A DNA stretch of 52,500 nucleotides from positions 64,913 to 117,412 of the forward strand of contig JACONI010000073.1 in assembly GCA_014323825.1 (NCBI GenBank), in the 5' to 3' direction. The notes under the pieces were generated by a model. That model did not search any database. It had not been told where the DNA came from and saw nothing but the letters and a program-made list of their open reading frames with translations. How positions within the stretch are numbered: position 1 is the stretch's first letter; the number at the start of each line of letters is the position of its first letter. Both the position numbers and the translations under genes were made by a program. Source of the stretch: Ekhidna sp. (GTDB lineage Bacteria; Bacteroidota; Bacteroidia; Cytophagales; Cyclobacteriaceae). Of this stretch, positions 1 through 52,500 are shown piece after piece.

Positions 1-900
1 CTCCGGAGATGAACTGAACCTGAAAGCACCCACCGCTACGGACAATTGCGATGGTTCCATCATGGGATCGCACAATATCACCGATTTCCCCATCACCTCT
101 GAAATCACCATCACCTGGACCTTCACCGATCAGGCAGGCAATACATCCGAGCAAACGCAGACCGTGATGACCATACAAGACACCACCGACCCCCTGCCTG
201 GCATGGATTTAGAGGCACTTAACGTAGATTGTGGCGAGATCACCTCCGGAGATGACCTGAACCTGAAAGCACCCACCGCTACGGACAATTGCGATGGTTC
301 CATCATGGGCTCCCACAATATCACCGATTTCCCCATCACCTCTGAAATCACCATCACCTGGACCTTCACCGATGAGGCAGGTAATACAGCCGAGCAAACG
401 CAAGAAGTGACCATAGAAGACACCACCGACCCCCTGCCTGGTATGGATTTGGAGGCACTTAACGTAGATTGTGGCGAGATCACCTCCGGAGATGAACTGA
501 ACCTGAAAGCACCCACCGCTACGGACAATTGCGATGGTTCCATCATGGGCTCCCACAATATCACCGATTTCCCCATCACCTCTGAAATCACCATCACCTG
601 GACCTTCACCGATCAGGCAGGCAATACAGCCGAGCAAACGCAGACCGTGACCATACAAGACAACACCGACCCCATGCCTGGCATGGATTTAGAGGCACTT
701 AACGTAGATTGCGGCGAGATCACCTCCGGAGATGAACTGAACATGGAAGCACCCACCGCTATGGACAATTGCGATGGTTCCATCAAGGGCACACACAATA
801 TCACCGATTTCCCCATCACCTCTGAAATCACCATCACCTGGACCTTCACCGATCAGGCAGGCAATACAGCCGAGCAAACGCAGAAGGTGACGATTACTCC
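1..900 (+). repeat. Tandem 240-bp coding repeats
   Basis: The motif CTCCGGAGATGA recurs at about 1, 244, 484 and 724, giving periods of 243, 240 and 240 bp. Units differ by only a few bases, so the array is recent or homogenised by recombination. It lies entirely inside the reading frame and each unit is a multiple of three, so copy-number change would alter length but not frame. Confidence 0.9.
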
Positions 901-1135
901 CTGTGTGCTAAGTGCAGCGGATGATGCGTTGGAAGCAGTGGTCTTCCCCAACCCTTCGGGGCGTTACGTGGAGGTGCAATCTCCCGTGGAAAGTCCGATT
1001 CGGGTACTGAGTCTCGGCGGGGAGTTAGTACTGAAAAGCACCACAAACACAAGGATAGATGCAGCTTCTCTGCAAAGCGGCCTATACCTTATTCAACTGC
1101 CGGACGGGCGTTTGCTGAAGTTTGTGAAGAAGTGA
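2..1135 (+). CDS. Repetitive secreted protein with T9SS type A tail (5'-truncated by window edge)
   Basis: The reading frame is open from base 2, so the start lies outside the window. What is visible is four near-identical units of about 80 residues (240 bp period; the first carries one extra ATG codon), each containing TDNCDG, NITDFPIT, ITWTFTD and AGNT motifs like HYR/Ig-like adhesion modules. The last about 75 residues form a T9SS type A sorting domain (VVFPNPSGRYVEV, then GGELVL, then LQSGLYLIQLPDGRLLKFVKK). The protein is therefore probably exported through the outer membrane and anchored or released at the cell surface. The tail is closely similar to that of the gene ending at 34051, with one Ser codon fewer. 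Base composition is visibly GC-richer than AddAB next door. Function beyond adhesion-type surface protein is not known. Confidence 0.85.
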   Translation, partial: SGDELNLKAPTATDNCDGSIMGSHNITDFPITSEITITWTFTDQAGNTSEQTQTVMTIQDTTDPLPGMDLEALNVDCGEITSGDDLNLKAPTATDNCDGSIMGSHNITDFPITSEITITWTFTDEAGNTAEQTQEVTIEDTTDPLPGMDLEALNVDCGEITSGDELNLKAPTATDNCDGSIMGSHNITDFPITSEITITWTFTDQAGNTAEQTQTVTIQDNTDPMPGMDLEALNVDCGEITSGDELNMEAPTAMDNCDGSIKGTHNITDFPITSEITITWTFTDQAGNTAEQTQKVTITPCVLSAADDALEAVVFPNPSGRYVEVQSPVESPIRVLSLGGELVLKSTTNTRIDAASLQSGLYLIQLPDGRLLKFVKK

Positions 1136-1319
1136 AAAGTCAGTACCAGGATTAAAGGATGGATAGGATGATAGCATCTTCCCAACCAGGTGTAGTTTGC
1201 AAATTCACTTGGCAACGACAGAGTTAAAAAGCCAAATAAGAAAAGTGAAAAAAGTAAACTATATACAAATAAAAAAGCACCGGCACCACAAAATATCGCC
1301 CCCACCCACCGAAAAAATA

Positions 1320-1462
1320 GACAAAATCTACTGCCAAGACAGCTGAGATATGCGGCACCTGCCCGATAATTCCATACATCTTATGGCAACCTCGCCGCCT
1401 TATAATGTGGGCAAAGAATAGGACGAGGACTTGTCCTTGCAGGCATACAAAAATTTGCCGAA
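1320..1462 (+). pseudogene. Relic of a DNA methyltransferase N-terminus
   Basis: Reading forward from 1320 the translation runs DKIYCQDS, stop, DMRHLPDNSIHLMATSPPYN, VGKE, stop, DEDLSLQAYKNL. This is the start of a site-specific N4/N6 DNA methyltransferase: an XYxQDSxxxMxxLPDxS opening followed by the catalytic TSPPYNVGKExDEDLSL segment. Two in-frame stops interrupt it and the target-recognition part and AdoMet-binding motif are missing, so it cannot make a functional enzyme. It lies just downstream of the repetitive T9SS gene, suggesting a former restriction-modification or phage segment here. The assignment rests on recognition of the SPPYNVGKE signature. Confidence 0.6.
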
Positions 1463-1638
1463 AGAAGTGCTTGCGTGCAGCTTTTTAATTTTGAAGCACG
1501 AAAAATATGATTGTTCCAACCAATTATTTGAAATTGATGAGAAATAGTCTGATATTATATGATTCCCATTAAAAAAACTCAAGAAAAATCCTAAGACCCT
1601 AGTTTAATACTGATAAGTATGAAGTGCTTTTGAATATT

Positions 1639-1743
1639 TTAAAGCCCAAATGAAAATTCAGCGTATGCCCTGATTAGAAAAATGGTGATCAGAATGAGCA
1701 TAGCTATTCTTAATTTGTTTGATGAAGATTTAGATATTTTCAC
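1639..1743 (-). CDS. Possible 34-residue membrane peptide
   Basis: A short frame begins with GTG at 1743, nine bases after an AAAAGG ribosome-binding-like sequence, and ends at TAA (1639-1641). The peptide has a basic, serine-rich start (VKISKSSSNKLR), one hydrophobic span (IAMLILITIFLI) and ends RAYAEFSFGL, so it would sit in the inner membrane with one helix. A GACTTTTG element resembling the Bacteroidota -7 box lies about 20 bases upstream. It follows addB in the same direction. No family is recognised, and chance is possible at this length. Confidence 0.35.
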   Translation of the reverse strand: MKISKSSSNKLRIAMLILITIFLIRAYAEFSFGL

Positions 1744-1945
1744 GATGGTAAACCTTTTAAATGATTATTTGTGGCAAAAGTCAATAATGAATACGAAAAA
1801 CTGCGTGCAAAGTTCGTTAAATATTTACTTTTAATATTTATTTAATACTAAACTAAATATTTAACAAATAGATAATAAAGTATGTATACGAAATAATATT
1901 TTAATTAGTTGCGGCCTAAAATATTACCCTATCTTTTAATATTGT

Positions 1946-4816
1946 TTATCTTTCACATATTCCCTTGAAATCACAAAAAACACACTTTTTCAGGTCTTCT
2001 GTCTGATTGAATGGTTCTGAGCTACTAAAAATTTCTTCCAGTAATCTTTTCAGGTTTTTTTCAAATACATCCATGTATGGCCTCGCATCTTTGATAGGTA
2101 TTCCTTCTTTTTTAATTTTGTAATCAAAGCCTTCTTGAAAAAATTGCTTGATGTTAATCAAACCCGGTACTATGGCCTGTGATTCCCCGTATTTAGAACT
2201 GTACAGCCATGCATAGAAAAAAGTTTGAAACCCCGCTTTTCTGCCAGCCAGGTATTTCTGACTTACTTCCGGTTTAAAAAGGTTATCAAAAGAACCGATT
2301 TCCGTTTCATCTCTACCTGTTTTATAGTCAATCACACGCACTACCCCGTTCTTCTTATCCACTCGATCAATATCAGCTCCGAGCTTTACTTTCAATTTCT
2401 TTCCATTCGCCTCAATCGCTATGAACCGCTCATATTTATCTTCATTTTCAAGGCTTACTATTTCAAACGGAACATACGCTTTATCCATTTTAAGCACCTG
2501 AAGGACGAACGTTCTGATTATCTCGGACATGATCACATTTCGCCCTTCGAATGCGAAGTGCTTCTTACCCTTCATTCCAAATTCGTCTTTGAATGCTTTC
2601 TCTATTGCTCCATTAATGGAAGCCTCCAATCTCAGAAAATCATTCTCATCAATTACTCTACTGCCCTTTTCATTGATAGTGTCTAAGTAGAGGTACTCCA
2701 GGGTTTTATGCAGTGCATTACCAAAATGTCTGGCATCAAGATCGTCACTCATCTTATCTCCTGAAAACAACCGAAGGACGTACCGGAAGTAAAATTTAAG
2801 TTTACAATCAAAATAGATATTCAATGCGGATGCTGATAGCCTCCTTTGCTTCTCTTGGGGAACGGCATCCGTATAAATGGAAAGCCTGTCCCAAACATCA
2901 GAAGTCTTATCTATGGATATAGCCCTTATTTCATTTACCTGAATGGAGTTACTCAGTTTTCTGCGTTTTATTGCTAATCCACTCTCCCGTTCTAACTGAC
3001 GAATAAAGCGGCTTACTTCCCCACTTAAACCAAAGTCAGCATGCGTATTGCAGTAAAAAGAAAGCTTCTTTGAATGTTGAAAAAGCCTATAAAATAAATA
3101 GGCGTATATCGCGTCCTGTGTTTCAAAAGTGGGTAAATCAAATGCCTTTCGAATGCGGTAAGGAATGAAAGAGCCTGTGCGCTGTGAGGCCGGAAAGATA
3201 CCTTCATTCATATTGAGCATAAGCACATATTTAAAGTCAAGGTTTCTTGTTTCCAATACACCCATTATTTGAAGGCCCTCTGCCGGCTCCCCGCTAAAAG
3301 GGATTCTGATAGAGCGAGTCACTTTTCCGAATAAACTTTTAAAAGTCTTCGTGTCAATCGCCGTATTTTGTTGTCCGGTGAATGTCTCTTTCAGTCGGGA
3401 GAGCAGCTGCTGAAAGTGATACAGATACTCTTTTTCCAGCCCAAATCGCTCAATGACCTGAGCACCTAACACCTTTACAATATCCTGTAAATAGGTAATT
3501 AAACTACTTTGATCATTCACCTGTCTGAATATCGTATTTAAAACAGTGGATTGAAGTGCATTGATTTCCTGTTGAAAAATTCTGATTTTATTGTTCTTTT
3601 TAATGTCTTTGATCAACTTGTCCAAAGGATTCTTATCCTCTTTGTACAGATAAGGGTGGCTGAGTATGTCAATGGTTGGTTTGTGGTAAAAGGACAGGCC
3701 ATTATCAGGAGAGAAATTTGCATGTTCCTGTAGTTCAATGGCACTCTCAAGCAATCCAAACAACGGAGTGTCTTTCAGTGGATAACCCATTGTCACATTG
3801 AGTTTATCTACCGTATCGGGCATTGCATTTAAAACAGAAAAAAGCATGTAATCTTGCGGAAGCACTACTACAATTTCTTCACTTTTCACGCCGGACCGAA
3901 TTAAATTATCTATTTCTTGTCCTATCAACTTTGCCTGACCAATTTCCAGTGAAACGCCGGTAACTTCAATGTCTTTATTCCTCTTTATACGCTGAGGAAG
4001 TGAGTTAGGGAAACTGGTTTTAAAAACATTATCACTTTTATACTTTCGCAAAAAATCGCCTGCCTCCTGCTTTTCGGAATTGATATAATACGCATCAATA
4101 TCCCAGAGAATTTCTGCTTCGTTTTCCGAAATAAAGTACTTTATTAATTTCTCCTCTGTTGAAGTCAGCACATTAAAACCGGCAAATAGGAGCGGCTTAT
4201 TTTGAGGGTACTTCACGGATTCCTCCTTTGCTAATAGCTCCCGATAAATGTGAGAAGCATAACCTATCTTCTTTTCCCGAATCAGACTTTTAAACTTATC
4301 ATAGACCGGAAGAAGGATTTTCCAGGTCGCCAAAAACTGCTCCTGAGTCTTGGTAGAAGCGGGCAAAAATCCTTGCCAGAATTTCTTGATAATTGCCTCC
4401 TGATCCGGACTTAGGAAATGGAAATCCTCTGCTAACTGCCTGTCGTCCTTTACATAAGTAAAAAGCCGCTTTGGATCAACCAGGTAATGATCTACCTCTT
4501 CAAAATCTCTTAATAGCATCTCCCCCCAGGAATAAAACGATTCAAACCCCTCCGCTCTTTCTTGCTGTGATTTAAAGGCTTCATACAGTTCAAAAATCAG
4601 TGCTAATGGGTCTGCTTTTTTAATATCAGAAAATGAGAAAAGGAAATCTTCCAAACTATGGACTACAGGAGACCAAACCGGCTTATTCACCTTTTTGGAA
4701 AGTTGCTTCTTCAAAAATAGCCCCGCCCGGCGGTTAGGAAAAACAACCGTGCAATCACCTAAACGATCCGGATACTTTTCCCATAAATAATTTGCTACTT
4801 CTGACAGGAAGGACAT
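1946..4816 (-). CDS. addB: AddB-like PD-(D/E)XK nuclease subunit of a helicase-nuclease
   Basis: 956 residues. The N-terminal half resembles the inactive helicase fold of AddB/RexB (VVFPNRRAGLFLKKQL near residue 25). The C-terminal third carries a RecB-family nuclease signature, RVIDYKTGRDE, near residue 830. A cysteine near residue 670 (FDCKLKFYFRY) together with the terminal CVFCDFKGIC fits the four-cysteine iron-sulfur staple known in AddB nucleases. With the upstream helicase it should resect double-strand breaks for RecA loading and degrade linear DNA. Only two bases separate it from the upstream gene, so the two are co-transcribed and probably translationally coupled. Bacteroidota forms are divergent from Bacillus AddB, so the symbol is by role. 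Confidence 0.85.
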   Translation of the reverse strand: MSFLSEVANYLWEKYPDRLGDCTVVFPNRRAGLFLKKQLSKKVNKPVWSPVVHSLEDFLFSFSDIKKADPLALIFELYEAFKSQQERAEGFESFYSWGEMLLRDFEEVDHYLVDPKRLFTYVKDDRQLAEDFHFLSPDQEAIIKKFWQGFLPASTKTQEQFLATWKILLPVYDKFKSLIREKKIGYASHIYRELLAKEESVKYPQNKPLLFAGFNVLTSTEEKLIKYFISENEAEILWDIDAYYINSEKQEAGDFLRKYKSDNVFKTSFPNSLPQRIKRNKDIEVTGVSLEIGQAKLIGQEIDNLIRSGVKSEEIVVVLPQDYMLFSVLNAMPDTVDKLNVTMGYPLKDTPLFGLLESAIELQEHANFSPDNGLSFYHKPTIDILSHPYLYKEDKNPLDKLIKDIKKNNKIRIFQQEINALQSTVLNTIFRQVNDQSSLITYLQDIVKVLGAQVIERFGLEKEYLYHFQQLLSRLKETFTGQQNTAIDTKTFKSLFGKVTRSIRIPFSGEPAEGLQIMGVLETRNLDFKYVLMLNMNEGIFPASQRTGSFIPYRIRKAFDLPTFETQDAIYAYLFYRLFQHSKKLSFYCNTHADFGLSGEVSRFIRQLERESGLAIKRRKLSNSIQVNEIRAISIDKTSDVWDRLSIYTDAVPQEKQRRLSASALNIYFDCKLKFYFRYVLRLFSGDKMSDDLDARHFGNALHKTLEYLYLDTINEKGSRVIDENDFLRLEASINGAIEKAFKDEFGMKGKKHFAFEGRNVIMSEIIRTFVLQVLKMDKAYVPFEIVSLENEDKYERFIAIEANGKKLKVKLGADIDRVDKKNGVVRVIDYKTGRDETEIGSFDNLFKPEVSQKYLAGRKAGFQTFFYAWLYSSKYGESQAIVPGLINIKQFFQEGFDYKIKKEGIPIKDARPYMDVFEKNLKRLLEEIFSSSEPFNQTEDLKKCVFCDFKGICER

Positions 4817-4818
4817 TT

Positions 4819-7800
4819 CTATGTTGATTTTAATTCTCCACTCCTCAGATACAACAAATATCCCTCTGCTTCATAATCCATCTCTTTTAACAAAGCGGTG
4901 TATTCTTTTAGCTGTTTATTATCCTCTGATTTGGGCTGCCCGCTCTTAAAGTCAATAACGGTAGCTTTGTTGGCATGAATAACTACTCTGTCCATTCGTT
5001 TGATTTCACCATCTTTTGGCAAGACAACTACTTCCGTCTTCACCTCCCCTTCTCCATTAAACCAGAATTTTACCTGCTCATTTTTCCACAAATTGTTGAT
5101 GAGGGTCTTATATCGTTCACGGTCTTCATTCGTAATTTTCATGGCTCGTTCGTAGCGATCCAGCACCTTAGACAAATCTTTATAATGAATGATTTCGGAT
5201 AAGATTTGATGCAGCAAAATTCCTTCATCTCGTCGCTTCTCCGCCTCTTTATCGAAGTAAGTCCTCCCTGTTTTCCTTATCTGTAGTTTGTTGCTCCATT
5301 TGTTGGAGTTGTAGCTTTCCAGGCTTATCGTTTCGTCTTTTTTCATGTGATGCTTTACGGGAAGTGATCCTTTTTTGAAAACTTTCTTTTCTTCACTCCA
5401 GCCTTCTATTGGATAATGTTCGAGGAAACTCCAGAGTAATTTGCCCGCCGTTCCATACATCTTTTCCTTTTGAGATGTTGGTAGATTGCAAAATACGTAA
5501 AGCCCGTTTTCAGCACGAGTAAAAGCCACATAGAGCACATTAAGGCTTTCAAGATGCCACTTAACAAGGTCCTTTTGGTAGCTTGAAGAAAACTTCGTCT
5601 TCTCTAACCCGGACTTATAGTCCACAGGGATACTTTCACCCTCTTGAAATGGGGAGTCATACCAAACTAATTTCGATCGACTGTCCATTGGGAAATTACA
5701 AAAGGGAATAAAAACAATTGGATATTGTAACCCTTTGGATTTATGCGAGGTAATGACTTCAACTGCATCAAGTGCGCCGGTCAATTGTACGGAGCGTTTC
5801 TTTCCATTCTCTTCCCACCACTCCATAAAAAGCCGCAAATCTGACCGATTGCTTTTTGTAAATTCCAGCACGGCATCCTGAAAAGCCTGCAAATAAACAA
5901 ACTCAGTATTCAATGTATTCAACTCGAATGTCCGAATAAGCACCTCAAGCAATTCCAGAATAGGTAAGTGAAGCAAATGTTGCTTATATTTTGTAAAACT
6001 CTCGGGAAGATCACCCATTGACAACTTCGAGAAATCCTTATGTGTATCAAATGCTTTGTCCTTGACCTCTTTTTGGTAACGATACGTCAAATCAGCTTTG
6101 ATACTTACATCATCCGGATTGATAAGATGATTAAATGCGGAGAGTATCAATTGAACCACATTTGAATTTTCAAGAAGCATCCCTTCCGCAGAAATGACTT
6201 CAATCCGGGTGTTCCGGACTCTCTGTCGATATTCTAAGACATAATTTACTATTTCTGTCGCTTCTTTATTCGTTCTAACCAAAATAGCCATATCATCTAA
6301 TTGATGACCTTCTTTAAGTAAAGACTCCATAGTCTCTACTGTCCGCTCCATCGCATGCTGCTTCCATTCATTGCGATCGGCCTCTAAAAACTCAACTTTC
6401 ACCAATCCCTCCAACTCCTTATGCTTTTTAGCAACCTCCTGCTCCACTCCAGCATAAGTCTCTCTAATCATTTGAACCTCCTCCTTTGATACCAAATGGC
6501 TTAGTTCATCAGTAAGAATTTGGGGAAGTGCGGAGAAAAGCAGGTTATTGAACTCAACAACTACAGGAGCACTCCGCCAGTTGGTATTTTCGGTCCCGTC
6601 AACATTCGTTTGAGGAATATCCTTTTTAACTTGGGCAAGCAGTAAGCCGGAATCCCCTCCTCTCCATCCGTAAATAGATTGTTTGGCATCTCCTACGATT
6701 ATATTTTCATGACCATTGGCTAGGCTCTCCTCAAGTAACGGACGAAAATTACTCCACTGAAATCGGGAGGTATCCTGAAATTCATCCATCAAAAAGTGAG
6801 CATACCACGAACCCACTTTCTCATAAATAAATGGTGCCCCGCTCTTATCAATGATCTGAGACAGGAAATCAGGTAAGTCAGAAATCATAATCATTTCCTC
6901 TTCCCGCTTATAATCCCGAAGTCTCCGGGCCATATCACTCATTAGTCCAAGTGTATAAAGGTGTTTTAAGGCCACAGTCGCAGTATGGTATTCTTTTTGA
7001 TTTTGTTCGATGTAAGCCAGTGCTTCATTCATTAGTGGAATAAATGCTGACTCTGCAACCTGACAAATCTGTTCTTTTTTATCGCTGGACTTGGAAGTCC
7101 AGGCCATGGCATCAGTTCTGGCTGCTTCTACTCGTTTTGTTAGCAACGTATCGTACTCTTGGCGATGAAGTTTACGAAAAAAGCCACCTGGTCCGGAAAT
7201 TTTATATAGCAGATCATCAATACTAAGACCTGATGAAGTCATGGATTCGTCAAACTGCCGGGCAATCCCGATCAGTATATTTTCAAAGGATTTTTTAGTG
7301 TTCAGAAGATGTACTTTCAATGCTTTGATCTTCTCTTTGACATCCTGATCTGAAAATTGATCCTGTGGCAGTTTTTTGAACTCCTCTCGGAAGAGCTGCT
7401 TCGCAAGCTTACTTATCCGGCTTTTAGTTTCATAGCCCTCACCGTCCAATAAGCCGTCCATTGAAAATTCCACCAGCCAATCTTTCAACTGCCTGTTTTT
7501 CTCCACACCTTCATACACACTTGAGGTAATAAATTCTGCTACCTTATCGGTATCAAGCTCTACCCCAAAACTCCCTTGCAAACCAATCTCCCGAGAGAAA
7601 GATCGAATCACTCGATGAAAAAAGGTATCTATTGTGGTAATATTGAAATGACTGTAATGATGTAATAAGTGTGTGAGACTAGCCTTTGCGGACTTAATGA
7701 TCTGTTCTTCAGATTTATTTAACTCTTCGGTATACACATGAATCAACTCGTGCTTTCCCTCTGAAATCTGAATCAGGAACTCCAAAACACGTTCCCTCAT

Positions 7801-7944
7801 CTCCTCCGCTGCCCGGTTAGTAAAAGTAACTGCCAAGATTTTTTGATAATAATCTGCTGATCGAAGTGCAAGCTTTAGATACTCCTTGGCGAGGGTATAA
7901 GTTTTACCGGAACCTGCCGATGATTTATAGATGGTTAGAGGCAT
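4819..7944 (-). CDS. addA: AddA-like UvrD-family helicase with C-terminal nuclease
   Basis: 1041 residues of a superfamily 1A helicase. Walker A is at residues 8-15 (SAGSGKT), followed by the Ia motif VTFTNRAAEEMRERV, Walker B DEFQDT near 387, motif III VGDAKQSIYGWRGGD, motif V ITSHKSKGLQYPIVFIPF and motif VI LNVLYVAFTRAEN. A second nuclease domain is indicated by TVIDFKSGQPK near residue 998. This is the order found in AddA, the motor and nuclease subunit of AddAB. It is the first gene of a two-gene operon with the AddB-like gene. An exact TAnnTTTG promoter element (7990-7997) lies about 45 bases upstream. Start ATG at 7944 is directly before the MPLTIYKSSAGSGKT motif, as usual for the family. 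Confidence 0.9.
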   Translation of the reverse strand: MPLTIYKSSAGSGKTYTLAKEYLKLALRSADYYQKILAVTFTNRAAEEMRERVLEFLIQISEGKHELIHVYTEELNKSEEQIIKSAKASLTHLLHHYSHFNITTIDTFFHRVIRSFSREIGLQGSFGVELDTDKVAEFITSSVYEGVEKNRQLKDWLVEFSMDGLLDGEGYETKSRISKLAKQLFREEFKKLPQDQFSDQDVKEKIKALKVHLLNTKKSFENILIGIARQFDESMTSSGLSIDDLLYKISGPGGFFRKLHRQEYDTLLTKRVEAARTDAMAWTSKSSDKKEQICQVAESAFIPLMNEALAYIEQNQKEYHTATVALKHLYTLGLMSDMARRLRDYKREEEMIMISDLPDFLSQIIDKSGAPFIYEKVGSWYAHFLMDEFQDTSRFQWSNFRPLLEESLANGHENIIVGDAKQSIYGWRGGDSGLLLAQVKKDIPQTNVDGTENTNWRSAPVVVEFNNLLFSALPQILTDELSHLVSKEEVQMIRETYAGVEQEVAKKHKELEGLVKVEFLEADRNEWKQHAMERTVETMESLLKEGHQLDDMAILVRTNKEATEIVNYVLEYRQRVRNTRIEVISAEGMLLENSNVVQLILSAFNHLINPDDVSIKADLTYRYQKEVKDKAFDTHKDFSKLSMGDLPESFTKYKQHLLHLPILELLEVLIRTFELNTLNTEFVYLQAFQDAVLEFTKSNRSDLRLFMEWWEENGKKRSVQLTGALDAVEVITSHKSKGLQYPIVFIPFCNFPMDSRSKLVWYDSPFQEGESIPVDYKSGLEKTKFSSSYQKDLVKWHLESLNVLYVAFTRAENGLYVFCNLPTSQKEKMYGTAGKLLWSFLEHYPIEGWSEEKKVFKKGSLPVKHHMKKDETISLESYNSNKWSNKLQIRKTGRTYFDKEAEKRRDEGILLHQILSEIIHYKDLSKVLDRYERAMKITNEDRERYKTLINNLWKNEQVKFWFNGEGEVKTEVVVLPKDGEIKRMDRVVIHANKATVIDFKSGQPKSEDNKQLKEYTALLKEMDYEAEGYLLYLRSGELKST

Positions 7945-7989
7945 GAATTAAGTGTGATCAGAAGCTGAAAAGACCTTACAAATAATAAA

Positions 7990-7997
7990 CAAAGATA
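7990..7997 (-). promoter_or_regulatory. Predicted -7 element for addA operon
   Basis: Minus-strand TATCTTTG matches the Bacteroidota -7 consensus TAnnTTTG exactly and sits 45 bases before the addA ATG. No convincing -33 TTTG was found, so this is moderate support only. Confidence 0.5.
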
Positions 7998-8183
7998 CTT
8001 TAATGGTTATAATTTGAGTGTAAAATTCCTGGACTGCAACAAGCACAGCCGACCTTGATTTAAAAATGTAAGAGAACTATTGATTTAGATATGTATGGAG
8101 TTTGATATTACAGAAACAGACAAGAAACTTTTGATTGAATAACTCGATTAGAAAAAAATGATCACCCATGGGCTCAAGCTCAA

Positions 8184-8657
8184 TTACTCCCCTTCAAAAT
8201 TAAATTCGAATTCCTCGTCACCGGGAATGCATTTGCCATCCACCGTGGTGCAGACTTGGTAATCCACCGTGACAAATATTTCAGGATTAGGTTTTAGGAT
8301 TTTCACCTTTTGCTTAAATACGGCCACCTTACTGAGGATTCTGACATTCCCTTCCCATATATTGTCATATTTCTCCTTCACATTCATAGGCATAATATCA
8401 CCCACCAACTCAAATGTATTGTTTTTATCAAATTCAAATACAGTTGGATTAGGCCCAAGGTCAGGATCCTGATCCGTGGAATAGATGTACCAAGTATCAT
8501 CCAGTTTGGCCGTGAAAGTCAGCTCGATCGTTTCAATTACCTTCACCTCGCTTTTTGATGCAGATGAACTCCATTTTGCTGGTTGTAGTATTTGAGCTGT
8601 GCCGTGTAGGGAGAATAAAATCCCCAGTGTTGCGATTATAATTTTTGTGTTCTTCAT
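8184..8657 (-). CDS. Periplasmic DsbD N-terminal-domain-like protein
   Basis: 157 residues with a signal peptide (MKNTKIIIATLGILFSLHGT AQ, cleavage near 22). The mature part looks like the immunoglobulin-like DsbD alpha domain: WYIYSTDQDPDLGPNP early, and a C-terminal QVCTTVDGKCIPG with two cysteines near 134 and 141, which in DsbD relay electrons to periplasmic thiol proteins. It is the last gene of the SusCD/thioredoxin cluster, six bases after a thioredoxin-fold gene. The membrane protein at 22728 supplies the beta and gamma domains but has no alpha domain, so the two may work together as a split DsbD. Confidence 0.8.
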   Translation of the reverse strand: MKNTKIIIATLGILFSLHGTAQILQPAKWSSSASKSEVKVIETIELTFTAKLDDTWYIYSTDQDPDLGPNPTVFEFDKNNTFELVGDIMPMNVKEKYDNIWEGNVRILSKVAVFKQKVKILKPNPEIFVTVDYQVCTTVDGKCIPGDEEFEFNFEGE

Positions 8658-8663
8658 AATAGT

Positions 8664-9845
8664 CTATTTTATCTGTGATCTTACTTTTTCGGCTTGGGAT
8701 GTCAAACCCGCTTTTTCGAGCAGGTCGGCATATAGTTTGTTGTAATTGTTTAACGCCTGTGGCATGGTGTTCTGAGCAATGCATTCGGCTACCCAGTCCG
8801 AAGCATTTTCATAGTCCTTTTTGAGTGCCTTTTGGCCATTATTTACAGCAATCGCATAGTTGTAAAGTGCCATGGAGGATCCGCTCAACGTGCCATCAGC
8901 TATACCTGTATTTATTCTGCTTACATATTTACTCCATTTACTTAATTCCCTTGCTCGCATTAAGCCCAGTTCTGCTTCAATAGAAGTTCGATTGCTCGTT
9001 TGTAATTTTCTAGCCTCCGTTAAATGGTTTTTGAATCCTTTCTTATCAAATCTGAGTAACTTGTAATTCTCATCTTTTATAAAATAGCTGCGGCCATGAA
9101 TGAGGTAGGCCTGCTTAATTTTCATTTCCACTTTTTGCTTTCCATAGCGTTCTTCAAATTGATCAAAGTTTGAAAGAAAATTGTTGAATGGCTGACTATA
9201 GGGGTCGTTCACATTTTTGCTGAATATGGCCCATGAACCTTCGCCTAAGAGCTCTTCCTTATTTTGACTATTCAAAAGTTCTATTGCAACTTGCTGAGCT
9301 TTTTCACGGTCAAATGACTTATTAAGAATATCCAAATAGCTGAGAAGAAAAACTTCTGCTCTTTCTCCTGATTCGAACCGTGCCTGCATCACAGAGAGCA
9401 CATTTCCATTGTTGTCCAGCACTTTTTGCGCCTCCTCGAGGAGTTTCTCGGCTTTAAAAAATCCGACAATCTGATGGATCATATTGCCAGTGGCATCCAG
9501 AAAAATATAGGTAGGAAAAGCCTGGACACCATATTTTGCTTTTAACTCAAGACCTTCGCCTTTCTCCATGTCAAATTTGGCATTGATGAAATTAGAGTTG
9601 AAAAAATCAGCAACTGACGCATCAATGAAAACCTCCTTGTCCATTTGCTTACATGGAGCACACCAGGTAGTATATGCATCAAAAAATATGATCTTGTTCT
9701 CTTTGGTCGCCATTTCCTTCACTTGGTCAAGTGAAGTTTCTACAAACTGAACTCCGACTGCTTTGGCTGGCACTATTTTGATTTGAGAAAAGCATATAGA
9801 GCAGACAATTAGGAGGGTCAGATATGTGTTGATGCGTGCATTCAT
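8664..9845 (-). CDS. Secreted thioredoxin-family protein, CAPC active site
   Basis: 393 residues with a signal peptide (to about residue 28) and an N-terminal thioredoxin domain carrying YTTWCAPCKQMD, the redox pair being Cys62 and Cys65. The cis-proline region is FPTYIFLD. The last 230 residues are helical and lack a named motif; similar extensions are seen in Bacteroidota thioredoxin-like proteins encoded beside SusC/SusD. It probably reduces or isomerises disulfides in the periplasm, receiving electrons from the DsbD-like pair in the same locus. It is third of three thioredoxin-fold genes in a row; 82 bases separate it from the upstream one. The specific substrate is unknown. Confidence 0.85.
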   Translation of the reverse strand: MNARINTYLTLLIVCSICFSQIKIVPAKAVGVQFVETSLDQVKEMATKENKIIFFDAYTTWCAPCKQMDKEVFIDASVADFFNSNFINAKFDMEKGEGLELKAKYGVQAFPTYIFLDATGNMIHQIVGFFKAEKLLEEAQKVLDNNGNVLSVMQARFESGERAEVFLLSYLDILNKSFDREKAQQVAIELLNSQNKEELLGEGSWAIFSKNVNDPYSQPFNNFLSNFDQFEERYGKQKVEMKIKQAYLIHGRSYFIKDENYKLLRFDKKGFKNHLTEARKLQTSNRTSIEAELGLMRARELSKWSKYVSRINTGIADGTLSGSSMALYNYAIAVNNGQKALKKDYENASDWVAECIAQNTMPQALNNYNKLYADLLEKAGLTSQAEKVRSQIK

Positions 9846-9927
9846 TACCTTAAAGTATTTCTATTGATACACTTCAAGGGAGCTAAACTCCCATTATTTG
9901 GATTACAAGATTATTTTGATTTCCGGC

Positions 9928-11058
9928 TTACTTAAACAACTCATCCAGATAAGTATAAAACCCCGAGCCTTCACCTACGAATTTTTGTAGCACATTGCCT
10001 TCCTGATCAAGGACAAACTTGGTTGGGAATCCTGTGACCCCATACATCTTCGAATAGTTGAACAGGTCCTCGCCATTCATGATTTGTGGCCAAACCATTT
10101 CTTTCTTCTTTACCATTTTTATGACCCCTTCCACACCATTTTTTTCATTGCATGCGATGCTCACATACTCAATCTTTCCTTTGTATTTTTCATAGTGCTC
10201 CTTCATGTCAGGAAGGCCCATGATACACGGGCCACACCATGTGCCCCAGAAGTCGATCACTACGATTTTGCCTTGTAAGTCTTCCAAGTTAAAGGGTTCT
10301 TTGTAGATGTCTGATGTAAGGATATTAGGTGCTTTTGATCCTTCATTACCCACATCAAAACTTTGCCTTCTAGCCTGTAGAAGCTTATAGAAATAGGGGT
10401 GGCTGGCCTCCTCATCCAGCTTATCCATGTAGCTGATGAGTTTCTCCTTGTCAGAGGAAAAAGCCATTTCATACATGGTGTAGTATGATTGCGGATTGGC
10501 CTCCATAAAGTCGGATTTTAAACGGTTCATCTCCTCTTGCTGATCTTTGGAATTTGCTCCGGGCTCGAACATTGCCCCAGTGGCAGAATAGTATTGTTCC
10601 AACTGATCGTTGAAGTCAATGACCAGCTTTTCATCATATACCGGATTGATGGCTTTGGCCATTTTTACAAAATCATCGTTGGCACTATTGCCTGTTACCT
10701 CATAGTCTATAAGGTAACTCAACCTGCTGCCAGTGACTTTCAGCTGATCTCCCGGCATGCCGTATATAGTGAAGGCGCTGGCCGTCACTTCTTTGAATTT
10801 GTCGGGTGCCACATTGGCCATAAATCGGGGATAAATCTGAATGGCCGAAAAAGAGCCAGAAGTAAACGCATATTTGAATTTCCCTTTCTTCACCTCGATG
10901 GAATCTTCACGGACCGTATTATCGGCAGTGATGGTCAGGTAGAGTTTGTCTGTGTCAATGTTGTCTATTTTTCCTGAAACCCGAATTTCTTCCTGTGCAA
11001 AAGAAATTGCCGAAAGGCTCAATAAGCCTGCGAAAATTAATGTCAGTTTTTTACTCAT
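9928..11058 (-). CDS. TlpA-family disulfide reductase with DUF4369-like N-terminus
   Basis: 376 residues. A signal peptide (MSKKLTLIFAGLLSLSAISF AQ) is followed by a beta-rich domain of the DUF4369 type (VSGKIDNIDTDKLYLTI, KKGKFKYAF) and a C-terminal AhpC/TSA-TlpA thioredoxin domain with IDFWGTWCGPCIMGLPDM (cysteines near 275 and 278) and the cis-Pro segment GFPTKFVLDQEG. This architecture is typical of periplasmic or outer-membrane-facing thiol reductases in Bacteroidota. It lies between two other thioredoxin-fold genes in the SusCD locus, so it is likely one step of a shared thiol relay. Start ATG at 11058 gives a clean signal peptide. Confidence 0.9.
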   Translation of the reverse strand: MSKKLTLIFAGLLSLSAISFAQEEIRVSGKIDNIDTDKLYLTITADNTVREDSIEVKKGKFKYAFTSGSFSAIQIYPRFMANVAPDKFKEVTASAFTIYGMPGDQLKVTGSRLSYLIDYEVTGNSANDDFVKMAKAINPVYDEKLVIDFNDQLEQYYSATGAMFEPGANSKDQQEEMNRLKSDFMEANPQSYYTMYEMAFSSDKEKLISYMDKLDEEASHPYFYKLLQARRQSFDVGNEGSKAPNILTSDIYKEPFNLEDLQGKIVVIDFWGTWCGPCIMGLPDMKEHYEKYKGKIEYVSIACNEKNGVEGVIKMVKKKEMVWPQIMNGEDLFNYSKMYGVTGFPTKFVLDQEGNVLQKFVGEGSGFYTYLDELFK

Positions 11059-11090
11059 AGCTCTTTATGTTAATTGGCAGAAGCAGTCTT

Positions 11091-12368
11091 TTACCTGGCG
11101 TTTTCTAATATGCTCTTAACAGTATCCTTTGTGGCTAGTGGTCCCACGCGGTATGTCCCTATAAGCATACCATCAGGACTAACGACCGAGAGGGTGCCAT
11201 TTATCCCGCCAGTCTGCGATCCGTACTTTTTGTAGGCTTCCACTTCACGTTCTCGCCCGTTTAGGGTCATCACAACAAACCGGCCCTTCATGGCATCAAT
11301 GACTTCCTGATCTTCATAAACGGGAAGTAAGTTGTCATTTTTCCTATGCCACATAATCATGAGCGGCTTGTTTTGTTTCGCTGCTTCGGCTAGTTTTTCT
11401 TCGAAGTTTTCATTTTCCTGAAACCCCCAGTTCGTGGTGGCAACACTTTTGAAGAAGCCCATTTTAGGTTTGAACTTATTGTCCAATACCCCCTTGCCCA
11501 AATCAAGGGCTTCTGCCAGCCCTCCACCGATCAGTATCTCCCCGTTAGGATTAATGAAGTTCACGCCAGGGTAAACGGGTGCGCTGTAACGGGTCATCCA
11601 TTCGGTCTGTAGCAGCTTGCCATTTTCATCCTCCACATAATCTCCATTTTCATCGAAAAGATAGCTCTGGGAGAATGAAACCGCTACTATTTCAAAGTTT
11701 TCCTGTAGGAATATTCGGGTGTCAGCATTACTGAATTGTTCGGGAATTGGCCAGTTGGAATCGCCTATGATGGCGATGATGTTCTTATTATTGGCCTTAG
11801 CGTCTGCTAGGGTTTCTTCCCATTCTTTGGGTTCTATTTTATAGCCTACATAGTTGATGTAGGCCATGTATTTGTTCTTTTGTAAGGTTTTTTCCTTCTT
11901 CCGTTCCTGGGCCACATCTACTTTACCATAGAGTTGTTTTACGGTTTCTTTCAGGGCCTGCTCGCCCGTTGCAATAAACTTTTCAGCAGCATTATACCCT
12001 GCGGTTTTCAAGACGGTATTGCCCTGAGAGTCCAGGTAGTAAAACGTAGGATAAACCGAGGCAAAGAAGTATTGTCCGAATGCCAGGCCTTCCGGAGACT
12101 CCATGTCTATCTTGAAGTTGATGAAGTTCTCATTGTAGAATTCTCCCACTTTTTGATCAGGGAAAACTTTCTTGTCCATGAGCTTACATGGTCCACACCA
12201 AGTGGTATAGCAATCCACGAAAATGTACTTGCCTTGTTTCCGGGCTTTCTTCAATACTTTCTCCCAGGATCCTTTTTCAAATTTCATTTGCGCCATGCCC
12301 TGAGGCTGACCTACGAATAGGAAAGCAATGGCTATAGCGATGAATGGTAAAAATTTTTGCTTGTTCAT
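11091..12368 (-). CDS. Secreted protein with three tandem thioredoxin-like folds, one active site
   Basis: 425 residues with signal peptide (about 1-26). The first thioredoxin domain has DCYTTWCGPCKLMD (Cys58, Cys61) and cis-Pro YPTFYYLD. Around residues 170-290 a second segment keeps the fold pattern (EWEETLADAKANNKNIIAII ... NWPIPEQF) but has no CxxC, and around 310-420 a third does the same (FEEKLAEAAKQNKPLMIMWH, later TLSVVSPDGMLIG). So only the first repeat is likely redox active, the others perhaps binding a substrate or partner. It follows susD by 27 bases in the same direction. Function in thiol chemistry of imported material is inferred from context. Confidence 0.8.
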   Translation of the reverse strand: MNKQKFLPFIAIAIAFLFVGQPQGMAQMKFEKGSWEKVLKKARKQGKYIFVDCYTTWCGPCKLMDKKVFPDQKVGEFYNENFINFKIDMESPEGLAFGQYFFASVYPTFYYLDSQGNTVLKTAGYNAAEKFIATGEQALKETVKQLYGKVDVAQERKKEKTLQKNKYMAYINYVGYKIEPKEWEETLADAKANNKNIIAIIGDSNWPIPEQFSNADTRIFLQENFEIVAVSFSQSYLFDENGDYVEDENGKLLQTEWMTRYSAPVYPGVNFINPNGEILIGGGLAEALDLGKGVLDNKFKPKMGFFKSVATTNWGFQENENFEEKLAEAAKQNKPLMIMWHRKNDNLLPVYEDQEVIDAMKGRFVVMTLNGREREVEAYKKYGSQTGGINGTLSVVSPDGMLIGTYRVGPLATKDTVKSILENAR

Positions 12369-12395
12369 GATTTCAATTGTTTAATGGTTTTTTAA

Positions 12396-13856
12396 TTATT
12401 GATACCCAATGTTTTGTTGCAGGATTCCATCCGATAATTCTATTTCACTCACAGGTATAGGCAACACCAGCAAATCATTAGAAATGTCAGGATCCTGAAG
12501 ACCTTCTTTCCTGCCGGTCCTTATCAAGTCATATCGGTGATGGCTTTCAAACATCAGCTCCAACCTGCGCTCGAGCAGAATACGATCCAAAAGCTCCTGG
12601 GTGCTGTTAAAATCATTTGTTGTAAATGGTGTGGCTATTGGGTTAGCCCTAACCCTCACAGAGTTCAGTAACCGGACCGATTCCAGGTTTACGGCATTTA
12701 ACGTATGTACCAATGCTTCTGCCCGGTTAAGGTACACTTCGGCTAGTCGGATGATGGCCACATTGTCTTTCTGGTCCGGTCCGAATTTGAAGGTGGTGTA
12801 GTTACCAGACCCAATTGGATTTCCCATCTGGTCAAAGGCTTCTTTGACATTTCCGACTAAATCCCACCCCTCTACAATGAGTTGGTTTTTTCTCTGATCG
12901 CCAGCTTCAAATTCATCTATCAGATCCTGGCTTACATTTCTGGTGATGCTGGTGATGTAGAAGATATTGTTTATGCCTCTGTTGGTTGCAGCGGTGAAAT
13001 TAGGTGCCTGATTAGAGGAAATCGGCATAGCGAAAATGTCCTCCTCGGTTAGTGCCTGAACGATCACATTCGGGTCAGTGGGGTACAGGGTGCGCAACTC
13101 GGTTTCTAAATCATACTGCCCGCCATCAAGGACGCTGGCTGCTGATTGGGCGGCATTTTCATAGTCCTCTAGGTACAAGTACACACGAGACAACAAAGCA
13201 TCTACACCCCCAACAGTAGCGCGTGAGGCAGTGGACGTTAAGCTGCCGTGGACGGTTGGCAAGTTGCTTCGTGCCTCGGTAAGGTCTTTGATAATTTGGT
13301 CATAAACTTCCCCATTGGTGTTTCTGGGGATGAAATCATCAATTTCTGTTCCATCGTATCCTTTGAGTTGTAAGGGCAGTCCTAAGCCGTCCATATTACC
13401 AGTGAGGGCTCCATCTCCGTAAAGTTTAAGCAGATCAAAATAACAAATAGCCCTGAGGAATTTGGCTTCCGCAATATGCTGCTCCATAATTTCAGGCTCG
13501 TAAGTTCCTATTTCAGCCACCTTAGTTATAACATTGTTGGCCAGGTTGATTGTCCTGTAATAGTCTGACCAGAAATTTTCACCCGTACCCAGCACGGGCG
13601 CAATGAATTGATTGACAAATTGATCCGTGGATGTAATAATGTTTTGAGTGGTAATGTCTCCATACATGTATCGTGCACCCACCACAGTTTCCAGATAGTT
13701 GTAGTAAACACCTGCGAGGACTTTTTCGGCCGTCCCCGTGTTATTGAATACCTGCTCGTCTGTAAGGATTCCTTCGGGCTCTATGTCCAGTTTGTCTGCA
13801 CAACTACCAAGTATGAACAATCCAGCAGCTATATATAATCCGGCTATCTTCTTCAT
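12396..13856 (-). CDS. SusD/RagB-family outer-membrane lipoprotein
   Basis: 486 residues. The signal ends in the lipobox ILGSC (Cys19), so the protein is lipidated. The body has SusD hallmarks: ILTDEQVFNNTGTAEKVLAG near residue 35, WSDYYRTINLANNVI, EAKFLRAICYFDLLKLYG, and the C-terminal VRVRAN and LLERRLELMFESHHRYDLIR segments of the TPR-like fold. SusD proteins form the lid of a SusC channel and capture ligand at the surface. It starts 4 bases after susC. The ligand is not predictable from sequence, but the surrounding redox and protease genes make a peptide or protein fragment more likely than a glycan. Confidence 0.95.
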   Translation of the reverse strand: MKKIAGLYIAAGLFILGSCADKLDIEPEGILTDEQVFNNTGTAEKVLAGVYYNYLETVVGARYMYGDITTQNIITSTDQFVNQFIAPVLGTGENFWSDYYRTINLANNVITKVAEIGTYEPEIMEQHIAEAKFLRAICYFDLLKLYGDGALTGNMDGLGLPLQLKGYDGTEIDDFIPRNTNGEVYDQIIKDLTEARSNLPTVHGSLTSTASRATVGGVDALLSRVYLYLEDYENAAQSAASVLDGGQYDLETELRTLYPTDPNVIVQALTEEDIFAMPISSNQAPNFTAATNRGINNIFYITSITRNVSQDLIDEFEAGDQRKNQLIVEGWDLVGNVKEAFDQMGNPIGSGNYTTFKFGPDQKDNVAIIRLAEVYLNRAEALVHTLNAVNLESVRLLNSVRVRANPIATPFTTNDFNSTQELLDRILLERRLELMFESHHRYDLIRTGRKEGLQDPDISNDLLVLPIPVSEIELSDGILQQNIGYQ

Positions 13857-13860
13857 GTCA

Positions 13861-16800
13861 TCAAAAGGTCATATTAATACCAAAAATCCATGATTTTACC
13901 TGTGGCATGGTCAGTTCGTCATACCCGTTGAGCAATACATTGGAACCTCCAATGGTGACTTCCGGATCAACACCTGAATACCTCGTCCAGGTCCAAATGT
14001 TTGTTCCGGTTACATAAACACGCACCCCAGACATTGCCGCTTTGTTTATCAGATCTTCCGGGAGTTCATAGCCCAGGGTGAGGGTTCTGAGCCTGATATA
14101 GCTGTTGTCTTCTAGGTACCTGGAATTGTTCCGGGATGGAAGATAGTCTTGCGCTGCGCCCCCCTGAAAAAACCTCAGGGAAGAATTGCCAAACTCCGGA
14201 ATGTCTGTCCGGTCACCCTCTTCCTGCCAGTAGTTTAGAATCTCCGTGCTGAGGTTCGTTTTATCCCCGGTCGTGTAAGTCAGCAATTCGGCCCGGGTGC
14301 CATTGAAGAGTTGGCTGCCTATGGAGTAGGTGAAAAAGCTAGTGAGTGACCAATTTTTGTAGCTAATCGTATTGTTCAGTCCACCAAAAAAATCAGGAAG
14401 TGAAGTGCCATAGGGCTTTCGGTGAATGTTGGGATCACTGAATGAAGCCGGAGGATCGTTAGTAATATTTCCATCCTTATCTACCCATTGTGCGTCCCCT
14501 GTTTCCGGGTCTACTCCGTGCCATTGATATAGAAAAAACTGACCGGCCGGCTCGCCTTCTTTGAAGTACTTATAGTTCAATTCTGCCCCACTGATTTCTT
14601 CACCCGCATTGTTCAGTTTCAGGATTTTGTTTCGGTTTGTGGCGATGTTGAATGAACTGGTAACGGAGAAATCGTTTTTCTCAAATTGATAGTCCAGGAG
14701 TAACTCAAACCCCTTGTTCTCAATGGAGCCTATATTTCTCCGGACGCTGCTGAAACCTTTGTAGGAAGCCAGTGCCGTGCTGAGAAGGACATCTTTGGAC
14801 AGTTTGTAATAATAATCCACTGTGATGCCCAGACTGTTATTGAAAAATGAGCCTTCAAGCCCTACATCCAGCTGTCGGGTTCGTTCCCATTTTAAGTTGG
14901 GGTTTACGGGCTGCACAATTGTGATTCCCTGAATGTCTCCATACGTAAATGGATCTACAAATAGGTTATAGACACCTTGGGTTCCGTAGTAGTTTTGTCC
15001 GGTACCATTAACACCGGAAAACCCAAAGCTTGTACGCAATTTCAGGTTGTTCAGCCAAACCGTATTGGAGAGAAAATCCTCTTGTGATATATTCCAACCG
15101 GCTGAAAAAGAGGGAAAACCAACATACTGCTCGTTCCTGGCAAATCTTGACGAGCCGTCAATCCGGTAGGTGGCTCCCACAATGTACTTTTGATCGAAGA
15201 TGTAGTTGATTCTTCCAAAGTAGGATTCCAGTGCCCATTCGTTAAAATCAGACCTGTTTACGGATTGAATCTCAGCCGCCCCGATACTCAGAATGTCGTC
15301 ATCAAAGAATCCTGCGCCGCTCACCCGGGTAGTGGTTTCTTTGGAGGATTCAAAACTATGCCCAAGCAGGATATTCACATTGTGCTTATCAAAAGTCCGA
15401 TCCAAAGTCAACGTATTGTTGATGATGAGCCTATTGTTTAGTCGGATGGTTTGTGCTGCATTTCCTCCAACATTATTGTTGATCAACTCATCTATTCGCT
15501 CTTGCTCCCGACTATTGGCTTCAGAGTTTACGGCATCTATCCCCACTTCAGATTTCCAGCTTATCCACTCCAAAGGCCTTAATTCCACGAATACATTCCC
15601 TACGTTTCTGTTGTCCTTTAATTCATTGATTGATCGGTGTGCAATGCCTACGGGGTTATTGTCTAATTGGCCGTCAGCATTTTCCCGGTTTCCATCCCAG
15701 AATTGAGAATTCCAAATGTAGTTTCCATTGGTGTCAGTTACCGGGACATTTGGGGCTTTCCTCACCGCACCGGAGTAAATACGTGGCGCATTCAGTGAGG
15801 AATTGTTAGTGTGTACAAATTGATAATTGACACCAATGGTCACCTCGTCAATGGGATCAAAACTGAAGTTTATGCGGCTGCTATATCGTTCAAAATCGTT
15901 GTTAATTATATAACTGGGATTGTTTGTATAAGACAGGCTGGTATAATACCTGGAGGTTTGATTTCCTCCCGACATGGAGACGTTTACACTCTGAGACCTG
16001 GCAGGCCTGATTACCTGATCAAGCCAGTCCACGTTATTGGTGGTGTTGTAGTTTCTTACTATTCCTGTTCCTATTTCTCCTGAAATTAATTCTTGTAATT
16101 CTCCATACTGAGGGCCGGTGAGCAAATCAGGCGTACCTATGGGCTCTCCCACACCTGCTTCATAGTTCAGGTTAATGCTTCCTTTGCCTGTTTTTCCTTT
16201 TTTAGTAGTGATAAGGATAACCCCAGCTGCTCCTCTGGAACCGTATATGGCCGTGGCATAGGCATCCTTCAGCACGCTGATGCTCTCTATGTCTTCAGGA
16301 TTAAAATGGGCTAGTGGGTTTCTTTCAAATTCCGGCTCATTGTTGAGTGTACTGGATACGCTGACGCTGGTTCCGCCAAAACTTGCACCGGGAATAAATT
16401 GTGAGCCATCAAAGTTATTAGTATTCAAATCCCTATTGGAACCATAGATAGGGATGCCATCAATGACAATCAGGGGATTATTGGCCCCACTAAAGGAGGT
16501 TACCCCACGGATGGTGATGGAAGAGGCACTTCCCGGCTGCCCTGATGAGCTTGTGACCTGAACGCCTGCCAATTTTCCGGTAAGGGCATTGTCCAGGCTT
16601 AATGCCGATTTATCAATGTCTTTGCCCTCTATCGTGGATACAGAGCTGGAAAGCCGCTCCCGATCCAGCTTCCCATAACCTACAGCCACTATTTCCACAG
16701 CTTCCAGCATTTCCACCGCTGGTGTTAGGGCTATATCAATTTTGGTTAGGTTCCTAACAGGCACCTCAACTTCATTGTATCCAACAAATGAGCACACCAA

Positions 16801-17037
16801 TGTATCACCTTCAGAAACTTCGAGTATAAACTTACCACTGATATCAGTCACTATTCCATTGTTTGTCCCCTTTAATCTGATAGTTGCACTAATTGCAGGT
16901 TCGTTAGAGTCCTTAAGCTTCACCAAACCAGCCACTTGCTTGATTTTAGTAGCAGGAATGGAAGTTTGTCCTGATATGGTACTTATAAACATCACGGTGA
17001 AAAAGAAAACAAGGAATCTTCTTAGTTTATTGATCAC
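13861..17037 (-). CDS. SusC/RagA-family TonB-linked outer-membrane transporter
   Basis: About 1058 residues from GTG at 17037. A frame is open to TTG at 17091, but that codon sits inside a strong hairpin, so the GTG, which directly precedes the signal peptide (INKLRRFLVFFFTVMFISTI), is preferred. Next come a CarboxypepD_reg-like domain (VAGLVKLKDSNEPAISATIR), the plug with NALTGKLAGVQV and LIVIDGIPIYGS, the SusC signature AYATAIYGSRGAAGVILITT, and a 22-strand-type barrel ending in Phe (FGINMTF). There is no N-terminal STN signalling domain, although an ECF/FecR pair lies upstream. It imports ligand with energy from TonB-ExbBD and is paired with the SusD gene 4 bases downstream. Confidence 0.93.
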   Translation of the reverse strand: MINKLRRFLVFFFTVMFISTISGQTSIPATKIKQVAGLVKLKDSNEPAISATIRLKGTNNGIVTDISGKFILEVSEGDTLVCSFVGYNEVEVPVRNLTKIDIALTPAVEMLEAVEIVAVGYGKLDRERLSSSVSTIEGKDIDKSALSLDNALTGKLAGVQVTSSSGQPGSASSITIRGVTSFSGANNPLIVIDGIPIYGSNRDLNTNNFDGSQFIPGASFGGTSVSVSSTLNNEPEFERNPLAHFNPEDIESISVLKDAYATAIYGSRGAAGVILITTKKGKTGKGSINLNYEAGVGEPIGTPDLLTGPQYGELQELISGEIGTGIVRNYNTTNNVDWLDQVIRPARSQSVNVSMSGGNQTSRYYTSLSYTNNPSYIINNDFERYSSRINFSFDPIDEVTIGVNYQFVHTNNSSLNAPRIYSGAVRKAPNVPVTDTNGNYIWNSQFWDGNRENADGQLDNNPVGIAHRSINELKDNRNVGNVFVELRPLEWISWKSEVGIDAVNSEANSREQERIDELINNNVGGNAAQTIRLNNRLIINNTLTLDRTFDKHNVNILLGHSFESSKETTTRVSGAGFFDDDILSIGAAEIQSVNRSDFNEWALESYFGRINYIFDQKYIVGATYRIDGSSRFARNEQYVGFPSFSAGWNISQEDFLSNTVWLNNLKLRTSFGFSGVNGTGQNYYGTQGVYNLFVDPFTYGDIQGITIVQPVNPNLKWERTRQLDVGLEGSFFNNSLGITVDYYYKLSKDVLLSTALASYKGFSSVRRNIGSIENKGFELLLDYQFEKNDFSVTSSFNIATNRNKILKLNNAGEEISGAELNYKYFKEGEPAGQFFLYQWHGVDPETGDAQWVDKDGNITNDPPASFSDPNIHRKPYGTSLPDFFGGLNNTISYKNWSLTSFFTYSIGSQLFNGTRAELLTYTTGDKTNLSTEILNYWQEEGDRTDIPEFGNSSLRFFQGGAAQDYLPSRNNSRYLEDNSYIRLRTLTLGYELPEDLINKAAMSGVRVYVTGTNIWTWTRYSGVDPEVTIGGSNVLLNGYDELTMPQVKSWIFGINMTF

Positions 17038-17081
17038 AGGGCATAAAGGCTTTTGTTTATTAACCTCAAAATTTGAATGAG

Positions 17082-17112
17082 AAAATGGCAACCCGTTCCG
17101 GTTGCCATTTTT
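17082..17112 (-). terminator. Perfect 12-bp hairpin between Kelch lipoprotein gene and susC
   Basis: AAAATGGCAACC (17082-17093) and GGTTGCCATTTT (17100-17111) pair perfectly around a CGTTCC loop; on the minus strand the right arm runs into TTTTC. It lies 13 bases after the Kelch gene stop and about 45 before the preferred susC start. It looks like a rho-independent terminator or attenuator inside the gene cluster. Confidence 0.75.
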
Positions 17113-17124
17113 AATTCTGAATTA

Positions 17125-18564
17125 TTAGAATACGAATTCTCCAACCCACACATCTCTCAAGGCACCTTGTGCATTCTCTCCACCAATTATGTAGATTTTA
17201 TCGTTCAGTACCACCACATTGTGGAAAGCCCTTTCTGCAAACTCGGCAGGCAATGCAAGCCCGCCAGTTTGTTTGGTCCAAGTGGTGCCATCATCAGACA
17301 CATACACATCACTTGTATAAACTGCATCTGTGTCATCTCCAGTGGCTCCTGCAATGGCAATAAGTTTTCCTTTGTACTCTACTACCTGTGCCAGGGCAAC
17401 TGCGGGGAACCCGTCAGAAGATGCTACACTCCAGGTAGCTCCGTTGTCAGATGATTTATACACAGATGAAGAATATCTATCTGCCGTTTCGGTTATGAAT
17501 GCTGCTCCTGATACTCCTCCAGCAATGTAAAGGTCACCGCCAAATGAGAAATTTGCGGCAAAAGTAGGGGGGCTGTCCGTCGTTTTGATTGTACTCAATG
17601 CACCCGCAGCTACTGTTTGCCAATTAACTCCATTTGTGCTTTTCAGAATATCCATACTTTTAATAGACTGTTCAGCCCCAGAGAAGGCGGCCTCCATGTA
17701 ACCATGCATGTATATTGCATCGTTATGTACTACAAGACCCGGTTTTACTGCATTAAATCCCTCTCCAGCATCTAAGGTTAAGTCTGCTAAAGCAGTAACT
17801 GTCCACGAAGAACCATCCGAGGATGAAGCAGATCCTAATGCATCCCTACTTAATAGCACTCCAAATACTAGGGTAGGGGGCGTATGCCCACCCACGGTGA
17901 TGATTTTACCACCTAAAGAAACAGCAGAAAGGAATGACCCAACAGGAATTGAATCTGAATTAGCTAAATCGAGGGCATCATGAGAAAAAACTGTGGTCCA
18001 GCTTACCCCGTCTTCAGAACTATAGACATATTCATAATAGTCAGCCGGAGTTGGAGGAGTTGCATCTGCATCGCCACCTACTTCAGCACCTCCTAGCAGG
18101 AACAGCTTTCCGTCATGGGTTAGAGCAGCAGGCCTTTTCAATCCTACAAATTTGTTTTCAGATGCCATATTCCATGCGGTAGCACTTACATTTACGGTCA
18201 CTGTAAAGTCAACCATATCTACCTTATTTTCTGCAACAATCGTGTATGTAACAGGATTTGTGAAGTCATTTGCCGTGACTCCACTTACTTGTTCTATATC
18301 ACCAACAAGAACGGTTGCTGCTCCTGATACAGTAAATGTCGCCACCAAAGCTGACACATCGGTTCCGTATGGGAATTCATCATCATTTTCAATTGTCATT
18401 CCAACAGCATCCACGGTAAAAGCAACGCCATTTATAGAGAATACCGAGAGATCAGTATCTGAAGCAAGCGTTGGACCATCATCTTTGCCACACTGCGTGA
18501 GGAAAATCATTCCTGCAAGAATGACTATTAATAAATATCCTTTAGTAAGTAATCTATCTTTCAT
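17125..18564 (-). CDS. DUF5018/Kelch-repeat surface lipoprotein
   Basis: 479 residues. The signal ends FLTQCGKDDG, a lipobox with Cys25. Residues about 35-130 match the DUF5018 pattern of Bacteroidota lipoproteins (DLSVFSINGVAFTVD, then VTGVTANDFTNPVTYTI-like text ending VTVNVSA). Residues 130-479 are a Kelch/galactose-oxidase-like beta-propeller with recurring LFLLGGAEVGG, LYIAGGVSG, LIAIAGATGDD and IYIIGGENAQG blades and SxDGxSWT motifs. Such proteins are probably exposed at the cell surface and bind ligands or partners. It sits between fecR and susC where SusE/F-like accessory proteins often lie. No catalytic residue of galactose oxidase can be claimed. 36 bases separate it from the end of the fecR remnant. 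Confidence 0.85.
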   Translation of the reverse strand: MKDRLLTKGYLLIVILAGMIFLTQCGKDDGPTLASDTDLSVFSINGVAFTVDAVGMTIENDDEFPYGTDVSALVATFTVSGAATVLVGDIEQVSGVTANDFTNPVTYTIVAENKVDMVDFTVTVNVSATAWNMASENKFVGLKRPAALTHDGKLFLLGGAEVGGDADATPPTPADYYEYVYSSEDGVSWTTVFSHDALDLANSDSIPVGSFLSAVSLGGKIITVGGHTPPTLVFGVLLSRDALGSASSSDGSSWTVTALADLTLDAGEGFNAVKPGLVVHNDAIYMHGYMEAAFSGAEQSIKSMDILKSTNGVNWQTVAAGALSTIKTTDSPPTFAANFSFGGDLYIAGGVSGAAFITETADRYSSSVYKSSDNGATWSVASSDGFPAVALAQVVEYKGKLIAIAGATGDDTDAVYTSDVYVSDDGTTWTKQTGGLALPAEFAERAFHNVVVLNDKIYIIGGENAQGALRDVWVGEFVF

Positions 18565-18600
18565 AAGTTTAATTGTTAATCATTAATTCATTTAGTTCAA

Positions 18601-18774
18601 TTAGTTTTCTTGTAAACAGGCTTTGCTTATTACAGCTACGCCATTAGATATAGAGTATTTTGCTCCAAGGCTTTCGGTCAAACTGGCCAATACATTTTCA
18701 AGTGTTTCGTTTTCTTTAAATTCTCCGGTGAATGTCCGGTTACTTTCTATACAACCTTCTAATTCAATCTTCAT
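18601..18774 (-). pseudogene. Detached C-terminal domain of FecR (after in-frame TGA)
   Basis: Reading on in the same frame past the fecR TGA gives IERNFAMKIELEG, RTFTGEFKENETLENVLASL, and VAVISKAC, ending TAA at 18601. This is the DUF4974 (STN-like) domain that normally closes Bacteroidota FecR proteins and senses the outer-membrane partner. It could be translated separately from ATG 18774 as a 57-residue peptide, or be lost. The uninterrupted frame would give a FecR of about 378 residues from 19737, which is a normal size. Confidence 0.75.
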
Positions 18775-18792
18775 GGCAAAATTTCTTTCAAT

Positions 18793-19737
18793 TCAAAGCT
18801 TGACATCATAAATTCCTGCTTTCTTGAAGTACAAGAGCCCATCTTTCCAAGCGAAGAACTTTTTCTCATCATTGATCTCCAGTTTTTCAGAAAAGTGGTC
18901 GTTCTTGTAATAGGTAAAGTACTTTCCCTGTTCCATTTCGGGAGCTTTGATCTGTTGTTGCACCTCTGCTTCAGCAACACTTTGTATGCTATCAAATTCT
19001 CTGTCGACAGATACAGATGGTGAAGTAATTGTGCGGGGAAGCACAGAACTGATGTAACCTTCACCCTTGTCAAGTGCTACACTGATTTTGGGATCATATC
19101 CATAGGCCGAAACATTGAAGGACTCACCATACACAGCCAGGGATATATCCGTAGTATTTATGAAGAGTGGATGGGTCAGCGTTCTATTGCTGAAGTATGC
19201 TTCACCCTCAATATATATAGTTCTGTCTTCTTCGGTAATTTGGGATGGATAGGTGATATAGGTGTCAGCATTAAGTTTTACTTCTGTCCCATCGCTGAGT
19301 GTTATTATTTGTGTCTCACCGGGCAAAGTTCGTACCTCCACTATTTCTCCTTGATTATTAATTCCCAACCTATCCATTAAGGAATATGATAACCAAGTGG
19401 CAGATAATAGAATAACAATGGACGCTGCTATTTTAACATAAAAGGAAATAGAGTCGGTTATTCCGGCGGCCTGCTTCTTAGTATCTTGATAGAGCTTATT
19501 GAATCCTTCCGGCTCAAGCAGGGTATCTATATCTACGTTGAATGACTCCCATTCATTTGTCAGATATTGGTCAACTTCATCTTCAAAGGATTTCGTCTTA
19601 AAAAGACCGTGGGCACGCAACAAGTCCTTTGCGTTGGTCAGTTTGCCTGAGAAAAGTTTTTTGACCAATTCCATGTTATTTTCTTCGTCTGGATTTTCCA
19701 TCTGTTTCTTTGTACACCTATGTTTGTTATTACTCAC
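18793..19737 (-). CDS. FecR-like anti-sigma factor, truncated by in-frame TGA
   Basis: 314 residues from GTG 19737, or about 302 from the better start ATG 19701 (MENPDEENN). A cytoplasmic N-terminus that would bind the sigma factor is followed by a membrane helix near residue 105 (IAASIVILLSATWLSYSL) and the periplasmic FecR domain (RTLPGETQIITLSDGTEVKL, YIEGEAYFS, VYGESFNVSAY). The C-terminal domain starts (FFAWKDGLLYFKKAGIYDVK) but meets TGA at 18793-18795, with the remainder in the same frame downstream. It should hold the ECF sigma factor at 24500 inactive until the surface system signals; loss of the last domain may make it constitutive. A terminator separates it from the M16 gene. Confidence 0.85.
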   Translation of the reverse strand: MSNNKHRCTKKQMENPDEENNMELVKKLFSGKLTNAKDLLRAHGLFKTKSFEDEVDQYLTNEWESFNVDIDTLLEPEGFNKLYQDTKKQAAGITDSISFYVKIAASIVILLSATWLSYSLMDRLGINNQGEIVEVRTLPGETQIITLSDGTEVKLNADTYITYPSQITEEDRTIYIEGEAYFSNRTLTHPLFINTTDISLAVYGESFNVSAYGYDPKISVALDKGEGYISSVLPRTITSPSVSVDREFDSIQSVAEAEVQQQIKAPEMEQGKYFTYYKNDHFSEKLEINDEKKFFAWKDGLLYFKKAGIYDVKL

Positions 19738-19812
19738 ATAGCTCCTATAAATTTTTTACATCTGGGAAGGGAATAATGTTGATCAGTAAAATTTCTTGTT
19801 TTGATTAGAATG

Positions 19813-19850
19813 AAAAAAAGAGCCCTTCCCAAAGATGAGAAGAGCTTTTT
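19813..19850 (-). terminator. Terminator after the M16 protease gene
   Basis: AAAAAG and CTCTTC on the left pair with GAAGGGCTCTTTTT on the right as a stem of about 12 pairs with a two-base bulge, followed on the minus strand by a T run. It would end the sigma-DsbD-M16 transcript before fecR, and could also work in the other direction. Confidence 0.6.
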
Positions 19851-19893
19851 AAACTTATGAAGAGGTTTCTTTTTTCTCAATTTGTACTTCCAC

Positions 19894-22701
19894 CTACCTC
19901 GGCTCCATTACCACTTCATGCAACTGCACTTTGCCCAGCAGGGTTTTTATTGTTTTATTGAAGGTGGTCAGGTTTAGGTTGTCCAGAATCGATTCATAGT
20001 TAGTGCTATCCAGCCCGTCAATACCGGTAAGAAGGTGTTGGGTAAGCTGTCCAAGCAGGTATCCATTCTGATTCAGGTTTTTCTTTCTTGCATTTCGTTT
20101 TGCCTCGATGGATTTGTTTAGTTCATCCTGCTTGGCTCCATTCTCAATGAGGTTCATCATTTCTTTCTTTACAATCTCTGCAAGTGTTTCGGCTTTATCA
20201 GGGTTGCTGTCGTATTGTACCCATAGACCGGCACTAGACCTGGGAGCATGAGTGGTCATTGCCCAAACACCTGCCCCATACGTTCCGCCTTCATCCTCAC
20301 GCATCTGCTCAAAATACCTGTTTTTAAGTATGTCAGCCGCAATGTCCAACACCAAGTTGTTGTAGGCTGTGTACTTGTATTTAGAAGCATAGTAGTAATA
20401 GACATTTGAAAATTTTGGAGTGGTCATTTCCACTTTGAAGTGCTTGTTCGCTCCACCCTTGGCTGGTGTTATGCCATGGTCCTTCGCTTTTTCCTGTCCT
20501 GCACCTGATTCCAGGCTTCCGATGTATTTCTGTAACAAGGGCAGGGCATACGTAATTTCAAAGTCCCCAACAAGGAAAAAGGTGAAGTCATCAATCTGGT
20601 CCTTAAAACGCTCTTTGTAGATTCTGTCGAATTGGTTCAGCGTAACCTCATCTGCCGTTTGCGGGTTGGATAAGACAGCCCTTTCGTGGTAGTTGGACAT
20701 GACCTGTTTTACGGAATCTCCGAAAATGGCATTGGGTGAGTTGGCCTTGTTTTTTACGTTTTCTGAAAGTCGGGCTTTGAATACTTTGAACGCATCCTCA
20801 TCACTTCGGGGAAACTGTAGACGCAGGTACAATAACTTGAAAAGTACCTCCAAGTCATCCGTATCTGCCCGCCCTGAGATCGTTTCCTGGTTTTCACCTA
20901 TTCGCAATGACAGCCCAGCATTTTTCCCCGCTAGGATTTTCTTCAATTCCGTATCCGTATAATCCCCCGCACCGGACTGGCCTACGATAGACCCAAAATG
21001 TGCGGAGGTTGCTAAGAGGTCAGCATCCAAGAGGCTGGCACCTCCTCGGCTTATGCCGGACAGAAGCACCTCACTTTTAGTTTTGTCTGTGGGGTACAGC
21101 ACTACTTTGCATCCGTTATCTAACGTAAACACCATGCCCCCTTTGCCGATTTCAAAAGGTTCCTGCTTAGTGATTTTTCCGATCTTGGGGAGTTGATCAT
21201 CGCTTACCAATTGTGAATTGGATACTAGGTCAAAGTACGGTTCTATTTCCTTTTGTTCAATGTCCTTGAAAATGGCATTTAATTCTTCCTCAGACACATA
21301 GGTGACACCCTCCGGGCCGCTCAAGGTAAAAACCCGGTTGGTTTCTGTCAGCCAGGATTTCAATAGAGGTTGCAGATCAGCCGCAGTGATTTGTTCGTAG
21401 TAGTTTCTAATAAACTCATATTCGAATTCTATCCCTCCGTGGGGCTCACCCACGAGAAACAATTGCTGAATGGACTTGGCCAACTCATCATTGGAGATTT
21501 TGTCGCGTTTCTTAAAGCGGGACTCAAAGTAGGTGAGATAATTTGCCTTGAGTCGGTCCAATTCGGTTTCAACAAATCCATGCTTCCTTGCCCTTTCCAC
21601 CTCCGTAAAGATGGCTTGAATCGTTTCTGAAAGTTGATTTTCTTTTGCCTGTCCTCCAATCATCATGGCATTGGATGTCCTGATCCAAGGATAGTAGCCG
21701 GCATAAGCACGTAGGAAGGGGGCATCAGGTTTTTGGGAGGCTTCCTGTAGTCGTTGGCCCAGGAGTCCGTTTACAAAACCACGCAGTACTTCACCTCTTA
21801 GGTACTCCTCATTGTCCCGGTCAATCTTCTTCACTACCGGGTGTTTGATCAATAAATTAAAGTTGACCGCCCGGGCTTCTTTGTCAGTGGCCACTGCATA
21901 AATCATTTCTTCATTGCCTGCCACCTCATACTCTATCCTGTGTGCCGGATCAATAGCAGGGGGAACCTGAGACAGTATCTTTTTGACCCTTTGTTCCATT
22001 TCAACAGCATTGAAATCGCCCACAATAATGGCTGCCTGAAGATCAGGCCGATACCACTTTTTGTAGAAACTCCTGATTGCCTCATACTCAGAGTTATTGA
22101 TGATGTCCATTTCCCCAATCACATTTCTCACCGCATATTGTGAGTCCTTGAAGTTGTATTCGGAGAGCGCATCATATATCCTGCGTTCGGCAGTATTCCG
22201 GGTCCGCCATTCTTCATTAATTACACCACGCTCCGCATCGATCTCCTTCCCGTCAAGGGTCAGTGAACCCGACCAGTCGTGCAATATCCACACAAACGAA
22301 TCCAATACCGAAAGGTCAGTACTGGGTACGTTGCTCATATTGTATACGGTCTCGTCCACATTGGTATAGGCATTGATATTTTTGCCGAATTCAACCCCAT
22401 TTCGCTCCAGGAAATTTTTTATACCCTTGCCCGGAAAGTGGGTGGATCCATTGAAGGCCATGTGTTCAAGCATGTGCGCCAAACCGTCCTGGTGATCTTC
22501 TTCCAGGATGGCTCCTACATCCTGGACCATATAAAAGCTGGCCTTTTCTTTGGGTTCTATGTTGGCCAGGATATAATAAGTCATCCCATTGTCCAACTGA
22601 CCGAAGATGACTTTATCATCAAGGAGTTTTGGCCGGTCCTGACCAAAGGAGAATATGGTTATAAATAAAAGAGCTGTTCCTAAAAGTATTTTTCTTCGCA
22701 T
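19894..22701 (-). CDS. M16-family (insulinase/pitrilysin-like) zinc protease, secreted
   Basis: 935 residues with a signal peptide (MRRKILLGTALLFITIFSFG, about 20). The inverted zinc motif HxxEH is HMLEH at residues 76-80, with the third ligand in ERGVINEEW about 75 residues on, so the N-terminal half is catalytic. The C-terminal half has the paired inactive M16 fold (YYYASKYKYTAYNNLVLDI, then EGGTYGAGVWA). M16 enzymes enclose and cut peptides and unfolded fragments of limited size. It follows the DsbD gene by 26 bases, supporting a joint role in reducing and then cutting peptides in the periplasm. Confidence 0.92.
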   Translation of the reverse strand: MRRKILLGTALLFITIFSFGQDRPKLLDDKVIFGQLDNGMTYYILANIEPKEKASFYMVQDVGAILEEDHQDGLAHMLEHMAFNGSTHFPGKGIKNFLERNGVEFGKNINAYTNVDETVYNMSNVPSTDLSVLDSFVWILHDWSGSLTLDGKEIDAERGVINEEWRTRNTAERRIYDALSEYNFKDSQYAVRNVIGEMDIINNSEYEAIRSFYKKWYRPDLQAAIIVGDFNAVEMEQRVKKILSQVPPAIDPAHRIEYEVAGNEEMIYAVATDKEARAVNFNLLIKHPVVKKIDRDNEEYLRGEVLRGFVNGLLGQRLQEASQKPDAPFLRAYAGYYPWIRTSNAMMIGGQAKENQLSETIQAIFTEVERARKHGFVETELDRLKANYLTYFESRFKKRDKISNDELAKSIQQLFLVGEPHGGIEFEYEFIRNYYEQITAADLQPLLKSWLTETNRVFTLSGPEGVTYVSEEELNAIFKDIEQKEIEPYFDLVSNSQLVSDDQLPKIGKITKQEPFEIGKGGMVFTLDNGCKVVLYPTDKTKSEVLLSGISRGGASLLDADLLATSAHFGSIVGQSGAGDYTDTELKKILAGKNAGLSLRIGENQETISGRADTDDLEVLFKLLYLRLQFPRSDEDAFKVFKARLSENVKNKANSPNAIFGDSVKQVMSNYHERAVLSNPQTADEVTLNQFDRIYKERFKDQIDDFTFFLVGDFEITYALPLLQKYIGSLESGAGQEKAKDHGITPAKGGANKHFKVEMTTPKFSNVYYYYASKYKYTAYNNLVLDIAADILKNRYFEQMREDEGGTYGAGVWAMTTHAPRSSAGLWVQYDSNPDKAETLAEIVKKEMMNLIENGAKQDELNKSIEAKRNARKKNLNQNGYLLGQLTQHLLTGIDGLDSTNYESILDNLNLTTFNKTIKTLLGKVQLHEVVMEPR

Positions 22702-22727
22702 ATTTTTAAGTTTCGGATTTTTTAATA

Positions 22728-24362
22728 TCAGCTGACTGATGATTGTTTGGTGAATTCGGTTTTACCGCTCTCTAAAAATTCTAAAAAGTTATCGGCATTG
22801 AGGTCATAGGCCTTCGGTTCCACCATTTTCTCTTCTGTGTATGGGTTCATAAGAATATAAAATGGCTGGGCATTGTTGTTGAACTTCACTATTTGGTAAT
22901 CCGCATTTTGCTTGCCAATGGACCGCTTCCTTTTCCCATCGTAGGTGGATTCATACCATTCTTCTCCGGGCAATTTGGTTTTTTCATCCACATAGAGCGC
23001 TACAACGGTGTAATTGCGCTTAAGCACTTTCAGTATCCGGCTGTCTGACCACACCCTGGCTTTCATCTCCCGGCAGTTTACACATCCATGTCCCATGAAA
23101 TCTGTAAAAATGGGCTTGTTTTGTTCTTTCGCACATTTTAGAGCCTGTTTGATATCGAAATACCCTTCCAGCCCGTGAGGAAGGTGCAAGAGGTCATTGT
23201 ATTTGGATTCATCATAAAGTTGAGAAACCGGGGTGGAGGAATCGGAAGGTGTATGTGTGCCAGACAGCTCTGCCAGGTTATAGTCGTGAGTGGTCATGGG
23301 AGGCAGATATCCTGCTAATGTCTTCAATGGAGCTCCCACCATGCCGGGAAGAAGGTAGATAACAAAAGAAAAAGTGATTATGGCGATGATCAATCTGGGA
23401 ACGCTGATTTTCTCCATTGGTGAATCGTGAGGTAAACGAATTTTACCGAGCAGATAAAAACCCAGCATAGTAAATATGATAATCCAAAGTGCCAGATAGA
23501 TTTCGCGATCCAATATTCCCCAGTGATACACCTGATCTGCTACACTTAAAAATTTTAGTCCTAATGCAAGCTCCAAAAAGCCCAATACTACTTTGACAGA
23601 ATTGAGCCAGCCTCCGGATTTTGGCAGGCTGCTCAGCCATTGGGGGAAAATAGCAAATAGGGTAAACGGGATTGCAAATGCCAGTGAAAAACAAAACATA
23701 CCCACGATAGGGAGCACAATCTCCCCTCCAGCCGAAGCTACCAGTATGGTGCCTACAATAGGGCCAGTACAGGAAAATGAAACAAGCACCAACGTGAATG
23801 CCATGAAGAAGACACCTAATAACCCACCTTTTTCGGACTTCTGATCCATCTTGTTTACCATGCCTTGTGGTAAGGTAATCTCAAACATTCCCAGAAATGA
23901 AAAGGCGAAAAAAACGAAGATCAGGAAGAAGAAAACGTTTGGCACCCAGTGGGTACTGAGCCATTTGGCAAATTCGGGTCCATTGATCCAAGCCACCAAT
24001 GTGCCCGCAATAGTGTAGATGAGGATAATGCTGATGCCATACAATAACGCCTGTCTCTTTCCTTTACCATTGCTTCCATTTTTTGTGAAAAATGTGACTG
24101 TAAGGGGGATCATGGGGAAAACACACGGGGTGAGCAAGGCCGCCAGTCCGGCCAAAAATGCCAATATCCCAAAGGCAAACAAATCCACTGAGTCGGTTGA
24201 GGTGGTTGTATCTACCTGTGCCGATCCGGAGGCCGTAATTTCTTCTGTGGACGGTTGATCTAAATTTTGTAGGGCTATTCCTTTTGTGTGACCACTATAT
24301 ATGATCAGAAAAAGAAATGAAAGGAGAACAACTGTCTTAATGGGTATAGATTTAAAATCCAT
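22728..24362 (-). CDS. dsbD: DsbD-type thiol:disulfide interchange membrane protein (beta and gamma domains only)
   Basis: 544 residues from ATG 24362 (MDFKSIPIKTVVLLSFLF), preferred over the in-frame codon at 24428 because it directly precedes the signal sequence. The membrane core has the redox cysteines in LLTPCVFPMIPLTV and SFSCTGPIVGT, with eight-helix spacing, and the C-terminal thioredoxin domain has FMGHGCVNCREM. It moves electrons from cytoplasmic thioredoxin to the periplasm. The alpha domain usual at the N-terminus is replaced by a short low-complexity linker, and a separate alpha-like protein is encoded at 8184-8657. It lies between the ECF sigma gene and the M16 protease gene. 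Confidence 0.92.
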   Translation of the reverse strand: MDFKSIPIKTVVLLSFLFLIIYSGHTKGIALQNLDQPSTEEITASGSAQVDTTTSTDSVDLFAFGILAFLAGLAALLTPCVFPMIPLTVTFFTKNGSNGKGKRQALLYGISIILIYTIAGTLVAWINGPEFAKWLSTHWVPNVFFFLIFVFFAFSFLGMFEITLPQGMVNKMDQKSEKGGLLGVFFMAFTLVLVSFSCTGPIVGTILVASAGGEIVLPIVGMFCFSLAFAIPFTLFAIFPQWLSSLPKSGGWLNSVKVVLGFLELALGLKFLSVADQVYHWGILDREIYLALWIIIFTMLGFYLLGKIRLPHDSPMEKISVPRLIIAIITFSFVIYLLPGMVGAPLKTLAGYLPPMTTHDYNLAELSGTHTPSDSSTPVSQLYDESKYNDLLHLPHGLEGYFDIKQALKCAKEQNKPIFTDFMGHGCVNCREMKARVWSDSRILKVLKRNYTVVALYVDEKTKLPGEEWYESTYDGKRKRSIGKQNADYQIVKFNNNAQPFYILMNPYTEEKMVEPKAYDLNADNFLEFLESGKTEFTKQSSVS

Positions 24363-24499
24363 GGATTCTTGGTTATCTGAATAATCAACTCTCCAACTCG
24401 CTGGTGGTGAGTATGGTGTTATATACACACAAAGTTCAGGATACTCATATTGGAAATGAATGAATAAGTGGGGAAACTGAAAAAATGAATCAGTTTGGT

Positions 24500-25111
24500 C
24501 TAGTAATAGCTAAGCACAATGGCCAGCAGTATAGTCAGATCAAGGTTCGTTCTTTCAATCAGTTGCTTCTTGATATACTTCATCGCAAAGTGTACCTGGT
24601 TTTCCACCGTTCCTTTTGAGATGTTTAGCTGATCGGCAATTTCCTGATTGGTGCGCCCCTCAAATCGGTTCATTTTAAAGATTTCCTGTGCTCGTGGGGA
24701 TAACTCGGCAATGACCTCCTCAATGATGTTTTTATAATCCCTGAAAATCACCTCGTCTTCTGTATTGCTAGAAGAAGAGTGTCCATTTGTAAGCAAATAT
24801 TTTTCAAACAGAAGTTTGTTCACATTTTTCCGGGACTTATTGTAAATCAGGTTTTTGGCAATGGTGAAAATGTATGAGTTAATAGACAATTCCTCATTCA
24901 GTGTTTTCCATACCTCCCAGAGTTTGGTAAAAACATCCTGAACCACTCCTTCAGCATCCTCATGTGATAGGTTTTGCTTCCGTGAAAAATAATAGAGCTT
25001 TTTACCATACTTGAAAAACAATTCCTTGTAGGCCTGTTCATTGTTTACCTTAATCTTGCGTACAAGTTTGCTATCTTCGGCTGATAATGTCTGCAATTCT
25101 ATATTACCCAT
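24500..25111 (-). CDS. ECF RNA polymerase sigma factor
   Basis: 203 residues from ATG 25111 (MGNIELQTLSAED); the frame is open to an ATG at 25147. Region 2 is seen in AYKELFFKYGKKLYYFSRK and DAEGVVQDVFTKLWEVW, and region 4 in ELSPRAQEIFKMNRFEGRTN followed by QEIADQLNISKGTVENQV, a helix-turn-helix for the -35 element. This is the RpoE-like class found with FecR and SusC/D in Bacteroidota. The partner anti-sigma lies 5 kb downstream past the dsbD and M16 genes, and is itself broken. An IS1-family element begins at 25193, only 82 bases upstream of the ATG, and may have replaced the native promoter. Confidence 0.92.
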   Translation of the reverse strand: MGNIELQTLSAEDSKLVRKIKVNNEQAYKELFFKYGKKLYYFSRKQNLSHEDAEGVVQDVFTKLWEVWKTLNEELSINSYIFTIAKNLIYNKSRKNVNKLLFEKYLLTNGHSSSSNTEDEVIFRDYKNIIEEVIAELSPRAQEIFKMNRFEGRTNQEIADQLNISKGTVENQVHFAMKYIKKQLIERTNLDLTILLAIVLSYY

Positions 25112-25192
25112 TTCAATTGACTTTATCCTAAATAATTCCAATAGCATTTATTCCCAAGTCTTATATTCTAATTGGTTTTAAATATAATTTTA

Positions 25193-26006
25193 GGTACTGT
25201 TACAAAAAGTATGATTTATAACTTCTTCCAGCAGAACAAGTTAAGGTAAATTTACATAAAAATTACTTTTCAAAACGAATGAAAATACAAATCACACTAA
25301 CCTGTCCTCAATGTAAGAGTACAAAACATAGTCAAAAAGGAAAAAAAAGCTAAAAAGCAAAATTATTTATGTAATGACCGCTCCCGCCAGTTTATCGGCG
25401 ACCATGCTTTGAGCTATAGAGGAGCCCATTCTACCACTATTACCCTGATTATAAGGATGTTGGTGAGAGGTTGTGGGCTCAGAGCTATAAGCGTTATTTT
25501 GGGCATCTCGCTTGGAAAAGTATTGAAGACCTTAGCAAGACAGCAGGTAACCCTACAGCCCAAGCGTTGATTTTACGATAAATTGGAAGTCGATGAATTT
25601 TGGACTTATGTAGGGAAGAAGAGTCATAAACAGTGGTTGATTTATGCTTATCATCGGGAGAATAGAGAGCCTGTCGCATGGGTCTGGGTCAAACGCAATG
25701 AAAAGACGGTCAGGGTGTTCCGATGTAAAATAAAGTCACCAAGTATAAAATGGAGCTATCTATTGACGGATAATTGGAAGAGTTTCAAGCGGGTATTTAG
25801 CAGCACCAATCACCGGATAGGCAAAGAAGGCACTAAAAGGGCATTGAAGGAAACAACTGTTGATTAAGGCACCGGATAAGACGAGCCTTTAGACGAACAT
25901 GTTGTTTTTCAAAAAAGATGGAAAATCACATCAAAGCTTTTGAATTAGCTTTTTATTATATCAATTACGGGCATATTTAAACTATCATACTTTGTAGTAC
26001 ACCTCC
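25193..26006 (+). mobile_element. IS1-family insertion sequence, complete ends, dead transposase (copy A)
   Basis: About 814 bp. The left end GGTACTGTTACAAAAAGTAT and the right end (read inward GGAGGTGTACTACAAAGTAT) are imperfect inverted repeats shared with two other copies at 31499 and 34832. No clean target duplication could be identified. The transposase frame between them is broken. It lies just upstream of the ECF sigma factor gene, on the opposite strand. Confidence 0.75.
25279..25980 (+). pseudogene. IS1-family transposase, frameshifted
   Basis: The frame begins MKIQITLTCPQCKSTKHSQK, an InsA-type zinc finger, and stops after GKKS. Later frames supply FIGDHALSYRGAHSTTITL, LEVDEFWTYVGKKSHKQW, YAYHRENREPVAWVW, a LTDNWKSFKRVF segment, and an AIEGNNCRLRHRIRRAFRR-like end, which together form the InsB-type catalytic part with its acidic residues. 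At least three frame breaks or stops lie between them. Compared with copy B at 34110, the middle segment is intact around 25583-25867. Confidence 0.75.
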
Positions 26007-26122
26007 AAATATTGCTTATCAGCATACCTCTTTTGGGTATTATTGATAACCTTAGCAATAATAATACCAATAATCAACGGTATTGTTTTGAGGAGAATCC
26101 TGTCAAAGTTTCTCCTCTTCAT
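25985..26122 (-). other. 45-codon frame running into the IS end
   Basis: ATG 26122 opens MKRRNFDRILLKTIPLIIGI and continues with IIAKVINNTQKRYADKQYL, ending with a TGA contributed by the IS inverted repeat. The hydrophobic span looks like a membrane helix. It may be the start of a small gene cut by the insertion; no continuation was found on the other side of the IS. Chance is possible. Confidence 0.3.
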
Positions 26123-26275
26123 CAGGTCTTAAAATAAGAAATCTGAAGTGATTAGACTTGTAAATTCAAGGTAGTCAAAATGCCTATGTTAATTCAGTGT
26201 TAATTTTTATTAACAATAATTTTTTTATTACGTAATATTAATTTAATATTGTGTTAATATTAAAATGAGAGAATT

Positions 26276-26632
26276 ATGAAAAAGATGTTATTTATGTTGC
26301 TTTCCGTTTGTTTTATGCCATGCGCCAACGGTCAGCTTTTATCTTCTGCCAAGGCAGCAGAAGTAACCAATTATAAAGAGGTGCTCTCTCAAATTGACTA
26401 TCCTCAAGCTTGTGTGCAAGAGGGAATTGAGGGGAGAGTTATTGTGTCACTCAAAGTAGATACAAAAGGCAATTTGGTAAGCCACGAGTTTATCTCATAT
26501 CCCTGCCCGAATTTGAAAAGAGCGGTGACTAAAGCATTACCAAAACTAAAATTTAATACTGCAATCAATCGGCATGGTGATGCAGTAGCAGGGAGGGTCA
26601 CAATTCCTATTATTTTTAAGTTAGCGATATAG
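26276..26632 (+). CDS. Small exported TonB C-terminal-domain protein
   Basis: 118 residues: a signal peptide (MKKMLFMLLSVCFMPCANG, about 19) directly followed by a TonB C-terminal domain (IDYPQACVQEGIEGRVIVSL, then VDTKGNLV and ALPKLKFNTA). The transmembrane anchor and Pro-rich linker of a true energy transducer are absent, so it probably cannot couple to ExbBD and may act as a free periplasmic domain binding TonB boxes or peptidoglycan. It is followed by a clear terminator. It lies next to the TonB-dependent SusC cluster, with only an IS between, but in the opposite direction. Confidence 0.8.
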   Translation: MKKMLFMLLSVCFMPCANGQLLSSAKAAEVTNYKEVLSQIDYPQACVQEGIEGRVIVSLKVDTKGNLVSHEFISYPCPNLKRAVTKALPKLKFNTAINRHGDAVAGRVTIPIIFKLAI

Positions 26633-26655
26633 TTTTAAAATAAATTGATTTTTGT

Positions 26656-26687
26656 GCCGCCCCAAGCAATCGGGGTGGCTTTTTTTA
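26656..26687 (+). terminator. Rho-independent terminator
   Basis: GCCGCCCC and GGGGTGGC pair over eight positions (one G-T) around an AAGCAATC loop and are followed by seven T. It closes the TonB-domain gene. Confidence 0.85.
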
Positions 26688-26714
26688 TTTAATCTTACCT
26701 TCTAACTTATTGTT

Positions 26715-27410
26715 ATGATCAACAAAGTAGTTGCGAATGCTCAGGAAGCAATCCAAGGAATTGAGGACAATATGACACTAATGCTTGGAGGGTTTGGCCT
26801 TTGTGGTATCCCTGAAAACTGTATCTCCGCATTAGTAGAAGCCAATATAACAGGCCTTACCTGTATTTCTAATAATGCCGGAGTTGATGATTTCGGTTTG
26901 GGTCTTCTTCTTCGGAAAAAACAGATAAAAAAGATGATCTCGTCCTATGTGGGAGAGAATGCTGAATTTGAGCACCAAATGTTAAGCGGCGATCTGGAAG
27001 TGGACCTTATTCCACAAGGGTCTCTTGCAGAACGATGCAGGGCCGGAGGAGCTGGTATTCCGGCCTTCTTTACACCGGCCGGTTATGGAACGGAGATAGC
27101 TGAAGGAAAAGAAGTAAGGGTATTCAATGGTAAGCCACACATTTTGGAATCAGCCCTGACTGCCAACTATGCAATTGTTAAAGCGTGGAAAGGCGACAGA
27201 GCAGGTAACCTTATATATAAGGGAACCGCCATGAATTTCAACCCCCCGATGGCGATGGCCGGAAAGATCACAATCGCTGAAGTGGAGGAGTTGGTGGAAC
27301 CGGGAGCGCTTGATCCAAACTTCATCCACACACCCGGAATATTTGTGCAAAGAATCTTCCGAGGTGAAATATTTGAAAAGAGAATAGAACAGAGAACCAT
27401 AACAAAATAG
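26715..27410 (+). CDS. scoA: 3-oxoacid CoA-transferase subunit A
   Basis: 231 residues. It opens with [20 protein letters not shown] and has the subunit A glycine-rich motif [15 protein letters not shown] near residue 25, plus [16 protein letters not shown]. With subunit B it moves CoA from succinyl-CoA to acetoacetate or related 3-oxoacids in ketone body and branched-chain catabolism. It is followed after three bases by subunit B in the same direction, as is usual for this heterodimer. The length is normal for the family. Confidence 0.93.
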
Positions 27411-27413
27411 GAT

Positions 27414-28067
27414 ATGCTTGATAAAGATGGTATTGCAAAACGAATTGCGCAAGAGCTTCAGGATGGTTGGTACGTAAACCTTGGGATAGGGATACCTACA
27501 CTTGTCGCTAACTATATTCCTAAAGGAATAAGCGTTGAGTTCCAATCAGAGAATGGATTGTTAGGAATGGGACCCTTCCCAACTGAAGAAGAAGTAGATG
27601 CTGACCTAATCAATGCGGGGAAGCAAACAGTAACCACTTTACCGGGAGCCTCTATCTTTGACTCTTCCACTTCATTTGCAATGATCAGAGGACAGCATGT
27701 TCAACTTACCGTGCTCGGTGCCATGGAAGTAGCTGACGATGGAGACATCGCCAACTGGAAGATACCGGGCAAAATGGTAAAAGGGATGGGTGGTGCAATG
27801 GATCTGGTAGCTTCTGCGGAGAATATCATCGTTGCAATGATGCACACCAACCGAGCAGGCAAATCAAAACTATTAAGAGAATGCACCCTTCCGATTACCG
27901 GCATCAAATGTGTAAAGAAAGTTGTTACCAACCTGGCAGTATTAGATATCACTCCTGAAGGTTTTAGATTGGTAGAGAGAGCACCAAGTATCTCTGTTGA
28001 GGATATCAAAAATGCAACCGAAGGCCGATTAGTAGTTGAAGGTGATATTCCGGAGATGAAGATCTGA
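27414..28067 (+). CDS. scoB: 3-oxoacid CoA-transferase subunit B
   Basis: 217 residues. The catalytic glutamate that forms the CoA thioester is Glu46 in the SENGLLGMGPFP motif. Other family segments are VNLGIGIPTLVANY, MIRGQHVQLTVLGAMEV, and KMVKGMGGAMDLVASA. It acts as the partner of subunit A, three bases upstream, in the cytoplasm. There is no sign of truncation. The following 640 bases contain no intact gene. Confidence 0.95.
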   Translation: MLDKDGIAKRIAQELQDGWYVNLGIGIPTLVANYIPKGISVEFQSENGLLGMGPFPTEEEVDADLINAGKQTVTTLPGASIFDSSTSFAMIRGQHVQLTVLGAMEVADDGDIANWKIPGKMVKGMGGAMDLVASAENIIVAMMHTNRAGKSKLLRECTLPITGIKCVKKVVTNLAVLDITPEGFRLVERAPSISVEDIKNATEGRLVVEGDIPEMKI

Positions 28068-28454
28068 CTTCTATTAAATAAAAAATTGTTTAACCTTAAA
28101 TTATGTACTTACTTAATACCCCACCCCCCGAATAGTTAAATACTTTTTAAAAACAGGAACCTGAAACAGACACGTAAGATCCCGAACCACCTACAACATT
28201 ACCCTGACTCTTTCAAGTTCAGGGGGCAATGATTTAGTGTTTACCGTCACTCAAGCAAAAAATGTGGTGTCATATAATCAATTATCTCCCTTGTTTTCTG
28301 GTACAGGATATCTTAGTAGGGGGATAAAAGCCAAAGGGTGCGCAGAAAAGCAAAAGAGAAACCTTCAAGATTTAAATGACGACGATACCAAAGTGTAAGT
28401 GCAACCTACGCTTAGTTGGGGTTGAGGGATTTCTAGTGCATACATTAGAGAGGT

Positions 28455-28511
28455 CTGATAGCATGGTATCAGGAAGTCTGATAGCATAGTATCAGGGTGT
28501 CTGATGGCAGG
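28455..28511. repeat. Palindromic tandem repeats, 23-bp period
   Basis: CTGATAGCATGGTATCAG at 28455-28472 and CTGATAGCATAGTATCAG at 28478-28495 are each hairpins (CTGATA/TATCAG) spaced by 23 bp, and a decayed third copy CTGATGGCAGG starts at 28501. This may be a small REP-like family or a binding site array. Confidence 0.6.
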
Positions 28512-28527
28512 GGTTCCGTTTTCATTA

Positions 28528-28558
28528 ACTTTTGGAAAGTTTCAAACTTCCTAAAAGT
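28528..28558. repeat. Near-perfect 15-bp inverted repeat
   Basis: ACTTTTGGAAAGTTT and AAACTTCCTAAAAGT pair at 13 of 15 positions around a single C. A hairpin of this kind is REP-like. No T run follows directly, so a terminator role is uncertain. Confidence 0.5.
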
Positions 28559-28713
28559 CTCTTAGCAAGGTCTTGCTTTTTTCACCACTTTACGTTTGAA
28601 TAAAAAGAACGATTATTACACATTGAATGATGTTACGAAGTAGGGTTAAGTAACCATGCCCAAATTTCATCTAATTTTTGAATACCTTCGTTTTTAACTC
28701 AAAACGATTACAA

Positions 28714-29355
28714 ATGAGAGAAGATATTGCTTCGCTAAGAAATGAATATACCCAATCCTCTTTAGATGAATTATCCTTATTAAAAAACCCTTTTGATCAG
28801 TTTGAAAAATGGTTCGAGGAAGTAAAACGTTCAGCTATCCCGGAGCCAAATGCAATGGTGATATGCACCGTCAATTCAAACAGTCAGCCATCCTCCAGAA
28901 CCGTCCTGCTCAAGGACTTGTCCAAAAAGGGGTTTACTTTTTATACCAATTACGATAGTCGCAAAGGAAAAGAAATAGCACGGAATAACTCAGTGAGTCT
29001 TCTTTTTCCGTGGCTTGAACTGGAAAGACAGGTAATTGTTCAGGGCAAAGCCGAGAGAATAAGCAGGTCGGCTTCTGAAGAATATTTTCATTTAAGACCT
29101 AAAGGCAGTCAGATAAGTGCTCATGTATCCAACCAAAGTGAGCGAATTATTAACAGAATAGCTTTAGAGAGCAAATTGAATTTACTGAAAGAAGAATATA
29201 AAGACAAAGAAGTTCCACTTCCTGATAATTGGGGTGGATACCTGGTCATTCCCTATTCAATTGAGTTCTGGCAGGGATGTCCAAATCGCTTGCATGATCG
29301 TATTTTTTACGAATGGGCAGGTGATTCCTGGAATGTTGGAAGGCTCTCTCCGTGA
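28714..29355 (+). CDS. pdxH: Pyridoxamine 5'-phosphate oxidase
   Basis: 213 residues from ATG 28714, which gives the standard PdxH opening MREDIASLRNEY; a TTG 36 bases upstream is in frame but unlikely. Characteristic segments are NAMVICTVNSNSQPSSRTVL, FYTNYDSRKGKEI for FMN binding, SVSLLFPWLELERQVIVQG, and the C-terminal EFWQGCPNRLHDRIFY with the substrate-binding Arg. It oxidises pyridoxine or pyridoxamine phosphate to PLP using FMN. The gene stands alone between a repeat-rich spacer and a convergent protease gene. Confidence 0.96.
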   Translation: MREDIASLRNEYTQSSLDELSLLKNPFDQFEKWFEEVKRSAIPEPNAMVICTVNSNSQPSSRTVLLKDLSKKGFTFYTNYDSRKGKEIARNNSVSLLFPWLELERQVIVQGKAERISRSASEEYFHLRPKGSQISAHVSNQSERIINRIALESKLNLLKEEYKDKEVPLPDNWGGYLVIPYSIEFWQGCPNRLHDRIFYEWAGDSWNVGRLSP

Positions 29356-29604
29356 TCTCTTCCTTATCTTTTGAAAGGTAAGATACCGGTCAGGTATTAT
29401 ATACTGAATTTCTTACTTCCGTACACTCTGGAGTGATGGTGGTATGCACTCTCCCCGCAAAAATTGGGCTTTTACCAACCACCGGTGGTTATTTTTATCC
29501 GTTCCGGGGTCATTTTTAATCATTTTGGAGGTCTAAGAAATGGTTCCTGCCAGATTTATCTCAAAAATGAAAATTTTAAATTCTTACAAATTTTGATCAA
29601 GAAT

Positions 29605-31452
29605 TTAGTTCTGAGCATTAAGCCATGCATTTCTGATTCGAAGTTGTTCTTCTGTCGGGTTTTTTGTGAGGTTCATGGTGTGCTTTTCAAAAGACTTTAC
29701 GATTATGGCTTTGGCTTTTAACTTCTTTTCTTTTTCTTTTCCCCAAATTTTTCTCCTTATCAATACCTCAACCTTATCTCCTTCATTCACTTCTTTATAA
29801 AACCTGTCCATAATTTGTTGAAAATTTTTAAAGGTTAGTTTTTCACCATTCCATGTCAGGAGCACATCACCTTCCAGAAGCCCAAGTTTTTTCCCAAAAT
29901 CATCCATCTCTTTGGTACTTGCAATGGAAATTTCTTGTTGATCGTTTAATGCAGGAGTAAAATTTCCGGTAGCGATAACGTTGTTTTCGCTTTCGGCAGC
30001 ATAATCAATACCGGCCCATTCCAACACTTCTTTGAGTGGTAATGGTTTAACTCCGGCCACGTACTTTCTCAGAAAATCACCTGCTTCCGGAGATGTCCCT
30101 CTTTCAATTTCATCAAATAAATCTTCATCTTTAAAGGCTTTCATGGGTCCGTATTCCTTGGAAAGTTCTTGAAGTAACCATTGTAGATCTTTTTCACCAT
30201 TTGTGCTCTTGATGATCGTAAGATCCAGGCACATAGCTATCAGAGCTCCACCGGCATATACATCCCCGTACCGCTTTTCATTCTTTCCCTCTAAGATATT
30301 CTTACTAAACTCTGTGTATGGAATATCCACATCATACTGCACTTGCCGGATTATTTTATTTCTCATTTCATTAAGAAAGTCATCTATTTCATACAAGTCA
30401 TATTTTATTTGTACATGATGAGTGGAGTATTCCGTGACTCCTTCATAAAGCCATAAATGCTGACTCATTTCAGGTTTGATATAATTGAAGTTGTGGATTT
30501 CTTCAGAATGGATGTTGAGAGGGGTAACAATATGCAGAAACTCGTGTGCTGATATATCTTTCACCATTTGACTAATCCTCCCGGGTTCCATTTCAGGAAG
30601 GGCATAGAGGGATGAGTAGGAATGTTCAAGAGCTCCCCAGGACCCGGATAAGGTTGGAGAATCAAACAAATAGATCAGGTAGGTATATCGATCTACTGGT
30701 AACTTTCCGCCAAGATAACTCGCTTGTGCCTCCATCAGTTCATCAATGTTATCCATAACATCTTTGGCAGACAATACTTTATTAGGAGAATAAACAGAGA
30801 CCAAAATATTCGCTCCTGCGATCTCCTTCGAAACGATATCCGGTTCACAATACATCAATGGAGCATCTGCCAGGGAATGGTAGTTTTCCGTAGTGTAAGT
30901 ATCAGAAGTAGAGGTCTCTTTGATTTTCTTTAACGAAGTGGTGCCTTTTATTTTCTCATCATGGATTATAGTAAGTTCAAAAGGCCTAAACTTTTCGCCA
31001 TCCATATAGCCTATAAACCCAAACGTGTTCATTACAAAAACACCTTCTTCTGATTCAATGCTCGTTCCTCCCGGTTCAAATAGTTTATTTTTTCCATAAC
31101 CACTGAAGTTGTCAAATGAGTCTTCTATCCGGTAGGTGATTTTATCAAGTAGTGCTGCATTTTTGATCAACCATCTGTTTGTTGATATTTTTTCAAATTC
31201 GAGTTGATCCCCATTTTTATCAAGTGCTTTGAAGCCCACAACGAACCTTCCGAAGTCGGAAATGCTGTAGGTACCCGGAACAATTTTTGGCATGTGGTAT
31301 TCAATCTCCTCCTGATCAGTTTTAGGAACTGAAATCTCAACAGGAACTTTGTCATTTTTTGCCTTTGTAAGATCTATACTGACCTGATATTTGTCCTGAC
31401 TAAAGCCGAGTGAAACAATTAATAATGCGGTTAATGATGCTATATTTCTCAT
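29605..31452 (-). CDS. M61-family metallopeptidase with PDZ domain
   Basis: 615 residues with signal peptide (MRNIASLTALLIVSLGFS, about 18). The N-terminal M61 beta domain (YQVSIDLTKAKNDKVPVEIS) precedes the gluzincin zinc motif HEFLH near residue 302 (AHEFLHIVTPLNIHSEEI) and the downstream WLYEGVTEYSTHH glutamate ligand. A PDZ domain follows at about 500-590 (GKKLGLLEGDVLLTWNGEKL). This is the architecture of glycyl aminopeptidase-like enzymes. It is probably periplasmic. A TAAACTTG element (31473-31480) 20 bases upstream resembles a -7 box. An IS remnant abuts the promoter region. Confidence 0.92.
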   Translation of the reverse strand: MRNIASLTALLIVSLGFSQDKYQVSIDLTKAKNDKVPVEISVPKTDQEEIEYHMPKIVPGTYSISDFGRFVVGFKALDKNGDQLEFEKISTNRWLIKNAALLDKITYRIEDSFDNFSGYGKNKLFEPGGTSIESEEGVFVMNTFGFIGYMDGEKFRPFELTIIHDEKIKGTTSLKKIKETSTSDTYTTENYHSLADAPLMYCEPDIVSKEIAGANILVSVYSPNKVLSAKDVMDNIDELMEAQASYLGGKLPVDRYTYLIYLFDSPTLSGSWGALEHSYSSLYALPEMEPGRISQMVKDISAHEFLHIVTPLNIHSEEIHNFNYIKPEMSQHLWLYEGVTEYSTHHVQIKYDLYEIDDFLNEMRNKIIRQVQYDVDIPYTEFSKNILEGKNEKRYGDVYAGGALIAMCLDLTIIKSTNGEKDLQWLLQELSKEYGPMKAFKDEDLFDEIERGTSPEAGDFLRKYVAGVKPLPLKEVLEWAGIDYAAESENNVIATGNFTPALNDQQEISIASTKEMDDFGKKLGLLEGDVLLTWNGEKLTFKNFQQIMDRFYKEVNEGDKVEVLIRRKIWGKEKEKKLKAKAIIVKSFEKHTMNLTKNPTEEQLRIRNAWLNAQN

Positions 31453-31498
31453 GGAATTACTTAATTCCGGTGCAAGTTTACTACGTAATAAAATACTC

Positions 31499-31722
31499 GG
31501 AGGTGTTATAAAAAGTATGAAATCTTAAATATGCCCATAATTGATGTAATAAAAGGCTCATTCAAAGGCTTTGATGTGATTTTCCGCTTTTAACGATATT
31601 TGTACGTTTACACTGAGGGCAGGTTAATGTGATTTGTATTTTCATTAGCTTTAAAAATTAATTTTTATGCTAACCTATTCTTTTGGAATAAGTTATATAT
31701 CATACTTTTTGTAATAGTACCC
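31499..31722 (-). mobile_element. Internally deleted IS1-family remnant, MITE-like (copy C)
   Basis: About 224 bp. Both ends of the element are present (outer TATTACAAAAAGTATGAT at the 31722 side, GGAGGTGTTATAAAAAGTAT at 31499) and match copy A. Between them remain the first codons of the transposase (MKIQITLTCPQCKRTNIVK) fused directly to the last 90 bases of the element; the middle of about 590 bp is gone. The junction lies at a GGAAAA sequence present at both original sites, suggesting a microhomology deletion. It has the structure of a miniature element that could be moved by an active relative. Confidence 0.7.
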
Positions 31723-31824
31723 TGGATTCTACGCAATAATAAAGTATCGAACCGATAAACCGGACAGTGCGATGCCTTATTCTAAAAAAATTCAGGTTTT
31801 ATAATACAAATCAAAAAACTTATA

Positions 31825-31832
31825 TACCTTTG
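31825..31832 (+). promoter_or_regulatory. Predicted -7 element of the phase-variable adhesin
   Basis: TACCTTTG matches TAnnTTTG exactly and lies 28 bases before the first ATG (31860), leaving a short leader. The poly-C tract lies downstream, inside the coding region, so it would act on translation and not on this promoter. Confidence 0.55.
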
Positions 31833-31859
31833 CATTTTTAAAACATAAAATATTGCATT

Positions 31860-34051
31860 ATGAGAACGTTTATAAGTAAAAGATCAAAAGACATCATGAA
31901 CACAGAGAACACGTCACACACGCTGCCGAAAGGGCTGTGCGGGCTTAATTTAATGCCCCCCCCCCCTATAGTCTAATCTTATCTATAAAAAATACCTTTT
32001 TCTTAATCTTCACTATCCTGCTCGCTCTCTTCGGACGGGCACAGGACGATTCCAAACCCTTCATCACTACCTGGCAGACAACCTCTGACAACGAAACCAT
32101 TACTATCCCTACAACAGGAGGAGGCTACAGCTACTCCGTAAACTGGGGCGAAGACGAACCTGCCGATAACAAAACCTACACCGGGGATGCCTCCCATCAA
32201 TACGCTACGGCAGGAACCCACACCGTGACCATCAGCGGTACGTTTCCACGTATCTACTTTTCCGGAAACAGCACCTCCGCAGGGCAGATACGATCCATCC
32301 AAAAGTGGGGGGATAACCCATGGACTTCCATGAACAGTGCTTTTGAAGGCTGCAGCAACCTCACCATTGCCGATGACGCGGGGATTCCGGACCTTTCAAA
32401 TGTGACGAGTATGTTCCGCATGTTCATTAATTCTTCCTTCAGCGGAGACCTTAGCAAATGGGACGTAAGTAAGGTGACAAACATGGGACTCATCTTCAGC
32501 GGTTCTGACTTTAACGGAGACCTCAGCGAATGGGACGTAAGCAAGGTGATGAATATGTCAGGTATGTTTGCATCATCTCCCTTCAACCAAGACCTCAGCA
32601 AATGGGACATCAGCAGTGTGAATAATATGTTCGGCATGTTTAATGATAATACCTCCATGTCTTCCGAAAACTACGATAAACTCCTCATCGGATGGAGCAC
32701 ATTAAACGAAGAGGCGGGCGAGACTAAAATCCCCTCCTCCCACATCACTCTCAACGCACCGGATCATTACACCTGCAAAGGGGAGGCCGCTAGGAACAAA
32801 CTCATCAATACGCATTCCTGGACCATTGAAGGAGACAGCAAACTAGATGATGCCATCGATCCCACACCTGATGTAGTGACCCTGAAAGCACTTACTGCCT
32901 GTGCACAAATCACTGAAAATGAACTCAAGGCTGCCGCGCCCTCCGCCACAGACAACTGCCCGGGAGCAAGCGTTACGGTCATCCATGATGTCACCAACTT
33001 TCCCATTACTTCTAATATTACCATCACGTGGACCTTCACCGATGAGGCAGGCAATACCGCTGCACAAACGCAGACCGTGACCATAGGGGATACCGAGGCC
33101 CCGGAAGTTACAGGGACTTTACCGGAGGTTACCGCACAATGTCCGATCGGTGCTGAAAATGAACTGACCGAACCTGCTGCACCCGCAGACAACTGTGGAG
33201 GGACGGTCACCGTGGCACTCAAAACCGGCACTCCCTTTCCTATTCAGGCAGGCACCACTACTATCACGTGGATATACACCGACGAGTCCGGAAATACGTC
33301 CGAGCAAACGCAGGACGTGACCATAGACGATACCATGCCCCCGGCAGTTACAGGCAATCTGAATGCCATTACCGCACAGTGTCCGATCAATGCTGAAACT
33401 GACCTGACCAAACCTGCTGCTCCCACAGACAACTGTGGAGGGACAGTCAAAGTGGCCGTCAAAGACGATACCAACTTCCCCATTCAGGCAGGCACCACTA
33501 CCATCACGTGGATATATACCGACGAGAACGGCAATACGTCCGAGCAAACGCAGACCGTGACCATCGCCGACACCGAAGCACCGACAATTGCAGACCTGAA
33601 CGCAATTACCGCAGAGTGTTCACTTGAGGAAAATGACTTCACCATCCCCAAAGCCAATGACGTTTGCGACGGGGAGATCACTGCCACACACAATGTCACC
33701 AACTTCCCCATTACGTCCAACACCACCATCACATGGACCTACACCGATAAGGCAGGCAACATCGCCACACAAACACAGGCAGTGACGATTACCGAATGTC
33801 CGCCGGAAGAGAGCAAGCCGCTGAGCACAGGGGACGATGCGTTGGAAGCAGTGGTCTTTCCCAACCCCTCTTCGGGTCGTTACGTAGAAGTGCAGTCTTC
33901 CGTGGAAAGTCCGATCCGCATCCTGAGCGTAGGAGGGGAGTTATTATTGGAAAGCACCACAAACACAAAGATAGATGCAGCCTCCCTTCAAAGCGGCCTG
34001 TACCTTGTCCAACTGCCGGACGGGCGTTTGCTGAAGTTTGTGAAGCAATAA
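31860..34051 (+). CDS. Large T9SS surface protein (DUF285/HYR-like), out of frame at a poly-C tract
   Basis: From ATG 31860 a frame runs MRTFISKRSKDIMNTENTSH through a second ATG (31953) into eleven C (31956-31966), then stops at 31974. The signal peptide (IKNTFFLIFTILLALFGRAQ, from 31985) and the rest of the protein are in another frame with no ATG, GTG or TTG upstream after a stop at 31946. Removing two C or adding one joins them. After the signal come a PKD-like segment, DUF285/BspA-type repeats (GDLSKWDVSKVTNM, NQDLSKWDISSVNNM), about four HYR/Ig-like modules (ITWTFTDEAGNTAAQTQTV), and a T9SS type A tail (VVFPNPSSGRYVEV ... LLKFVKQ). It is probably a surface adhesin of about 730 residues. 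GC-rich relative to the flanks, and bracketed by IS1-family remnants. Confidence 0.85.
31956..31966 (+). repeat. Poly-C tract (C11), candidate phase-variation switch
   Basis: Eleven consecutive C directly after an ATG (31953-31955) and before the signal peptide. With 11 C the protein ends after MPPPPIV; with 12 or 9 it reads MPPPPYSLIL or MPPPYSLIL into the signal peptide. Slipped-strand mispairing at such tracts is the classic mechanism of on/off surface protein switching; sequencing error is the alternative. Confidence 0.8.
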
Positions 34052-34109
34052 AAAAGCCTACTGCGGCATCCTTATTATGTGGGAGGTTTTTTTATACCTG
34101 ATCGCCTAA

Positions 34110-34746
34110 ATGTGATTTTCCATCTTTTTTGAAAAAAAACACGTCCGTCTAAAGGCTCGTCTTATCCCGTGCCTTAATCGACAGTTGTTCCCTTCAATGC
34201 CCTCTTTGCCTATCACTTGATGGGTGTCACTAAATGCCCGCTTAAAACGCTTCCAATTACCCGTCAATAAACTGCCCTATTTTATCCCGTAACGCCCTGA
34301 CGGTCTTTTCATTACGTTTGCCCAAGACCCATGCGACAGGCTCTCTGCTCTCCCGCAGATTTCGCTGATGGACGCAGACGTGTTTTGGTGAAAAAATAAA
34401 CCATTTTTTATGGCTCTTTTTCCCTACATAAGTCCAAAATTCATCGACTTCCAATTTATCGTAAAAGCGACGCTTGGGTTGGAAGACTACCTGCTGTCTT
34501 TCTAAGGTCTTCAATACTTTTCCAAGCGAGACACCTAAAATAGCACTTATAGCTCTGAGGCCACAACCTCTCACCAACATCCTTGTGATCAGGGTAATCG
34601 TGTTAGAATGAGCCCCTTTATAGCTCAGCGCATGATCGCCGATAAACGGACGGGAGCAGGCGTTGCACAAATAATTTTGCTTTTTAGTTTTTAACGATAT
34701 TTGTACGCTTACATGGAGGGTAGGTTAGTGTGATTTGTATTTTCAT
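34110..34746 (-). pseudogene. IS1-family transposase, decayed
   Basis: From ATG 34746 the start reads MKIQITLTYPPCKRTNIVKN then stops; the zinc-finger cysteines are partly lost (CPQC has become YPPC). An open segment 34257-34670 carries FIGDHALSYKGAHSNTITL, VSLGKVLKTLERQQVVFQPK, and LEVDEFWTYVGKKSHKKWFI with EPVAWVLGKRNEKTVRALRD, the InsB-type catalytic region. A 30-base or so insertion (KHVCVHQRNL) interrupts the REPVAW block relative to copy A. Not functional. Confidence 0.7.
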
Positions 34747-34832
34747 CAGTTTTGAAAATTAATTTTTACGCAAATTTATGCTAACCTGTTCTTTTTGAAG
34801 AAGTTATAAATCATACTTTTTGGAACAGTATC
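34110..34832 (-). mobile_element. IS1-family insertion sequence, right end missing (copy B)
   Basis: About 723 bp, same orientation as copy C. The left end on the minus strand (GATACTGTTCCAAAAAGTAT) is at 34832. Similarity to copy A holds down to GATGGAAAATCACAT at about 34110, then stops, so the final 75 or so bases with the right inverted repeat are lost. It lies about 60 bases downstream of the T9SS adhesin gene. Confidence 0.7.
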
Positions 34833-34935
34833 AAATACTCATAGCATATTTAATGAGTTGTAGAGTTAGGTGAAGTATCTTTTATTTCTAACTGAAATTT
34901 AATGTGAATTTGAAAACATCCGGATTTTAATTCCA

Positions 34936-36117
34936 TCAGTTTAATCTATCGGAAATTTTGCTGAGGATATCCTCTTTCAGCACTTTTGTTCGAAACCACC
35001 ATTCAAATGCCGGATTAATGATTCTATACTCGGTTTGAGATAGCTGTTCCAGCAAGTCTTCCTTGATAAGTGCTTTCCTGGCTTTAAGGGCCGTGGCGGA
35101 TGATTTCAAATGGTATTTTCTGATGGATTCCTGACGGGTAAGTTGTTTTTCTCCTGAAAGGATAGCTTTGAGGACATTAATCTGAATATTACTGAGCCGA
35201 TCAAAAATATCTGTGGAATGCGTATTAGTGAAGTTGAGGAAATCTAAAAAGCCTTTTTGCATTTGTTGTTTCCCGACTTCCTTGTTTCCGGGGCTATTCG
35301 TCCAAATAATATGTGAGAGAAATTGAACATGCTCAGTGTGCCGTTGAGTCCACTCACAGATGATCTTAGCATATTTCTCTGAAATTGGCTTACCTGTTGA
35401 ACTAAATTTAGAAGTGATGAATGGAATCCAGTCTTTTTCTGATATTCTGTTAAGTTTCAGGATTTGTCCGAAATTATAAAATGGGGCAGATTCATTTGAA
35501 AATAACTCTTCCATCATGTGTCGCCTACTGCCGTAAAGACAAAAAGAAGACTTTTTCTGATGCTGCCAATAGGATCGAAGTTCGTATTGTAATGACTCTG
35601 AATTTTCAAACCGACTGATACTTTGAAATTCATCTATAGCGATCAATTGTTGCTTTCCGTTTTGTTCTGATAAGATTTCTGGTAGTCTTAAAATTTCTTC
35701 TTTCGTTTTTTTTGCTTCATTCCAATTGAATGAAAGACTGATTTGCTCTAAACCACCTGCTTTATAAGAAAGCATTGGAACCAAGTGCTTCAGTGTTTGG
35801 CTCAGATTGGTTATAAAATTTTTATATCCGGACCGATTAGCCTGAGTGAGTTTGAGGGCAAATTCTTCCAGAAATTGCTTTTCAGATCGAAAAGAAGTGA
35901 TGTCCATTTGAACAATTGCCAGCTTTTTCTTTTTCTCAAGCTCTGTAAATACCTGCTTGATGAGTGAAGATTTCCCTATACGTCTGGGCGAAATCAAAAT
36001 CACACTGTTTCCACCCATCAAATTATCCTTGAGCAACTTTTTCTCCTTTGTTCGATTGGTAAACTCATCACGACGAACTACTTGTCCGTAAGAAAATGGA
36101 GTGAAGACATCATTCAT
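34936..36117 (-). CDS. AAA-type ATPase (archaeal ATPase_2-like)
   Basis: 393 residues. Walker A is SPRRIGKSS at residues 43-51 and Walker B is LIAIDEFQSISRF near residue 160, giving the ORC/STAND-like AAA core of the PF01637 type. The C-terminal third is a winged-helix-like region (ILSGEKQLTRQESIRKYHLK). Such proteins are common in Bacteroidota and archaea; their cellular role is not established. It is transcribed away from metG. The 122 bases between the two genes contain 15-bp tandem repeats with an inner palindrome, which may be its operator. It is a single-gene unit. Confidence 0.8.
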   Translation of the reverse strand: MNDVFTPFSYGQVVRRDEFTNRTKEKKLLKDNLMGGNSVILISPRRIGKSSLIKQVFTELEKKKKLAIVQMDITSFRSEKQFLEEFALKLTQANRSGYKNFITNLSQTLKHLVPMLSYKAGGLEQISLSFNWNEAKKTKEEILRLPEILSEQNGKQQLIAIDEFQSISRFENSESLQYELRSYWQHQKKSSFCLYGSRRHMMEELFSNESAPFYNFGQILKLNRISEKDWIPFITSKFSSTGKPISEKYAKIICEWTQRHTEHVQFLSHIIWTNSPGNKEVGKQQMQKGFLDFLNFTNTHSTDIFDRLSNIQINVLKAILSGEKQLTRQESIRKYHLKSSATALKARKALIKEDLLEQLSQTEYRIINPAFEWWFRTKVLKEDILSKISDRLN

Positions 36118-36154
36118 ACATGTAAATATAAATCCAACAAATTAAGTTGCTAAC

Positions 36155-36194
36155 TGGTAACTTACCGAGTGGTAACTTACCGAGTGGTAACTTA
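36155..36194. repeat. 15-bp tandem repeats upstream of ATPase gene
   Basis: TGGTAACTTACCGAG occurs at 36155-36169 and 36170-36184, with a partial third TGGTAACTTA at 36185-36194. Each contains the perfect palindrome GGTAACTTACC. It lies between divergent genes, about 40 bases upstream of the ATPase ATG, where an operator is expected. Confidence 0.7.
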
Positions 36195-36216
36195 AAAAAT
36201 ACTCAAATACAAAAAT

Positions 36217-36224
36217 TATATTTG
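36217..36224 (+). promoter_or_regulatory. Predicted -7 element of metG
   Basis: TATATTTG matches TAnnTTTG exactly. It is 15 bases before the TTG and 21 before the GTG start codons, so the metG mRNA leader would be only a few bases long. Confidence 0.5.
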
Positions 36225-36238
36225 CAGACAATTATTGA

Positions 36239-38296
36239 TTGACAGTGAAACAATTCAAACGACATATCATCACATCAGCCCTTCCTTATGCGAATGGTCC
36301 TATCCATATTGGCCATCTTGCCGGAGTATACATTCCGGCAGACATCTATGTCAGATACCTAAGAAGTAAAGGAGAAGATGTGGTCTGGGTTTGTGGGTCT
36401 GATGAGCATGGGGTAGCCATTGAACTAAAAGCCAGGAAGGAGGGGAAACCCCCTCAGGAAATAGTCGATTTCTATCACAACCAAATCAAAGAATCATTTT
36501 TAGAATTTGGAATTAGTTTTGATATTTATCATAGGACTTCTTCTAAGCTCCACCACAAAACGGCTGCTGACTTCTTCAAACAGATGGAAGCTGAGGGTAA
36601 GTTTAAAATTGAAACTTCTAAGCAGTTTTATGATGAGAAAGAAAGTCAATTCCTAGCCGACAGATATATCAAAGGAACATGTCCGGTGTGTGGTTTTCAG
36701 GAAGCATACGGGGATCAATGTGAAAACTGTGGATCTACTTTGAGTCCCACAGAGCTAAAATTTCCAAGATCAATGCTTAGCGGAGAAGCCCCAGTGATAA
36801 GGGAAACAAAACATTGGTACTTGCCGCTTGATGAATATGAGCCGTGGTTAAAAGATTGGTTGCTGGAAGGACATAAGGAATGGAAGCCCAATGTCTATGG
36901 TCAATGCAAAAGCTGGATTGATAATGGGCTAAGACCAAGACCAATGACTCGAGATTTAAACTGGGGGATTCCCGTTTCGGTAGAGGGAGGAGAAGGTAAG
37001 GTTCTTTATGTGTGGTTTGATGCACCTATAGGATACATCTCTGCAACGAAACAATGGGCTATTGATAACGGTAAGAACTGGGAAGTCTACTGGAAAGGGG
37101 ATGATACACGACTTCTCCACTTCATTGGGAAAGACAATATTGTTTTTCACTGCATTGTTTTTCCTACGATTTTAAAAGCAGCAGGAGGTTATGTCTTGCC
37201 TGATAACGTGCCTGCAAATGAGTTTCTAAATCTTGAAGGCAGCAAAATTTCAACCTCCAGAAACTGGGCAGTATGGTTACATGAATATTTAGAAGACCTT
37301 CCAGGAAAGCAGGATACATTAAGGTATACATTAACCGCCAATGCACCGGAGATCAAGGATAATGACTTTACCTGGAAAGATTTTCAGACAAGAAACAATA
37401 GTGAGTTAGTTGCTATTTTTGGAAATTTTGTTAATCGTGCAGTAGTACTTATTCATAAGTATTTTGATGGTAAACTTCCTGAAAGAGGGGAATTACAACC
37501 GATTGACAATGAAATAATAAAGTCTATTAAAGAAGCACCTCAGCGAATAGCTGATTCACTGGATCAGTTTAAGTTCAGGGAGGCACTATTCCAACTAATG
37601 GAACTGGCAAGAGCGGGTAATAAGTACCTGGCAGATACTGAGCCATGGAAGCTTATTAAAGAAGATAAAGGTAGAGTTGAAACGATCCTGAATATTGCTG
37701 TTCAAATCAGCGTCAACCTATCCATACTCTGTGAACCGTTCCTTCCTTTTACTGCGGAGAAACTCATCTCAATTTTAGCGATTGAAAAAAGTAAGTGGAG
37801 TGCAGCCGGATCTATTGACCTGACTGAATCAGGCCATCAACTAAATAAGGCAGCGTTGCTTTTTGAAAAGATTGAGGACAAGGAAGTAGAGGCACAAGTC
37901 AATAAGCTATTGAAAACAAAAAAAATGAACGAACAAGAGAAGCTAACTCCGAATTTACCTGCACTGAAAGATGAAGTAGTATTTGATGACTTCATAAAGA
38001 TGGACTTAAGAGTAGGGGAGATCAAAACAGCACAGAGGTTAGAGAAATCTAATAAGCTCTTAAAGTTTTCTGTAGATATGGGCTTGGAAACACGTACCAT
38101 TTTGAGTGGTGTGGCAAAGCATTTTACTCCGGAAGAGATGATCGGAAAGAGAGTAACGGTAGTGGCCAACCTCGCCCCGCGAAAGATCATGGGGATTGAG
38201 TCACAGGGGATGCTGCTGTTTGCTGAAAATAGTGATGGAAAGCTTGTGATGGTCAGCCCGGAGGAAGATGCGGAGAACGGGGCTTCTATAAGTTAA
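36239..38296 (+). CDS. metG: Methionyl-tRNA synthetase with C-terminal tRNA-binding domain
   Basis: 685 residues from TTG 36239; GTG 36245 is the other possibility, since a stop lies immediately upstream in frame and no ATG precedes the catalytic fold. The HIGH motif is HIGH in [14 protein letters not shown], the zinc knuckle is [19 protein letters not shown] near residue 150, and KMSKS is represented by KISTS near 337. A C-terminal EMAP-like domain ([20 protein letters not shown], residues about 580-685) binds tRNA. It charges tRNA-Met in the cytoplasm. Length matches two-domain MetRS. Confidence 0.96.
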
Positions 38297-38359
38297 TTTC
38301 AACCTTGTTTTGTTATTTTAGAATTACATCTTAACTGGAGTTTAATGCCCAAGCAGCAT

Positions 38360-39346
38360 TTATTCATCCTCCTCTAATGTGAGATAAACCATGGTTTGGT
38401 TTAACATTAAATAGGCTACTTCCCCAAATGTGATCAATCCTGTGACATCGCCAGTCTTTTTTCCTTCAAGATTTCCAAAGAAATAATTATAAAGACAATT
38501 ACAATTGAAATGGATTTGCTCTTCTATTGCCTTGTATTCCTTTTCAAACTTCTCTTCATAATCAGAAAGTGGCTTTGAGATTTGATATTTATAGCCCGGC
38601 CATACCGGAGTCGCAAAGGTTACCGTTTTAGCTTCATCATTATAAGCTAATATGCTTGTATTGATTAATGAACCATTTACATTGGTTATTATCGGACGAT
38701 CTGTGTCCATTCCTCTGCTTTTGAAATAGTCATAAACGTTCTGCTTTTCACCATCTATAACAGCCTCCTTAACCTCTGTTACTTCTTCTTCAAACTCCAA
38801 ATATGAACCTTCGGGTTCTTGAATATTGATTATTCCAAGTACTGGTGTGATGTTTGAGGGGAGGTCACAGTGCATAACCAATGCTTGATTATCATAAAAC
38901 CTCCCGGTGTTCCCATCTATTACTTTAGGTGTTTTCTCTCCAACCTTTTCCCATAAGACACCTGAAGCCCATCCAATAATAGGAGATTTAAAAACATCAT
39001 TACTTTCTTTGACTGCAAATGGATAGCGATAGGCACACGAAGAGAGGCCCGGTAGAATGATAAATGATACACCCCATTCCGGATAGTCGTCAAAAATGGT
39101 AGAAAGGACATCCTCTTCATAAGTTTTGATTTTGTTAATCTTAATTGGAGCATTCAATAAGTTAAGGAAAACCTTTTCCTTGGAAATAGTTCCGCCCTCT
39201 TCGTCCATAAAATAAGGTATGGTGCCTCCAATCCAGTTTCCCGGAGGTAACTGGGAAAGGAGGTCTTCTTCAGCACCAACAACGGCAGTTTGTCCCTTAC
39301 CTAAGATTTCTTTGGCTTCTTCTAAAGTATATAGTTTATTTTTCAT
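38360..39346 (-). CDS. Conserved protein of unknown function (DUF6976-like)
   Basis: 328 residues, no signal peptide and no membrane helix. It opens MKNKLYTLEEAKEILGKGQT and contains LPPGNWIGGTIPYFMDEEGG, an early Gly-Pro-rich motif, then FIILPGLSSCAYRYPFAV, and ends with CNCLYNYFFGNLEGKKTGD and GLITFGEVAYLML. The latter resembles the close of FIST-type sensor domains, but I cannot establish that. It may belong to the DUF6976 family; this is from memory of the N-terminal pattern and is tentative. A 72-codon gene lies 11 bases upstream in the same direction. Confidence 0.75.
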   Translation of the reverse strand: MKNKLYTLEEAKEILGKGQTAVVGAEEDLLSQLPPGNWIGGTIPYFMDEEGGTISKEKVFLNLLNAPIKINKIKTYEEDVLSTIFDDYPEWGVSFIILPGLSSCAYRYPFAVKESNDVFKSPIIGWASGVLWEKVGEKTPKVIDGNTGRFYDNQALVMHCDLPSNITPVLGIINIQEPEGSYLEFEEEVTEVKEAVIDGEKQNVYDYFKSRGMDTDRPIITNVNGSLINTSILAYNDEAKTVTFATPVWPGYKYQISKPLSDYEEKFEKEYKAIEEQIHFNCNCLYNYFFGNLEGKKTGDVTGLITFGEVAYLMLNQTMVYLTLEEDE

Positions 39347-39357
39347 AGTAATTCGTG

Positions 39358-39576
39358 TTATAGCTGGTTTTTAATAAGTTGAAACTCTTTTTTGCACATT
39401 GATTTATACTTGTTAAAAAAAACTATAAGTTCACTAGCGGCTTCATTTTCTGTGATTTTTTCATTTTCAAATTTTTTTTGTAGTCGGCCGAGTAGTAGTC
39501 TGAGTGCCATGGTAGAAACTTGGGGCCTTTTTCTTAAAAGACTAACCCAAAAAGGATCATTTGCTTCTGGAAACAT
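39358..39576 (-). CDS. Small hypothetical protein upstream of the DUF6976-like gene
   Basis: 72 residues from ATG 39576: MFPEANDPFWVSLLRKRPQV followed by helical, basic sequence ending CKKEFQLIKNQL. There are two cysteine-poor helices and no recognisable domain. The 11-base gap to the next gene in the same direction suggests they are co-transcribed and may act together. No family recognised. Confidence 0.55.
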   Translation of the reverse strand: MFPEANDPFWVSLLRKRPQVSTMALRLLLGRLQKKFENEKITENEAASELIVFFNKYKSMCKKEFQLIKNQL

Positions 39577-39955
39577 AATTAATTGCGATTTTATTTTTAA
39601 TCAATGGTTTAATACTAAAAACTAGTGTCTAACAATTTTAGGAAAATTACTAGAATTAAAAAAGTATTCTCATGTTAAATATAATTATAGAATTTGATAT
39701 GAAATATGAAGTTTGTATTCAATTGTTTAAAAAAGACACAAAGCACAATATAACTGAATAAAATCAACCAAACAAGTTAATTGGCAAAAAAAATTGAGAG
39801 GAAGAAGAAAGCCTATCCTTTAAGCATTTTACAGGATTGAATTTTCAAAGTAATTTCTTCTTATTATACAGCTCTCTCTGTTCTATTAAATCCCATCTCT
39901 ACGTGATCTTGGATAGGCATGGTTGTTTACTCTTAAAGAGTATCGGTACACTCAA
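39577..39955. other. AT-rich spacer
   Basis: About 380 bases between two minus-strand units. Apart from a small palindrome ACTCTTAAAGAGT near 39930 I see no gene, repeat or convincing terminator in it. Confidence 0.5.
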
Positions 39956-41824
39956 TTAAGCCAACTCTTCCCATTTTTCTATTAATCTTTCAAGTTCTGT
40001 TTTTCTGATTTCGTATGTAACATTCATCTTAGCAAGCTCATCGGCATTTTTGTATAGCTCAGAGTTAGCCATCTGAGTTTCCAATGATTTAATATCATCC
40101 TCCAGTTGTTCAATTTGGTGCTCAATCTTCCTAAGCCCTTTTGCAGTTTGCTGTTTTTCGGCATTGTTCCGAGAGTTGGTATTGCCTTTCTTTTGATTTT
40201 GTTTTATCGGCGTTTTATTTTCTTTTGCTTGGTTTTTTTTATTCCACCAGTTAAACTCTTCATAAGTACCCGGATATTCTTTTACCTGCCGATCTTCAAT
40301 GTACCAGATTTTATTTGCAATCTGAGAAATGAAGTGACGGTCGTGAGAAACGGCCAGAAAGGTGCCTTCATACTGCTGAAGTGCCTGAACTAAAATGCTT
40401 ACGGAGAGCATATCCAGGTGGTTGGTTGGCTCGTCCAGCAATAAAAAGTTTGCTTCTGAAATAAGTGTCTTGGCTAATGCCACACGAGATTTCTCACCTC
40501 CGGAGAGCACTTTGATTTTTTTAAATACCTCCTCATCCGAGAAAAGAAAACAGCCAAGTACACTGCGTAGCTCCTGTTCGGTCCTGCCAGTACCTGCTTG
40601 CTTTAATTCTTCTAAAAGATCATTTTGAAGTTTTAACGATTCCAGCTGATGCTGTGCGTAAAAGGAATTAATGACATTATGACCTGTTTGAACTTTGCCC
40701 TCATAAGGCTCGGTTTTTGCGATTATCCTCAATAAAGTAGATTTTCCTTTACCATTTGCTCCGATTAGGGCAATCTTATCACCACGCTCTATTCCAATAC
40801 TGGAATGATCAAGGATTTTCAAATCACCATAAGCTTTGGAGACATCTTCCAGTCGTTTGACATGTCTGCCTGATTTGGTTTTGAAGTTGAAGCGGAAATT
40901 GACTTTTGCAGTGTCATCAATGACTTCAGCTACCCTTTCCATCTTCTCCAACATCTTCATTTTGGATTGTGCCTGGCTGGCTTTAGTCGCCTTAGCCTTA
41001 AATCGCTCAATGAAGTGTTCTGCTTCTTTTATTTTCTTCTGCTGGTTTTCAAATGCGTTTTGCAGGAACTTACTACGGAGTGCCTTCTCCTCTTCGTAAT
41101 TGTTATAATCGCCATGGTAAACATGCAAATTTGCCTGAGTGACCTCAACGATTTTATTTATCGTTCGATTTAGGAATTCCCTATCGTGCGATACGATAAT
41201 GTAAGCCCCTTCATAGGTTTTTAGGTAGTCTTCAATCCATTGGATAGATGGAAGGTCTAAGTGGTTAGTAGGCTCGTCGAGCATTAACAGACCGGGCTTT
41301 TCAAGCAGAAGTTTTGCAAGCATTACCCGCATTCTCCAACCTCCTGAAAATTCACTCAATGGACGCAGAAGGTCAGTTGTCTTGAAACCAATTCCTTCCA
41401 GAATTTCTTCTGCTCTTGATTGTAAAGTATAGCCTTCTCGGGCCTCAAATTGCTCTTGTAGTTTGGTCAGTTGATCAACTAGCTCATACCTGTAGTCTTC
41501 TTCCAGTTCTTTGATCAACCTGTCAATCTGCTTCTGAATCTTCACTGTGGAATCAAAAGCTGTCATCGCTACGGAAAGAATAGAATCCTCCGTCTGAAAT
41601 GAAAGGAGGTCCTGATTAAGGAACCCGATGGTGGTATCTTTACTCATAGAGATTTTTCCGGATGTGGGTTGAATATCTCCAACCATTATTTTCAGTAAGG
41701 TGGACTTGCCCGTTCCGTTCAGCCCAATGAGGCCGATTTTGTCCTTTGAACCAATGAATAGCGATGCTTTATCGTAAAGTGCCCGATCTCCCAGATAATA
41801 TGAAAGGTTCGTAATATCAATCAT
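39956..41824 (-). CDS. ABC-F family ATPase
   Basis: 622 residues without membrane helices. Two nucleotide-binding domains are present: Walker A GLNGTGKSTLL and GANGKGKSTLL, signatures LSEFSGGWRMR and LSGGEKSRVALAKTL, and Walker B LLMLDEPTNHLDL and LLLDEPTNHLDM. Between them is the ABC-F linker (about 240-310), and the end is a charged coiled coil (LRKIEHQIEQLEDDIKSLET). ABC-F proteins act on the ribosome; this one resembles the Uup-like housekeeping group with a C-terminal coiled coil more than a resistance factor. The TACTTTTG promoter is 6 bases before the ATG. Confidence 0.93.
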   Translation of the reverse strand: MIDITNLSYYLGDRALYDKASLFIGSKDKIGLIGLNGTGKSTLLKIMVGDIQPTSGKISMSKDTTIGFLNQDLLSFQTEDSILSVAMTAFDSTVKIQKQIDRLIKELEEDYRYELVDQLTKLQEQFEAREGYTLQSRAEEILEGIGFKTTDLLRPLSEFSGGWRMRVMLAKLLLEKPGLLMLDEPTNHLDLPSIQWIEDYLKTYEGAYIIVSHDREFLNRTINKIVEVTQANLHVYHGDYNNYEEEKALRSKFLQNAFENQQKKIKEAEHFIERFKAKATKASQAQSKMKMLEKMERVAEVIDDTAKVNFRFNFKTKSGRHVKRLEDVSKAYGDLKILDHSSIGIERGDKIALIGANGKGKSTLLRIIAKTEPYEGKVQTGHNVINSFYAQHQLESLKLQNDLLEELKQAGTGRTEQELRSVLGCFLFSDEEVFKKIKVLSGGEKSRVALAKTLISEANFLLLDEPTNHLDMLSVSILVQALQQYEGTFLAVSHDRHFISQIANKIWYIEDRQVKEYPGTYEEFNWWNKKNQAKENKTPIKQNQKKGNTNSRNNAEKQQTAKGLRKIEHQIEQLEDDIKSLETQMANSELYKNADELAKMNVTYEIRKTELERLIEKWEELA

Positions 41825-41829
41825 GGCTG

Positions 41830-41837
41830 CAAAAGTA
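41830..41837 (-). promoter_or_regulatory. Predicted -7 element of the ABC-F gene
   Basis: Minus-strand TACTTTTG fits TAnnTTTG exactly. Its end is 5 bases from the ATG at 41824, which would give a leaderless or nearly leaderless mRNA. Confidence 0.45.
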
Positions 41838-41868
41838 AGATGGTTAGAAGGAGTGGAGATTCTTTTGA

Positions 41869-41952
41869 GTTACAATTGCGTTCCTTTGCTTGTGCAGCTC
41901 ATCCTGCCCCATCTCTGAAAGAAAGATACAAAGGTGTAGTGTGTAACTACAC
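41869..41952. repeat. Dispersed repeat ending in GTGTAGT/ACTACAC palindrome (copy 1)
   Basis: GTTACAATTGCGTTCCTTTG through to the palindrome GTGTAGTGTGTAACTACAC (41934-41952) is about 80% identical by eye to 45215-45294. It overlaps the region upstream of the ABC-F gene. REP-like in character. Confidence 0.6.
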
Positions 41953-41998
41953 TTAGAGAGGAGGGATAGCATATATACTGTGTTGGGTAGTATATTTT

Positions 41999-42523
41999 CT
42001 ATTCAAAGTCATTCGTAAATTCCCTAATTTTTTGCTCAAATACATTCAAATGAAATAAATCATCTTTTGATTTTGTTAGTTTGTAGGAAGCACTTGTACT
42101 TTTTTCCATAGAGACTAATTTTCCCGCTTTTCCTGTTGTTATATCTGCTTTACTCCATAAATTGAAATACAAAGCATTTGGACTTACTCCCAAACACAAT
42201 ACTGCTTGATATTCTCTATGATACCTTAAATGATTAAACTGAAACTTTCCGTGTGTATCTTCAGTTGCAGTTTTTAGTTCAAACTTGACATTATTAATTT
42301 GAATGTCCCAAGGACTTTGTGTTGCTCTTTTTTGATTTTTATTCAATGGGAAGTATGTTGGAATATTTAAGTGATTACAAAGGCTTTCTATGAAATCTTG
42401 GCCAACCGTACCAACTTTTGTATTAGAAATACTCTTTATTCCGATAAAATCACCTGTATCTCACTTTGAATGATTTTTGTGTTTGTTTACTATATCCCTA
42501 AAAATAGTTCTATAATCCTGCAT
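41999..42523 (-). pseudogene. Type II-like restriction endonuclease, nonsense-mutated
   Basis: ATG 42523 opens MQDYRTIFRDIVNKHKNHSK and meets TGA at 42461-42463; the same frame then continues DTGDFIGIKSISNTKVGTVG and runs to 41999. The later FELKTATEDTHGKFQFNHLR segment (ExK then ATED...FQFN) resembles the catalytic region of PD-(D/E)XK restriction enzymes. The full frame would be about 174 residues. Its start overlaps the last codons of the methyltransferase gene in another frame, the usual arrangement of a restriction-modification pair. A TTG at 42346 could start a fragment, but it would lack the N-terminus. Confidence 0.65.
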
Positions 42524-43450
42524 CCACAATTTTGCTATCTGTTAATACTTTTTCAATATGATACATACTTATATGGCGACAGTTATGAGCCGCAAGATTA
42601 CTATAGGAAGTCCAATCCGTACTGTTTAAAATTCGGGTTAAATGGTTTTTTTCTTTTTTTAAAATTAAACCGTAACCACAAACATATTTTACTTCAGAGA
42701 AGTCTTTCACTAACTTTGGAGGCCGGCTATAAAAAGTTCTTTGCAAGAAGAAGTCAGCATCATCCATTTTCTCCATACCGCACAGTCGTTCTTTCCTTAA
42801 ATCCACTGTTTGCAAGTTAGTCGGCTCTTTTTTAAATTCTCTCCTTTTTTCCAAATCTGCCATAGTGCATTGACTTTCTCAACTTTTCCTAAAGGGCTAA
42901 CAAAACAATTTTTAGGAACTATTTCCGAATGTTTTAATCTTAAACCCCTTACACGATTCTTGGGGCTTCCTTTTCCATCACTTTGAAATGACATTGGTAA
43001 TATAAATCCAACATAATCTGCATATTTAGCTACGTGATTCATGAAAGATAGAGCTAACCAACCCCTATAACCAAAAGGAGGATTACCTATAAAAATTTTT
43101 ATTTTCTTTTCATATTTTTCAGGTAGTTCCCAAGAGAGGAAATCTTGTTGATCAATGCTATTTTTTATCGGGTAAATATCAAGTCCGATAGATCTACTTT
43201 TGGGTAATAAGTCAAAAAATGAGCCTGCACCTGCCGAAGGTTCAATAAAAATGCAATTATCTATCTCAATTCCTTCTTTTGAAAGAAATTCTAGTAATTG
43301 ATTGTAATATAAAATTGCAATATCCGGATGAGTAAAAAATTGATCTAATCCAACATTTTCAATATTTACCCAATTTGGAATATTTGGGTTGCTCTTCCAA
43401 CAATCGTTTCGCAGATCAATGGCTTCATTATAACAATCTATTTCAAACAT
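42510..43450 (-). pseudogene. DNA adenine-type methyltransferase, frameshifted
   Basis: From ATG 43450 the first 200 or so residues are an AdoMet-dependent DNA methyltransferase: motif I IEPSAGAGSF near residue 70 and the catalytic motif IV NPPF near 127 (FIGNPPFGYRGWLALSF). At about 42842 the frame is lost inside a run of six A (after VNALWQIWKK); one more A would join the downstream frame RREFKKEPTNLQTVDL, which runs to DAGL at 42510. The intact protein would be about 313 residues. It was probably the modification half of the pair with the endonuclease. A sequencing error in the A run is possible, but the endonuclease is independently broken. Confidence 0.7.
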
Positions 43451-43645
43451 AAATTCATCAATTATTTAAAACATAAACTTACTGATTTTATATTTATCCG
43501 TCATATTACTACCCTCTCCATGTGTAGTTATAAACCACACATGGTTTTTTTCCAATTTACTCATGGTTGAGGAGCAGGGAAGTAAGTTGTAAATTCCTAT
43601 CCATTTGCGTAATAAGAAGAAAGAATCTAAAAATTTAATAAAAGA

Positions 43646-45124
43646 ATGAAAGAGGCAGCGATCATATTCCCGCATCAACTATTTGAAGACAATCCCATTA
43701 TTCAGGTAAGAAGGAAAGTATATTTAGTTGAAGAGTATCTCTTTTTCAAACAATACCGCTTTCATAAGCAAAAGCTTGCTCTCCATCGGGCTACTATGAA
43801 GTTTTACGAAAAATTTCTACGAGATCGGTATATTGAAGTAGAATATATTCACTCTATTCATCCCAACTCCGATATTCGAGAACTCATTGAAAGGATGGAT
43901 GTGAACGTCATCCATTTTGTGGATCTTGTGGATAATTATTTGAACAGGAGAATTTCAGAAGGATGTAGAAGAAAGGGAATTAAACTTATCAGGTATCAAT
44001 CCCCAGGCTTTATCAATATCCAGGAAGAGCTTTCCGAATTTTTTAAGCCAACAAAGAAAAAATTCCTTCAAACAGAATTTTATACTAAAGAACGCAAAAA
44101 GAGAGGCATACTCATTGATGATGCAGCACATCCAATAGGAGGCAGGTGGACATTCGATGTGGAAAATCGAAAGAAATATCCAAAAGATAAGGCTCCTCCG
44201 AAGGTCTCCTTTCCGCCCGTCAATTCATTTTACGATGAAGCTGTTGAGTATGTAGAACGCTACTTCTCGAGTAATCCGGGTTCCATTGGTGCTTCACCTC
44301 TGTATCCGATTGATTTTGAATCTGCTAAAGCCTGGCTGGAGCAGTTTCTACAGACTCGATTTTCGGAGTTTGGTGATTATGAAGATGCTATTGTTTCAAA
44401 AGAAAGTATTCTTAACCACAGTCTATTTTCGCCATTGATCAATATCGGTTTACTCACTCCCGGTTTTGTAATAGATGAAATCTTAAAATATGCCGGACTG
44501 CATGACATTTCCGTAAACAATACCGAGGGAATTATTCGACAGCTCATTGGTTGGCGTGAGTTTATCAGAGGTGTCTATGAGGTGAAGGGCTCCGAAGAGC
44601 GTACCTGCAATTTCTGGAGATTTAAAAGAAAAATCCCCTCTTCCTTTTATGATGGAACGACCGACATTGAACCTGTAGATAGTACCATTAAGAAGCTGCT
44701 TAAAACAGGCTATAACCACCACATTGAACGGCTCATGATTTTAGGCAACTTCATGCTGCTTTGTGAATTCGATCCGGATGAAGTCTACCAATGGTTTATG
44801 GAACTGTACATTGATGCGTATGACTGGGTAATGGTGCCGAATGTGTATGGTATGAGTCAGTTTGCTGACGGAGGACTGATGTCCACTAAGCCGTACATTA
44901 GCGGGAGCAACTACATTATGAAAATGAGTGATTTCAAAAAAGGAACTTGGAATACAGTATGGGATGGGCTTTTCTGGCGGTTCATGGACTTGCACAGGGA
45001 CTTCTTTTTAAGTAATCCAAGATTAGGCATGCTCATCAGAACCTTTGATAAAATGAGTGAAGAGAGGCGAAAAGCCCATCACGAGGCAGCGGAGAATTTC
45101 TTACTTGGGCTTGGAGAGGCCTGA
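43646..45124 (+). CDS. Photolyase/cryptochrome-related flavoprotein (FeS-BCP/CryPro-type lineage)
   Basis: 492 residues. The start KEAAIIFPHQLFEDNP is typical of the deoxyribodipyrimidine photolyase-related family, and the C-terminal FAD region is clear: HHIERLMILGNFMLL, DAYDWVMVPNVYGMSQFADG, STKPYISGSNYIMKMSDF. In characterised FeS-BCP enzymes that last stretch is followed by a cysteine-rich insert binding a 4Fe-4S cluster; here it reads KKGTWNTVWDGLFWRFM with no cysteines. Such short forms occur in other Bacteroidota. It may repair (6-4) photoproducts or be a blue-light sensor. The gene stands alone. Confidence 0.85.
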   Translation: MKEAAIIFPHQLFEDNPIIQVRRKVYLVEEYLFFKQYRFHKQKLALHRATMKFYEKFLRDRYIEVEYIHSIHPNSDIRELIERMDVNVIHFVDLVDNYLNRRISEGCRRKGIKLIRYQSPGFINIQEELSEFFKPTKKKFLQTEFYTKERKKRGILIDDAAHPIGGRWTFDVENRKKYPKDKAPPKVSFPPVNSFYDEAVEYVERYFSSNPGSIGASPLYPIDFESAKAWLEQFLQTRFSEFGDYEDAIVSKESILNHSLFSPLINIGLLTPGFVIDEILKYAGLHDISVNNTEGIIRQLIGWREFIRGVYEVKGSEERTCNFWRFKRKIPSSFYDGTTDIEPVDSTIKKLLKTGYNHHIERLMILGNFMLLCEFDPDEVYQWFMELYIDAYDWVMVPNVYGMSQFADGGLMSTKPYISGSNYIMKMSDFKKGTWNTVWDGLFWRFMDLHRDFFLSNPRLGMLIRTFDKMSEERRKAHHEAAENFLLGLGEA

Positions 45125-45214
45125 AGAAATATGGGTTTGAAGGTTGCAAAAAATGGTTTATCCATACTTCAGAATAAGGTCTTCCGAAAGAGGCTGGGAG
45201 GCATTTAGGGATTG

Positions 45215-45294
45215 GTTACAGTTGCGTTCCTTTCCTTATGCAACCTACCCTGCCTCATTTCTGAAAGATACGAAGGTGTAGTCACAAACTACAC
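45215..45294. repeat. Dispersed repeat ending in GTGTAGT/ACTACAC palindrome (copy 2)
   Basis: The block GTTACAGTTGCGTTCCTTTC leads to GTGTAGTCACAAACTACAC at 45276-45294. It lies between the photolyase gene and the convergent gene ending at 45334 and may also act as a hairpin terminator. Matches copy 1 at 41869-41952. Confidence 0.6.
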
Positions 45295-45333
45295 CCGATT
45301 CTTTTTTGCCTTTCTACTTCTGGTTGGGGAGTT

Positions 45334-45900
45334 TCAAAATTTGTCTTCCGGGTCTCTTTCTCCTCTTTCTTGTTTTGCCAGGTAGGCTAAATGAACACCA
45401 GCTTTTAGAAAACGGGACAGCATTTCATTATCAGGAACATAAAGAGGATAATGAGGAACTTCTTCCATAATAAGGACAGTTCCCTCCGCGTCGTACAGAT
45501 TATATATCCCGGAATAATTTTCTACATGAAAAACAAGTACATTAGGATTTTTATCGGAAACATCAACTGCTTTAAGCCGTTTTAATGGTATCCGAATAAT
45601 TGTTCTGCCTTCAATCTCTTCAAAGGAAATAAAAGCCCTGTCTTTATAAGTAACAAAAAGTGTATCGCTCCTCATATATACCTTCCGATCTCCCAAACAT
45701 TTCAAGTATTTAACATCGGCTATCTCAGCCTTAAGCGCATCAGAACCTTGTAAATAACATTGCCAAATTTTCATGTAATTCTTATACTTATTGAAAAACG
45801 AAACCGTCTCTTCCCAAGTGGCATCGTTTTGTTTCTCCTGTGAGCGTACTACACCAATGCCTAAGACTATCGCAAGTATCCAAAGTGTGGTTTTCTTCAT
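45334..45900 (-). CDS. Secreted hypothetical protein
   Basis: 188 residues with a signal peptide (MKKTTLWILAIVLGIGVVRS, about 20). The mature part has short beta-rich segments (VYMRSDTLFVTYKDRAFISF, then IRIPLKRLKAVDV) and two isolated cysteines near 48 and 69. No domain is recognised. It may be periplasmic. The stop lies close to a REP-like palindrome. It is a single gene with clear spacing on both sides. Confidence 0.65.
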   Translation of the reverse strand: MKKTTLWILAIVLGIGVVRSQEKQNDATWEETVSFFNKYKNYMKIWQCYLQGSDALKAEIADVKYLKCLGDRKVYMRSDTLFVTYKDRAFISFEEIEGRTIIRIPLKRLKAVDVSDKNPNVLVFHVENYSGIYNLYDAEGTVLIMEEVPHYPLYVPDNEMLSRFLKAGVHLAYLAKQERGERDPEDKF

Positions 45901-46130
45901 GAGTATTGAAATTTATAATGGAAGAAAAAGGCAGCTTACTGAACTGTCTCTTTCACGTCATAAAATCTAGTTTCTTCAGGCAATAATAGTGAAAGAAAAT
46001 AAAAAAGGCAACCCGATGGGCTTTCTCTTTTTCAGTCATGAACTTTACATTTGTGAAACTTCGTTTGCACAATGATAATGAAAGAGAATGGAAAAGGCAA
46101 TTTATCAGTTAGTGATCTTTCCTCTCTAGA

Positions 46131-46147
46131 TGTAGTTTGTAACTACA
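46131..46147. repeat. TGTAGTTTGTAACTACA palindrome (copy 3)
   Basis: The 17-base palindrome with flanking CACCCGG matches copies at 41934 and 45276, and the following CTAGTTGGGGTA resembles CTGGTTGGGGAG after copy 2, so the shared unit extends beyond the palindrome. Confidence 0.55.
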
Positions 46148-46164
46148 CCCGGTTACCTTTTTAC

Positions 46165-46290
46165 TGCTCTATTCCTAGTTGGGGTATATTTTTTTCTTTA
46201 CAGTATTTTTCAATTTCTGTATCGTTTTCAAAATAGTCATTACAGAATTCGTCCAATTCTTTTTCAGTTGATTCGTAATAGCGTTCCTAA
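46165..46290 (-). pseudogene. Coding-like relic
   Basis: Minus-strand frame ERYYESTEKELDEFCNDYFE NDTEIEKYCKEKNIPQLGIE Q then stop, preceded by a stop and with no start codon. Acidic, helical composition suggests the tail of a lost gene. Family unknown. Confidence 0.3.
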
Positions 46291-46346
46291 GCTGTTATTA
46301 ATCCGTAGCTACAATGTCTCTTTGGTTTAGTGCTGTCCAGATATGT

Positions 46347-46365
46347 CCTGACTGCCGCAGTCAGG
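46347..46365. repeat. CCTGACTGC hairpin
   Basis: CCTGACTGCCGCAGTCAGG is a perfect 9-bp inverted repeat around one C. It looks like another REP-type palindrome. No T run follows. Confidence 0.5.
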
Positions 46366-46559
46366 GCAAATCCCTATTATAAGAGAGTAAATCTAACGAG
46401 TTTTTGATAGCTTCAGAACAGTGCTTTCATTCATAATCCGGGTTTAATACTAAAACCTAAGAATTAGCCTCCATTTACTTAAAAAAGCAATTATTCAGTT
46501 TATATGATCAATGACACACAAATCAATAAAAAATATAAAAACTAATAATGTAATATAGC

Positions 46560-47537
46560 TCATGTATAGGTGACAGCTTTGATTGCTTCAATAGTTCTGC
46601 CTATATTAGGAAGCACTTCTTCTATTAGGGTAGGTGCATAAGGAAGAGATACATCTTTATTGGTAATTCGGTGTATTGGTGCATCCAAATAATCAAAAGC
46701 GTTCCTTTGCACGTGGTGGCTAATTTCCGATGAGATCGAAGCCAGCGGCCATGCTTCTTCCACAATAACTAAACGATTGGTTTTCTTAACAGATTCTACA
46801 ATTGTTGTATAATCTATTGGTCTTACTGTTCTAAGATTAATAACTTCTGCTTCTGTTCCTTCTTTAGAAAGCTCTCTGGCAGCGGCATCAGCTATTTTCA
46901 TCATTTTTCCGAAAGAAAGGAGGGTAACATCCGAACCGGTTCTTACAATATCTGCCTGCCCAATCTCTAATAAGTACTCTTCTTCCGGCACTTCTCCTTT
47001 ATCTCCGTACATCAGTTCAGATTCCATGAAAATAACAGGATTTTCATCTCGTATTGATGTTTTAAGAAGCCCTTTTGCATCGTATGGATTGGAAGGGACT
47101 ACTACTTTAAGACCGGGGGTATTTGCATACCAATTTTCAAAATTCTGAGAGTGTTGTTGACTTAGCTGCCCCGCATTTCCGGTCGGTCCTCTGAAAACGA
47201 TAGGAACACCATACTGGCCTGCGGACATGGATCTCATTTTGGCTGCACTATTGATAATCTGATCAATTGCGACCAGTGAGAAATTAAAAGTCATAAATTC
47301 AATGATTGGTCTCAGCCCATTCATTGCAGCACCCACACCAACTCCTGCAAATCCCAATTCAGTAATAGGAGTGTCAATTACTCTTTTTGAACCGAATTCA
47401 TCAAGCATCCCCTGGCTCACTTTATAGGCTCCGTTGTATTCCGCTACTTCTTCTCCCATCAAAAAGATATTTTCATCTCTTCTCATTTCCTCGCTCATTG
47501 CTTCCCTTAATGCTTCTCTGAATTGGATTTCCCTCAT
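46560..47537 (-). CDS. pdhB: Pyruvate dehydrogenase E1 component, beta subunit
   Basis: 325 residues. MREIQFREALREAMSEEMRR, VAEYNGAYKVSQGMLDEFG, DTPITELGFAGVGVGAAMNG, and the C-terminal IVEEAWPLASISSEI and RITNKDVSLPYAPTLIEEVL are characteristic of transketolase-fold E1 beta proteins. It forms the E1 alpha2-beta2 tetramer that decarboxylates pyruvate with thiamine diphosphate. No alpha subunit or E2 is adjacent, so the subunits are encoded apart here. The 2-oxoisovalerate enzyme is the main alternative; the bacteroidetal length and start favour PDH. Confidence 0.9.
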   Translation of the reverse strand: MREIQFREALREAMSEEMRRDENIFLMGEEVAEYNGAYKVSQGMLDEFGSKRVIDTPITELGFAGVGVGAAMNGLRPIIEFMTFNFSLVAIDQIINSAAKMRSMSAGQYGVPIVFRGPTGNAGQLSQQHSQNFENWYANTPGLKVVVPSNPYDAKGLLKTSIRDENPVIFMESELMYGDKGEVPEEEYLLEIGQADIVRTGSDVTLLSFGKMMKIADAAARELSKEGTEAEVINLRTVRPIDYTTIVESVKKTNRLVIVEEAWPLASISSEISHHVQRNAFDYLDAPIHRITNKDVSLPYAPTLIEEVLPNIGRTIEAIKAVTYT

Positions 47538-47602
47538 TTTATGACCAGTTTATAAATTGATAGCTAAAATAATAATGAATAAGTTCATTTTTTTACGAAC
47601 AT

Positions 47603-47632
47603 AAAAAAACCCAGCTATCAGCCGGGTTTTTG
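47603..47632 (-). terminator. Rho-independent terminator of the OmpA/TPR lipoprotein gene
   Basis: On the minus strand CCCGGC pairs with GCTGGG around TGATA, extended by AAAAA/TTTTT, and is followed by seven T. It starts 19 bases after the stop of the lipoprotein gene. Confidence 0.8.
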
Positions 47633-47650
47633 GGGTATATTTAATTTCGA

Positions 47651-49408
47651 TTAATTAACGGCACGATTAACCTCAGTTGCAAAATTTGCAAATTCCAAAT
47701 CGTTTAGTGCCTTGCCTTTCAAAGAAGGTTCTGCCTGAACAGCTTTACTCAGATAGAGATCAACTCCATCCGGCTGATTTTGTCTTGCCGCAGATACAGC
47801 CTGTAAATAGTAAGACTCCGCAGTATTAACTTCTGCAAGTGTTGCATCTGCCTGACTATAGTCTCCACTGAGAAGATAAGCCAAACCCTTATTTATGCTT
47901 ACGCTATTAGATTCGGCTGCTGAGGTAAATGAAGCCTTAGCTTCGTCATATTTCGCCATTCTAACTTCAAGAGATCCCTTCATAGCAGATACTTTGGGAT
48001 TTACGTTGTTACTTTCACTTACTTCTTTAAGGGTAGCATAAGCTTCTTCATAGTTTCCCTGAAGCACATGAAGAGCACCCATATTAGCCTGCACCACTGC
48101 ATTATCATTCTTATTCCTTGCAATTTCTAACTGAGTAGCAGCCCCATCTAATTTGGAATCGTCCCCTTTCATAGCCATTTCCAAATGAACAACTGCCAGG
48201 TTATTATGAGCTTCCCATTTTCCGGTAGCATCAGCAGCAGCTTTATAAATTGCTGCTTTTTCTTCAAGAGAAGGAGTTAGCGTTGCGCTAAACATTAACT
48301 CTTCAGTAGTCAGTTTATCTGCTTCAGCCTCTCCGTTAGTGATGGCTTTGGCCAGAATTGAAATTTCAACATTTGTCTTCTTAGGCTTAACAGTAAGTAC
48401 TTCAGTCTGAGCAATTCTCAGGCCCGGATAAATATCGTTGAATACTTTTTTGTAAGTAGAGAGTTTTTTCATTTCTTTCTCCATGTCAACAAATGATCCT
48501 GTACCATTGATAATGTTAGTGTACTTGGCTTTTTCAGCTTTTGAGATTCCTTCGTATGAAGCAAGAGCAGTTTTGAAGGCAGACCAGTCCTGCACAACAG
48601 GCTTCAGAATAAAATCGATTGAATTGGCTATTCCTTTGTAATCATATCGATCCATTCTACTTCTGTAGAACTTCTCAATAGTTGAGGCTCTGTCTTTTGA
48701 AAGGTTACTGTTAATTGTTTCTGTTCCTTCCGGAGAGTGAGTACCAGTAATTGTAACTGTTTTGGTTGCATTTTTTTCTGCTATGAAAGCACTTAGTTCT
48801 TTACGTTTTGAACTATTCGTTACTCCATCGTATGAAAGTGAAGTTCTTAGGTTAGATCTTCCTTGGTCAAAGTAGAAATTGACATTCGTAGCAACTAACT
48901 CTTCTTTATCGTTGTAACTATGGTCTGCGTAAGAAGCCATAGCTACATCCTGTATCCACTCAGAAGTAAAGACCAAACCCTGTGCCACTGCTAGTCTTTC
49001 AGTAGATTTTGATTTTCCACTTCTTGTATCAGTAGCTACCCCTTGTACATAAAGCGTTCCCGGATTCATTCCTTCCTGGTATGGAAAGGAGAAGTTTTCT
49101 ACTTTTCTTGAAGTAGTTGAAGCACTGTTAGGATAATCTGATGCAATAAATTCTACGGCTCCGACATTTACTTCCTGATCTCCATAAACATAAATTGTGT
49201 TTAGGGTGAAACTAGTGCTGGAAGGCAACATTTTAGGTGGAAGAACTGCACTCATTTCAAAAGGTACATCTTTTCCATGTACCTCCAAAGGATTTGGATC
49301 TACTTGTAGATCATTGTCCTGAGCCAATTTGATCATTTGGTTAAGCTTACAACCGGAGAGCAAAACTGCACTGATTGCGACAGCCACGGCTAAGTTAAAT
49401 TTTCTCAT
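47651..49408 (-). CDS. Outer-membrane lipoprotein with OmpA-like and TPR regions
   Basis: 585 residues. The lipobox is LLSGC with Cys20. Residues about 170-290 show an OmpA C-like pattern (NVNFYFDQGRSNLR, then TVTITGTHSPEGTETINSNL and SKDRASTIEKFYRSRMD), which could bind peptidoglycan. Residues about 360-580 are alpha-helical tetratricopeptide-like repeats (AQLEIARNKNDNAVVQANMG, VLQGNYEEAYATLKEVSESN, AMKGSLEVRMAKYDEAKASF). This combination suggests an envelope scaffold protein. A good promoter precedes it (49470-49504) and a strong terminator follows. The gene is monocistronic. Confidence 0.85.
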   Translation of the reverse strand: MRKFNLAVAVAISAVLLSGCKLNQMIKLAQDNDLQVDPNPLEVHGKDVPFEMSAVLPPKMLPSSTSFTLNTIYVYGDQEVNVGAVEFIASDYPNSASTTSRKVENFSFPYQEGMNPGTLYVQGVATDTRSGKSKSTERLAVAQGLVFTSEWIQDVAMASYADHSYNDKEELVATNVNFYFDQGRSNLRTSLSYDGVTNSSKRKELSAFIAEKNATKTVTITGTHSPEGTETINSNLSKDRASTIEKFYRSRMDRYDYKGIANSIDFILKPVVQDWSAFKTALASYEGISKAEKAKYTNIINGTGSFVDMEKEMKKLSTYKKVFNDIYPGLRIAQTEVLTVKPKKTNVEISILAKAITNGEAEADKLTTEELMFSATLTPSLEEKAAIYKAAADATGKWEAHNNLAVVHLEMAMKGDDSKLDGAATQLEIARNKNDNAVVQANMGALHVLQGNYEEAYATLKEVSESNNVNPKVSAMKGSLEVRMAKYDEAKASFTSAAESNSVSINKGLAYLLSGDYSQADATLAEVNTAESYYLQAVSAARQNQPDGVDLYLSKAVQAEPSLKGKALNDLEFANFATEVNRAVN

Positions 49409-49469
49409 TTGATTTAGATTTTTTAATGTATGAATAATAAATTAATGTAATTCTAAGTTATAATTGCCT

Positions 49470-49504
49470 CAAAGATAATTGAATTTAATTTTTATATCAA
49501 AAAC
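49470..49504 (-). promoter_or_regulatory. Bacteroidota-type promoter of the OmpA/TPR lipoprotein gene
   Basis: On the minus strand TTTTTG (49504-49499) and TATCTTTG (49477-49470) are 21 bases apart, matching the -33 TTTG and -7 TAnnTTTG pair. The ATG is 62 bases downstream. Confidence 0.7.
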
Positions 49505-49567
49505 TATCGGAAAAAATATTCTATTGTGATGATTGCTTAACTTTACATTGAATTACTAAGAACAATT

Positions 49568-49777
49568 ATGCAAAAATTTATTGAACAGTACGCTTTTGGA
49601 GTATGTACCCGATTAGGTGAAAAGTTTCGCATTCCTATATCCAGCATTAGACTGTTTTTTATTTACGCTTCTTTTATAGCATTTGGTTCTCCTTTGCTTA
49701 TTTATTTAGCACTTGCATTCATCATGAACTTTCGTAAACATCTAAGGAGAAGAAATAATGCACTCTGGTATTACTGA
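49568..49777 (+). CDS. PspC-domain small membrane protein
   Basis: 69 residues. The N-terminal half has the PspC pattern (FGVCTRLGEKFRIPISSIRL) and is followed by a membrane helix (SPLLIYLALAFIMNF) and a basic tail (RKHLRRRNN). It is likely an inner-membrane protein related to phage-shock regulators. The divergent promoter region is shared with the OmpA/TPR gene; a TAACTTTA element at 49538 is near consensus. Its last 7 bases overlap the convergent glycosyltransferase gene. Confidence 0.85.
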   Translation: MQKFIEQYAFGVCTRLGEKFRIPISSIRLFFIYASFIAFGSPLLIYLALAFIMNFRKHLRRRNNALWYY

Positions 49778-50757
49778 TCCGAATACTTCTTCTTTTTTAA
49801 GACGTAATAATCCCATAAAATTAGTTTTTTGCTAAATATCTTGGACGTGTGGGTTCTGCTTTTAAGAATTCCGGCAATCTTTCTAATCACGAACATGTGG
49901 GCTTTAAGAACGGAAATTGCTTGTTTCCCATTTCCCTGAATCAGGAAAGCTATCATTGCAATCCAATCCAAAAAGAATCTAACCGGAATTTTAATAAAAA
50001 GCTGCCAAACCGGAAGGTTTCTTAACAAAAGTTTCAATCCGTTTCTAAAATTCAAATAAGTTTTAAACGGGCTTTGGTATGAGAGTGTTCCGCCGCCAAC
50101 ATGAAAAACAACAGAATCGGGGACTGCCTTTGCCTTATAACCTAAAGACCGGAGTCTCCAGCACAGATCAATCTCCTCCATGTGGGCAAAGAAGCTTGCG
50201 TCAAAGCCATTGATGCGGTGAAAATCTTCTGATCTTATCATCATACAGGCACCTGAAGACCAGAATATATCAACCGGATGATCATACTGACCTGTATCTG
50301 TTTCAGTGGAGTCAAATATTCTGCCTCTGCAATAGGGATACCCCATGCTGTCAATAAAACCACCGCACGCCCCTGCATATTCAAATTTGTCTCGGTTATT
50401 GTAATTTTTGATTTTGGGCTGGCATAATGCATACCTGGGGCGTGTTGCTAAAAAATGCAACAATGGTTCTAACCAATTGTCAGTAACCTCAACATCAGAA
50501 TTAAGAAGCACATAATAATCTGAATCAACTTGTTTTAACGATTCATTATATCCACCTGCAAATCCGTGATTCTTATCAAGTTCAATAAGTTTAACAGCAG
50601 GAAATTTTTCTTTAAGCAACCTAACCGAATCATCTGTTGATTTATTGTCAGCAACAACGATGTCGGCATTTTGGGATTTGTCAATAACGGTAGGAAGAAA
50701 TTGCTCTAAATATTGTGCCCCATTGTAATTGAGAATTACTACTGCGACTTTTGTCAT
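49771..50757 (-). CDS. Family 2 glycosyltransferase
   Basis: 328 residues. GT-A fold motifs are visible: VAVVILNYNGAQYLEQFLPT at the start, DNKSTDDS, VLLNSDVEVTDNW (the DxD-like motif), and FFAHMEEIDLCWRLRSLGY. A hydrophobic segment near 265-285 (FLDWIAMIAFLIQG) may tether it to the inner membrane. It is similar to rhamnosyltransferase-like enzymes of surface polysaccharide synthesis, but the sugar is not predictable. The ATG overlaps the stop of the YbaB gene by one base (TGATG), so translation is coupled. Confidence 0.92.
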   Translation of the reverse strand: MTKVAVVILNYNGAQYLEQFLPTVIDKSQNADIVVADNKSTDDSVRLLKEKFPAVKLIELDKNHGFAGGYNESLKQVDSDYYVLLNSDVEVTDNWLEPLLHFLATRPRYALCQPKIKNYNNRDKFEYAGACGGFIDSMGYPYCRGRIFDSTETDTGQYDHPVDIFWSSGACMMIRSEDFHRINGFDASFFAHMEEIDLCWRLRSLGYKAKAVPDSVVFHVGGGTLSYQSPFKTYLNFRNGLKLLLRNLPVWQLFIKIPVRFFLDWIAMIAFLIQGNGKQAISVLKAHMFVIRKIAGILKSRTHTSKIFSKKLILWDYYVLKKKKYSDQ

Positions 50758-51089
50758 CAGACTAAGCCTGAGAGATCCATTCCGGGAAGATTGGGAAGCA
50801 TCCCATCCGTTGATTTCCTGATGTGTTCTCTGGCTTTGATTCCGGCTTCGTCCACCGCTTTGTTTACAGCTGCAATAATCAAATCCTTCATCATTTCTTT
50901 ATCTTTTTTATTGACAAGTGATTCATCTATCTGAAGGCTGATTAATTCTTTATTCCCATTGGTTATTGCTTTTACCATACCCCCACCTGATTCTCCTTCT
51001 GCTCTCAAATCTTTTAGTTGTTCCCGGGCTTCCTTCATCTTCCCCTGCATCTCTTTCACCTTACCCATCATCTTCATCATATCAAACAT
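50757..51089 (-). CDS. YbaB/EbfC-family nucleoid-associated protein
   Basis: 110 residues: MFDMMKMMGKVKEMQGKMKE, then a strand-rich core (SGGGMVKAITNGNKELISLQ), and ENPL-like DLIIAAVNKAVDEAGIKARE. This is the full YbaB/EbfC fold, a dimeric DNA-binding protein. It is the middle gene of an operon with the T9SS type B protein (7 bases upstream) and the glycosyltransferase (1-base overlap), which is unusual, since ybaB commonly follows dnaX. Confidence 0.92.
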   Translation of the reverse strand: MFDMMKMMGKVKEMQGKMKEAREQLKDLRAEGESGGGMVKAITNGNKELISLQIDESLVNKKDKEMMKDLIIAAVNKAVDEAGIKAREHIRKSTDGMLPNLPGMDLSGLV

Positions 51090-51096
51090 ATTCTGC

Positions 51097-52500
51097 TTAT
51101 TTATTTATTAATACAAAAGTACCTTTTTGTTTCAGCAAATTTCCATCCGTTGTTTCAAAGACAATTTCATAGAGATAAGTTCCCTCCGGTGCAACCGATC
51201 CGCTTATGATGCCATCCCAGCCATCTTCCACATCAACCGATGAATACAATATCTGTCCCCATTTTGAATAAATATTGATTTTTGCATTACCGGCAGGTAA
51301 TCCGTAAAAATCAAGTGTATCATTTAGTCCGTCCTCATTAGGAGTAAAAGCAGCGGGAACATATACAACAAATTCATATGCTAACGTTAAAGTATTTGAC
51401 CTTAGTATTTCGTCTGTTGCATAGGTTGATTGTGCTGTCAAAAATTGTCTGGGAATACCATCATCGGAAGACAGTATTAAATCAAAAGTGCTATTGCTGA
51501 CGGGTTCTGTTGTCTTTCCAATTTGATAGATATCGTTTTCTGAGGAGCCTAGTGAATTTTGAGATGGACTGAATGTAATCTGATATTGATTGTCAGCTAC
51601 AGGGACCGCATCCAGATGCGGAGGGTGTGTCTCGGCATTGAATAGTGTACTGCCACAGTTGTCTATGTAATCAATTTTGTAAAAATATTTTCGTGATATT
51701 GAGCCGACCGGGTCTTCAAAAGACCCGTTTACTATTGTACGGTTTTCAAAATTGCCTCCCTCAAATCTTCTTTGAATTGCAAATGAACCTGAACTGACAT
51801 TATCCAGATTGATATAAATACCTGATTCATTGTACGTTGAATAGAGTGACTCAAATGGAGAAAGCGAGAGCGTTGTAGGGCTTCCGCAAAATGCCCGACC
51901 TGAACGGGTATCGCCGGCACATGGATCGAAGCTTTCTACCGACAGGCAAAAATCATCGGTCTCAAATGGAATATCTCTAATGACTATTGATACGGTATCT
52001 ACAAAACCATCGTAGAGCATTGATTCTGACGATTGATTTAACTTCACCCTGTAGTTTGTGAGTGAGTCAAATGCGTTGATAGTCAAGTACAGATCATATA
52101 CGTTTTGGCAAGATTCCTTAATGGAGGCATCTGTTATCTCCGAAGGGATGGTTTGCGAAACCGGTTTAAACTCTTCCAAAAAGACATTGCAAACTTCATC
52201 TGCATTACTGAACAGTCCTTTGAGCCTTATTGTTTGAATGTTCTCAGAGCCAAAAGCAAACGATGAGGATTCATCGGTGTTTAGGGTTACGGAATCCGCA
52301 GTAGTGAAATATACCCGAATAGCGTCATAGTAGGTGTCCGTAGACTGAATAAATACCTCAAAATTATTACACCTTGTCATTTCAATGGATGGCTTTAATG
52401 ATTCAAATACCTGTATTTCAAGCGTATCCGTTTTGTCTTCTATGTTGTCAACACCAACAACCTGCACGATTTGATAGGTGCCGGGCACATTGTAGGTAAA
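51097..52500 (-). CDS. Surface protein with T9SS type B (CHU_C) tail (5'-truncated)
   Basis: At least 467 residues; the frame is open to the window edge, so the start lies beyond. It is beta-rich, with repeated Ig-like or fibronectin-like stretches, and ends with the gliding-motility-associated C-terminal domain: VVYVPAAFTPNEDGLNDTLD, INIYSKWGQILYSS, EDGWDGIISGSVAPEGTYLY. This is the type B sorting signal of the type IX secretion system, so the protein is exported and often secreted or attached as a large adhesin. It lies upstream of ybaB in the same operon. Confidence 0.9.
   Translation of the reverse strand, partial: FTYNVPGTYQIVQVVGVDNIEDKTDTLEIQVFESLKPSIEMTRCNNFEVFIQSTDTYYDAIRVYFTTADSVTLNTDESSSFAFGSENIQTIRLKGLFSNADEVCNVFLEEFKPVSQTIPSEITDASIKESCQNVYDLYLTINAFDSLTNYRVKLNQSSESMLYDGFVDTVSIVIRDIPFETDDFCLSVESFDPCAGDTRSGRAFCGSPTTLSLSPFESLYSTYNESGIYINLDNVSSGSFAIQRRFEGGNFENRTIVNGSFEDPVGSISRKYFYKIDYIDNCGSTLFNAETHPPHLDAVPVADNQYQITFSPSQNSLGSSENDIYQIGKTTEPVSNSTFDLILSSDDGIPRQFLTAQSTYATDEILRSNTLTLAYEFVVYVPAAFTPNEDGLNDTLDFYGLPAGNAKINIYSKWGQILYSSVDVEDGWDGIISGSVAPEGTYLYEIVFETTDGNLLKQKGTFVLINK

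Follow-up and report, generated by a model that had tools for sequence, protein, structure and literature searches.

What allows a surface protein to be made when its start codon and its signal peptide lie in different reading frames? The question is raised by positions 31860 to 34051 of a 52,500-nt stretch of Ekhidna sp. DNA (contig JACONI010000073.1), hereafter the window, in which a run of eleven Cs separates the two. The original prediction was that this run makes the gene a candidate for phase variation by slipped-strand mispairing. The features concerned are the following.

31825..31832, plus strand: TACCTTTG, a candidate promoter element (direct reading) resembling the Bacteroidota -7 element TAnnTTTG
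31860..31955, plus strand: 96-nt leader frame (MRTFISKRSKDIMNTENTSHTLPKGLCGLNLM), the proposed protein start in the ON frame
31860..31976, plus strand: OFF-state frame of 38 residues (...MPPPPIV), with stop TAA 31974
31946..31948, plus strand: upstream TAA stop in the signal-peptide frame (direct reading)
31956..31966, plus strand: C11 homopolymer, the proposed length switch (direct reading)
31967..32044, plus strand: predicted signal-peptide coding part, YSLILSIKNTFFLIFTILLALFGRAQ (by eye; similar segments occur in other copies)
31967..34051, plus strand: post-tract open frame of the surface protein, 694 codons and stop
32324..32668, plus strand: DUF285 region, residues 120-234 of the post-tract frame (PF03382, 95.2 bits, cut-off 25)
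33368..33565, plus strand: best of four HYR_4C stretches, residues 468-533 (PF23237, 95.3 bits, cut-off 27)
33854..34045, plus strand: T9SS type A C-terminal sorting domain, residues 630-693 (TIGR04183, 26.9 bits, cut-off 23; PF18962, 29.5 bits, cut-off 27)

Direct reading bears out the predicted geometry. ATG 31860 and ATG 31953 share a frame that runs through the C11 tract to TAA 31974. The signal peptide lies in another frame, which has a stop at 31946, begins anew at 31967 directly after the tract and ends at the stop at 34049; it holds no usable start, the first one listed (GTG 32225) being already past the signal peptide. Nine or twelve Cs join leader and signal peptide, as claimed, and lengths divisible by three bring one frame. 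With eleven Cs, the leader frame does not lead into the signal peptide, and this is the OFF state of the locus as assembled. The prediction had spoken of a sequenced clone in the off state; the frame is indeed OFF, and what was sequenced is a metagenome-assembled population consensus rather than a clone. The 38-residue product, which had been called an off peptide presumably without function, is the conserved leader with which the ON protein would start. Other leaders of this type are preceded by variants of the 31825..31832 region.

Within the window alone, the C11 run is compatible with chance: there are 4 overlapping C8 matches versus 1.46 expected, and 13 of 100 shuffles reach 4. The significance of the run comes from counts over the whole genome, a metagenome-assembled consensus of 3,008,284 bases in 122 contigs. 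It matches the metagenome-assembled genome (MAG) GM202BCY1, an Ekhidna sp. from Guam samples of the sponge Lamellodysidea herbacea, assembled from Illumina reads; in the parts of that report consulted, two further MAGs of the same species, SP12BCY1 and SP5BCY1, are described (AAI above 98%), as are type IX secretion, genes for gliding and numerous novel cadherin proteins, and the term 'phase variation' is absent (PMC7313196).

A 281-nt query around the window leader gave 44 BLAST matches in its own genome. The genome holds 531 C9 and 415 C10 matches, corresponding to ∼116 runs of at least nine Cs, and 102 runs of at least ten Cs preceded by another base. We extracted 108 distinct runs of at least nine Cs with their surroundings; a few runs lie outside this set, for example on contigs C5, C15 and C105. 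Nearly all of those extracted (98/108) show a leader of known type on one side or a signal peptide of known type on the other, or sit beyond a scaffold gap in such a locus. Leader and signal peptide are both visible, and directly joined by the tract, in 62 cases, with eight leader types in all. Sorting was by flanking DNA; two loci missed by the pattern (C51:19795 and C73:63639, as contig:position) were added to leader type A by eye. The runs are distributed as follows.

Leader A (the window's type): 42 tracts
Leader B (MMFYFII-): 24 tracts
Leader C (MSLLKLFIKQVTDKFM-): 6 tracts
Leader D (MNNLIGGIVRLFINL-): 6 tracts, and 1 with the D-type downstream side only
Leader E (MKTLIKIIQPKKIQFN-): 5 tracts
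Leader F: 2 tracts
Leaders H and I: 1 tract each
Far side of a scaffold gap in such loci: 10 tracts, one of them SusC-type
SusC-like genes, poly-G in the sense strand: 6 tracts
Elsewhere: 4 tracts

The idea of a phase-variation candidate holds up, not as a single locus but as a genome-wide repertoire. By eye, leaders A, E, F and H lead to T9SS-type or similar signal peptides, and leaders B, C and D to lipoprotein signal peptides that close with a lipobox cysteine; a single leader A copy is joined to a lipoprotein type. The SusC-like genes, likewise named by eye, read ...GNYRLTLAD-run-ILVFSYVGFETQEVEVG... and include in-frame and out-of-frame copies, with the poly-G run in the N-terminal domain at C113:6453, C92:10354, C10:30379 and C14:13731 (L175, L162, L134, L138).

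Several smaller observations belong here. A family A leader with a C10 run and a paralogous frame lies at C73:63458-63742 (L043), 1.2 kb before the window start. At C104:634 (L169), a C11 run sits within a frame that by eye resembles a SAM-dependent methyltransferase, with LDIGCGSGLFSLAA before the run. Loci with lipoprotein leaders B, C and D carry another homopolymer, a G-run after the lipobox cysteine (e.g. C24:922, L141), whose length is G4 in 14, G7 in 6, G5 in 2 and G9 in 1 of 23 distinct copies; the G9 copy soon loses frame, and the other copies shown keep the expected one. It is possible that this G-run is a second switch.

The leader is 96 nt long in nearly all copies scored. Of 22 distinct leaders, 21 lack any stop in frame 0, whereas none is stop-free in frame 1 or 2, and pN/pS is 0.47 in frame 0, compared to 0.65 and 1.45 in the other two. 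By these measures, the leader is read as protein. The ATG adjoining the tract is variable, being ATA or lacking its G in some copies; since it seems dispensable, the upstream ATG is the likelier start. Starts also occur downstream of the run. Some family E copies have an ATG between the tract and the signal-peptide core (...RRSMKKAFLII...), at which database proteins are predicted to start, and such genes might be made at any tract length, bypassing the tract. Families B and C and some A copies contain ATG, GTG or TTG within the signal-peptide core, where initiation would leave a signal-peptide stub.

We then consider the state of each tract. The frame could be scored at 56 of the 108 loci, those that are gap-free and include a leader start; one further D locus, without ATG, was left out. 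Two loci were assigned to OFF by hand: C99:150922, where automatic scoring took the wrong ATG, and C57:7255, where the first leader frame is broken. Tract lengths range from 10 to 20 and spread over all three frames. Nine loci are ON and 47 OFF, or 8 and 45 when identical copies are dropped (n = 53). The ON fraction is thus below the one-third expected at random (8/53, two-sided P = 0.005), although the loci are related and the P value is only indicative. An excess of OFF can mean selection for OFF, decay or silent copies; it fits a repertoire that displays few proteins at once, as well as silent donors or decay.

Length differences also occur in otherwise identical DNA. The tract is C11 at C66:5201 and C13 at both C90:8640 and C94:23392, with flanks that agree at every base, both in the 174 nt before the tract and in the 262 nt after it that can be compared. 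These are paralogous copies other than the window locus, and they lie near contig ends, so that they may be alternative assembly paths of fewer loci. ON copies are present in families A, B and E. A natural ON copy with a long run, C51:19795 (C11 and an extra T), has a complete 662-residue frame from the leader to the T9SS tail. At C108:7029, where the C-run is interrupted (longest stretch C5), leader, MPPTPLP and signal peptide form one continuous frame, which suggests what an ON product would look like. That locus is one of 15 relatives of the signal-peptide/N-terminal region that have no listed tract. Two of these have a tract behind a scaffold gap, ten have none, and the remaining three have short or interrupted runs (C108:7029 with C5, C97:8650 with C7 and C105:7343 with C9). 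Because the family has plain members, the switch is an addition it can do without.

Slipped-strand phase variation of a surface repertoire is, in our assessment, the best explanation of these data and very probably the correct one. The C11 run lies between the leader start and the signal peptide, its length sets the frame, and paralogues with otherwise identical DNA differ in length (C11 versus C13), as expected of a contingency locus. Translation would begin at the leader ATG. At ON lengths, a few prolines would link the leader to the signal peptide, so that the protein would be exported and shown at the surface by way of the type IX system; at any other length, translation would run into a stop shortly past the tract and yield only a short peptide. 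Gain or loss of Cs during DNA replication, presumably frequent and reversible, would switch the gene on and off. With many independent switches, each cell would carry a different, mostly silent surface repertoire.

The strongest competing explanation starts from the mosaic structure of these loci. C111:1764 and C99:132387 are identical over the first 180 nt after the tract, whereas their promoter regions are 71% identical and their leaders differ. Likewise, C62:759 and C97:759 differ at 2 positions in the 758 nt that follow the tract, and their promoter regions are only 68% identical. Leader A occurs with downstream types a1, a2 and c2, and leader B with b and c2; a1 is also found after leader H. 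One promoter type, CTTGA(C/T)AATTA, precedes 21 of 24 B, 5 of 6 C and 5 of 6 D leaders and the single H leader, as well as 2 of 42 A leaders.

We correlated pairwise segment similarities in 25 A copies free of gaps. Within each side of the tract, segments correlate (r = 0.44-0.78; 0.54 for the two leader halves, L1-L2). Across the tract, the first leader half shows no correlation with the signal peptide (r = 0.12, P = 0.15), the second half correlates clearly (0.37-0.52; L2-S 0.37, L2-D1 0.52), and other pairs do so weakly (0.21-0.31). Similarity thus breaks within the leader as well as at the tract, and exchange is not confined to the latter. The tract as the sole point of recombination is not supported. 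Comparison of the copies shows that loci have swapped promoters, leaders and coding parts, with breaks both at the tract and inside the leader.

Such mosaics, the variety of downstream types met by each leader and the predominance of OFF loci are all expected if most copies are permanently off and serve as gene-conversion donors for a few expressed loci, the run acting mainly to start recombination. A G-rich element starts recombination at pilE in Neisseria and offers a model. However, a promoter-like region and a leader of its own accompany every copy, similarity breaks at more places than the tract, and ON copies exist in three families. We therefore consider a silent store of this kind unlikely.

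Inversion was also considered as a source of variation upstream. A perfect 11-nt inverted pair, 31630-31640 and 31803-31813, lies upstream of the window leader with its arms 162 nt apart. It is one of two 11-nt inverted pairs there, the other being imperfect, and both arms of the perfect pair are found at only 1 of 40 family A loci with 350 nt of upstream sequence. An invertible promoter was thus set aside as the mechanism of the family.

Could the tracts be constant and in frame, and simply miscounted? The genome comes from an Illumina metagenome assembled with IDBA-UD or Celera (PMC7313196). Its assembly does suffer at these sites: 43 of 108 tracts lie within 1 kb of a contig end (versus 6.7% expected), and 25 of 108 have a scaffold gap within 60 nt. 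However, Illumina reads count a run of eleven Cs fairly well, and miscounts should centre on the in-frame length. This is not what is seen. In family A with signal-peptide type a1, where 12 is in frame given the usual flanks, lengths 10, 11, 12 and 13 occur 3, 8, 3 and 7 times; in family B, where 13 is in frame, lengths 11, 12, 13, 14 and 21 occur 6, 5, 2, 1 and 1 times. (Differences in leader length have been corrected for; a base beside the tract puts one C12 copy in the OFF and one C11 copy in the ON frame.) Furthermore, the presence of the tracts and their repetition do not depend on exact counts. We regard assembly or sequencing error as a very unlikely account.

Just as improbable, in our view, is programmed slippage, in which polymerase or ribosome would slip on the C-run and yield a fixed fraction of product at any length, with no switching. 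Long homopolymers can cause transcript slippage, in which case the excess of OFF loci would be of minor importance. The known cases lean towards A/T runs, however, and slippage leaves unexplained both the differing lengths in otherwise identical copies and the excess of out-of-frame lengths. Least probable of all is decay, with the tract genes as pseudogenes left by genome reduction: 45 of 53 distinct loci are out of frame and the MAGs are ∼3 Mb compared to 4.2 Mb for Ekhidna lutea (PMC7313196 for the sizes), but the frames after the tracts are still long and open (up to 1032 codons), with the leader frame preserved.

Most genes subject to the proposed phase variation encode predicted surface proteins. 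The window protein has a hydrophobic stretch after the C11 run, identified by eye, which the leader start reaches only at ON lengths. Its C-terminal sorting domain, detected by both TIGR04183 and PF18962, marks it as candidate T9SS type A cargo, and its PF03382 match above cut-off places it in the DUF285 family; its score with the PARCEL repeat model TIGR02167 (27.5) is under the cut-off of 30, a cut-off exceeded by 5 of the 9 other tract proteins scanned. Among the ten proteins scanned, all taken directly after tracts, five combine DUF285, HYR and a T9SS tail (one tail being below the cut-off of both models), four have cadherin repeats (one of them with a T9SS tail above the Pfam cut-off), and one has BACON; the lipoproteins among them carry cadherin repeats or BACON. 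The original description of a switchable T9SS adhesin finds strong indirect support as regards a switchable T9SS surface protein, from the 42 loci with the window's leader type and those with other leaders, from tract lengths in all three frames, from identical copies with C11 or C13 and from the natural in-frame copy; 'adhesin' derives from the domains only.

To assess how widespread the tracts are, we compared relatives. Among 295 genomes of the family, runs of at least eleven Cs preceded by another base number 97 here and 30 in a congener, G009; one of the other 293 has 12, the rest have at most 4, and 203 of the 295 have none. Eight of nine other genomes of the genus compared gave 0-2 C10 matches. 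G009 has a similar layout with its own leader (25 matches) and one SusC-type poly-G tract (G009:C181, L105). Several of its copies run into odd C-rich sequence at contig ends, likely misassembly, and because the draft is poor at tract sites G009 serves mainly as a count.

The leader itself has a narrow distribution. No long leader match was found in 58 other genomes, 13 of which gave only matches of 20-43 nt (best 41 bits). A 20-base leader pattern had one match in the named genome collection, in Cupriavidus, which we take as chance; the genome analysed here may lie outside that collection. A protein search with the natural ON copy returned 23 matches. Two of them span residues 1-110 completely, and both come from the window's genome; the other 21 cover at most 65% of these residues, and five of them that were inspected have no leader. 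In a search with the window's post-tract frame, no leader-bearing copy was recognised among the 120 matches listed of 2183.

A mutator genome was set aside as the cause. MutS (872-codon frame) and MutL (606) are intact in the window's genome, and so a mutator is not needed. In G009, MutL is present and MutS_I gave no match; this is a draft of ∼460 contigs, and the gene may just be absent from the assembly.

Contingency loci are a known kind of system. As in the poly-G/poly-C loci of Campylobacter, Helicobacter and Neisseria, long G/C homopolymers lie in many surface genes and the frame decides expression; the parts consulted of PMC4965091 and PMC5084427 count 29 C. jejuni NCTC11168 loci with runs of at least seven and 115 N. 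meningitidis genes, respectively. Unlike those loci, the present ones belong to the Bacteroidota, connect 62 tracts directly with predicted signal peptides in a standard cassette, have eight unrelated leader types that end in the tract, and reach ∼116 runs of at least nine in 3.0 Mb. Bacteroides likewise has phase-variable surface proteins, SusC included, but there invertible promoters and invertase-driven SusC/SusD switching are at work, whereas the switch proposed here is tract length. In the sections consulted, a 2025 phase-variation review treats Bacteroides mainly for inversion-based switching, gives temperature-dependent phase shifts a single entry, and contains none of the terms Flavobacter-, Cytophag- and Porphyromonas (PMC11868660).

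The window protein shares a DUF285 region with the PARCEL (BspA-like) surface proteins, which are also known from Flavobacteria according to the part of PMC2996958 consulted; it adds HYR domains, a T9SS tail and the poly-C leader cassette. The same portion of that source describes phase-variable Mycoplasma lipoproteins, multigene families with mutation-based combinatorial switching; unlike these, the present genes belong to another phylum, have their C-run in a translated leader and use gram-negative export routes. A survey of homopolymeric tracts in prokaryotes contains no occurrence of Bacteroid-, Flavobacter- or Cytophaga (PMC2831843). In the literature searched, some of it available in part, we found no case of slipped-strand C/G switching in Bacteroidota, without claiming that none is in print; within those bounds the phylum, the number of loci and the leader-tract-signal peptide cassette with module exchange appear to be new.

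A wider proposal, to which we give slightly less than even credence, is that much of a sponge symbiont's outer coat, comprising T9SS adhesin-like proteins, cadherin-repeat lipoproteins and SusC-like receptors, stands on ∼100 independent poly-C/poly-G frame switches, carried by a swappable promoter-leader-tract cassette whose default is OFF. The outcome would be a combinatorial, self-shuffling surface, a slipped-strand repertoire that arose within one Bacteroidota genus. If true, slipped C-run phase variation, best known from host-adapted pathogens of other phyla, would operate at very large scale in a marine animal symbiont and would provide a testable system for surface diversification against phages, sponge cells or changing particles. 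It would also account for the breaks of the assembly in these genes, and for the failure of gene callers to register the switch when they place the start beyond the tract.

Two further genes of the window may be recorded. Downstream of it, an AAA ATPase of the ATPase_2/AAA_14 kind is encoded on the minus strand (34936-36117). Further on, also on the minus strand, a DUF6976 family protein (38360-39346, 353.8 bits) adjoins methionyl-tRNA synthetase (36239-38296).
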